Made by a program: the position numbers and the translations under genes. From Blastocatellia bacterium (GTDB taxonomy: Bacteria; Acidobacteriota; Blastocatellia; Pyrinomonadales; Pyrinomonadaceae), in contig JACCVY010000012.1 of the NCBI GenBank assembly GCA_013697915.1, positions 1-37,643 of the forward strand: a DNA stretch of 37,643 nucleotides. Reading direction: 5' to 3'. Below, one piece after another: positions 1 to 37,643 of the stretch; position 1 is the first letter of the stretch, and each line of letters starts with the position of its first letter. The notes below the pieces were generated by a model. The model was not told where the DNA came from and made no database searches. It saw only the letters and a list, made by a program, of their open reading frames with translations.

Positions 1-257
1 GGAAAAGCATCGATGCCAATGTGCGCGTCGTGCTTTTCCGTCTTGCCAATCGAGCCAGTCGGACAAGCCACCAGAGCCATTAGCGACAGGCGCGTCTCAG
101 CTTCCGTCTCAGGCTGATGATAGACACTGCATTGCTCGCCATGATCGCGAAAAATCGTCGGCGCCAACTGGCTGCAGGTGTCGCAATCGATGCAACTTAC
201 ATCGACATAAAAATCACCGGGAACATTTTCCGGAAGCCGCTGGTGAACGTTTGCCAT
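1..257 (-). CDS. Single-cluster [4Fe-4S] ferredoxin domain protein, 5' part (runs off left edge)
   Basis: Eighty-five codons are present from an ATG at 257; the 3' part lies outside the window. The protein carries C22-x2-C25-x2-C28 followed by C65-Pro, the ligand pattern of a single [4Fe-4S] ferredoxin. The run FYVDVSCIDCDTC resembles the N-terminal ferredoxin module that in Acidobacteria and cyanobacteria is often fused to an MBL-fold (glyoxalase II-like) hydrolase. Whether such a domain follows cannot be seen. An AAGG about 10 nt before the ATG fits a ribosome site. The role is probably electron transfer or redox sensing coupled to a hydrolase; the fusion is inference from family knowledge, while the cysteine pattern is seen directly. 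Confidence 0.8.
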   Translation of the reverse strand, partial: MANVHQRLPENVPGDFYVDVSCIDCDTCSQLAPTIFRDHGEQCSVYHQPETEAETRLSLMALVACPTGSIGKTEKHDAHIGIDAF

Positions 258-279
258 TTAAGAAAAACCTTTGACTTAG

Positions 280-308
280 ATAATGTACGAGCCCGCGATC
301 CGATTCAA
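280..308 (-). promoter_or_regulatory. Candidate sigma-70 promoter of the ferredoxin gene
   Basis: On the minus strand, TTGAAT (308-303) and CATTAT (285-280) are separated by 17 nt. Each matches the consensus at four of six positions. They lie just upstream of the ferredoxin start. This is pattern match only. Confidence 0.25.
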
Positions 309-352
309 GCGCAAAGGCCGGTGCAATTGGACTCTCAAGCTTTCTCTCATTA

Positions 353-460
353 GCACCGTGGCTTTAGCCCGGTGAATCGTAGTGGGTCGACCAGGAGTGA
401 AACCGTTTAAACGGTTTCCCTTTTACGTTACCCACCAATCACCGCGCTGAAGCGCGGTGT
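353..460. repeat. Multi-hairpin palindromic intergenic element
   Basis: The stretch holds an imperfect hairpin (354-374), a perfect 18-bp palindrome AAACCGTTTAAACGGTTT (400-417), the pair GTGGGT (382-387)/ACCCAC (430-435), and a hairpin ACCGCGCT-GA-AGCGCGGT (441-458). Together it resembles a REP/BIME-type element between two divergent genes. The rest of the 258-572 gap shows no gene. Confidence 0.6.
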
Positions 461-572
461 TAATGAGATAAGCAGAACATACTCTACTACTCGCTTGCTT
501 CCCATCGTTATCCCTGACTAAGATTCTCTGTTAGTTTCGCAATCATATTTATTCACTTCGCAGGAGAAAAGC

Positions 573-2600
573 ATGCGCACTTTTAAGAATTTGTTTCTGG
601 CTCTTTGCTGTTTAGTTATCCTGGTTACGACTGGGCCACGCTTGTTTGCTCAGCACTCGCGCGGGAATTCAGCAACCTCATCCAGAACGGTAGAACTCAC
701 TCCCGAAACTTCAGACATTACGGTGGGCCAGAAAGTAAAGTTCAAGGCCGTAACGAAAGATCCATCGGGAAGGACAACGCCGGCAGCGGCCACGGCCTGG
801 TTTGCGGCGCCTTTCGATCTGGCCGCCGTGGACCAGTCGGGCACCGTTTCATTCTTCAATCCAGGCGAAGTGGTTGTGGGCGCAATTGTCGACGGCAGAT
901 CGACGTTTGTTACGGTTACGGTAAAGCCGGCTCCAGTTGTGCGAATTGACGTTGAACCGCCGCCTGGACCACTGGTTGTCGGGAGTACAACCAAGCTGAT
1001 AGCGATTGCACGAGACGCGCAGGGAAATCCACGTAGTGATGTGGCAATTGGATGGAATGTGCAAAGTGACGCGGTCACTGTGGACGGAGCCGGAGTGTTG
1101 ACGGCACTCGCGGAAGGGAACGCAGCCATAATGGCGACTGTTGATAACGTAACGAGCATCGTGATGAGCAATCCTTTTCGGGTTTGGGTTACGAAGAGCA
1201 ACTTGAAAGACCTCTCAATCGATCCGCGATCAACGACCGCACGCACCGGCGATGTTGTGCATTTCAATGTTCGCGCTCGCAGCGGCCAAGCTGACAATTA
1301 CACGGTGCGCTGGACGGTTAATGGACCAGCGGCGACGATCGATCCCGACGGCGGCTTTGTGGCGGAGTTACCCGGCTCTTATGTGATTACTGCTGCGAGC
1401 GGCAATGAGCAGGCGGTCGCGTCTGTTTTGATTACGCCGCGCAACGCGGAACGGAGTTTGGAAGTTATCGGTCGCGTGCCGCTAAAAGATTTTCAGGGCG
1501 CGGAAGAGTGGATCACCGGTAACTACGCCTATCTTTCAACAATTTCCGACAAACTGCTGGTGTTCGACGTTTCTGATCCGGCGCATCCAAAGTTGACCGA
1601 CACGATCAAGGTTGACGCGCGTTTGATCAATGACGTCAGCACCACTGCGGACGGCCGCATCCTGGTGATCTCGCGCGAAGGCGCGTCAAACCGCAAGAAC
1701 GGCATTGCCTTTTACGACACGTCTGATCCGGCGCATCCAAAACCAATTTCCGAGTACACAGAAACAGTTACCGGCGGAGTGCACAGCGCCTTCGTTGATG
1801 GTCATTACGTTTATCTGACCGACGATGCCACCGGTTCCCTGCGCGTTATCGATTTTGCGGAGGTGAAGAATCCGAAACAAGTAGCGCGTTGGGAGGTGCC
1901 CAACCAGTTGGCGACGATGATTCATTCGGGAGCAGGCGAGGAAATCGCAGGCCGTTATTTACACGACGTGCAGGTTAAAGATGGACTCGCGTACCTCGCT
2001 TACTGGCGCGACGGCGTGGTCATTCTTGACGTGGGAAATGGAATCAAAAGCGGCAGTCCGGAACACCCCCAGTTTGTCAGCCAGTTACGATTTAATCATT
2101 TTGAATTGTATGGCAATGGCTGGGTCGCCGGTACGCACGCTGTTTTTCGTTACAAGAAGTATCTGTTTGTCGGCGATGAGGTGTTGCCCCAGAACTTTGA
2201 TATCTACAGCCGCAATCGCATCCCGGCGCGCGGCGTGATGCACGTTGTTGACGTTTCCGACATTAACCATCCGCGCAAAGTGGCCGAGTATGCAGTGCCG
2301 GAAGCGGGCTCACACAACATGTGGGTTGAGAACGACATTCTTTATATGGGTTATTACACCGGCGGCGGGCGTGTGCTGGATGTTTCCGGAGAACTGCGCG
2401 GTGATCTCTATCGACAGGGTCGCGAAATTGGCAGGCTGTGGGCTGGTGATCCGGATGCTTTTCGTCCCAACCTTTCATTCACCTGGGGCGCGCAACTGCA
2501 CAACGGCCTGGTTTATTTCAATGACGTAAACAGTGGCATCTGGATCGTGAAGCTGGGCGGACCAATTACGAAAGGTTCCACCACCGCGCCGGGGCAGTAG
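573..2600 (+). CDS. Secreted Ig-like (BIG2-type) and LVIVD-repeat protein
   Basis: This 675-residue protein begins with a Sec signal peptide (about residues 1-26, hydrophobic core LFLALCCLVILVTTG, then FAQ). The ATG has AGGAG at 562-566. Residues about 35-290 form three Ig-like (BIG2-type) modules with the phrasing 'VGQKVKFKA', 'VGSTTKLIA' and 'TGDVVHFNV'. From about 295 to 665 come LVIVD-type repeats (LLVFDVSDPAHPK, IAFYDTSDPAHPK, MHVVDVSDINHPRK), which fold as a beta-propeller. It is most likely a cell-surface or periplasmic binding protein; the ligand is unknown. No C-terminal anchor or PEP-CTERM tail is seen. It is convergent with the peroxiredoxin gene, with a 34-bp gap and no clear terminator. 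Confidence 0.85.
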   Translation: MRTFKNLFLALCCLVILVTTGPRLFAQHSRGNSATSSRTVELTPETSDITVGQKVKFKAVTKDPSGRTTPAAATAWFAAPFDLAAVDQSGTVSFFNPGEVVVGAIVDGRSTFVTVTVKPAPVVRIDVEPPPGPLVVGSTTKLIAIARDAQGNPRSDVAIGWNVQSDAVTVDGAGVLTALAEGNAAIMATVDNVTSIVMSNPFRVWVTKSNLKDLSIDPRSTTARTGDVVHFNVRARSGQADNYTVRWTVNGPAATIDPDGGFVAELPGSYVITAASGNEQAVASVLITPRNAERSLEVIGRVPLKDFQGAEEWITGNYAYLSTISDKLLVFDVSDPAHPKLTDTIKVDARLINDVSTTADGRILVISREGASNRKNGIAFYDTSDPAHPKPISEYTETVTGGVHSAFVDGHYVYLTDDATGSLRVIDFAEVKNPKQVARWEVPNQLATMIHSGAGEEIAGRYLHDVQVKDGLAYLAYWRDGVVILDVGNGIKSGSPEHPQFVSQLRFNHFELYGNGWVAGTHAVFRYKKYLFVGDEVLPQNFDIYSRNRIPARGVMHVVDVSDINHPRKVAEYAVPEAGSHNMWVENDILYMGYYTGGGRVLDVSGELRGDLYRQGREIGRLWAGDPDAFRPNLSFTWGAQLHNGLVYFNDVNSGIWIVKLGGPITKGSTTAPGQ

Positions 2601-2634
2601 GACAGCCCTGTCGTTGTCTGATCTAGCCAACGTC

Positions 2635-3108
2635 CTATTTGGTTTGCGCCTCGCGAATCGCGGCGAGGGTTGCATCATCTTTCGGTTTGAACAATCCAAG
2701 CGGCCGCACGTCGCGATAAGTAATCTTTCCTTGCGCGTCAATCACGAAAACCGAGCGGGCAACTTTGCCGGGAATTAACGACTGAGCGCCATAGAGCTTT
2801 GCCACCTCGCCTTTCGCATCCGACAACAAACGCAAAGGCAACTCATGATGCTCCGCGAATTTTTTATGCGACTCAACTGAATCAGTGGAGATGCCAACGA
2901 CTTCCGCGCCCGTGGCGGCGTAGTCTTCCCAGCGGTCTCGCACGGAACACATCTGCCGCGTGCAAATAGGTGTCTCATCACCCGGATAGAACAGCAGCAC
3001 GACCACCTTGCCGCGCTGATCCGCAAGGCGCCAACGTTCATCGTTGCCGTCATTAAGTGTAAAGTCAGGCGCGGCCGCGCCAACTTGAGGGCTTTCTATT
3101 TTGCTCAT
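2635..3108 (-). CDS. bcp: Peroxiredoxin, Bcp/PrxQ type
   Basis: This 157-residue AhpC/TSA-fold protein probably reduces peroxides using thioredoxin-supplied electrons in the cytoplasm. The active-site loop reads FYPGDETPICTRQMC. Cys49 is the expected peroxidatic residue and Cys54 the resolving residue, the C-x4-C spacing of Bcp-type atypical 2-Cys enzymes. Usual Bcp length is about 155 residues, so it is full length. AGGAG lies 3 nt before the ATG, a short spacing. The 5' leader (3109-3264) is mostly an inverted-repeat element, so any promoter must lie in or beside it. It sits downstream of, and in the same direction as, the broken gene at 3265-3963. Confidence 0.9.
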   Translation of the reverse strand: MSKIESPQVGAAAPDFTLNDGNDERWRLADQRGKVVVLLFYPGDETPICTRQMCSVRDRWEDYAATGAEVVGISTDSVESHKKFAEHHELPLRLLSDAKGEVAKLYGAQSLIPGKVARSVFVIDAQGKITYRDVRPLGLFKPKDDATLAAIREAQTK

Positions 3109-3130
3109 ACGCTCCTATGGAAACTCAAGA

Positions 3131-3263
3131 ATTGGCCGCGGATGAACGCGGATAGATGCAGATCTGATTAAGAAACATAGTAGCAACAAGGCAACACTTG
3201 ACCGCCGGCTTTTCATATCTTCTTTCTAATATCTGCGTTTATCCGCGTTCATCCGCGGCTAAT
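3131..3263. repeat. MITE-like element with 33-bp terminal inverted repeats (CGCGGAT family)
   Basis: The left arm (3131-3163) and the reverse complement of the right arm (3231-3263) agree at 30 of 33 positions. Each arm is itself built of about three 9-bp units around CGCGGAT. The 67-bp centre has no ORF. A 23-bp fragment of the same arm lies at 4093-4115. No transposase is nearby. Confidence 0.8.
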
Positions 3264-3264
3264 C

Positions 3265-3963
3265 TTACTCTTCATATTCATCCGATCCTTGAACCCAAAT
3301 GAACGATTGAATGTCGATCAGGTCGCGCGTTCCCATGTCCGGAGGTCGCGCTCGACAGTCACAGCAAACTCAAGCAGGCTCGCATATGTTTCCCATGACG
3401 ACCGCGATCTATATGCAAACTCAAAACCATATTCGCGCGCGGCAATGCGCGTCACGTTTGGCTTGAGAAACATATGCGTGTCGGGCTGGGCGATGAATCC
3501 AAAGACTGTTACCAGCGGCCACGTCAACACGCGTGTTTGTTTTCGTGGCAGTTCAGCGACTATTTCAACCCAGCGGTTGAACTTGCGCTCAAGCGTGCCG
3601 CTACCGTGCAAAAATTCAAACAGCCCTTCAGCAAACAGCCGGGCGCCTGCGGGCGTTTTCACTGCGTCGCGCAATGCCATTTTTTCAAAAGAGAAAAGCA
3701 GGTTCGTTCTCGACTCAAGGCGGACTGCCCGCGCGCGGCAATCTCGGCAAACTCGCGCTGCTTCAATAAGTCACGGAACTTGTTGCGGCTCAGCGCCTCG
3801 TTCCATTGTTCGTGCGCGGTCCATTTGTAACCGCGTTCCCAATCAATGTAAGTCTCGTCGCGAAACCCGCCGGGAAAAAATCTTAGAAATTTACGGCGAC
3901 AGCGCAGCGCTTGCGCAGAATTCTTTGCCCGCGACCTTTCGTCGCGATTTTGTTCGTTGCCAT
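3265..3963 (-). pseudogene. Conserved protein of unknown function, interrupted by three apparent 1-nt deletions
   Basis: One protein can be read only by changing frame three times. ATG 3963 opens MATNKIATKGRGQRILRKR with AGGGAGG 8 nt upstream. The next frame gives KFLRFFPGGF, ETYIDWERGYKWTAH and EIAAR. The third gives ESRTNLLFSFEKMALRDAV, LTWPLVTVFGFIAQPDTHMF and NVTRIAAREYG. The last gives RDLIDIQSFIWVQGSDEYEE and stop. Each change is one missing base, near 3894-3920, 3726-3739 and 3321-3334, all in alternating GC runs. The three shifts return to the starting frame, so the repaired gene would have about 233 codons. I do not recognise a named function. Either the gene is decaying or the assembly has indels. 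Confidence 0.8.
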
Positions 3964-4072
3964 CGATCAAACCTCCCTATGTTCGTCACATCTATTTTGA
4001 TCGAGGGGGGCTTACTCTATTTTCAATTCGCCAACGTCATCCGCTCGCGGCCGCTTCGCGGCTCTGCATTAA

Positions 4073-7000
4073 TTATTGTCTTGTAGAATCCGATCCGCGT
4101 TTATCCGCGGCCAATGTTCTTTCGCTCTTCACTCTGGAGCGCAGCCATTGGCGGCCAGCGCGACAAATGCTTAAGAAGCTGCACATGCGGCAATGCGGTG
4201 CAGGCCGCACTGGAAACTCAACTGGCTCGTGCGAAGCAATAATATCCATCATTGCCGCATCAATTGCACGCGCGCAAGCGTCGCGAGAAAGCAATTCGGG
4301 CGGCAGGTAAAACTCAATATTCGGATCCAGAAAATGAAGCGTTACTTTAATGGCGGCGCCTTTTGCCGCAAGCGACGGTAGCAGATCGCTAACCGCCAGC
4401 GCGTAAGCCTGCATTTGCAATTGATAATCCGAGGCGGCAAGTCGCACCTGATCTTCAACAGAAACCGGATCGACGATTACCTCGGCCTCAACCGGCCCTG
4501 GCTCGAAGTCAAAAGCAAACTGATCAAGCCGATACTGGGACCGCGGGCGTTGCGGGGTCCCCAGCGGAGCAGCCCCGCTGGGGTGCTGTGCCGCCCGCAC
4601 TTCCTTCGCTACATTCATTGTTGAGTCCGCCTTAACGCTTGGCGGGCGGGACGCCCGCGGTCCCAGTGAAGAGTTTGAGGCTATCGTTCGCGGTCGCATT
4701 CGATTTGTCTTGAAATCAATAATCTCAACATCGAAACCTTTACCATCAGCCGCGGGGATGACCAGCAATTTATCAATCGCCCCGGTCAGGATTCCCAGCT
4801 GTCGTCGTAAGCGAAACGGCACTTCGCTCCAAAGTCCAACTTTGCCGCTCGGAAAACGCGTTGAATCTTCTGACTGAGAGCCATTCGCCGCAGGCAACAC
4901 GCCCACAGCTTCGCGCGCCTGCTCGACGCGCTCAAAGACACCACTCGATAAATAGTTTTCCGCCAGCGGTAACAACTCGGCGATAGCTACCTCGGTATCG
5001 ATCTCCATCAGGCGATCGCCAAGCTCCGCCTGCCGCAAGCGCAAGACGTCTGCAAAGCTCTGTTCCAGCAGTGCCCGTGTGTCGTCTTTTTTCTCGTACG
5101 TTTCGCAAAAGCGGTGAATGACCGCGCCCTTCAGCGTCGCCGTCAAGTTCGTCGGCGGCTCAGGCGCTTCGGCATCGTTCCAAACGGCCATTTGATCCGC
5201 CGACGGCAAATGCAGCACCCGATCGAAATAATATTGTCGCGGGCAACGCTGATAGTTGATTAGCTGCGTCACGCTAAAGCGATGAACTGCTGCGTCGAGC
5301 TCCGGTTCGATCTTGCGCAGCAGGGGAAACTCTTCGGCAAGAGAAACGACTTCTTTGTTAAGAGGAACGGGTAAAGGCTCGGCCGTGAGCTTTGCTTGTT
5401 GCGGCCGATCAATCAGGTTGGGGGTTATCTCGATTTGCACTTCCGGCGCGAGATCAACTACGCCACTCTGCGGTTGCGCCTGCAATTCAAGCGACTGCCA
5501 AATCCATTTCAGCCAGGTGTCGCCTTTGCCGTTCAGACTTTCAAAGTCTTTAGTTGTACCGGAAAAAATCAAGCGGTCTTCGGCGCGCGTTGCCGCTACA
5601 TACAGCAGGCGCATGCTCTCAAATTGTTCGCGCAACGCCTGACGGTCCTCGAAAGTTTTGAAGGTACAACCGGCCACTAGCTTGCCGCGCCCATCAGGCA
5701 CTTTCAAAGTCAGACCACGATGTCGATCCAGCAGGAACCAGTTGTCGGGAACTCTTGAATAACGTTGCAGCTCGGGGATGATGACGACGGGGAACTCCAA
5801 ACCCTTGGCCTGATGAATTGTCATCAAGCGCACGGCGTTGGTTGCTTCATCGATCTGTCCCTCACTCTCGCGGCTGCCGATAGCTTCAAACTCTTCAACG
5901 TAGCGGACAAAGTCGCGAATCAGATGCGCACCCGATCTTTCAAACCGTTCGGCCAGCGTAAACAGCCGCTGCACGTTTGCCAGCCGTTGCGCGCCATCAA
6001 AGTTCGCTGCGATGACGGTCATGAACTCAGATTGCTCGACGGCATATCGCAACAAGCTGCCGATGCCGTAGTTGTGGCGCCGCGCGATCAAGCTTTTGAT
6101 CAAATTGGCGGAGCGTTCCAGCAGTTCATGCTCATCGTCACTAATAAAAGCAACATCTGCGTGTCGCTTAAGAGCGTGGAAAAGATTTCGCGTTTGGCTG
6201 AAGTGCAGCATTGGATCTGTAGTCTCAAGTTCATCGAGCCACGGCGCGCAACGTAAAGCCAGCAACGCGTTGTCTGAAATACCGCACAACGGCGAACGCA
6301 ACACCGCCGCCAACGCCAGCTCGTCAGTCTTGTTATCCAGAAACCGGAGCAACTGGATTAGATCGGTTATTTCTTCGCGCTCATAAAAACCGCGACCGAG
6401 CACAGTTTGATAAGGAATGTTGGCGCGGCGAAAAACGGATTCGTAGACCCCTACGTTTGTCATCGCGCGAAACAACAGCGCGATGTCGCTGTATTTCGGT
6501 GCGTCCTCACCTTCGGTTAGTTCAATGATTCGTCGTGCCAGTTGTTCCGCATCCAGCTCGCGGGAACTTTGGTCCAACTTCGGATCATCATCGTCACCCG
6601 AGCTTTCAGTGGTAATCAGCAAATCAACCAGCGGCCCACTATCGCGCAACTCGCGCTTTGCTTCGCTGAACTCATGTTCAACGTAGCCAAGCTGCAGGCG
6701 TTCGTCGGCCGTCACTTCTTCCTTCGGCTGGAACAACCGATGGAAAAGGTGATTGAAGAAATTTATCAGCGGCGGCTGGCTGCGAAAGTTAAGCTGCAAC
6801 GATTTTTCTTGGCCGCCAGCTGCGATCAGGGTTGCGGTCATCTCACGAAACACATCGACGTCAGCCCCGCGAAAGCCATAGATCGATTGCTTGCGATCGC
6901 CCACAATGAATAGGTTCGCGCTGTCACGTTGCGCCGGTCGCAAAGCGAGCCGCTCGAGCAACTGGCGTTGTACGTTGTTCGTATCCTGGAATTCATCGAC

Positions 7001-8092
7001 CAGGAAAAACTTGTAGCGCTCCGAAGTGCGGGCGATGACTTCGGGTCGAGTTAACAATTCGAGAGTGCGCAATTCGAGATCGTCAAAATCGAGTGCGGAC
7101 AACTGCTGTTTTTCGTGATTGAGGCGCTGATCGATCCTCTCCAAAATATCTATCAGCTCCAACGCATATCGTTTGGCGAACATGTCCAAACACGTTTGCG
7201 GCACGCGACCCAGCAAATCCTTTTCCCAGATCAAGGCGTCCACGGTTTGGACATATTCCTTGAAGTCGCCGCGCGCCTGCGGTCGCAACTTGCGAAACTC
7301 CTCTACAGCTCTGCAATAGTCGGCAAGCTTCTCGTGTTGTGGAACGTTACCAATCAACTCTCGCAAACCCGGCCATTTGGAGCTCACTTCAGCATGATTA
7401 ACTCGTGTCGCCGGCGTGGTGCGGCGCAGGCGCAGAAAGTCATCCATTGCTCGCGACAATTCAGCGAGCGCCTGATCGTAATGCCGATCGGATGCATGAT
7501 GCTGTTCAGTCTTTAACCTTAAATCCGCAAACGACAAACCCTGGCCGCGCACTTCGCGATAAAGGTGGCCCAGGCCATCAGCCAATCTTCCGCGCCCAAC
7601 GCCAAGTGTCAGGCGCGAAATCTCAACATGGTTAGCCGAAAGAAATTCTGTCAGTACTTGCTCGACCGTAACTTCCAGCAACATTTGCGCGCGGTGTTCG
7701 TCAAGTAAGGTGAACTGCGGATCCACACGCGCCTCAACCGGAAACTCGCGCAACAGGCGCGCGCAAAAACCGTGAATGGTTGTTATCACCGCCCCGTCGA
7801 GCGTGCGCTTGTAATTCAACCAGCGCTTTCGTTCATCGCCTGTAGCAGTTTGCAGAATGTGGTTGAGGCGTGACCGCAGACGCTCGCGCATTTCGTTGGC
7901 AGCGCGATTGGTAAAAGTAATGGAGACAATTTGATCGATGGAAAGCTTTTGCGAACGCAGAATGTGCAGGTAACGCTCAACCAGGACCGATGTCTTGCCC
8001 GAGCCCGGGCCCGCGGTGACCGAAATGTGCCGGCCCAGCTCATAGGCGGCCGCAGCTTGTTCAGGTTGTAACTCGCGCTTCTGCGTCGACAC
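4073..8092 (-). CDS. addA: AddA-type UvrD/RecB-family helicase-nuclease
   Basis: This 1339-residue subunit of an AddAB-type enzyme unwinds and degrades DNA from double-strand ends to start recombination. Superfamily 1 helicase motifs are intact: Walker A AGPGSGKT (27-34), FLVDEFQDTN (near 365), GDRKQSIYGFRGAD, TIHQAKGLEFPVVI and LLYVAATRAEDRL. The C-terminal RecB-like nuclease has GAIDKL, EIIDFKT and YQLQMQAY. A Cys near 947 and CRMCSFLSIC near 1300 look like a [4Fe-4S] ligand set. Two oddities stand out. A palindromic element (4534-4667) encodes residues about 1142-1186 between two nuclease motifs, and a repeat fragment encodes the last residues. The start is GTG; addB lies 191 bp upstream in the same direction. 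Confidence 0.9.
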   Translation of the reverse strand: MSTQKRELQPEQAAAAYELGRHISVTAGPGSGKTSVLVERYLHILRSQKLSIDQIVSITFTNRAANEMRERLRSRLNHILQTATGDERKRWLNYKRTLDGAVITTIHGFCARLLREFPVEARVDPQFTLLDEHRAQMLLEVTVEQVLTEFLSANHVEISRLTLGVGRGRLADGLGHLYREVRGQGLSFADLRLKTEQHHASDRHYDQALAELSRAMDDFLRLRRTTPATRVNHAEVSSKWPGLRELIGNVPQHEKLADYCRAVEEFRKLRPQARGDFKEYVQTVDALIWEKDLLGRVPQTCLDMFAKRYALELIDILERIDQRLNHEKQQLSALDFDDLELRTLELLTRPEVIARTSERYKFFLVDEFQDTNNVQRQLLERLALRPAQRDSANLFIVGDRKQSIYGFRGADVDVFREMTATLIAAGGQEKSLQLNFRSQPPLINFFNHLFHRLFQPKEEVTADERLQLGYVEHEFSEAKRELRDSGPLVDLLITTESSGDDDDPKLDQSSRELDAEQLARRIIELTEGEDAPKYSDIALLFRAMTNVGVYESVFRRANIPYQTVLGRGFYEREEITDLIQLLRFLDNKTDELALAAVLRSPLCGISDNALLALRCAPWLDELETTDPMLHFSQTRNLFHALKRHADVAFISDDEHELLERSANLIKSLIARRHNYGIGSLLRYAVEQSEFMTVIAANFDGAQRLANVQRLFTLAERFERSGAHLIRDFVRYVEEFEAIGSRESEGQIDEATNAVRLMTIHQAKGLEFPVVIIPELQRYSRVPDNWFLLDRHRGLTLKVPDGRGKLVAGCTFKTFEDRQALREQFESMRLLYVAATRAEDRLIFSGTTKDFESLNGKGDTWLKWIWQSLELQAQPQSGVVDLAPEVQIEITPNLIDRPQQAKLTAEPLPVPLNKEVVSLAEEFPLLRKIEPELDAAVHRFSVTQLINYQRCPRQYYFDRVLHLPSADQMAVWNDAEAPEPPTNLTATLKGAVIHRFCETYEKKDDTRALLEQSFADVLRLRQAELGDRLMEIDTEVAIAELLPLAENYLSSGVFERVEQAREAVGVLPAANGSQSEDSTRFPSGKVGLWSEVPFRLRRQLGILTGAIDKLLVIPAADGKGFDVEIIDFKTNRMRPRTIASNSSLGPRASRPPSVKADSTMNVAKEVRAAQHPSGAAPLGTPQRPRSQYRLDQFAFDFEPGPVEAEVIVDPVSVEDQVRLAASDYQLQMQAYALAVSDLLPSLAAKGAAIKVTLHFLDPNIEFYLPPELLSRDACARAIDAAMMDIIASHEPVEFPVRPAPHCRMCSFLSICRAGRQWLRSRVKSERTLAADKRGSDSTRQ
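4093..4115. repeat. Partial CGCGGAT-family repeat inside the addA 3' end
   Basis: These 23 bp match the outer end of the right arm of the 3131-3263 element at 21 positions. They are translated in addA as part of the tail TLAADKRGS, just before the stop at 4073-4075. Confidence 0.7.
4534..4667. repeat. Palindromic element inserted within the addA coding sequence
   Basis: Perfect 17-bp inverted repeats (4534-4550 and 4651-4667, ACTGGGACCGCGGGCGT and its complement) bound 134 bp. Inside is a second palindrome, CCCCAGCGG...CCGCTGGGG, near 4557-4582. The reading frame of addA passes through without a stop and reads as a Pro/Arg/Ala-rich linker (GPRASRP, GAAPLGTPQRPRSQ) unlike the surrounding nuclease domain. 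Confidence 0.8.
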
Positions 8093-8111
8093 TGCGGCTT
8101 GCCGCCTTCCC

Positions 8112-8234
8112 TGCGGTAAGGCTCAGCCTTACCGGCAATTCGCAATTGAAATGAGAGGCTGCGCCTCTGCTGAATCGAGGCGCAGCCTCGAAAGAATCAA
8201 AAAGTTCGCGTCGGTAAGGCTAAGCCTTACCGCA
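8112..8234. repeat. Nested palindromic element between addB and addA
   Basis: Outer arms each contain GGTAAGGCT(C/T)AGCCTTACC (8115-8133 and 8213-8231). An inner perfect 13-bp pair is GAGGCTGCGCCTC (8155-8167) and GAGGCGCAGCCTC (8177-8189). The element fills most of the 191-bp gap between two genes expected to be co-transcribed. Confidence 0.75.
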
Positions 8235-8283
8235 CGGAAGGGGGCAGAGCCGCGTTAGTAGCAGTGCTCTACATTCTTTAACT

Positions 8284-11200
8284 TCAAAATGTCCTGCTGT
8301 TCTTCCTGTCGATCCGATAGCGATCGTAGCGGCACACCGCCGCGAAATCACAAAACCGGCACGTCTTTTTCTTTTCCGAAGGATTGACGTAGAAATGGCC
8401 GGCGCGCATGTGATCGAGAAAGTCCCAAATCTTTGCGACAGCGTTTGCGCGAATCTGTTGCCAGTCGTCTTCTGACATCACGCTGTTGGTGCGGCCGTTG
8501 AGTCCTGAATAATTCAATGCCGCGGCGCGGTGCAGCCCGCGATTGCGCCGCTCGTTGCCGCCGCGAATAACGTAGTAGCCACCACCGGCAATCCGGTGAT
8601 CGGTAAGCAGTAACTTTTCCAGTGCTTCAAGATAAATCGGCAACTGCAGACTGCGTCCCGACTTTATGTCTTCAAGGCTGGCGCCAGACGAAAGTTTGTA
8701 ATCGTAGGCAATCAATGTCTTATCGCTGGCCACGTCGACGCGATCGATTTGCCCGCTAATCTTTAATGTTTCCGTCCCGGTGGCAGTTGTTCTGGTTAGC
8801 TCCAGTGGCTCCGGCCTGGAATTGGGATCGCGGGCCGTTGACCTTGGCCCACCAAACGCAAGTTCAAAATATTCCGGCACAACGCCGGCGGCCGCAGAAT
8901 GTTCCTGAATCTCCAGCTCGTACAACAACACCTGATCCAATAGAATTTTGCGTATCTCGCGATCGATCTTCCAGATTTGCTTGTTGAGCGGCGGCACTAC
9001 GCGCTCATGCTCGTCGAAGACTTCATCGGCGATCCCGGCAAGTTCGTTACGCAGTCCCTCGCAATCAACTTCCGTCAGACGCTCGCCACGATGGCGCTCA
9101 AAAAAACGTCGCAGAATATCGTGCAACAGTTTGCCCGCATCGATTGCCTGAAGATCCAATGCTGCTTCACCCCGCGGCTCGAGCTTCAACACGCGTTGCC
9201 CAAAAAAGCGATAGGCACAGTTGCCATAGACGCCGAGACCGCTGGCGCTTAGCACGTAGTCGGCGCCAAACCGCTGTTGCAACAAAGCAATCAGGTGCGG
9301 ATCGGTGATCTCGCCATCGTATGGACCAAATGATGCGCGCACGCGTTCGTGCTCAATATTAATGCGGCGCAGCGCGGATTTGGTTAGTAGACTTTCGCCG
9401 CGGGCCAGGTCCGACAATTTACTAATACGCGCCTGCGGTAACAGCGGCTGTTTCTCGCCGCGATGCAGGTGACGTTCCTGCTGGCGAACCAGTGCAATAC
9501 CCAGCTCGCTGCTGGTTGAAACTGCCGGCAAATTTTTGCCTTCATAGTCGCGGCGAACGGTTTCCGTGGTGATCGCCAACGGCGCCACTGCGCGCCGCAA
9601 TTCATCTATGTAATAAGAAGCAACAGTTTCCGCGTCGTCTTCCAACAACAGGGGCCGAGTAAGATATAGCCGCTCTGTAGCCCGGCAGGCAGCCTGATAA
9701 AAATAGTGTTCCTCTTTCAGCAGCGTGGCCGGTGAAATGTCTTCCAACGTAATTCCATCGCGTTTGAGACGTTCGCGTTCTTCGTGCGGATAGATCCAAT
9801 CGCGTGACGCGCGCAGCGGAAAGCCGCCCTCGATTAAACCCGCCACAAAGATAGCGCGGAACCGAAGACCGCGGACATCGGTGGCCTCGAGTACCGCCAA
9901 CCCGCCGCGATCCGCGACGCCAAAAACCTGTGACTGTGAACCCAAACAGCGACGCGCTTCTTCGACGAAGGTCGACATCTTTGTTGTCGAGCTCTCACTG
10001 GCGGCGGCAATTTCGATGCTCTTAATCGCCGCAGCAAAAGCGCGACGCAGTGCTTCGAGACTGTTGAAATTGAGCATCGCCTGCGGCAGCTCTTCCTCAC
10101 CGACCAAATTATTTACTCGATGGCCGATTTGCTCGCCGAAACTGAACTGCTCGAACAGGCTCATTAGCGCGCGCCGCAATTCCGCCGGGGCGCCAGCGCG
10201 CGGCAATATTTGCACGCGCGCCGCAAACGCCTGAATTATGAGCGCCGTCCAGGCGAGTGCAGCCGGGTGCACATCGTGCGACGGACGTCTTTTCTTTTCG
10301 ACGTCTTTCTCTTCAATTTTTGCAGTCTCTGCGTTTTCAATTTGATCAGCTTCATCCGCTTCGCGCGCAGATTCAGCGTTGTCAATGTTCAATAGTTCGC
10401 GCGTGGCCGCGGCCGTCGGCAGCTCCTGAATCAATTTGCGCGCCCGCGTCAGCCAATCGCTTACGCGCAAGTCGCTGCCGACATAGGCGAAGGCATTCTC
10501 GAGCGCGTCAGCGTCCCAGATGCCGATTCGGTAACGATTCTTGAGTCGCTCGATTTGTTTCCAGTCGGGCTGTGAACCGTTCTCTGCAAACAAGGCAGAG
10601 CGCTCGGCGTCAAAGGTTGCCGCCAGCCTTTCAACCTCTTTATCGTTCAGGCGAAAGTATTCCGACTTGATCAAGTCGGCGAGGTCGGACGTTCTCGGCG
10701 CAGCATCTTCATCGCGAGAGAGTTCCTCCACAATTGCCAGCAACTTAAGCGCAGCGCGATTCGCCGGAATGTCGCCTGCCTCAAGGCGCAACTCAAGATT
10801 GCATGGCAGCGACTCTTCGCGCATGACGCGTGCAATGGTTTCGGCGTATGCCGCACGCTGGCGTACGACCAGAGCAATGTCAGACAGCTTGAATCCATCA
10901 ACCAAAATCAGTTGTTTGATCTGCTTGGCGATAGTGCGAATTTCGGTGTCGCGATCGCCGCACTCCAGGTATCGGATTTCTCTTGCCGGTTCGCCCTCGG
11001 CGGTTTCTTCGTGGTCCGCAGGGGCAGGCATTTCTTTAGCAGGATTGAAAAGATTTTCGCGCAGCCCAGCGAGCGCGCCGTCCACAGCGATGGAACTTTC
11101 GCCGCTGTGTTTTATTTCAAAGGGTGCGATAGCTTTTAGTTGGTCGATGGTTTGTTGAAAAGGAAGAAAGATCTCCGGATTTCGCTGATCGTTATTCAGA

Positions 11201-12009
11201 TTAACGATCGCCTCGGAAACCTGCGGAATCAGACGTCTCAGGATTTCGCCCTGCACTGGAGTAAAGTCAAAAAAACCGTCCAGCACCAACAGCTTGACGT
11301 TGGGCAGCCAGTCATTCCCTACCGATCGTCCATTAATCTCACCGTCAAGAATTGAAACAGCGCGCAACTGATCGGCGTCCGCGTCGGTGAGGTGATGCCG
11401 ATCGAGCAACTCGCAATAGAGCGAATAGATCAGCGCCACGTCGCTATCGAAATCTACCTGACGCGGAATCAATTGTGAACCAATTCGACGCGCCGGCGCT
11501 TGTTCTTCATCCGCGCCAAGATCAGTAACCCTTCGTGCTACGATCTCTGCGAACTCTTGCGGCCTTTTGCCGGCGCGCTGAATTTCACCAATCAGCGTGG
11601 CAAGGGAATTCACGCAGCCTTCGCGTGCCGCCAGGCGATCGAGCGCTTTCAGTTTGCCTTCATCTGCCAGCCGTCTCAGGATTTGGGAAACCAGACTTCG
11701 CTTCAGTGGAAACTCTTCGCGATCAATCGGCACTCGCGTTGCCAGGCGCCCGCCGGTTTGTTCATCGACGGCAGTTGAGACAATTTTTCTGACGAAGCCA
11801 CGAAAAAGGTAGACGGGGAGTTCGCCCCATAGCCCGGCATTTTGCGCGCCGTCGAGAATTTGTTCAGTGACCAGTTCGAGCAGCGGATGAGAAGCAGCGA
11901 GGTAAAGGAATGTTTCAGACTTGCCTTCGGCGACAAGCTCAGCACACCGCTGGATGAGACGCGAGCGATTGTTGCCGAGGAGAGGACCTAACCAAATTTC
12001 TTTTGACAA
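8284..12009 (-). CDS. addB: AddB-type helicase-nuclease partner subunit
   Basis: This 1241-residue protein is the likely partner of AddA and lies directly upstream of it. The N-terminus lacks a canonical Walker A (GPLLGNNRSRL stands where GxGSGKT would be), so the motor is probably inactive and serves in DNA handling, as in RecC. Helicase-like remnants include VYLFRGFVRKIV, VLDGFFDFTPVQ and IFVAGLIEGGFP. The C-terminal RecB-family nuclease looks intact: GQIDRVD, IAYDYKL and LQLPIYLEAL. A Cys near 931 (YGNCAYRFFGQ) and CRFCDFAAVC near 1217 fit a [4Fe-4S] cluster, a hallmark of AddB. It begins 43 bp after the rmuC stop, suggesting an rmuC-addB-addA operon. Confidence 0.85.
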   Translation of the reverse strand: MSKEIWLGPLLGNNRSRLIQRCAELVAEGKSETFLYLAASHPLLELVTEQILDGAQNAGLWGELPVYLFRGFVRKIVSTAVDEQTGGRLATRVPIDREEFPLKRSLVSQILRRLADEGKLKALDRLAAREGCVNSLATLIGEIQRAGKRPQEFAEIVARRVTDLGADEEQAPARRIGSQLIPRQVDFDSDVALIYSLYCELLDRHHLTDADADQLRAVSILDGEINGRSVGNDWLPNVKLLVLDGFFDFTPVQGEILRRLIPQVSEAIVNLNNDQRNPEIFLPFQQTIDQLKAIAPFEIKHSGESSIAVDGALAGLRENLFNPAKEMPAPADHEETAEGEPAREIRYLECGDRDTEIRTIAKQIKQLILVDGFKLSDIALVVRQRAAYAETIARVMREESLPCNLELRLEAGDIPANRAALKLLAIVEELSRDEDAAPRTSDLADLIKSEYFRLNDKEVERLAATFDAERSALFAENGSQPDWKQIERLKNRYRIGIWDADALENAFAYVGSDLRVSDWLTRARKLIQELPTAAATRELLNIDNAESAREADEADQIENAETAKIEEKDVEKKRRPSHDVHPAALAWTALIIQAFAARVQILPRAGAPAELRRALMSLFEQFSFGEQIGHRVNNLVGEEELPQAMLNFNSLEALRRAFAAAIKSIEIAAASESSTTKMSTFVEEARRCLGSQSQVFGVADRGGLAVLEATDVRGLRFRAIFVAGLIEGGFPLRASRDWIYPHEERERLKRDGITLEDISPATLLKEEHYFYQAACRATERLYLTRPLLLEDDAETVASYYIDELRRAVAPLAITTETVRRDYEGKNLPAVSTSSELGIALVRQQERHLHRGEKQPLLPQARISKLSDLARGESLLTKSALRRINIEHERVRASFGPYDGEITDPHLIALLQQRFGADYVLSASGLGVYGNCAYRFFGQRVLKLEPRGEAALDLQAIDAGKLLHDILRRFFERHRGERLTEVDCEGLRNELAGIADEVFDEHERVVPPLNKQIWKIDREIRKILLDQVLLYELEIQEHSAAAGVVPEYFELAFGGPRSTARDPNSRPEPLELTRTTATGTETLKISGQIDRVDVASDKTLIAYDYKLSSGASLEDIKSGRSLQLPIYLEALEKLLLTDHRIAGGGYYVIRGGNERRNRGLHRAAALNYSGLNGRTNSVMSEDDWQQIRANAVAKIWDFLDHMRAGHFYVNPSEKKKTCRFCDFAAVCRYDRYRIDRKNSRTF

Positions 12010-12052
12010 AACATCGACTCCGAACGTGAGACTCCCGGCAAGAACTGGTGTT

Positions 12053-13456
12053 TCACTCTTTTCCTGTCGCTGCCGTCGCAGCCAGATTATTGGGCGCCTC
12101 TGTCTCAGTTAAGCGCGCGGCTAAGAGTAACGGCGCTTCTATGAGTGCGGTTGCTTCTTCAATTTCGTCGCCCCCGGGTGGCATTTCCTGAACGTCCTTA
12201 AGTCTCCGTTCAATCGTACGAGACTTCCTCGCAGCGTTGTCTATAGTGTTACTTGCTTCATCCAATTTCTTCTTTGTTTTTTCGAGGAGGTCGCCGAATT
12301 TTCCAAATTCCGTTTTGACAGCGCCAAGCAGCTCCCACACTTCACTCGAACGCTTTGCGATTGCCAACGTTCTAAATCCGACCTGTAGGCAATTCAACAA
12401 AGTTGCGAGAGTGGTCGGACCAGTAACCATCACTCGATAGTCCCGGTGAAGGACCTCGCACATTCCCGGACGACTAATGATCTCGGCGAACAATCCTTCT
12501 GTCGGAACATACATAATTCCAAAATCAGTTGTATTCGGGGGATCAAGGTACTTATCGCGGATATTCTTCGCCATCTCTTTGACTCTGCGCTCAAGTTGTT
12601 TGGAAGACTCCTCAATCAATTGGGGATCACATTTGTCGCGAGCGTCAATCAGTCGCTCGTAGTCTTCTTTCGGAAATTTTGCATCGATGGGAAGCAGGAC
12701 TTCCTGCTTGCCACTGCCATCCTGACCCGGCAGTTTTAGCGCGAATTCAACCCTTTCAGTGCTTCCTTTTCTGGTGGCTATATTTTTTTCGTACTGGTTC
12801 GGGGCCATGACTTGTTCGAGCATATTCTCAAGCTGCCACTCCGCCAGAGTTCCTCGAGTCTTGACGTTACTCAGAATGCGCTTCAGATCTCCAACTCCGG
12901 ATGCGAGAGACTGCATTTCTCCGAGGCCCTTATGTACCTGTTCCAAACGCTGCACCACTATGTTGAACGATTCTCCTAACCTCTTTTCGAGAGTACTCTG
13001 AAGTTTTTCATCGACCACCGTTCGCATTTGATCCAGCTTTCGGCTGTTGTCTTCCTGCAACGCTGAAAGCCTTCCTTCTATCGTCGTTCGCATTGTCTCG
13101 AGGCGTCTTTCCGTGGCCTCCGTCAAAACTCCGATTTGTCGGGCAAACGAATCAAGTTGCTGCTTCTGACCCTCCCCAATTTGTGCGATTCGCGTCGAGT
13201 TCGTTTCGCCGGCGGTACGAATGGCCTGCCCTAATTCCTGTCTTGAGTCTTTTGCGACCGAGTTCATCTCCTCTCGGTTACGCGACAGCTCGTCCTTGAT
13301 TGCGGTCTCAATTCTTTGCTGCCCGCTATCAACAACTGTGAGTTTTTCTTTGAGTTCCGCAGAAGAATCTTTGCGGCGTGTTGCCAGCAAAACGATCAAT
13401 AAAACCAGGTTTGCTGCGCCGATCAGGATAAGGATAATGATTAGATTCTCATTCAT
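12053..13456 (-). CDS. rmuC: DNA recombination protein RmuC
   Basis: This 467-residue protein has one N-terminal membrane helix (about residues 5-26, IIILILIGAANLVLLIVLLA), a long coiled coil (about 35-185) and the RmuC domain (about 190-400). Family landmarks are RGTLAEWQLENMLE, LPIDAKFPKEDYERL, DFGIMYVPTEGLFAEI and VTGPTTLATLLNCLQVGFRTLAIAKRS. RmuC proteins are putative nucleases that limit inversions and recombination at short inverted repeats, which is notable in a genome this rich in such repeats. It appears to be the first gene of an rmuC-addB-addA operon. No strong Shine-Dalgarno is visible before the ATG at 13456. Confidence 0.93.
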   Translation of the reverse strand: MNENLIIILILIGAANLVLLIVLLATRRKDSSAELKEKLTVVDSGQQRIETAIKDELSRNREEMNSVAKDSRQELGQAIRTAGETNSTRIAQIGEGQKQQLDSFARQIGVLTEATERRLETMRTTIEGRLSALQEDNSRKLDQMRTVVDEKLQSTLEKRLGESFNIVVQRLEQVHKGLGEMQSLASGVGDLKRILSNVKTRGTLAEWQLENMLEQVMAPNQYEKNIATRKGSTERVEFALKLPGQDGSGKQEVLLPIDAKFPKEDYERLIDARDKCDPQLIEESSKQLERRVKEMAKNIRDKYLDPPNTTDFGIMYVPTEGLFAEIISRPGMCEVLHRDYRVMVTGPTTLATLLNCLQVGFRTLAIAKRSSEVWELLGAVKTEFGKFGDLLEKTKKKLDEASNTIDNAARKSRTIERRLKDVQEMPPGGDEIEEATALIEAPLLLAARLTETEAPNNLAATAATGKE

Positions 13457-13524
13457 AGTTCGTAAGTCTAGCAGATGGTGTTTCGGAAATGAAACAGCGT
13501 CGCGTTAACGGGCTATAGCGTACC

Positions 13525-13667
13525 AAAGAGCGGGGGCAAGCCCGCCTTCCCAACCTGAGAGACTTCCGTTGTCACACATTGATTTACTTTGAAAGCCATT
13601 CAACCAGAAATGAACGCTCGATTGTAATCAGCTTATGGTTGGGAAGGTGGGCTTGCCCCCGCTCTTT
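13525..13667. repeat. MITE-like element with 31-bp inverted repeats (GCGGGGGCAAGCC family)
   Basis: Arms 13525-13555 and 13637-13667 are inverted copies with one mismatch in 31. The element lies between rmuC and the exonuclease gene and ends 10 bp from the exonuclease stop. A shorter relative is at 19521-19599. Apart from this element the 13457-13676 gap shows nothing. Confidence 0.85.
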
Positions 13668-13676
13668 CTGACCGGC

Positions 13677-14705
13677 TCATCGCCCAAAGCAACCAACCAT
13701 CCGCTCATAAACTTTCCGCGTCACGCGCACGTCGTTGAGGTTGTACTCGCGAATCTCTGCAAGTTTTCCCGACTGGTAAAGATCAAAAACCTTGCTACCC
13801 TCGGCTGTGGCTGTCTTGCTTGATTCGATTCCCAGCGCCCAGGCTATGTCGTCGAGACTGACAAAACGCTTCGCGCCCAGCCACCAGTGATGCATCGTGT
13901 CAAATACACCCCGCACCCGAAACTCAGAAAGATCCACCAGCGGCTTGGCCGAGATGCAATGGACCAGGCAGCGCTGAAAAATAAACGGCAAGTCGAAACC
14001 GATCAGGTTATGACCGACCAGTTCATCCGTCTCGCAATCAAAATCTTTCAGCAAATCGAGAAAGGCCAGCAGCGATTTTTTCTCATCCTGCTCAAGGCCG
14101 GCTTCGTCGATGCCAAACACGTGTTCGCTGTGAGGCAACTCCACCCCCAGGTCAATTCCGGCGATCGCTCCCGCGTGCACGGCAATGGAAAGTATGCGGC
14201 CCGAAGCGGCGCTTAGCGACCCCAGTTGATAACAGCGCTCTTCTTCGATCGCGATGTCTTCCAGATATCGTTGCTGTTGTTCCAACCGCATGTTTCCGAG
14301 TTTCCAAAGCCGCTCGAGTTGTGGCCCAACCCGCTCGCGAAAGTCGGCCAGCGTCAACGTCTCAATGTCCATCGTGTAAGCCCGTGGCAGCACCGGATCC
14401 GCATTCTGATGTTCGCGGTATTGCTCGAGGGTGATGGGGCGATACTCGCTGACTACAAACTGCGGGCGCTCTTGATAGGTTTCGAGCGTGCCGGCGATGC
14501 CAAACAAACCGGGCTTAAGCTCTTTCCAGATGTCGAGTGTCTCGCCCCAAATTTTCAACGGCAGCGAGCCGGTCGCGTTGCGCGCGGTGGCGTCGCAAAA
14601 GCGTTTGCCTTGTTGCGTTCGTTTCTCGCGGACTGAGGTGACGACGACCATCAGCCACAACTCTTCGCCCTGCGGCATTTCAGGAATAGGAATGTTGCCT
14701 CTCAT
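13677..14705 (-). CDS. OB-fold plus DnaQ/PolB-type 3'-5' exonuclease
   Basis: The 342-residue protein joins an N-terminal OB-fold nucleic-acid-binding region (about 10-95; ATARNATGSLPLKIWGE then GIAGTLETYQERPQFVV) to a DEDD exonuclease. Exo I is Asp113-Ile-Glu115 (YTMDIETL), Exo II is GHNLIGFD (231-238), and Exo III is Y321NLND325. The OB plus nuclease order recalls YhaM-like single-strand exonucleases, but the catalytic part here is DnaQ-like, not HD. It probably trims single-stranded DNA or RNA ends in the cytoplasm. It is divergent from the MutH-like gene. No strong ribosome site is seen before ATG 14705. The OB call rests on sequence style and is less sure than the exonuclease call. Confidence 0.8.
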   Translation of the reverse strand: MRGNIPIPEMPQGEELWLMVVVTSVREKRTQQGKRFCDATARNATGSLPLKIWGETLDIWKELKPGLFGIAGTLETYQERPQFVVSEYRPITLEQYREHQNADPVLPRAYTMDIETLTLADFRERVGPQLERLWKLGNMRLEQQQRYLEDIAIEEERCYQLGSLSAASGRILSIAVHAGAIAGIDLGVELPHSEHVFGIDEAGLEQDEKKSLLAFLDLLKDFDCETDELVGHNLIGFDLPFIFQRCLVHCISAKPLVDLSEFRVRGVFDTMHHWWLGAKRFVSLDDIAWALGIESSKTATAEGSKVFDLYQSGKLAEIREYNLNDVRVTRKVYERMVGCFGR

Positions 14706-14782
14706 GATTCTGACAAGACTAATTCGGTATTTTGTGCAAGTTCTCTTGCAGCGAACGCAAACTAACGGTTGGCTTTACGTCA

Positions 14783-14811
14783 TTAACGATTGCGAAAGTC
14801 TATTCTATACT
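14783..14811 (+). promoter_or_regulatory. Candidate sigma-70 promoter for the MutH-like gene
   Basis: TTAACG (14783-14788) and TATACT (14806-14811) are spaced 17 nt apart in the 160-bp divergent region, 54 bp before the start codon at 14866. Confidence 0.4.
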
Positions 14812-14837
14812 GTCGCGCGCCGCTAAAGGGTCACTCA

Positions 14838-14858
14838 CCAAACTCAATTTGGTTTTTT
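14838..14858 (+). terminator. Weak terminator-like hairpin in the leader of the MutH-like gene
   Basis: A 5-bp stem CCAAA/TTTGG with a 5-nt loop is followed by six T. It lies between the candidate promoter and the ATG at 14866, so it would act as a leader attenuator if real. The stem is short and AT-rich. Confidence 0.2.
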
Positions 14859-14865
14859 CTTTCCG

Positions 14866-15540
14866 ATGCTGGTAATTCAAACACAAACTTTAACGCGAAC
14901 TGAGGCGCTGCGACGCATCAGGTTGCTTACCGGCAAAGACTTGCGGCCGCTGGCCGATGAGTATGGAATTACAGTATGGAAAAACGGTCACAAGAATAAA
15001 GGCTGGGCGGGGCAGGTGATTGAGCACTATCTCGGGCTGCCGCAAAACTCTTTGCAGGCGCCGGACTTTGGCACCTGGGAGTTGAAAGTTGTGCCGGTAA
15101 TTCCCGGCTTGGAAGGAACGGTGCTCGTCAAAGAATCGATGGCGATAACGATGATCGAGCCGGCCGAAGTCGTCGCCAGCAAATTCAGCGACAGTCATCT
15201 TTACGACAAGCTGCGCAGCATGATTGTAGTGGCGCGAATTTTTCAGGACGTGCAGGAGACGTCGGCTTATTTACATTCAGCCGCCGAGTTTGATCTCGAC
15301 AATCCAGCAATTCGCAGGCAGGTGGAAGCGGACTATGAAACCATTCGCGAAATTATCAGGACGAAGGGTGTGGACGCTTTAACTGGAGACACAGGAAAAT
15401 ATGTGCAGGCGCGCACCAAAGGTCGCGGCCACGGCAGCACCTCGCGAGCGTTTTATGTGCGGCCGGCGTTTGTTGCGCACATTTTGAATTTGCAGAAGCT
15501 GGCATGGATGCCTCAAGTACTGGGTGAGGAAAGCGGGTGA
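14866..15540 (+). CDS. MutH/Sau3AI-family DNA endonuclease
   Basis: The 224-residue protein matches the MutH fold in order: NKGWAGQVIEHYLG, then PDFGTWELKVVPV, then SHLYDKLRSMIVV, then GKYVQARTKGRGHG and FYVRPAFVAHIL. The likely active site is Glu53, Asp67, Glu72 and Lys74, parallel to E. coli MutH Glu56, Asp70, Glu77 and Lys79, although the Asp-to-Glu spacing is 5 rather than 7. MutH nicks unmethylated GATC strands and Sau3AI cuts GATC. No methyltransferase, MutS or MutL is in the window. It is divergent from the exonuclease gene and near rmuC-addBA, so a repair or defence role is plausible. Start chosen at ATG 14866; no strong Shine-Dalgarno. Confidence 0.78.
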   Translation: MLVIQTQTLTRTEALRRIRLLTGKDLRPLADEYGITVWKNGHKNKGWAGQVIEHYLGLPQNSLQAPDFGTWELKVVPVIPGLEGTVLVKESMAITMIEPAEVVASKFSDSHLYDKLRSMIVVARIFQDVQETSAYLHSAAEFDLDNPAIRRQVEADYETIREIIRTKGVDALTGDTGKYVQARTKGRGHGSTSRAFYVRPAFVAHILNLQKLAWMPQVLGEESG

Positions 15541-15554
15541 ACTCAAAAAACACT

Positions 15555-15706
15555 ATCCGCAGATTACGCAGAGTTCACAGATTCAGTCAGAAAAACAAAC
15601 GGTCGAAAGCCTAATTCCCCTTGCACGCGACTCTTCGAATACTCAGCGAATTGGTGTGATGAGTTCTCACTCCTTTTCTTACTGTTATCTGCGGAATCTG
15701 CGGATT
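15555..15706. repeat. Inverted-repeat element (CGCAGATTA family), copy 1
   Basis: ATCCGCAGATTACGCAGA near 15555 is inverted in ATCTGCGGAATCTGCGGAT (15687-15705). The right end overlaps the stop codon of the DUF962 gene. No gene is seen in 15541-15704. Confidence 0.65.
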
Positions 15707-16046
15707 AATGTCTTGTGGTTTTTCCGGAACGCTCAACTTCCGCTTCCATCCGGCCAGTCAGCATCATCCAGATCATCTTGTAGTCGCCCATGAATGACCA
15801 CAGCGGATATTGAAAAGTAGCGGGTTTGTTTTTCTCGATGAAGAAGTGACCAATCCAGGCGGCGCCATAGCCGGGGATGAAAGCGAGCGGAAACAGCCAC
15901 CACTTGCCGATGAAGATGAAGTAGACAACCAGAGCGAGAGCTATCGAGGTACCGACGAGGTGAAGCAGACGAGTGCTTGGCTTGCTGTGTTCCGCCAAAT
16001 AGTGTGGCCAGAACTCGGTGAATGAATTGTATTCTCGTTCAGCCAT
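15705..16046 (-). CDS. DUF962/Mpo1-like membrane protein
   Basis: A 113-residue protein from ATG 16046. It has the family phrases NSFTEFWPHYLAEHSKPSTR, LLHLVGTS, GAAWIGHFFIEKNKPATF and YPLWSFMGDYKM. Two to three hydrophobic segments (about 27-65) mark it as an integral membrane protein. Yeast Mpo1 of this family is an Fe(II)-dependent dioxygenase for 2-hydroxy fatty acid alpha-oxidation, and the conserved His residues fit such metal binding; the bacterial substrate is not known. A TTG one codon upstream is a less likely start. Both ends abut copies of the CGCAGATTA repeat, and the final residues TTRH and the stop lie at or in the repeat edge. Confidence 0.85.
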   Translation of the reverse strand: MAEREYNSFTEFWPHYLAEHSKPSTRLLHLVGTSIALALVVYFIFIGKWWLFPLAFIPGYGAAWIGHFFIEKNKPATFQYPLWSFMGDYKMIWMMLTGRMEAEVERSGKTTRH

Positions 16047-16059
16047 CAAAACTGAAACC

Positions 16060-16167
16060 TTATCCGCAGATTACGCAGATTCCGCAGATTTGGAATGCAC
16101 CCACGACATTGGGGGGCGACTTGTCTGTTTCTTGTTCATCTGCGTAATCCGTGTAATCTGCGGATTA
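16060..16167. repeat. Inverted-repeat element (CGCAGATTA family), copy 2
   Basis: The left arm (16060-16089) has three 9-bp units CCGCAGATT/ACGCAGATT/CCGCAGATT. The right arm (16138-16167) is its imperfect inverse. It occupies most of the gap between the DUF962 and aldo/keto reductase genes. Confidence 0.75.
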
Positions 16168-16187
16168 GCTTGTTTTGTTTAATCAGA

Positions 16188-17297
16188 TCAAGTCTGCGAA
16201 AACAACTGCATGAAGTGTTCGGCTGTAACCGAAGCGACTTGTGCAAGTTGCAAATTTTCTTCAACGTGTTCGGTCTTGCTCATGCCCACCAGCGCCGTCG
16301 TAATTCCCGGCGCCGAACGCACAAATTGTATCGCGGTTTGCGCGTCGCTGGGCAATGATCCTAACGTTTCTCGAATATTTGCGGGCAGCCCCCGAGCAAC
16401 ACGACCCTGGAAAATTGAAGCGCTGGAAATAACTATTATCCCCAATGCTTCTGCGGCCTCGAGCAATGATAACTGCTGACCTTCGACGAGTTGATTGGCC
16501 AGGGTCAACGCTTCCGGCATTGCCAGATTAAAAGGAAGTTGAACGAAACGAAAGCCGTGCGCCTCACCGCCAACTTCGCGTGCCAGCGAAACCATGCGCG
16601 CTAAAGAATGATAACCGGTTGATCCAACCGGAACTCGAAAACCATTCCAGGTAGCCACTCCATAAAAATTCAGCTTGCCCTGGGCGCGACCTTCTTCAAG
16701 CTGCGCAAACGCCGCGCGCAATCGCACCTCAAACTCGTTATCAGAAACCTCTCCTAATTGTGATTCCGGATTGTGAATGTAATAGATATCCACGCACTCC
16801 AAATTCATATTTGTGAGCGACTGGTCCAACTGGTTCTGTAGATAGCGCGGTGTCATGCAATGACTGCCGCCCGCGAAATCATCAAAGCCCGCTATTCCAG
16901 GTCTTACGAAAGTCTCTTCAATGTAGGTGCGGACGTCTCGCGGCGGCGCGCCGTCAAACGGCAAGTATCCGCCCTTGGTGCAGATAACCAATTCGTCGCG
17001 CGCGAAGCCTTTTGCTCCAGTCAGGTCGCGTAACGCATTCCCAATCGCGCGTTCGCTTCTTTGAAAACGATAATTCGCAGCCGTGTCGATGACGTTCGCG
17101 CCCAACTCAACTGCACGCACAACCGCAGCGGCGTACGCTTGGTCGGTTCGTTCGTCAGCGGCACCGAGATATGTGCCGATGCCAATCGATGATAGCCAGA
17201 GTTGCTGGCGCTCGCGAAAATGATTTTCCGCCGCGTCGGGAAAGCGAGCGCGGTAGCGAGTGGTGCCTTCGGGAGTTGCGTTGTTGCTGATGGACAT
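16188..17297 (-). CDS. Aldo/keto reductase
   Basis: This 369-residue NADPH-type oxidoreductase (from ATG 17297) reduces carbonyls of an unknown substrate. The catalytic tetrad is visible: Asp71 (NVIDTAANY), Tyr76, Lys108 (VICTKGGY) and His175 (YYIHNPES). It is longer than the usual 320-350 residues because of an insert around 115-150 (PFDGAPPRD, FDDFAGGSHCMTPRY). The cofactor-side end has ALVGMSKTEHVEENL. A TTG at 17330 could extend it by 11 residues, but the proposed promoter overlaps that stretch. No purine-rich ribosome site precedes the ATG, so the mRNA may have a very short leader. Confidence 0.9.
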   Translation of the reverse strand: MSISNNATPEGTTRYRARFPDAAENHFRERQQLWLSSIGIGTYLGAADERTDQAYAAAVVRAVELGANVIDTAANYRFQRSERAIGNALRDLTGAKGFARDELVICTKGGYLPFDGAPPRDVRTYIEETFVRPGIAGFDDFAGGSHCMTPRYLQNQLDQSLTNMNLECVDIYYIHNPESQLGEVSDNEFEVRLRAAFAQLEEGRAQGKLNFYGVATWNGFRVPVGSTGYHSLARMVSLAREVGGEAHGFRFVQLPFNLAMPEALTLANQLVEGQQLSLLEAAEALGIIVISSASIFQGRVARGLPANIRETLGSLPSDAQTAIQFVRSAPGITTALVGMSKTEHVEENLQLAQVASVTAEHFMQLFSQT

Positions 17298-17315
17298 GTT
17301 TTTTCCGGAGGTGAG

Positions 17316-17343
17316 AGTATACGCGCGCAAGTAAAAGCGGCAA
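17316..17343 (-). promoter_or_regulatory. Candidate promoter of the aldo/keto reductase gene
   Basis: On the minus strand TTGCCG (17343-17338) and TATACT (17321-17316) are 16 nt apart. The expected transcription start would fall a few bases before the ATG at 17297. Confidence 0.35.
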
Positions 17344-17386
17344 GCTCTTCAAGGTTACGGACCAGGTTCACGAATACGAGGGTGCT

Positions 17387-17567
17387 TTAGGTCCGAAGGA
17401 CCGACAGTTAGTAGCTCCGTCCGTTAGGGCGGGGAAATCGAGTCTTTAGCTTCGAAGGCCCGTAGGGCCGGCAGGAATCATGGCGCACCTTCGGCGCTCC
17501 GATCCTACGTGTGCACTTACCCCGCCCTTACGGACGGGGCTACTAATTGTCGGTCCTTCAGACCTTA
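17387..17567. repeat. Long palindromic element with 48-bp inverted arms
   Basis: Arms 17387-17434 and 17520-17567 are inverted copies with about five mismatches in 48. They contain GGTCCGAAGGACCGACA and CCGTCCGTTAGGGCGGGG. The 85-bp centre holds further small palindromes (GGCCCGTAGGGCC, GCACCTTCGGCGC) and no gene. It fills the divergent space between the aldo/keto reductase and cupin genes. Confidence 0.85.
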
Positions 17568-17642
17568 GGTTTAAAAACCATTACTTGCTTACGAACGGCT
17601 GTGTTAGTTTTGCTGTCACCCTAAAAACACTTAAGGAAGCCT

Positions 17643-17969
17643 ATGAATTATTTTTTCAACTGGCGCGACCACGCACGCGCTCTGCCAGAGAAGTTTTACA
17701 AAACCACGCTGTTCCAGGGCGCGCATCTGATGGTCGGACTAAACTGTCTTGAGCCCGGACAAACGCAGAGTGCCCACGCGCATCAGGGCGCCGATAAATT
17801 CTATTTTGTATTGGAAGGGTCAGGAACGTTTGTTGTCGGCGATGAAGAACGACAGGCTGAGGCAGGCACGGTCGTCACGGCGCCGGCAGGAATAAAACAT
17901 GGAGTTACTAATTCAGGTAACGAGCGGCTTTCATTGCTTGTGGCTATTGCGCCGCCGCCGATCAGATGA
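17643..17969 (+). CDS. Small single-domain cupin (cupin_2)
   Basis: The 108-residue protein is a lone cupin barrel. Motif 1 reads HAHQGADKFYFVLEGSG and motif 2 APAGIKHGVTNSGNE, giving His, His, Glu-position and His metal ligands. Such proteins bind a metal and act as small oxygenases, isomerases or sensors; which applies here is unknown. AAGGA lies 5-9 nt before the ATG. Its stop overlaps the start of the decarboxylase gene in the ATGA arrangement (17966-17969), so the two are translationally coupled and probably act in one pathway. Confidence 0.9.
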   Translation: MNYFFNWRDHARALPEKFYKTTLFQGAHLMVGLNCLEPGQTQSAHAHQGADKFYFVLEGSGTFVVGDEERQAEAGTVVTAPAGIKHGVTNSGNERLSLLVAIAPPPIR

Positions 17970-19480
17970 CAATCAAACACTCTTTGACGCGACAGTCTTC
18001 GCTTGATATTTCGCTGGAAGAATTACGGGAACTATCGTCGCGAGTCAATGAACTTGTGCTTGAATACTTTTCCCAGGTTGCTGACTTACCGGTTTTTCCG
18101 GAAACGTTTGGCGGCGACACACTCGAACAGGTTGGAGCCACACTGCCTGCAGACGGCGAGCCGGTAGAACGGCTGATAAACGACTGCCGCACGATCATCA
18201 AAAAGAGCCGTCATAACGGCCACCCGCGCTTTTTTGGTTATGTGGCATCGCCCGCAACACCTGCGGGCGCCTTTGCCGATCTGATTGCTTCGGCGCTGAA
18301 TTCGAACGTCACCTCGTGGCGTTCCGGTCCTGCCGCTACAGAAATCGAACGTACGGTGGTGCGTTGGCTCGGATCTTTGATTGGCTACGATGAAGACGCT
18401 CGCGGCCTCCTCCTGAGCGGCGGATCGATGGCCAACATGACAGCGTTGTTAATCGCGCAGCGAGCGAAGACCGGAAGGGAAGCTGCGCGCAGAGGCCTTT
18501 GGCGAAGTGAAGCGCCGATGACTATCTATGCGTCCGAGCAAGTTCACATGTCGATACCGAAAGCCGCGGACGTCCTTGGCTTTGGTCGCGATCAGGTACG
18601 ACTGATTGGTTGCGACGATCAGTTTCGCCTGAATGTGCAACTTCTGCGCGAATGCATCAATGCGGATATTCACGCTGGAGCGAAACCGTTTTGCATAGTC
18701 GCGAGCGCCGGCACGACCAACACCGGCGCAGTCGATCAACTTTCTGAGATTGCCGATGTTGCTAAAGAGTTTTCTCTTTGGTTTCACGTCGACGGCGCGT
18801 ACGGCGCGCCGGCAGCGCTGGATGAAAGCAAGCGTCACCTTTTTGTTGGCCTCGAGCGCGCTGATTCCGTCTCGCTGGATCCACACAAATGGCTATATGC
18901 GCCGCTTGATTGCGGCTGTCTCTTGTTTCGCGATGAAGCGCAAGCCCGTGTCGCGTTTGGCGAGGAAGACGCGGACTATATAAAGGTGCTCGAGCAAGAC
19001 GCAGATGAGTCGTTCGCTTTTTGGAATTATGGACCGGAGCTATCGCGCCGGTTTCGCGCGCTTAAGATCTGGCTAACGTTACGTTATTACGGCGTGCGCC
19101 GCATTGCCGCGGCGATTACTGAAGACAACGTGTTGGCTGGGTATCTGGCAGAACTTGTCGAACAGGCGGAAGATTTTGAACTGTTGTCGCAGCCGCAGTT
19201 AAGTATCTGTTGCTTCCGTTATGTGCCGCCGGCCCTGCGGTTGCAGTCCGGCGATACGCCACCGGAAGACGAAGCGTTTGCGGGTGAACTGAATAGACTT
19301 AACGAGCAAACAATGTATGCGGTGCAACGCGGCGGCCGGGCTTATCTTTCCGGCGCTACCATTCACGGCAAGTTTGCTTTGCGCGCCTGCATCACAAACT
19401 TTCGCACGACGCGTGCTGATATCGAGCAGACATTGGAAATTATTCGCGATGCAGCGAGGCAATTTGAATTCGGCGCTTAG
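17966..19480 (+). CDS. PLP-dependent group II amino acid decarboxylase
   Basis: This 504-residue enzyme belongs to the aromatic amino acid/glutamate decarboxylase family (fold type I). The cofactor lysine is Lys308 in SLDPHKWLYAPLDCGC. Other landmarks are HPRFFGYVASPATPAG, SNVTSWRSGPAATEIE, LLLSGGSMANMTAL, SAGTTNTGAVD and FHVDGAYGAPA. The product would be an amine such as tyramine, tryptamine or phenylethylamine; sequence alone does not fix the substrate. It starts at ATG 17966 overlapping the cupin stop by 4 nt, so it needs no separate leader. A repeat element (19521-19599) follows it. Confidence 0.92.
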   Translation: MTIKHSLTRQSSLDISLEELRELSSRVNELVLEYFSQVADLPVFPETFGGDTLEQVGATLPADGEPVERLINDCRTIIKKSRHNGHPRFFGYVASPATPAGAFADLIASALNSNVTSWRSGPAATEIERTVVRWLGSLIGYDEDARGLLLSGGSMANMTALLIAQRAKTGREAARRGLWRSEAPMTIYASEQVHMSIPKAADVLGFGRDQVRLIGCDDQFRLNVQLLRECINADIHAGAKPFCIVASAGTTNTGAVDQLSEIADVAKEFSLWFHVDGAYGAPAALDESKRHLFVGLERADSVSLDPHKWLYAPLDCGCLLFRDEAQARVAFGEEDADYIKVLEQDADESFAFWNYGPELSRRFRALKIWLTLRYYGVRRIAAAITEDNVLAGYLAELVEQAEDFELLSQPQLSICCFRYVPPALRLQSGDTPPEDEAFAGELNRLNEQTMYAVQRGGRAYLSGATIHGKFALRACITNFRTTRADIEQTLEIIRDAARQFEFGA

Positions 19481-19520
19481 CCTGGTACTCGGCAGGCATA
19501 AGTCAAGATAGTGAACCTCA

Positions 19521-19599
19521 AGGTCGGGAAGGGTGGCTTGCCCCCGCTCTTTATTTGAATGCCATTCCACCGGCGGGGGTAAACCACCCTTCCCAACCT
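19521..19599. repeat. Short copy of the GCGGGGGCAAGCC-family inverted repeat
   Basis: Arms 19521-19548 and 19572-19599 are inverted with about four mismatches in 28. The outer flank CAACCTGAGAGACT is shared with the copy at 13525-13667, and both centres contain GCCATTC. No gene lies in 19481-19651. Confidence 0.8.
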
Positions 19600-19651
19600 G
19601 AGAGACTATTAAGGTTGAATAATTTCTGGCGACTTTGTGACTCACATTCTA

Positions 19652-20515
19652 ATGAGCAGAATCATTCAGCAAACATCATACGAACTTGAGATGTCGGTCG
19701 CGCTGGAACTCGCGCGTGAAGCGGGCGCAGCCATCCTCGACGTCTACGACGGGCCGCTGGAGATTGAACAAAAAGCCGGCGCGGGCGATCGCGAGCCGGT
19801 TACGCAAGCCGACAAGATTGCCAATGAAATTATTGTCGCGCGTTTGAGCCGGGAATTTCCCCAAGACGGCATTCTGGCCGAGGAATCAATTGACACGGAA
19901 CGCAGGCTCGGCAAGTCACGCGTTTGGATGATCGATCCGCTCGACGGCACTATCGGCTTCATTGAAGGCAACGGCGATTTCGCGGTGCAGATCGGTTTGG
20001 CGGAAGACGGCGAATGCGCGCTCGGGGTTGTTTACCAACCCTTGACCGGCGTCTTGTATCGCGCCGTTCGCGGCCGGGGCGCCTGGGTCGAGCGGCCCGA
20101 AACGGAACCGGAGCGAGCGCGCGTGTCTACTCACATCGATCTCGCAACGATGCGGCTGGCGGCCAGCCGATCGCATCGCAGCCCGCGCATGGACCGCGTG
20201 GTCCAAAGCTTCGGCGTCAAACAGGAAGTGCGCCGCGGCTCGGTAGGAATAAAGGTTGGCCTAATTGTCGAACAGCAGTGCGATCTTTACGTGCACCTTT
20301 CGCCGCGCACAAAACAATGGGACACGTGCGCGCCGGAAATTATTTTGCAGGAAGCGGGCGGCAAACTTACGGACCTCTTTGGACAGCCGCTGCGTTACAA
20401 CTCGCCGGAAGTGCAGAACCGGAATGGCATTCTCGCCAGTAACGGCGTGGCCCACACGCAAGTTGTTGCGGCGCTTGGCCCGCTGTTGGCTGAGTTTGGC
20501 CGATCGCCGGTTTAG
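19652..20515 (+). CDS. CysQ-like 3'(2'),5'-bisphosphate nucleotidase / inositol monophosphatase family
   Basis: A 287-residue metal-dependent phosphatase of the IMPase/FIG superfamily. Visible motifs are GILAEES (metal-binding Glu77, Glu78), WMIDPLDGTIGFIEG (DPLDGT at 95-100) and QWDTCAPEIILQEAGG (Asp224). The CysQ branch removes phosphate from adenosine 3',5'-bisphosphate in sulfur assimilation, while other branches act on inositol or histidinol phosphate. FIEGNGDFAVQIGL is closer to CysQ/HisN styles, and I cannot choose firmly. ATG 19652 is preferred; a GTG at 19637 would add five residues, and neither start has a clear ribosome site. Confidence 0.85.
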   Translation: MSRIIQQTSYELEMSVALELAREAGAAILDVYDGPLEIEQKAGAGDREPVTQADKIANEIIVARLSREFPQDGILAEESIDTERRLGKSRVWMIDPLDGTIGFIEGNGDFAVQIGLAEDGECALGVVYQPLTGVLYRAVRGRGAWVERPETEPERARVSTHIDLATMRLAASRSHRSPRMDRVVQSFGVKQEVRRGSVGIKVGLIVEQQCDLYVHLSPRTKQWDTCAPEIILQEAGGKLTDLFGQPLRYNSPEVQNRNGILASNGVAHTQVVAALGPLLAEFGRSPV

Positions 20516-20577
20516 ACCAGCCACGCGAAATATCCTTACGGTAAAGCCGGCGCTGGGCTAATATCTCTTCACCCTCG

Positions 20578-22494
20578 ATGTGGAGTGGCGCGGTGCAAAG
20601 TCGATCACGAATCTTTCTCACGTTTGCTCTTTTTTGTGTACTGCCCTTGCTGCTTATCGGCGGCATCAATCTCCTGATCAACGTCAGATCCGCTGAGACT
20701 CTGGTGCGCAACGAGTTGGAGCACGAACTCGCGGCCACCACCCAAAGCTTTGAAACCTTACTTCGTGAGCGAAAACAGGAAATTAAGAATTTGGCAGAAA
20801 GCAGTTCGCTGCAAACTTGCATGAGCGCCGCTTATCATCCGGCAGTATCTCCCGCCGCTAATCAGCCTTCAGTAAATGTAGCCGGGACCGTAGCGTTACA
20901 GCCGGCAGACAATGACTTGCAGGAAGCGAAAAATGAGATCGCCTCGCTGCTTCGTGGACCGCATTCTTACGGAGCGATAGCGGCCTTCGGTCCCAGCAGG
21001 CAAGCGATTTGTGTCGCCGAGGCGCCGTCAACAAAAACCGGCGACATTCTTTTCCGCACGCGCGATTTGTTGGCGGAGCAAATTCAACCTGAGGACGTTG
21101 TATGGACCGCGACAACAGATGAAGTTCTATGTTCGATTGTCTCGACGGTGACGGCGGGCAAGACCTTGCGTTGCACAGCGCCAGTGTTTTTGTCTGGAGC
21201 AGGAACCACTCGCGGCGCTTTGGTAGCAGACCTGCGCCTGGATTCCGTTATTTCTTCGGCTGCCCGCCCACTCGAGTCTTCGATTGCTGAAAACAAGAAT
21301 ACTTCGCGGCGTTCAACGATCGTGCTGGTCATGGACGACCAGGGTGAAATTGTTTATCACACCAACGCTGCTCTTAAACATCAACTGGCACGATCATCTA
21401 TGCCGTACCTGGAAGGGATTAGAGCGGAAATGGTGGCCGGTCATTCAGGAACAAAAGACTTCAAGGCGGTCGATGGCGACAAATGGCTTGCAAGCTATGC
21501 TCCGCTCATGGGATCCGGGCTATCGCTGGCGGTGGCGCGCAATTATTCGTTGGCATCGCATGACGCGCGACGCTATGGCTGGCTTGGCATTTTACTGGCG
21601 TTGCTCGGTGGCTCGGCGGCTGCAATTTTTCTCACTCACTATTATCAACGTCGAACACAAAGTATCGAACGGGTAGCCGCCGGGGTCGATGAAATCGTCA
21701 AAGGCAAGTTGGACCATCGCATCGAGTTGCTCTCGAGCGACGACTTGCGCCCGCTTGCCGACAATGTTGGCCTGGTGACAAAACAACTGCGCGAACAGAT
21801 CGCACGTGACGCGGAAAGCCGGCAGTTTCAATCTTTCGTACGACTCTCTGCAGTGCTCACGCACGATCTCAAGAATGCTATCGAGGCTTTGTCGCTCATC
21901 GTCAACAACATGGAAAAGCATTACGAAAAGGAAGAATTTCGCGCCGATGCAATGCAATCCTTGACCGCCGCCACCGATAAATTGCGGGCACTGGTGGCGC
22001 GTTTGAGCAATCCGGTGAACACGTTAAGCGGCGAGCACAAGCGACCGCGACCCGTCGATCTGGTGCCGATACTAAAGCGAGTAATTGCGATGACCGCAGA
22101 GCCGGCACGCACTCAGCACGAGATCGCGATCAATCTTCCGGACACTCTGTTCGCGCTGGTTGATGGCGACCGCATGGACAAAGTTATGGAAAACTTGATC
22201 ATCAATGGCCTGGAAGCGATGGGAGAGAAGCGAGGGAAATTAACGGTTGCAGGTGGCGAAACCGAAGCAGGCAAACCGTATTTCAGTGTAAGCGACACCG
22301 GCGAAGGCATGAGCGAGCGCTTCATTGCCGAGAGGTTGTTTCATCCCTTCGCTACCACGAAACGAAAAGGCGTAGGTCTCGGTTTGTATACCTGCCGCGA
22401 AGTTGTCAGCGCAAACGGCGGCTCGATCGAAGTTGAGTCGAAGCAAGGTGCTGGTACAACTTTTAGGGTCGTGCTACCATCGGCCCAATCGTAA
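20578..22494 (+). CDS. Membrane sensor histidine kinase, PrsK-like
   Basis: The 638-residue kinase has two membrane helices (about 13-33 and 323-343) around an extracytoplasmic sensing region of about 290 residues. A HAMP-like linker, the phosphoacceptor helix with His429 (VLTHDLKN) and a HATPase domain (NLIINGLEAM, DTGEGM, GVGLGLYTCREVV) follow. The THDLKN form of the His box, rather than HELRTP, is typical of PrsK/NtrB-like kinases. It precedes a PrsR-like regulator by 96 bp in the same direction, so the two form a phosphorelay pair. No strong ribosome site precedes ATG 20578; a GTG at 20593 with GGAG 7 nt upstream is an alternative start. Confidence 0.88.
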   Translation: MWSGAVQSRSRIFLTFALFCVLPLLLIGGINLLINVRSAETLVRNELEHELAATTQSFETLLRERKQEIKNLAESSSLQTCMSAAYHPAVSPAANQPSVNVAGTVALQPADNDLQEAKNEIASLLRGPHSYGAIAAFGPSRQAICVAEAPSTKTGDILFRTRDLLAEQIQPEDVVWTATTDEVLCSIVSTVTAGKTLRCTAPVFLSGAGTTRGALVADLRLDSVISSAARPLESSIAENKNTSRRSTIVLVMDDQGEIVYHTNAALKHQLARSSMPYLEGIRAEMVAGHSGTKDFKAVDGDKWLASYAPLMGSGLSLAVARNYSLASHDARRYGWLGILLALLGGSAAAIFLTHYYQRRTQSIERVAAGVDEIVKGKLDHRIELLSSDDLRPLADNVGLVTKQLREQIARDAESRQFQSFVRLSAVLTHDLKNAIEALSLIVNNMEKHYEKEEFRADAMQSLTAATDKLRALVARLSNPVNTLSGEHKRPRPVDLVPILKRVIAMTAEPARTQHEIAINLPDTLFALVDGDRMDKVMENLIINGLEAMGEKRGKLTVAGGETEAGKPYFSVSDTGEGMSERFIAERLFHPFATTKRKGVGLGLYTCREVVSANGGSIEVESKQGAGTTFRVVLPSAQS

Positions 22495-22590
22495 CGCGGT
22501 GAATAATTCCCGCTCGCATCCTTACCAAGTTGCCCAGGGGGTTTCCAATCGATTTGTTCAGCTTTTGCGGCAATCGTTGAGCGAAATTCA

Positions 22591-24012
22591 ATGGGCCACG
22601 ACAGTCAAACCAAAGAATCCCGAGTGAAAGAAACGCTGCTGGTCGTCGATGACGATGAATCTGTGCGGCGCGGACTTTACTGGACGCTCAACTCGGATTA
22701 TCGCGTGCTGGAAGCAGCGTCGCGTGAAGAAGCCGTAAAGCTGTTGCAGCAGGAGAGCATTGATCTCGTTCTTAGCGATCTGCATCTGCCGCCCAATGTT
22801 GAAGACATCTCTGAAGGCCTGGCAATTATTGAGGCTGCGCGCGACAGAAATCCGCCGGTCCAGGTTGTAGTAATCACCGCCAGCAACTCGAAACGCGCGG
22901 CGCTGGAAGCCGTCAAGCGCGGCGCTTATGGTTTCTTTGAAAAGCCGCTCGACGCGGTGGAAGTTGTGCACATCGTCAACCAGGCAGTGCGCATGCGCCG
23001 GCTGGAACTTGAAAACGTTCGTTTGCGCGATGAGTTGGTTGGGGCGACCGGATTTGGCCGCTTGATTGGTTCAAGTCAGGCGCTGGAAAAAACTTTGAAG
23101 CAAGCGCGCGCGGTTGCAGACACGAGTGCCACCGTTTTGATCACCGGTGAAAACGGGACCGGCAAAGAGATGTTGGCGCGCGCGATCCATGAAGAAAGTC
23201 AGCGCGCGCGTGGACCCTTCATAGGCGTCAGTTGCGCGGCGTTGCCTGAGTCGCTGATCGAGTCGGAACTGTTTGGCCACGAGAAAGGCGCGTTTACGTC
23301 AGCCAATTATTCAAGGCAAGGGCGTTTCGAACTTGCCGATGGCGGCACCTTGTTCCTCGACGAGATCGTCGAGTTAACCCCGGGCGTGCAGGTCAAGCTG
23401 TTGCGAGTTTTGCAGGAGCGGGCTTTTGAACGGGTGGGTGGCACCAGGACTTTGACCGTTGACATTCGTCTCATCGCGGCCAGCAATCGCGATTTGGAAA
23501 CGGAAGTAGCCGCGTCAAACTTTCGCCGCGATCTTTTCTACCGGCTAAATGTAGTGCCGTTGGTGTTGCCGCCGCTGCGTGAGCGCGCCGAAGACATTCC
23601 CGGACTGGCGGCACATTTCGCTGCGAAGGCGGCCGAGAAACATGGCCGCACTACGCCGCAGTTGCAACCAGAATTGGTGGATTCGTTGTACGAATATGAG
23701 TGGCCGGGAAATGTTCGCGAGCTTGAAAATTTGATGGAGCGCCTGGTGCTGCTCGATCGTGGTGCTACGCTCGGCCTGGAATTTCTTCCGGAGAAAATGC
23801 TAAAGGCGCAGCCCGCTCCGGGTGTCTCAAGTGATAAGACTTTCGAAGGCGCGGTCATCGCGTTAAAGCGCCGGCTGATTGTGGTCGCGCTGGAAGCGGA
23901 GCACGGAAACAAAGTAGCGGCGGCCAAACGCCTCGCCATCAGCCGGTCCTACTTGCACCGGTTGATTACTGAATTTGGGATCCAGGCACGCACGAATAGC
24001 AGCGCTATGTGA
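22591..24012 (+). CDS. Sigma-54-dependent response regulator, PrsR-like
   Basis: This 473-residue NtrC-family activator has a receiver domain (about 14-130; Asp20-22 acidic pocket, phosphoacceptor Asp63 in VLSDLHLPP), an AAA+ domain (Walker A GENGTGKE, Walker B GGTLFLDEI, R-fingers in RRDLFYRLNV) and a C-terminal Fis-type helix-turn-helix (NKVAAAKRLAISRSYLHRLI). The phrase DLHLPP...SEGL matches PrsR, the regulator paired with PrsK in PEP-CTERM/exosortase systems. The loop normally reading GAFTGA is GAFTSA here, at a position that contacts sigma-54. The targets are not visible in the window. Confidence 0.9.
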   Translation: MGHDSQTKESRVKETLLVVDDDESVRRGLYWTLNSDYRVLEAASREEAVKLLQQESIDLVLSDLHLPPNVEDISEGLAIIEAARDRNPPVQVVVITASNSKRAALEAVKRGAYGFFEKPLDAVEVVHIVNQAVRMRRLELENVRLRDELVGATGFGRLIGSSQALEKTLKQARAVADTSATVLITGENGTGKEMLARAIHEESQRARGPFIGVSCAALPESLIESELFGHEKGAFTSANYSRQGRFELADGGTLFLDEIVELTPGVQVKLLRVLQERAFERVGGTRTLTVDIRLIAASNRDLETEVAASNFRRDLFYRLNVVPLVLPPLRERAEDIPGLAAHFAAKAAEKHGRTTPQLQPELVDSLYEYEWPGNVRELENLMERLVLLDRGATLGLEFLPEKMLKAQPAPGVSSDKTFEGAVIALKRRLIVVALEAEHGNKVAAAKRLAISRSYLHRLITEFGIQARTNSSAM

Positions 24013-24020
24013 GAACAAGC

Positions 24021-24026
24021 TATAAT
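24021..24026 (+). promoter_or_regulatory. Perfect -10 box TATAAT before the YggX-like gene
   Basis: A consensus TATAAT lies 9 bp after the regulator stop and 40 bp before the next ATG. No good -35 box is seen at the usual distance, so an internal promoter is only possible. Confidence 0.25.
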
Positions 24027-24065
24027 TCGTTTTTCAAGGAGAAGACCCGAGAGAGAAAGCTAAGT

Positions 24066-24353
24066 ATGGCTGAAACCATTAAATGCAAACACTGCGGCGA
24101 GAAACGAACTGCGCTTGGTTTTTCTCCGTTTCCCAATGAGTTGGGCCAGCGGATTGCCGGCGAGATTTGCCAACCGTGCTGGAGTGGCTGGTTACAAAAG
24201 CAAACTCAAATCATCAATCACTATGGCCTCGACCTCACCAACCCGGATGCGCAAAACTTTCTGTTCGACAACATCAAAGGGTTCTTGTTTGGCGAAGTGC
24301 AACCGTTAGAAGCGGAAATTGATACGACCAAAGAAGGTACGGTCAAGTGGTAG
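24066..24353 (+). CDS. YggX-like Fe(II)-trafficking/oxidative-damage protein with added zinc ribbon
   Basis: The 95-residue protein aligns with YggX: FPNELGQRIAGEI, WLQKQTQIINHYGLDLTNPDAQNFL and FLFGE match the YggX pattern PGELGKRI, W..WQ.KQTMLIN and FLF. YggX supports Fe-S repair and iron homeostasis in the cytoplasm. Unlike E. coli YggX (one Cys near position 7), this one has C7-x2-C10 and C35-x2-C38, the pattern of a zinc ribbon or rubredoxin-like knuckle. ATG 24066 is chosen with the purine-rich GAGAGAAAG before it; a GTG at 24009 would overlap the previous gene and add 19 residues of poor quality. Confidence 0.8.
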   Translation: MAETIKCKHCGEKRTALGFSPFPNELGQRIAGEICQPCWSGWLQKQTQIINHYGLDLTNPDAQNFLFDNIKGFLFGEVQPLEAEIDTTKEGTVKW

Positions 24354-24492
24354 GGACCATCCCTCCGCCTTCATCCTGCTCCTTGTTGGCCCAATCTTTG
24401 CTGTAGTTATCCTTCGTTGAATCTCCCCGAGTTTTTGGCCCGTTAGGTTCAGCAAACCCCTGAATAATTGATTTATGCTTCTGGGCCGGCAT
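24343..24492 (-). CDS. Possible small hydrophilic protein (49 aa)
   Basis: A minus-strand frame from ATG 24492 to TGA 24343 encodes a charged, glycine-rich peptide containing QGFAEPNGPKTRGDS and KDNYSKDWANKEQDEGGGM. The frame stays open about 14 codons further upstream (KHTSEPKPATGP) without an obvious start. It overlaps the YggX-like 3' end by 11 bp, antisense. The composition is protein-like, but no ribosome site is visible and I recognise no family. The rest of the 24354-24563 gap shows only the GGAGGAGG site of the next gene. Confidence 0.3.
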   Translation of the reverse strand: MPAQKHKSIIQGFAEPNGPKTRGDSTKDNYSKDWANKEQDEGGGMVPTT

Positions 24493-24563
24493 TGGCCCGG
24501 TGGCGGGTTTTGGTTCGGACGTATGTTTTCCGAACTATTCATCTGGAGGAGGTCTTGCTAAAC

Positions 24564-25061
24564 ATGAGATACAAGTTTCCAGGATTCATAGCTGCAACCG
24601 CACTCGCCGGCTTGTTTACCGGATGCAATCAAACCACCAATGACAACGCAAACACGCGCGCGACTGTCAACACGAATACGAGGGTGGTGGCAAATGAAAA
24701 TACAAACGTAAACGCCAACACAAACCGCGCGCTGACTCGCGAAGAATACGAAAAGAATAAAGAGAAATACGCGAAGAATGCGAAGGGTTCGGGACGGACC
24801 ATCGGCACCGGCCTTAATGACGGTTGGCTTTGGACGAAGACTCGTTTTGATTTGGCAGCAGCCGACGATCTACGCGACTCGACGATCAATGTTGACGTGT
24901 CAAACGCGGTCGTGACTCTGAGTGGATCAGTGGCCACGGCCGAACAGAAAGCCAAAGCCGAGGCTGTGGCCAAAGCCGTGGAAGGCGTGACTGGCGTGAA
25001 GAATATGCTCACGGTCGCAGCGAACACGACAAACAACAACGCTCAGAAGCCAAAGAAGTAG
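24564..25061 (+). CDS. BON-domain lipoprotein
   Basis: A 165-residue protein from ATG 24564, with GGAGGAGG at 24545-24552. A short signal peptide ends at the lipobox-like LFTGC, so the mature protein is probably lipid-anchored. An Asn/Thr-rich linker (NQTTNDNANTRATVNTNT and onward) leads to a charged stretch and then a BON domain (DSTINVDVSNAVVTLSGSV, AEAVAKAVEGVTGVKNMLTV). BON domains bind membranes or other surfaces in osmotic and envelope stress proteins such as OsmY. It is followed by a good terminator, so it ends its transcription unit. Confidence 0.85.
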   Translation: MRYKFPGFIAATALAGLFTGCNQTTNDNANTRATVNTNTRVVANENTNVNANTNRALTREEYEKNKEKYAKNAKGSGRTIGTGLNDGWLWTKTRFDLAAADDLRDSTINVDVSNAVVTLSGSVATAEQKAKAEAVAKAVEGVTGVKNMLTVAANTTNNNAQKPKK

Positions 25062-25115
25062 CAGACCTCGAAACGCGGCACGCGGGCAACGCCCCCGCTT
25101 AAATGTCTGTACCTG

Positions 25116-25153
25116 CCGGGCGAGGTCATCCTTGCCCGGTGTTCTTCTTTTTT
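25116..25153 (+). terminator. Rho-independent terminator after the BON lipoprotein gene
   Basis: A 10-bp stem (25116-25125 with 25130-25139, CCGGGC(G)AGG, one G-T pair) with loop TCAT is followed by a T-rich tract to 25153. The rest of 25062-25367 holds no gene that I trust. Confidence 0.75.
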
Positions 25154-25367
25154 GAAACCTCGCGCACCTTGTTTGCGTAACATTCTGGACTCCCCGTCTG
25201 TTTGTTTTACTTAGTATCGCCTTCTAGGCTAAGCTCAAAATTCTTTCGCAGCCGAGTGCATAATGTCAGTCATTTGTCTCTGCTCCAGGTTGGACCCAGC
25301 AGACGAATCTGAACGACTCAAAAAAAACAATGTTGGGAAAAATCGATTTGCTCAGGAGGAACTAACC

Positions 25368-28300
25368 TTGCTTAATCGCCGCGTACTTAATCGTCTCTTC
25401 AGTTCCGTCATGTTTCTGGCGTTCGCTCTCGGCCTGGTAAGTACCGCTTATTCCCAGACGAAGCTGCTTCGTTTCCCGGACATTTACGGTGACCGTGTTG
25501 TGTTCACTTACGGAGGAGATTTATGGACTGCTCCTGCTGCGGGTGGCTCGGCGGTGCGCCTGACCGCGCATCCGGGCATGGAGGTATTTGGCAGGTTTTC
25601 TCCTGACGGCAAGTGGATCGCCTTCACCGGACAATACGATGGCGATGAGCAGGTGTACGTAGTGCCGGCAACGGGAGGCGTGCCGCGACAACTTACTTTC
25701 TATCCTGCTAAGGGACCATTGGCGCCACGTTGGGGTTGGGACAATCAAGTCTACGGCTGGAGCCGCGACGGCAAGCGAATCTTTTTCCGTTCACTTCGCG
25801 ATTCCTGGGCATTGCCAATCGCGCGGCTATTTTCAGTGTCGGTTGAAGGCGGACCAGCCGAAGCGCTGCCAATGCCGGAGGCAGGGTCGGGCGATTATTC
25901 TCCCAACGCAGATCAGATGGTCTATTCGCCGCAGTCCCGCGATTTTCGCTCGGAGAAGCGTTACGGCGGCGGTCAGGCAAACGCGCTTTACACTTTCGAT
26001 CTGAAAACCTACGCCACCAAACGAATCACCGAAGGCCCACGCGCGACGCGCGATCCAATGTGGGTCGGCGATACGATTTACTTCAACTCCGATCGCGATG
26101 GACACTTTAATCTTTATTCGTACGACGCCGGTAGCGGCAAGACCACTGAAGTAACCAGCAACAAGACGTACGACGTGCGTTGGCCCAGCTCAGATAACGA
26201 GGACAGAATTGTTTACGAGTTGAATGGAGAACTTCAGGTTCTCGACACGAAAAGCAATCGCAGCACTCCCATTTCGATTACCGTTCCTGACGAAGGCTTG
26301 TCGCGTCGTCCCAGTCATATTCCAGTTTCCAGTTTCATCGAATCAGTCGGGCTAAGTCCGAAAGGCGAGCGGGCGCTATTTGCCGCGCGCGGCGATATTT
26401 TTACGGCGCCAATCGAGAAAGGCCCAACGCGCAACTTAACGCATTCGTCAGGCGCGCATGACAAGTGGCCCGCGTGGTCCCCCGACGGATCGCGCATTGC
26501 CTATATTTCCGACCGCACCGGCGAAGAAGAGTTGTACGTCATGCAGCAGGATGGATTGAAGCCGGCGGAACAAATTACCAGCGGCGGCAGCGCGATGCGT
26601 TATCAACCTGAATGGGCACCCGATGGCAAGCGCATCGCTTTTAGTGACAAGGACGGGAAGGTTTATGTGGTGACTCTCGCCGATCACAAGATGATTGAAA
26701 TTGCCGATGAGCCCCACGGACAGGTACGCGATTACGTATGGTCGCCGCGGGGAAACTTTCTTGCCTTTAGCATGAACGCCGGTCCGAATAGATTTTCGGC
26801 CATCTATGTTTGGGGCGTGTCGGACGGCAAGCTACGTCACCTCACCGATGACATGTTCAATTCTTACAGCCCGGCGTGGGATCCGCAGGGAAACTATCTT
26901 TACTTTCTCAGCGATCGCGAATTTCAACCGCAGATCTCGCAAATAGAATTCAACTATGCAACTAACCGCACGTCCTACATTTACGCAATGGCTTTGCGCA
27001 AAGACGTTAAGCATCCCTTTCCGCCCGAAAGCGATGAAGTGACCATTGGCAAACCTGACGAGACGCCAAAGCCGGCGGGCACGCCGCCCGGCGAGGAGCC
27101 GAAAGCGCCCGCCAAAGACATTAATAAGGAGTTGAAACCGCCGGCGAAGGAGCCGGCGAAAGAGCCAACTCCGGAAGCTGAGAAACCCGCAACTCCGGCC
27201 CCGGGCGAAACTAAATCCGACACCACCACGAAATCCCAGGCGCCGCTGACAATTGATTTCGATGGCATCGGCACGCGCGTAGCCCGCGTTCCGGTGGCGG
27301 CAGACAACTATGGTGGCATCTCGGCAAAGACCGGCCATTTGATCTATGCAGCCGGCTCGGCATTCTATTACGGCCGCAGCGGTGATCGTCCTACAGTGTT
27401 GAAAATCTTCGCGTTCAAAGATCGCAAGGAGTCAACGATTGCCGAGGACATTCGTGGCTACACAATGTCTGATGACGGTTCAAAACTGCTGGTCGCGCAG
27501 GGGCCGGGTTACAACATCTACGACGCTACACCGCAGGGCGATAAGACCAAGAAACCTGTGTCAACCTCCGGCATGTTTGTAGATCGTGTTCCCGCGGAAG
27601 AATGGAACCAGATCTTCAACGAAGTCTGGCGGCGCTATCGCGACTTCTTTTACGTGTCTAACATGCACGGCTATGACTGGGCCGCTTTGCGCGAGCAGTA
27701 CAGACCGTTGTTGCAGTACGTGTCCCATCGTTCTGATCTCAATTACGTCATCAGCGAAATGATTTCGGAGTTAACGATTCAGCACGCCTACATAGAAGGT
27801 GGCGATTTCCAAATCCCGCCGCGGCCGCGCAGTGGTTTACCGGGCGCGCGTTTTGAATTGGACAAGCAATCGGGCCGCTATCGCATCTCTAAGATTTTCG
27901 AAGGCGAAAACGAGGAAGATATCTATCGCTCGCCGCTTCATGAAATCGGAGTCAACATTAACGTCGGCGATTACGTGCTGGCGATCGATGGCGAAGAGTT
28001 GAAAGGCACTGACGATCCCTATCGCCTGTTGCGCTTCAAGGCCGACAATCCCGTTTCATTGACAGTGAACAAGACGCCCTCGCTAACAGGCGCTCGCATA
28101 GTTTCTTATCGACCGGTTACTGACGAAGGGAATCTGATTTATCTGGACTGGATTAATCAGAACCGGCGCAAGGTGGACCAGGCAACCGGCGGGCGCGTCG
28201 GCTATATTCACATTCCCGACATGGGTGCAAACGGGATTCGCGAATTTATCAAATGGTACTATCCGCAAATTCGCAAAGAAGGTTTAGTCGTCGACGTGCG

Positions 28301-28799
28301 CGCCAACGGCGGTGGCAATGTTTCGCGCATGCTGATTGAAAGGCTGCGGCGAAAGCTGTTGGGTCTTAACTACGAACGCACCGACGATGATGCCATCACT
28401 TACCCTGATGCAGTCTTTATCGGACCGATGGTTGCTTTGCTCGACCAAAACTCGGCATCTGATGGCGATATCTTCCCCTACATGTTTCGCAAAGCGGGGC
28501 TTGGTCCATTGATTGGGAAACGTTCGTGGGGCGGAGTGGTTGGCATTCAAAGCCGCGGGCCACTAATCGACGGCGGCACCGTCTTTGTCCCCGGATTTGG
28601 GCTGGCTGATGAAAATGGTAACTGGATCATCGAGGGCCATGGTGTCGATCCGGACATTGAAGTCGACAACGATCCAAAGTCCGAGATCGAAGGGCGAGAT
28701 CCGCAACTGGAACGCGGCATAGCGGAAGTAATGGCGCGGCTGAAGACGCCGGTGAAGTTGCCGCCGAAGCCCGCCGGCCCAATCAAGACGATCCGGTAA
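25368..28799 (+). CDS. Secreted tricorn-type protease (TolB/WD40 propeller, PDZ, S41 peptidase)
   Basis: The 1143-residue protein is read from TTG 25368, which has AGGAGG (25354-25359) exactly 8 nt upstream and opens a good signal peptide (MFLAFALGLVSTAYSQ). An upstream ATG at 25263 would hide this signal. Beta-propeller repeats (FSPDGKWIAFTG, WSPDGSRIAYISDR, WAPDGKRIAFSD) fill about 30-560. A Pro/Lys/Glu-rich linker spans about 565-625. The tricorn core follows, with a PDZ domain (about 825-905) and an S41 peptidase (about 940-1105). The nucleophile is Ser1031 in NSASDGDIFPYMF and His806 lies in IQHAYIEGGD. The serine usually next to that His is Gln805 here. It likely degrades peptides in the periplasm. 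Confidence 0.92.
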   Translation: MLNRRVLNRLFSSVMFLAFALGLVSTAYSQTKLLRFPDIYGDRVVFTYGGDLWTAPAAGGSAVRLTAHPGMEVFGRFSPDGKWIAFTGQYDGDEQVYVVPATGGVPRQLTFYPAKGPLAPRWGWDNQVYGWSRDGKRIFFRSLRDSWALPIARLFSVSVEGGPAEALPMPEAGSGDYSPNADQMVYSPQSRDFRSEKRYGGGQANALYTFDLKTYATKRITEGPRATRDPMWVGDTIYFNSDRDGHFNLYSYDAGSGKTTEVTSNKTYDVRWPSSDNEDRIVYELNGELQVLDTKSNRSTPISITVPDEGLSRRPSHIPVSSFIESVGLSPKGERALFAARGDIFTAPIEKGPTRNLTHSSGAHDKWPAWSPDGSRIAYISDRTGEEELYVMQQDGLKPAEQITSGGSAMRYQPEWAPDGKRIAFSDKDGKVYVVTLADHKMIEIADEPHGQVRDYVWSPRGNFLAFSMNAGPNRFSAIYVWGVSDGKLRHLTDDMFNSYSPAWDPQGNYLYFLSDREFQPQISQIEFNYATNRTSYIYAMALRKDVKHPFPPESDEVTIGKPDETPKPAGTPPGEEPKAPAKDINKELKPPAKEPAKEPTPEAEKPATPAPGETKSDTTTKSQAPLTIDFDGIGTRVARVPVAADNYGGISAKTGHLIYAAGSAFYYGRSGDRPTVLKIFAFKDRKESTIAEDIRGYTMSDDGSKLLVAQGPGYNIYDATPQGDKTKKPVSTSGMFVDRVPAEEWNQIFNEVWRRYRDFFYVSNMHGYDWAALREQYRPLLQYVSHRSDLNYVISEMISELTIQHAYIEGGDFQIPPRPRSGLPGARFELDKQSGRYRISKIFEGENEEDIYRSPLHEIGVNINVGDYVLAIDGEELKGTDDPYRLLRFKADNPVSLTVNKTPSLTGARIVSYRPVTDEGNLIYLDWINQNRRKVDQATGGRVGYIHIPDMGANGIREFIKWYYPQIRKEGLVVDVRANGGGNVSRMLIERLRRKLLGLNYERTDDDAITYPDAVFIGPMVALLDQNSASDGDIFPYMFRKAGLGPLIGKRSWGGVVGIQSRGPLIDGGTVFVPGFGLADENGNWIIEGHGVDPDIEVDNDPKSEIEGRDPQLERGIAEVMARLKTPVKLPPKPAGPIKTIR

Positions 28800-28844
28800 G
28801 GGCTAGGGTTTAAACGGAAGTTCAAAAAGTTAGTTTGATAAAGG

Positions 28845-28874
28845 CAGCAGCCCACCATTGGGCTGCTGTTTTTT
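28845..28874 (+). terminator. Strong rho-independent terminator after the tricorn gene
   Basis: A perfect 10-bp stem CAGCAGCCCA/TGGGCTGCTG (28845-28854, 28859-28868) with loop CCAT is followed by six T. On the opposite strand it also lies just past the stop at 28883. Confidence 0.9.
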
Positions 28875-28882
28875 CATATTCA

Positions 28883-29332
28883 TTAATCCTTAATGCGCAG
28901 TTTCTCCTGCGGCAGCATCGCAGGCATACCCTTGTGTTGCCAGCAACGCACCGGTCCATGAACTCGCCGCGAGCAGGGCGTTCCTTTTTTAGTGCGCGCG
29001 CCACAAATGTAGATGTCTGCCTCGATGGTATTCGAGGGCGAAGTTGCAGGAGTTCCGGGAGTTGAAGTCAGTTGACGGGCGGCGGATTCAGAATTGTTGA
29101 GTGGGGAATCGGATCGTCTTTCGATTACCAGCGGCGGAGTCGCAGCCTGCCGCGTATGTCCCAGCAGATAACCCGAAGTAATAAGCGCCAACGAGAATAG
29201 CAGCAATGGAATAAAGCGTTCTCGCCGGAAACGGTGGGCGCAGACCCTACAAAACCGGCGACTCGCCCAGAAGTGCCGGCGCAAACGAATCAGTTTATTG
29301 CCACACTCGCAGCAGAAGTTGGGCTTGTACAC
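28883..29332 (-). CDS. Single-pass membrane protein with N-terminal zinc ribbon and C-terminal CGARTKKGTPC zinc motif
   Basis: A 149-residue protein from GTG 29332, with GGAG 9 nt upstream. The N-terminus has C7-x2-C10 and C28-x2-C31, a small zinc ribbon. One membrane helix follows (about 40-57, FIPLLLFSLALITSGYLLG). After a Ser/Thr/Pro-rich spacer comes CGARTKKGTPCSRRVHGPVR, then CWQHKGMP, a Cys/His motif that I associate with DUF5763-like proteins. Function is unknown. The topology suggests cytoplasmic zinc ribbon, membrane, outer Cys/His motif. It is convergent with the tricorn gene and may share its terminator. Confidence 0.7.
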   Translation of the reverse strand: MYKPNFCCECGNKLIRLRRHFWASRRFCRVCAHRFRRERFIPLLLFSLALITSGYLLGHTRQAATPPLVIERRSDSPLNNSESAARQLTSTPGTPATSPSNTIEADIYICGARTKKGTPCSRRVHGPVRCWQHKGMPAMLPQEKLRIKD

Positions 29333-29440
29333 GGCACAGTGCTCCGCGTTCAGTTTGGAATCTTGTTAAAGCGGCGGGTGATGAACCGGATTGAGCGCCG
29401 CGATTATAGGCCCGGCGTTAGCAATAGCAACACCCTTTTG

Positions 29441-29557
29441 CTTCAGTGCAAGCTTAAATTTCTCTGTGCCCCTCTGTGTTCTTTGTGTCTGTGTGGTGAA
29501 TCCAATGGCGCAGGGGCCACCACAGAGCCACAGAGAAACACAGAGGCCACACTGAAG
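29441..29557. repeat. MITE-like element (CTCTGTG family) with 8-bp ends
   Basis: Terminal CTTCAGTG (29441-29448) is inverted at 29550-29557 (CACTGAAG). Internal arms carry CCTCTGTGTTC...TCTGTGTGGTG and the inverse CCACCACAGAG...CACAGAGG. No ORF lies within it. The surrounding gap 29333-29750 holds no gene. Confidence 0.75.
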
Positions 29558-29750
29558 TGCACCTTACAGTCAGGCCAATTTGATCTGCCAGATGATCATT
29601 TAGCAGGCTTTTCGTTGTTATAGCAGGCGCCAAGCAACGCGACTTCCGTTTCCGGCGTCGGAACAACTCGTTTCCCTTAGATTGACAGCAGTCGAATTGC
29701 AAAATTACCACTTGCACGGGCATACTCTTCGCTCATCTTTAAGCCAACTT

Positions 29751-30785
29751 ATGACCACATCGCGAGTTTTTAGATCAAAGCAACGGTGTTCGTTCGCAAT
29801 TCTGGCGGCGCTGTTTATATTTAATTTTCTTCCCGGCGCGGCGAGCGGCCAGGGTCCTGATGATGTGGTGCGCACCAATGTTTCGCTGGTGCAGTTGAAC
29901 ATCGGCGTCGTTGACGCGCGCGGCCACGCGGTCACGTCCCTTTCGCGAAACGACTTTACGGTTTACGAAGACGGAGTGAAACAGCCGATCCTTAACTTTG
30001 AACCTACCGACACACCGTTCAGTTTGGTTCTGCTGCTGGACATGTCAGGTTCGACAACCAGTTTTCGCCCGCAATTACGACAGGCAGCGAGCCGATTTCT
30101 TGACGCTTTAGGGCCGGAAGATCGCGTAGCGGTTATTCAATTTAATGCGAAAATAAAAAATCTTTCGGGATTTACCACCGACCGAAAAAAATCTGCTTAC
30201 GCAATTCAAGTCCTTGCCGAGGGCGCCGGTGAGACACACTTGTATGAAGCGCTCTCATATTCGCTGCGGGAATTGGCAAAGGAACAAAAACGACGCAAGG
30301 CAATCGTGGTTTTGACTGACGGGCTGGACACGTCGATGCGGAATGCGGATCGGTCATCCGCGTCGCGCGCGCAAACAGATGCTGAAGCGGTTGCGGCAAT
30401 CGATCCCAAAGCGAGCGTGGCGTTGAATTCGGTTTTGACTGCTGCCGATCGGCAGAGCGTAACTGTTTATCCGCTGGCATTGCCGTCGGGCGATCCAAAA
30501 CGTTTGCCTTTGCAGGACCCGGTGATCACTGGAATCTATTCAGCCGCGCGCGCGCGTCTGCAGAACTTAGCGGATCGCACCGGCGGCCGGCTCAACGAGA
30601 TTCAGCGGCTGGATCAAATGGCAAGACTGTATGTAGAGGTGGCGGCGAATTTGCGAACGCTTTACACCGTCGGTTATAAGCCGCAGAGCGAACGAGCGCG
30701 CGACGGCAAGTGGCACGAGATACGTGTTGAAGTAACCCAGCCGCAGCTGACGGCGCGCACCAAGCCTGGCTATTTCGCGCGGTAA
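29751..30785 (+). CDS. VWFA-related secreted protein (acidobacterial family)
   Basis: The 344-residue protein from ATG 29751 has a signal peptide (SFAILAALFIFNFLPGAASGQ). The phrase TNVSLVQLNIGVVDARGHAV followed by FTVYEDGVKQPI is typical of the acidobacterial VWFA-related family. The von Willebrand A domain has an intact MIDAS: Asp97-Met-Ser99-Gly-Ser101 (LLLDMSGST), a Thr in GAGETHLYEA, and LTDGLD. It ends with VGYKPQ and VEVTQPQLTARTKPGYFAR, as family members do. It probably binds a partner protein at the cell surface or in the periplasm. A TTG at 29682 would add 23 residues that spoil the signal peptide. Confidence 0.88.
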   Translation: MTTSRVFRSKQRCSFAILAALFIFNFLPGAASGQGPDDVVRTNVSLVQLNIGVVDARGHAVTSLSRNDFTVYEDGVKQPILNFEPTDTPFSLVLLLDMSGSTTSFRPQLRQAASRFLDALGPEDRVAVIQFNAKIKNLSGFTTDRKKSAYAIQVLAEGAGETHLYEALSYSLRELAKEQKRRKAIVVLTDGLDTSMRNADRSSASRAQTDAEAVAAIDPKASVALNSVLTAADRQSVTVYPLALPSGDPKRLPLQDPVITGIYSAARARLQNLADRTGGRLNEIQRLDQMARLYVEVAANLRTLYTVGYKPQSERARDGKWHEIRVEVTQPQLTARTKPGYFAR

Positions 30786-30803
30786 AGGAAGAAGTAGTGC
30801 TGG

Positions 30804-30873
30804 AGTACTGAGTGCTGAGTTCCGAGTGGGCTGAGGTCTCAATTCCAGTTACACGCCACTCAGTACTCAGCAC
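30804..30873. repeat. Heptad tandem and inverted repeat (AGTNCTG)
   Basis: Four 7-bp units run from 30804 to 30831: AGTACTG, AGTGCTG, AGTTCCG, AGTGGGC. The inverse (CACTCAG, TACTCAG, CACTT) lies at 30857-30875. Segments 30812-30829 and 30856-30873 pair with two mismatches in 18. Confidence 0.7.
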
Positions 30874-30893
30874 TTCCCCTTTTCGGCGCGCGT

Positions 30894-30928
30894 TTTACTA
30901 TTCACCATTTACCATTTACTATTTACCA
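30894..30928. repeat. Five tandem heptads (TTTACYA) before tRNA-Arg
   Basis: Units TTTACTA, TTCACCA, TTTACCA, TTTACTA, TTTACCA follow one another without gaps and end 9 bp before the tRNA gene. Confidence 0.8.
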
Positions 30929-30937
30929 AAAAGGCAC

Positions 30938-31014
30938 GCACCCGTAGCTCAGCTGGATAGAGTACCTGACTACGAATCAGGGGGTCGCATGTTCGAATCA
31001 TGCCGGGTGCACCA
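30938..31014 (+). tRNA. tRNA-Arg (anticodon ACG), CCA encoded
   Basis: A full cloverleaf can be drawn. The acceptor stem is GCACCCG (30938-30944) with CGGGTGC (31004-31010), and the D stem is GCTC/GAGT. The anticodon stem is CCTGA/TCAGG with loop CTACGAA, placing anticodon ACG at 30972-30974. The T arm is GCATG-TTCGAAT-CATGC. Discriminator A and an encoded CCA end at 31014. The A34 of the anticodon would be edited to inosine by TadA to read CGN codons. Confidence 0.95.
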
Positions 31015-31265
31015 TTAAAGAATCAATAAGTTAAGGCGTCGCTGTTGGATGCCCTTTCTTATTTTGTGTGCCTATAGTGTGCGAGCGTTTGAAAATCTCT
31101 TAGCCATAGAGCATTTCTCCATACAGGCGGTTGCTTCTGACTGCACGTTCAGCCACTTGGGAGGTAGATAACCAGAGTGCAGCTGGTGGCCCTGTCTTTC
31201 AGACAGGATTGGGTGTACAGCGACCAATGTTTTTAATGACCTGCGGCAAGTTGAAGCCTACGCTT
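31015..31265. other. Non-coding gap with a CCTGTCT hairpin
   Basis: Between the tRNA and the xylH stop I see no gene. The only structure is a hairpin CCTGTCT-TTC-AGACAGG (31191-31207) without a T tract, so it is more like a repeat than a terminator. No repeated tRNA 3' end, and hence no integration site, is visible. Confidence 0.5.
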
Positions 31266-32519
31266 TTAACTGCGCTTTCTTCCGGCCATATCAAGTCCGA
31301 CGGCTGCGACCAAAATCGCCCCTTTGATGATGTTCTGCATATAGGGTTCTACGTTTTTCAAAGACATGCCATTGTCCAGACTCGCCATGATCAGCGCACC
31401 CAGTATCGCGCCGAATACCGTTCCCCGGCCGCCCATTAAGCTCGTGCCGCCAATAACGCAGGCTGCGATCGCATCAAGCTCAAGCAGCTGCCCCGCATCA
31501 GGCGAGGCGCTGCCCACGCGCGCGGTGTAGATTATCGAGGCCACGCCGGCAAGCGCACCCATGATGCAAAATACAGCCAGGACATGCCTCCGTATGTTTA
31601 TGCCGGAAAGACGCGCCGCGTCAGGGTTACCGCCGATGGCATATAGATAACGACCGAAGGTTGTGTTCTGAGTCAGGAATGCTCCTGCTAAGGCGATAGC
31701 TAGAAAGATAATGACTGGATTGGGTACTCCCGCATTCGATCCGGGTGCAAGCTCATAAGAGTTCATCATGTAGATGAAGCCTACGACAATTAATGACGGC
31801 ACAAGGGCACGACCCACTGTCAGCCACAAACTGGGAACTCCCATACGATAATGTCGCCGCGCGCGGTTCCGGACTATTGTCATCCAAACGATCGCCGCCA
31901 CCGCCACCGCTGCAATCACCCAACCAACAACCGGACCGACATAGCCCTGACCAATCGATTTGAACGCCTGCAATCGTAAAGGGATAGTTTCACCGCGACT
32001 GAGCCCCAGCACCACCCCACGCCACGCGAGCAAACCACCCAGGGTAACAATGAACGCGGGGATATTGAGGTACGCTGTCAAACCACCCTGAATGGCGCCG
32101 ATGGCAAGGCCCACGCCGATGCCCGAGGCGAGTGAAGGAACGAGTCCCCAGCCGAGCCACCCTTGCGCTATCGCTGCGATGCCGCCCGCGAGACCAACGA
32201 CAGAACCAACCGAAAGGTCGATCTGCCCGGTGATGATGACCATCAACATTCCCACTGCGAGCACGCCCGTCACTGCGGTTTGCCGCATGAGGTTGGAGAA
32301 GTTTCGTGGCTCGAGAAAAATGTGGTTAGTTGAAAAGTGGAAATAGATCCAGATAGCGATTAGTGCAAACACCATCGTGTAAGCACGCAGGACATCCGTC
32401 GGGATCTTGAATTTCCCGATGGTCGTCACTGACGTGATAGCCTCAGGGTCAGGCAATGGTACTAAATCCGAAGTCGTCGGCGGGCGCTCAATAAGAGGTT
32501 CGCTTGCTGAATTGTCCAT
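31266..32519 (-). CDS. xylH: Sugar ABC transporter permease, XylH/RbsC family
   Basis: The 417-residue integral membrane permease has about ten hydrophobic helices. Family phrases include [48 protein letters not shown] and [19 protein letters not shown]. It forms the membrane channel for the periplasmic binding protein and ATPase encoded upstream on the same strand. A cytoplasmic N-terminal extension of about 45 residues (rich in Pro, Asp, Ser) precedes the first helix. It is the last gene of the three-gene unit, 31 bp after xylG. D-xylose is the likely substrate by resemblance to XylH; ribose- or galactose-type permeases cannot be excluded. Confidence 0.88.
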
Positions 32520-32550
32520 AAGAAAACCAATCGCTGATTAGATTATATTA

Positions 32551-34092
32551 CTAAGCAGCGCGCTGCACTTGTCCAGTGGCACAAGCCATCACTTTCTCGG
32601 GAGTGGCAACGGCCCGAGTAAACTCGCCAGTCATGTGGCCCTGGTGTAAAACCAGTACACGATCAGCAAGTCCCAGGACTTCCGGCAATTCAGATGAAAC
32701 CAGCACAATGGCGAGACCGGTCCTGGCGAGCTTATTAATTTGCGCGTAGATCTCCTGCTTCGCACCGACATCGATACCGCGAGTAGGTTCGTCTAGAAAC
32801 AACACGCGCGGGTTTGTCAGCAGCCATTTCGCCAGCACAACTTTTTGCTGATTTCCGCCGGACAACGTGCCTGCAATCGTAAAAACAGAATTGGCTTTTA
32901 CTCGCAGATCCTTCATCGCGCGCTCTCCCGCTTCCGACTCCGCGTCGACACTGGTAAAGAAGCGTCCTGAGATACGTCTCAATCCCGCGAGCGTCATGTT
33001 ATTGAGTATCGTCTGATCGAGCACCAGCCCAAAACGTTTTCGGTCCTCGGTTACAAAACCCAAACCATGCTTAATAGCTTCGGCTGGGTTCGTAATCCGA
33101 ACAATTTTGCCCGCGACTCTGATCTCACCCGACATCCTGCCCGCATGGGCGCCAAAGATTGCCATTAGCAAATCGCTGCGCCCGGCGCCCATCAGACCAG
33201 CAATGCCCAGAACCTCGCCGGCTCGTACTGAGAAGCTGACGTTATCAACAAGCTTTTTTCCCGCGACGGCAGGATCTGATACTGAAATGTTGCGCGCTTC
33301 AAATACAACCGCGCCGTGCTCATGATCGACCGCGGGAAAAATATCGCCCACTTCGCGGCCTACCATTCGCGCGATCACCTGGCGTTCGGACAATTCGGCG
33401 ACAGCGTTTGTGTCCACGGTCCGTCCATCACGCAAGACTGTAATTCGATCGCTGATGCGAAACACTTCATTCAGTTTATGCGAGATATAAATCATACCCA
33501 CCCCGCGCGCCCGCAATTTATTCAGGATGACAAACAGCGTCTCGACTTCGCTGTCTGTTAAGGCCGCCGTGGGTTCGTCAAGAATCAGTATTCGGGCATC
33601 GTGTGAAAGGGCTTTCGCAATTTCCACTAACTGCTGCTGGCCAATGCCAAGACTACGAATGGCCGTATGGGGATCGAGGGGTAAATGCAGATCATCAAGC
33701 AACGCGCGCGCGCGGCGATAGAGGTCGTCCCAACGAATGACGCCAAACTTTCGCGGCTCGCGTCCCAGGAAAATGTTTTCCCCGACGCTCATTTCTTTTA
33801 CCAGCGACAGCTCCTGAAAAATTACCGCGATGCCTGCCTTTTCGGCTTCGCGCACCCCGGCAAATTTCTGCTCCGCTCCTTCGATCAAGATCTCTCCACC
33901 ATATTGCGGATGAGCATAAACGCCGCCCAGAATTTTCATGAGCGTTGACTTGCCGGCGCCGTTTTCACCAACGAGCGCGTGTATTTCGCCCTTATGAAGG
34001 TCGAAGGTGACCCCGTCCAGCGCACGAACGCCGGGGAAGGTCTTCGTGATGTTGCGCATCTCCAGGAAAGCAGCTTGACCGTTGTCATTCAT
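32551..34092 (-). CDS. xylG: Sugar ABC transporter ATPase, XylG/RbsA family (two ABC domains)
   Basis: A 513-residue tandem ABC ATPase, read from ATG 34092 (TTG 34107 would add five residues). The first domain has Walker A GENGAGKST, signature-region GIGQQQLVEIAKAL and Walker B ILILDEPTAALT. The second has the degenerate GLMGAGRSDLL, the signature LSGGNQQKVVLAKWL and LFLDEPTRGIDVG, as is usual for this family. It powers the permease encoded 31 bp downstream. A 7-bp tandem repeat lies just before the start, and no clear ribosome site is visible, so translation may depend on the preceding gene. Confidence 0.93.
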   Translation of the reverse strand: MNDNGQAAFLEMRNITKTFPGVRALDGVTFDLHKGEIHALVGENGAGKSTLMKILGGVYAHPQYGGEILIEGAEQKFAGVREAEKAGIAVIFQELSLVKEMSVGENIFLGREPRKFGVIRWDDLYRRARALLDDLHLPLDPHTAIRSLGIGQQQLVEIAKALSHDARILILDEPTAALTDSEVETLFVILNKLRARGVGMIYISHKLNEVFRISDRITVLRDGRTVDTNAVAELSERQVIARMVGREVGDIFPAVDHEHGAVVFEARNISVSDPAVAGKKLVDNVSFSVRAGEVLGIAGLMGAGRSDLLMAIFGAHAGRMSGEIRVAGKIVRITNPAEAIKHGLGFVTEDRKRFGLVLDQTILNNMTLAGLRRISGRFFTSVDAESEAGERAMKDLRVKANSVFTIAGTLSGGNQQKVVLAKWLLTNPRVLFLDEPTRGIDVGAKQEIYAQINKLARTGLAIVLVSSELPEVLGLADRVLVLHQGHMTGEFTRAVATPEKVMACATGQVQRAA

Positions 34093-34102
34093 GTTGATGG
34101 TG

Positions 34103-34126
34103 TCCAAAGTCCAATGTCCAATGTCC
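34103..34126. repeat. Heptad tandem repeat (TCCAATG) in the xylF-xylG gap
   Basis: Units TCCAAAG, TCCAATG, TCCAATG and a partial TCC follow directly. An inverse GGACTATTCCTTCGGACATT lies a little further on (34151-34170) over the xylF stop. Confidence 0.6.
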
Positions 34127-34153
34127 GGACGATCCTAGTTGTATTTCTTTGGA

Positions 34154-35236
34154 CTATTCCTTCGGACATTTTTCAGGCGGAACATTGGCGCAGATTTTTT
34201 CCAAAGTTTGATACCCATCTTTAACCACTGTGCTAACAATATTACTTTTATCGACGGCGATCGGTACCAATAGCATTGAGGGAACTTTCTTAGCCCCATT
34301 GTCGATCGCGTCCGTGGCATCGACTTGCTCGCCACGCGCCAGTTTGATAGCCGCATCAACTGCTGCGTAAGCAAGCGGTTGAATCGGCTTATAAACCGTC
34401 ATGGTCTGCTTACCCTGCAAAATCAACGACAATGAAGCGAGGTCAGCATCCTGGCCGGATACTAGAACTTTGCCCGCCAGGTTTTGTCCTTCGAGCGCCT
34501 GGACCGCGCCCCGCGCGGTGCCATCATTGGAAGCGACGACAGCATCAACCTGGTTGTTGGCCTGCGTCAACGCATTCTCGACGATGTTGAGTGCCGCGCT
34601 TGCCTGCCACTCCTTCGCATACTGGTCGGTCACGATCTTGACGTCACCGCGATCTACCGCAGGCTTCAGTATATTCATCTGACCCTGATGCAGCAGCAGC
34701 GCGTTATTGTCGGTTGGGGAGCCGCCGACAATTACAAAATTCGCAGGCTTCTTGTTTACGTGATCGAGCAAATACTGCGCCTGCATCTCGCCAATTCTTA
34801 CTACTTGATGAGAAACGTACAGATCAACGTCGCTATTCTTGATCAGACGATCGTAACTGATTACCGGAACTCCCTGTCGGTGGGCCGCTTCAACAATGGA
34901 GGCAGCAATCTCCCCGTTATGTGGCGCCACAATTAAGACGTCGACCCCCTGGGTCAAAAGGTTTTCTGCCTGCTTCACCTGCAAATTATCATCGCCATTC
35001 GCGACCTGTACCGAAACCTGCATGCCAAGTTCTTTCGCCCGCTTCTCGACCAGATCTTTATCGCGTTGCCAACGCTCTTCCTTCACAGTATCCATTGAGA
35101 ATCCGATAACAACCGGATCGTTTGGCCCTTTCTTTTTCTTCGTCGCGCCAGTGTTTGATTGTTGCGTCCCCGACACGCAGCCGCCGGCGATTAGCGCGCC
35201 AAGAAACAATGGAACAATTAGGGTTGAACATCGCAT
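34154..35236 (-). CDS. xylF: Periplasmic sugar-binding lipoprotein, XylF family
   Basis: The 360-residue protein has a lipoprotein signal (LGALIAGGC, lipid-modified Cys20) and a type 1 periplasmic binding fold. Phrases typical of XylF are IGFSMDTVKEERWQRDKD, QAENLLTQGVDVLIVAPHNG, VPVISYDRLIKNSDVDLYVS, GGSPTDNNALLLHQGQM, VVASNDGTARGAVQALE and VSGQDADLASLSLI. It captures D-xylose or a similar pentose and delivers it to XylGH. AGAAGG stands 6 nt before the ATG, with AAGGGAG beside it. A Lys-rich patch (KKKKG, residues 34-38) follows the lipid anchor. It is the first gene of the xylFGH unit. Confidence 0.93.
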   Translation of the reverse strand: MRCSTLIVPLFLGALIAGGCVSGTQQSNTGATKKKKGPNDPVVIGFSMDTVKEERWQRDKDLVEKRAKELGMQVSVQVANGDDNLQVKQAENLLTQGVDVLIVAPHNGEIAASIVEAAHRQGVPVISYDRLIKNSDVDLYVSHQVVRIGEMQAQYLLDHVNKKPANFVIVGGSPTDNNALLLHQGQMNILKPAVDRGDVKIVTDQYAKEWQASAALNIVENALTQANNQVDAVVASNDGTARGAVQALEGQNLAGKVLVSGQDADLASLSLILQGKQTMTVYKPIQPLAYAAVDAAIKLARGEQVDATDAIDNGAKKVPSMLLVPIAVDKSNIVSTVVKDGYQTLEKICANVPPEKCPKE

Positions 35237-35664
35237 TGAATACCTTCTCCCTTACCAGATTAGTTAGGACAATGAAGCTGGAGCTATTGTACGCGCACTT
35301 ACATTCCGCGTGCGATGGCCCGAGCGATCGTTTGCAACCAAATGTCGCCGCTTCTGACTGGCTGTTTTGGGAAACGGCCAGCGGTTCCAGCCACTGCAGG
35401 AATCTGCAAAAAGTTACCGGCCCAGTAGAGGCGCCCAGCTTATCAGAGTCTGCGAGCGAAACACATTGAAGTTTTCGGTTTTTAGGTGTATTAGTCAGTA
35501 TCATATTTGTGAAGCACACATACAAGCGCCTTCCCCAGATGTAATGTCGCAAGAGTTTATTTGATTCGCTTGGGGTGAACTCTTCCAACGTGATTTTCGT
35601 CTACTCTTTCGGGCCGTTAGCTCGAAGAATTGTGAAATTCAGGTGGCCTGAGGAGGGCCTTCCA
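35237..35664. other. Divergent control region between xylF and the TonB receptor gene
   Basis: No convincing gene lies here. It must hold promoters for both divergent genes. A weak minus-strand pair is TTGTAT and GATACT near 35500-35525, too poor to call. No catabolite or XylR-like operator is recognised. Confidence 0.5.
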
Positions 35665-37643
35665 ATGAATCGAACCACGTCAAGTTTGTTCCGCATCATG
35701 ATGTGCGGGCTTTTTTTCTTGCTTGCTTTAGGAACTGCCAATGCTCAGTTCAAGGCCGGCGTTCAAGGCACGGTGCTTGATTCCACTGGCGGACTTGTCC
35801 CGGAAGCTAAAATAACGCTCACAAATACAGAGACGGGAAAAACTCAGGAGACTACGACCAGTGCTGAAGGTTTTTACCGAATTTCCGGCTTGCCACCAGG
35901 TAAGTACACGCTTACCACTGAGAAGGCCGGTTACAAAAAGTCATTTCTGGAGAGCGTAACGATCGGCGCTGAAAATGTGCAAGGCGTCGATATTCTTCTC
36001 GAGACGGGTGATGTCACCGCGACAGTTACCGTCACAGCTGAAGCATCGTCGCAACTTGAAACTGAGAACGCCAACGTGCGCGGCGCGATCACGGCCCAGG
36101 AAATTCAGCGTCTACCGCAGGTTGGCCGTGACCCGTACTCGCTTATCCGCACCGCACCCGGCGTCTTAGGCGACACGGCGCGCGGCGGGCCCGGCAATAA
36201 AGCTACTAATCTTCCCGGCACCGAAGAGATCGGCGGCGGCTCAAACGCCGGCGTATTTCAGACCGAGAACCAGGTGCAGATCAGCGCCAACGGGCAACGT
36301 GTATCGAGCAACAACTTTATGGTTGATGGCGTGAGTGTCAACAGTCTCGGCCTGGGCGGGGCAGCAGTGGTCACACCGAATCAGGAGTCAGTCAAGGAAG
36401 TCTCGGTCGTGACGAGCAGTTACAGTGCGGAAGACGGGCGCAACACCGGCGCGCAAGTTAAGGTCGTATCCCAGAATGGTACGAACGATTTTCACGGCAG
36501 CGCAGTTTTCAATTACGGCTCGCCAAAACTAAATTCATTCAACAAGTATCGTGGGCCAACCACGATCACTTCTACCAATCTGATCTGCCAGGGGAAGGCA
36601 TTTACCGCTAGTCGCTGCCCGGAAAAAGTGGACATTTGGGAAAGGAAGTTTGCCGGTAGTCTTGGCGGCCCCCTCTATTTGCCGCGCTTTGGCGAGGGTG
36701 GTCCGGCCTATTTCAGTGGCAAGAATAAGTTGTTCTTCTTCATCTCCTACGAGGGCCTCCGCCGAAGCACTACCACATTTCAGGACCTCTTCGTCGAGAC
36801 GCCCGAATTTCGTCAGTACGTGCAGAACGTACGGCCCAACAGTCTGGCGGCTCAGCTCTACAGAACTTCCGGCATCGTACCCCGTGTGGTCACTCAGGGG
36901 TTAACGCCAAGCGGTCCGCCAAACGGAACAGCCATTAATGGTCAGGCAGGCTTGAGTTACGATATTGGGTCGATCAATCGACCACAAGGGCAGAAGATCG
37001 GTGCGACGCAGACCCTGGATGGAATACCCGACGTGACTTTCGCGCGCGTGGCATTTCCCAGCAGCACCAGGGGCAACCAGTACAATACCCGTATTGACTA
37101 CAATCGCGGCGCCGACCAGTTCGCGGTCAGCACCTACTTCACGAAGCTCAGCGATTTATCCGCCTCCAGATCGGGGCGTCCGTTCCAGGACGTACTATTC
37201 AAACCGGTCAATTCGGCGGCCACAGCGACGTGGATACGCACGATCTCGTCAACGCTGATCAACGAGGCGCGCTTCAACTTCACTCGCTTTCATGATGACG
37301 AGGTGAAGAGCCTGGGTGCAGCGAATCTCGTCGTCCCGGCGCTTAATACTAACGGCTTCAACTTCACCGGTGGGCCGGGCCTGGGCCTCCCCGGCGGCGG
37401 CGGTTTGAACTATGGCATTGATTCGGGACTCCCGAAAATCCTGACCCAGAATACGTTTGAAGCGCGCGATACCATGACTTGGGTACGCAGCAATCAGGCG
37501 TTCAAGTTCGGCGGTGAAGTCCGCCGCGAGCAGGACAACAGTAACCGGCGCATACGCTCACGGCCTGAGTTCTCCTTCGACAACATACTCTCTTTGGCCA
37601 ACGACGCGCCCTTCTTTGAAAACACACAGGATATTGATCCGTT
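35665..37643 (+). CDS. TonB-dependent receptor with N-terminal carboxypeptidase-regulatory-like domain, 5' part (runs off right edge)
   Basis: An open frame of 659 complete codons runs from ATG 35665 to the window end, with AGGAGGG at 35651-35657 (7-nt spacing). A signal peptide (MMCGLFFLLALGTANAQ) is followed by a CnaB-like/CarboxypepD_reg domain (about 28-105; GVQGTVLDSTGGLVPEA, GFYRISGLPPGKYTLT). The plug follows (QEIQRLPQVGRDPYSLI, QVQISANGQRVSSNNFMVDG, SYSAEDGRNTGAQVKVVSQ). Then come the first barrel strands (FHGSAVFNYGS, NKLFFFISYEG). This is the Oar-like outer-membrane type abundant in Acidobacteria. It probably takes up glycans or peptides. Its place opposite xylF suggests, but does not prove, a sugar link. 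Confidence 0.92.
   Translation, partial: MNRTTSSLFRIMMCGLFFLLALGTANAQFKAGVQGTVLDSTGGLVPEAKITLTNTETGKTQETTTSAEGFYRISGLPPGKYTLTTEKAGYKKSFLESVTIGAENVQGVDILLETGDVTATVTVTAEASSQLETENANVRGAITAQEIQRLPQVGRDPYSLIRTAPGVLGDTARGGPGNKATNLPGTEEIGGGSNAGVFQTENQVQISANGQRVSSNNFMVDGVSVNSLGLGGAAVVTPNQESVKEVSVVTSSYSAEDGRNTGAQVKVVSQNGTNDFHGSAVFNYGSPKLNSFNKYRGPTTITSTNLICQGKAFTASRCPEKVDIWERKFAGSLGGPLYLPRFGEGGPAYFSGKNKLFFFISYEGLRRSTTTFQDLFVETPEFRQYVQNVRPNSLAAQLYRTSGIVPRVVTQGLTPSGPPNGTAINGQAGLSYDIGSINRPQGQKIGATQTLDGIPDVTFARVAFPSSTRGNQYNTRIDYNRGADQFAVSTYFTKLSDLSASRSGRPFQDVLFKPVNSAATATWIRTISSTLINEARFNFTRFHDDEVKSLGAANLVVPALNTNGFNFTGGPGLGLPGGGGLNYGIDSGLPKILTQNTFEARDTMTWVRSNQAFKFGGEVRREQDNSNRRIRSRPEFSFDNILSLANDAPFFENTQDIDP

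Follow-up and report, generated by a model that had tools for sequence, protein, structure and literature searches.

AddAB enzymes unwind and cut DNA ends. In Firmicutes and other bacteria the AddAB (RexAB) enzyme consists of two large subunits, AddA combining helicase and nuclease motifs and AddB carrying a PD-(D/E)XK nuclease and four cysteines. RmuC (PF02646, COG1322) is a PD-(D/E)XK nuclease family that is widespread and whose role is poorly defined; it is characterized by a membrane-anchor-like N-terminus, a coiled region and an RmuC domain with a DAK motif. The PolB-exo2 family (PF10108) consists of predicted 3'-5' exonucleases with a DEDDy exonuclease domain. MutH and the Sau3AI-type type II restriction endonucleases both act at GATC.

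Genes for relatives of all of these proteins lie side by side in the window, a stretch of 37,643 nt from a Blastocatellia soil bacterium (assembly GCA_013697915.1, contig JACCVY010000012.1). The encoded proteins share the features listed above with the described systems and depart from each of them in particular respects. AddA and AddB score far below the NCBIfam equivalog cut-offs, and their genes are joined here by rmuC and by the gene for an exonuclease with a putative OB domain (referred to as EXO). The rmuC gene lies between exo and addB, and the copy in the window is of a distant type that stands in place of the usual one of the genus. EXO differs from PolB-exo2 proteins in its putative N-terminal OB domain and in its linkage to addAB. 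The fifth protein resembles MutH of Escherichia coli and H. influenzae in fold, in its D-E-K active site and in length, but is only 23–25% identical to it, has a D..ExK spacing that is two shorter, has no Dam partner that could be found in its genome and is accompanied by a MutL that keeps endonuclease-like motifs. With Sau3AI it shares the N-domain fold and a family of methyltransferase-linked relatives, but it contains one MutH-like domain instead of two and has no linked methyltransferase itself.

The explanation held to be probable, with moderate confidence, is that two separate things adjoin in this locus: a conserved break-end module, EXO-rmuC-addB-addA, and an optional orphan MutH-like nuclease.

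Genomes and searches

The window lies on contig C133 of genome G000, a draft of 4.5 Mb in 271 contigs that is 97% complete. Linkage of the MutH-like gene was surveyed in 16 genomes of the window's genus, and the co-occurrence of EXO and AddB was counted over 36 genomes of family f1. A scan of 84,980 genomes for relatives of the MutH-like enzyme returned 176, and 79 aligned rows were analysed. Nine carriers of the MutH-like gene outside G000 were checked for D12 methyltransferases. The PADLOC scan took in the block together with the genes closest to it on either side.

Identity of the encoded proteins

Pfam and NCBIfam domain searches confirm both the coordinates and the identities that the initial annotation had given to the five genes. 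AddA (4073–8092, − strand) matches PF00580 (E 1e-60) and PDDEXK_1 (E 2e-17) as well as PF13361 and PF12705; it retains the motifs LVDEFQD and QLNFRS in its UvrD-like helicase and the motif DFK (residue 1126) in its C-terminal RecB-type nuclease. AddB (8284–12009, − strand) matches PDDEXK_1 (E 1e-32) and ADDB_N (E 6e-8). Walker A is missing from its inactive helicase fold, the PD-(D/E)XK nuclease motif DYK is kept at residue 1103, and the presence of Cys931, Cys1217, Cys1220 and Cys1226 is consistent with a predicted AddB Fe–S site. Against the NCBIfam AddA and AddB equivalog models, which are built on narrow groups, the two proteins miss the cut-offs with 374 of 708 bits and 155 of 904 bits, respectively. 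The segment of AddA that follows DFK (residues ∼1136–1215) is of low complexity and of strongly variable length; G003 and G015 have little or none of it.

RmuC (12053–13456, − strand) is recognized by PF02646 (E 3e-72) and contains the PD-(D/E)XK-type motif PIDAK. EXO (13677–14705, − strand) matches PF10108 above the cut-off (E 3e-13), and its motifs DIET, GHN..xFD and YNLND, which are of the DEDDy type, are invariant or almost so in 16 sequences. The match of its N-terminal OB domain to PF01336 is borderline (18.8 bits versus a cut-off of 27), yet spans the full profile; a single-sequence fold prediction reached a pLDDT of only 37, so that the OB assignment rests on sequence. Of the original description of this protein as an OB plus DnaQ-type exonuclease, the exonuclease is upheld, its type being better given as PolB-exo2 (DEDDy), and the OB domain is a borderline candidate. 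Full-length EXO occurs in seven of 396 genomes drawn evenly from the phylum, and all seven belong to the class of the window.

The MutH-like gene (14866–15540, + strand) is divergent from that of EXO, as had been annotated, and its product matches PF02976 (E 3e-9). Its NCBIfam scores of 64.5 bits for MutH (cut-off 243) and 59.5 bits for Sau3AI (cut-off 300) lie below both cut-offs, and the protein is therefore related to MutH and Sau3AI and a member of neither model. An AlphaFold model (pLDDT 83) matches E. coli MutH over 201 residues (Z-score 20) and the N-domain of Sau3AI (Z-score 18), which bears out the earlier assignment to a MutH/Sau3AI-like nuclease. The enzyme thus has both the MutH fold, as modelled, and the D-E-K active site, with Glu53, Asp67, Glu72 and Lys74 as the corresponding residues.

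The MutH-like gene as an optional neighbour

The MutH-like gene is an optional neighbour of the module. It adjoins EXO in only four genomes (G000, G004, G014 and G100) and is divergent each time; all five genes adjoin in the first three, and the order MutH-EXO-RmuC-AddB is found in G100. Within the genus, the gene was detected in only three of the 16 genomes examined, and most members do not have it at this position. Outside the genus, G100 (genus g46) has it at the corresponding position, and further carriers occur in genus g3, where four genomes besides G017 have it, and in genus g5. In G017 (g3), where it adjoins an argininosuccinate lyase gene, it is separated from EXO by 87 kb; its neighbour in G019 (g5) is a YkuD-domain gene.

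Among the 79 relatives analysed, 68 have a β-class or D12 DNA methyltransferase gene no more than two genes away, and in 62 it is the immediate upstream neighbour, usually overlapping or no more than 30 nt away. No linked methyltransferase was found in the window or beside the orphan relatives. Position 67, the first catalytic position, is Asn in 67 of the 68 linked members and Asp in ten of the 11 others, the window enzyme being among the latter (Fisher p 8e-11, kinship not corrected for), and Glu53, Glu72 (Asp in three) and Lys74 are kept across the family alignment. In the tree, the Acidobacteriota group without a methyltransferase forms one clade (100/99 support) nested among linked members. 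From its sequences, this lineage appears to descend from restriction enzymes and to have lost its partner methylase. The coincidence of a missing linked methyltransferase with a different catalytic residue bears on the conversion between MutH-like repair nucleases and restriction enzymes. A trio from Verrucomicrobiota (L107, L123 and L149) also has Asp and also has no methyltransferase neighbour; the tree suggests an independent origin of the two Asp groups, which is not claimed here as an AU test (p 0.29) allows one clade. Given the GATC site common to MutH and Sau3AI, and a D12 methyltransferase partner in G020 that passes the NCBIfam Dam-family cut-off, the MutH-like enzyme is probably GATC-specific.

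The patchy presence of the gene, its different chromosomal places and its separation from any methyltransferase would fit a decaying or selfish restriction–modification remnant with no present role. Such a fate is somewhat unlikely, since no orphan has lost the reading frame or the catalytic residues over a long branch and all aligned members of the clade have Asp67. Under the two-part explanation favoured here, the gene would be an optional insertion beside EXO that encodes a MutH/Sau3AI-fold endonuclease of a restriction lineage minus its linked methyltransferase.

Conservation of the EXO-rmuC-addB-addA block

The co-directional block EXO-RmuC-AddB-AddA is conserved in the genus, and versions of it occur in four other genera. 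Nearly all genomes of the genus with a long enough contig share the gene order AKR, Mpo1-like, EXO, RmuC, AddB, AddA. One exception is G010, in which EXO is followed by genes for a peptidase, an O-antigen-ligase-like protein and an IS110 transposase; G008 has different genes upstream of EXO. Further afield, EXO-RmuC-AddB is found in G017, where AddA is not adjacent, in G043 (family f2), where AddA is adjacent, and in G100, where the stretch read ends before any AddA. In G039 (f5) EXO directly abuts AddB-AddA and RmuC is located elsewhere. Within family f1, 15 of the 36 genomes have both EXO and AddB and 19 have neither, with one exception each way, an agreement in 34 of 36 (Fisher p 4e-8, kinship not corrected for). 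Class-wide, many members have AddB without EXO.

In the window, the intergenic gaps are ∼220 nt between EXO and rmuC, including a palindrome, and 191 nt between addB and addA, and a single transcript is only putative. The palindromic element (13525–13667) has 31-nt arms, GAGCGGGGGCAAGCCCGCCTTCCCAACC, that are 97% complementary, and a similar element is present at the same place in G004; BLAST detects related copies near 19510–19607 and several in G004, making up a REP-like repeat family. In G043 (L044:696-7642) a second, divergent pair of AddB-like and AddA-like genes lies directly upstream of EXO, which is thereby flanked by helicase–nuclease pairs.

Replacement of rmuC

The rmuC swap in the window is a gene-for-gene exchange. 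Between G000 and its sister species G004, EXO is 96% and AddB 87% identical, whereas RmuC is about 24% identical. DNA homology between the two stops ∼8 nt before the rmuC start (upstream boundary, 13457–13464) and sets in again at the start of addB (12008; downstream boundary, 12010–12052). An assembly error is unlikely as the cause of junctions that coincide so exactly with the gene borders. The RmuCs that occupy this slot in the genus and its near kin share 56–92% mutual identity; that of the window is only 20–24% identical to those of its relatives and 46% identical to an unlinked RmuC of G039. A close relative of it was found only in G039 and G105 among 162 genomes of the class, and no second RmuC was found in G000. 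The type itself is ordinary, sharing about 49–55% identity with RmuCs of Bacteroidota, Rhizobiales and Clostridia. The slot of G006 is held by a further foreign rmuC (L037:7102-8511), the product of which is 24–29% identical to the slot RmuCs and has no match to that of the window.

By these comparisons, distant RmuCs have taken over the rmuC slot on at least two occasions within the genus, once in the genome of the window and once in G006, the position being kept as the occupant changes. The D(A/S)K motif is retained in all three RmuC types. Two swaps in which the occupant is always an RmuC suggest that the slot between exo and addB needs an RmuC, and a conserved place between exo and addBA that is refilled by distant RmuCs ties this poorly defined family to break-end processing. 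A phage origin of the foreign RmuCs was considered and rejected, as viral contigs yielded no relatives. In G006 two extra genes (L037:5937-7015) lie between EXO and the foreign rmuC; the second has a PIN domain, and they are possibly a toxin–antitoxin-like pair.

Function of the module

EXO and RmuC might lie beside addBA by descent only, doing no joint work with AddAB. Shared ancestry predicts adjacency within one genus, and there it extends equally to the AKR and Mpo1-like genes; RmuC has its separate location in G039, and a conserved neighbourhood falls short of proof of joint function. However, addB is still accompanied by EXO and RmuC in G017 and G043, where the AKR and Mpo1 genes are not part of the block, EXO and AddB are present or missing together in family f1, and the rmuC slot has been refilled twice by other RmuCs. 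Descent as the sole cause is therefore rated as unlikely, and the observed linkage supports the reading of EXO-rmuC-addB-addA as one end-processing module.

The role of this four-gene module is likely to be the processing of double-strand-break ends. AddAB would unwind and cut the ends, EXO would probably trim 3' ends, with its OB domain holding single strands, and RmuC would probably cut secondary structures in the exposed DNA. The module is real and apparently undescribed: a literature search conducted outside most subscription journals found no paper in which RmuC, AddAB and operon occur together.

Dam-family methyltransferases and MutL

In seven of the nine further genomes with the MutH-like gene (G004, G014, G100, G017, G148, G152 and G153) there are unlinked, orthologous D12 methyltransferases (L170–L176), which share 58–78% mutual identity and have mostly different surroundings; G151 has a further D12 match of similar score. 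Among solved structures, DpnM and Dam are the nearest, and the three copies that were scanned pass the TIGR00571 Dam-family cut-off. The PF01555 methyltransferases of the carriers that were compared show 21–50% identity, often over short stretches, to the linked partners of the family, which are 54–71% identical among themselves.

Together with the fold and active site shared with MutH, and with no avoidance of GATC as a sign of active restriction, these genes could mean that the MutH-like protein is a mismatch-repair nicking enzyme served by a solitary Dam-family methyltransferase, the two forming an independently assembled MutH/Dam-like pair. Such a pair is quite improbable. No D12 methyltransferase was found in the window's own genome (draft, 97% complete), the orthologous gene is lacking in G019 (78% complete) too, and the non-carrier control is weak evidence, there being no Dam-family match in the 1.97 of 4.87 Mb (40%) of G015 that it covers. 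In eight genomes the type of MutL does not differ between carriers and non-carriers of the MutH-like gene, and DQHVAHE and CPHGRP are kept. The DQHV..E motif of MutL is close to DQHA(X)2E(X)4E, the MutL endonuclease motif that MutH-dependent systems are described as lacking (PMC3848065), and its retention speaks against a role as MutH in mismatch repair. That a former restriction enzyme (Asn to Asp) and the solitary methyltransferase make up a newly assembled MutH/Dam-like system in Acidobacteriota, for strand-specific nicking or dispersed restriction, is decidedly improbable.

Possible joint action of all five genes

A single repair or anti-phage pathway made up of all five genes, with the MutH-like enzyme nicking, AddAB resecting and EXO trimming, as the initial annotation had proposed, is very improbable. 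All five do adjoin in three genomes and four of them in G100, and RmuC domains can be anti-phage nucleases, as in ShdA of Shield (PMC10270631). But the MutH-like gene does not occupy this position in the bulk of the genus and has other locations in G017 and G019, the partners to which its family is tied are methyltransferases, and PADLOC showed no defence genes in the block or its nearest flanking genes. The PADLOC matches of AddA, AddB and EXO reflect generic helicase or nuclease similarity; the others are an RmuC-domain match and a type II restriction endonuclease match for the MutH-like protein. What stands of the proposal is EXO, RmuC, AddB and AddA, the linkage of which is conserved, with the MutH-like gene as an accessory. 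The same division emerges from the comparison of gene neighbourhoods, in which the linkage of EXO to rmuC and addAB is kept and that of the MutH-like gene is patchy. A nicking step by the MutH-like enzyme finds no support, given both this patchy linkage to EXO and the relatives of the enzyme, which are members of restriction–modification pairs.

On the other side of the MutH-like gene, at 15548–16180, TCCGCAGATTACGCAGA-type repeats in direct and inverted orientation flank the Mpo1-like gene next to it.

Follow-up and report, generated by a model that had tools for sequence, protein, structure and literature searches.

The 134-bp palindromic stretch at positions 4534–4667 of the window (the whole 37,643-nucleotide stretch of DNA analyzed here) is a REPIN, consisting of two inverted 25–26-nt REPs around a 43-nt spacer. 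It is translated in frame, as residues 1142–1187, within the minus-strand gene for the helicase-nuclease AddA. REPINs are miniature non-autonomous mobile elements built from two inverted REP hairpins. We consider it very probable that this copy goes back to an ancestral REPIN insertion in the AddA linker, that the translated loop is roughly neutral, and that a RAYT was the likely mobilizer. The insertion would have occurred in the ancestor of several species of the genus, into a flexible and poorly conserved linker of the nuclease domain. Because the REP ends are stop-free in all three frames, in-frame insertions can survive; they would be translated as a disordered Pro/Arg/Ala-rich loop, which is probably roughly neutral for AddA. 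The RAYT would recognize the REP hairpin in single-stranded DNA and probably cut at the conserved CT that precedes the hairpin. Recognition by the RAYT, or conversion with other copies as the source, would maintain the REP ends.

The host gene is an ORF of 1339 amino acids (4073–8092, minus strand) that stays open through the element. It matches the profiles UvrD-helicase, UvrD_C, and PDDEXK_1, i.e. a UvrD-like helicase and a PD-(D/E)XK nuclease, with AddA among the best matches; the top NCBIfam match is addA_Gpos, with a score below the equivalog cut-off. The element is bordered by the nuclease motif EIIDFKT (4706–4726, minus strand) on the upstream side of the linker and by the motif YQLQMQAY (4403–4426, minus strand) on the downstream side, which confirms the in-frame placement proposed in the original prediction. 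The perfect 17-bp inverted repeats proposed there were likewise confirmed by comparison of the arms (4534–4550 and 4651–4667), which are 100% complementary and lie 100 nt apart. The partner gene addB (8284–12009; PF21445 ADDB_N and PF12705 PDDEXK_1) is located upstream of addA on the same strand. Together with an RmuC-family gene and a PolB-exonuclease-like gene (8284–14705, minus strand), it is grouped with addA in what is apparently a DNA-repair cluster.

On the coding strand, the element starts with the canonical REP unit 1 (4642–4667; ACTGGGACC followed by GCGGGCG TCC CGCCCGC, in agreement with the consensus of 46 genomic units), continues with the spacer (4599–4641), whose divergence between species equals or exceeds that of the flanking addA sequence, and ends with the inverted REP unit 2 (4534–4598), all on the minus strand. 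The hairpin loop of unit 2 is replaced by a second palindrome (4552–4587, not assigned to a strand), which also stands alone at many other places in the genome. The 65-nt composite unit 2 recurs in the genome that contains the window (G000) at C49:29476 (94%) and C130:7366 (91%), and it is also present in the related genome G004. The 20-nt end pattern was expected 0.00 times in shuffles of the window, and folding of the element as a single strand gave, against shuffles, z = −6.3 as DNA and −5.1 as RNA. Since 134 is not a multiple of 3, an open frame requires an adjustment at the boundary or in the flank. The other intragenic copies measure 95, 107, and 120 nt. A single length class modulo 3 does not hold for these copies, as 134, 95, and 107 leave a remainder of 2 and 120 leaves 0.

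Genomic copies of the REP were examined as extracted loci. The genome of G000 (4.5 Mb, a MAG of 271 contigs) contains a total of ∼46 units that follow one consensus, ACTGGGACC-GCGGGCG-TCY-CGCCCGC. Conservation is at least 0.9 at most positions from −1 to 23 and drops sharply outside. The 16-nt core has 53 matches in the genome with two or fewer mismatches, compared with 4 for a reversed control. GGGACC precedes the stem in nearly all units, and CT is nearly invariant at the REP border. One unit (L102, GCGGGCA-TCT-TGCCCGC) retains the stem through a compensatory change. The extracted loci contain 12 full inverted doublets of 107–141 nt, and many other units have no recognizable partner. Dozens of further copies with the same ends are present in the genome, many of them intergenic, and these, along with the absence of the stretch from distant AddA proteins, bear out the proposed mobile-type repeat.

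We aligned AddA orthologues from related genomes, all of which are MAGs. The best-matching named relatives of AddA belong to MAGs of Pyrinomonadaceae, which places the window in this family (Acidobacteriota). In AddA proteins from across the class, DFKT is followed almost directly by the Y..QMQ helix, without an insert. Members of the genus possess a longer linker with a QFAFDF-like motif (4505–4522, minus strand, in the window) whose conservation in the genus includes members that lack the element. Four genomes from one subclade of the genus (G003, G005, G008, and G015) contain the linker and lack the element, so that the stretch is missing from one genus subclade as well as from distant orthologues. 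G004, whose AddA segments are 87–88% identical, has a canonical REPIN of 95 nt in this position, and G014 (72% identical AddA) carries the 134-nt composite there. The element is recognizable but decayed in G007, G012, and G009. G017 features a different palindrome at the linker site (L041), which is repeated dozens of times in its own genome. Judging from these alignments, the addA insertion is not recent, because the orthologous insert is found in two close relatives and decayed forms are found in three more.

In the addA tree, G000 clusters with G004, the genomes without the element (G003, G005, G008, and G015) form one clade with G013, and G009 falls outside the main clade. Parts of the C-terminal region of AddA from G009 are 72–79% identical to those of G007 and G012, compared with ∼50–65% to others (L039), and the remainder of the gene is much less close to these two genomes. 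Because of this similarity, G009 seems to have obtained the C-terminal part of its addA from a G007/G012-like source, through recombination between species. For the tree position of G009, an older insertion or losses were also considered; recombination fits better. Outside the linker, a member of the REP family occupies a second addA site, near residue 527 and in another frame, in G004, G006, and G002, and G001 contains, at a third site (L047), an unrelated repeat that recurs dozens of times in that genome. The repeats of G017 and G001 represent two further palindromic families, unrelated to the REP, and both are translated within addA.

The original prediction regarded a translated element of this kind as rare. 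This does not hold, as ∼13 Pfam-recognized genes of G000 carry REPs in frame and sister species have the second addA site. The genes are addA, recQ, thiC, and those for a two-FAD-domain oxidase, a MoaD-MoaE fusion, an FAD oxidoreductase, an AMP-ligase, a histidine kinase, a CHC2/Toprim protein, an M14 peptidase, a molybdopterin oxidoreductase, a 4Fe-4S protein, and a VWA protein. The REP is read in different frames, giving LGPRASRP in addA, GTAGVSPA in recQ, and WDRGRPAR in thiC. Some apparent in-gene matches were due to chance and were discarded, for example the RGTAGG motif of an LpxA-like protein (L192). Orthologues were compared for addA, recQ, thiC, and the FAD oxidoreductase; in these unrelated conserved genes, the in-frame insertion is missing from some orthologues. 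In the FAD oxidoreductase, G013 and G017 have no insert at the site, G000 and G004 have the REPIN described here, and G014 has a variant palindrome. In the recQ linker, the REP of this family is found in G000, G004, and G014, and G006 carries a composite. At the thiC site, RENLG...RDSLLHQH (L279–L293), most genomes compared show a different palindromic sequence, with distinct palindromes in G000, G002, G017, and G004/G006; by this comparison, the site is a hot spot of serial insertion.

Conservation within the addA element is concentrated in the REP parts. At 4-fold sites, 19 of 22 positions in the REP parts match between G000 and G014, compared with 32 of 104 in the flanking addA sequence (Fisher p = 1.7e-6), and between G000 and G004 all 13 of 13 match, compared with 80 of 125 in the flanks (p = 0.004). 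The spacer showed no excess conservation over flanking addA at 4-fold sites in either comparison. The similarity of the REP parts exceeds what would be expected of neutral coding DNA inherited vertically, which would suit independent insertions into a hot-spot linker, one for each species, in place of one ancestral insertion. The different repeat family taken up by the G017 linker and the several different palindromes at the one thiC site point in the same direction. However, the position and the flanking codons are identical, and the spacers align ungapped with 55–64% nucleotide identity, above the level of unrelated sequences. Independent insertions therefore appear rather unlikely to us.

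Among 162 genomes of the class that were searched with the REP pattern, G000 gave 47 matches, G004 gave 75, and G014 gave 26, and there were zero matches in G007, G012, and G009, the genomes with a decayed addA copy. In these three genomes, the residues encoded by the left REP are down to 25–75% identity. Because the synonymous sites of the REP ends are conserved where the family is present and the ends are decayed where it is absent, the ends seem to be constrained at the level of DNA. The pattern suggests that consensus ends persist only as long as the family is present in a genome, a match of zero copies with decay that rests on few lineages, one of which (G009) seems recombined in its C-terminal part. 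Conversion, re-insertion, or recognition-based selection could each account for the conservation of the ends. Orthologous copies in genomes with and without a REP population provide a natural experiment that separates DNA-level from protein-level constraint. We tentatively put forward, as a possibility that is still doubtful, that the intragenic REPIN is kept as DNA and not as protein, through RAYT-dependent conversion or recognition while the system lives, and that after its loss the ends decay and the loop stays in frame. If so, a repair gene would contain selfish DNA with a maintenance regime separable from that of the host protein, and one cause could underlie the recurrent targeting of addA, recB, and recQ across several phyla.

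A candidate for the mobilizer was found among the 13 Y1_Tnp genes of G000. One of them, with 225 codons, lies between inverted copies of the REP, each within about 100 bp. It is of the RAYT type (HUH, Y1_Tnp; PF01797, E = 3.7e-9) and contains the motifs PNHVH and YIENNPVKAGL. At the orthologous locus, G004 has the same layout of REPs and RAYT and G006 retains a remnant of it, and a relative of the RAYT in G010 adjoins variant REPs (GGGAGCGCAGGCG). The RAYT is the likely mobilizer of the REP. TnpAREP enzymes studied so far cleave at CT beside the REP (PMC8266576); in contrast to their substrates, the REP of G000 is without the GTAG tag that these enzymes bind.

The vicinity of RAYT and REPs might instead be a coincidence, with the element being of the Rickettsia type (RPE/WPE) and spreading without a dedicated transposase; we know of no transposase for RPEs. 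Indeed, the size (95–134 bp), the stop-free ends, and the in-frame spread in unrelated genes all match RPEs (PMC10969869). However, REPs lie on both sides of the RAYT gene in two genomes and a remnant of this layout exists in a third, a paralogous RAYT carries variant REPs, and by our own estimate the probability that REPs flank one of 13 genes by chance (∼46 units in 4.5 Mb) is ∼1e-5. We thus consider spreading of the Rickettsia type to be unlikely.

In an AlphaFold2 model of AddA residues 937–1321, based on five sequences and of low confidence (mean pLDDT 54.9), the motif strands and helices are folded, and model residues 195–273, between a strand (184–192) and a helix (276–301), are unstructured. 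The element corresponds to model residues 206–251 and lies entirely within this region. The model, though of low confidence, agrees with the element forming an exposed disordered loop between the nuclease motifs, as anticipated in the original prediction. The further claim that the element had been turned into a protein linker was overstated, as the linker is an older feature of the genus that tolerates inserts, and we found no sign of selection for the peptide.

Domestication of the insert would mean that AddA uses the peptide for spacing, docking, or regulation and that selection on the protein maintains it. This would explain why the frame is open in all six genomes with a linker insert, even where the DNA ends have decayed; the same linker also contains the conserved QFAFDF motif. 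However, this motif is conserved also without the insert, and the residues of the spacer are only 21–36% identical between G000 and G014/G004. The residues of the left REP have diverged in the three genomes from which the family is gone, other relatives have no insert or, in G017, an unrelated palindrome at the same place, and conservation is strongest at synonymous sites. Domestication is therefore very unlikely. An artefact of assembly or binning, conceivable for a 271-contig MAG, or a palindrome that arose by chance in GC-rich coding DNA, is refuted to near certainty by the orthologous insert in JAVEDP010000018 and JACMJZ010000003, which were assembled independently and match G004 and G014, and by an expected number of chance matches to the ends near zero.

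The REPIN in addA can be compared with several known systems. It shares with REPIN/RAYT systems (PMC3116915) and REPtrons (PMC8266576) the pairing of a short palindromic REP into inverted doublets that form a long hairpin, a RAYT-type HUH transposase gene with the same REPs on its borders, and a conserved CT at the edge of the REP. In contrast to these systems, the REP of G000 has GACC and no GTAG tag before the hairpin. Known REPINs are overwhelmingly extragenic, whereas in G000 the ∼13 Pfam-supported genes carry units. An extragenic location describes the known REPINs and not their mechanism, so that the element works like a REPIN with a departure. The unpaired GTAG at the palindrome end that defines the GTAG-tagged REP superfamily is absent from the REP of G000. 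It also falls outside the CGTC-tagged superfamily, as CGTC is confined to the junction of stem and loop and the REP has an associated transposase. Intragenic GTAG and CGTC REPs are known in frame, often in DNA-repair genes such as Xanthomonas recB and O. terrae uvrA (Di Nocera et al. 2013, PMC3733652), but the REP of G000 differs from them in sequence and carries neither tag. The Acidobacteria mentioned in that study have transposases flanked by TIRs (TIRYTs); apart from this, we found no report on REPINs in Acidobacteriota or Pyrinomonadaceae in the literature.

The RPEs of Rickettsia are the classic translated palindromes (PMC10969869), and WPE-like palindromes are located in frame at three places of Wolbachia addA (PMC4224334). 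They share with the present element a size of ∼100–150 bp and in-frame translation in unrelated genes, a likeness of behavior; in contrast to them, G000 has a candidate transposase and the host is not an intracellular alphaproteobacterium. The element represents a new REP family and a new host lineage of known gene-invading repeats. It brings Pyrinomonadaceae into the range of gene-invading palindromes and comes with a candidate transposase, which the CGTC REPs are without, and it adds an independent case of a recombination helicase-nuclease hosting such elements, after Wolbachia addA and Xanthomonas recB.

The AddA nuclease domain (4130–5284, minus strand) contains four conserved cysteines (Cys-950, Cys-1301, Cys-1304, and Cys-1310; YQRC ... 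HCRMCSFLSIC), an arrangement known from iron-sulfur RecB-like nucleases such as AddB. Among the genus members compared, and also in G017 and G043, the QFAFDF motif follows the pattern Q-[FILA]-[AST]-[FL]-x-F; we take it to resemble sliding-clamp-binding motifs of the QLxLxF type. In G049 and G053, from another family of the same class, a variant REP (CTGGGAGCGCGGGCGTC) is organized in local clusters, for example, with four units 22 bp apart at C1:241883–241965 of G049.
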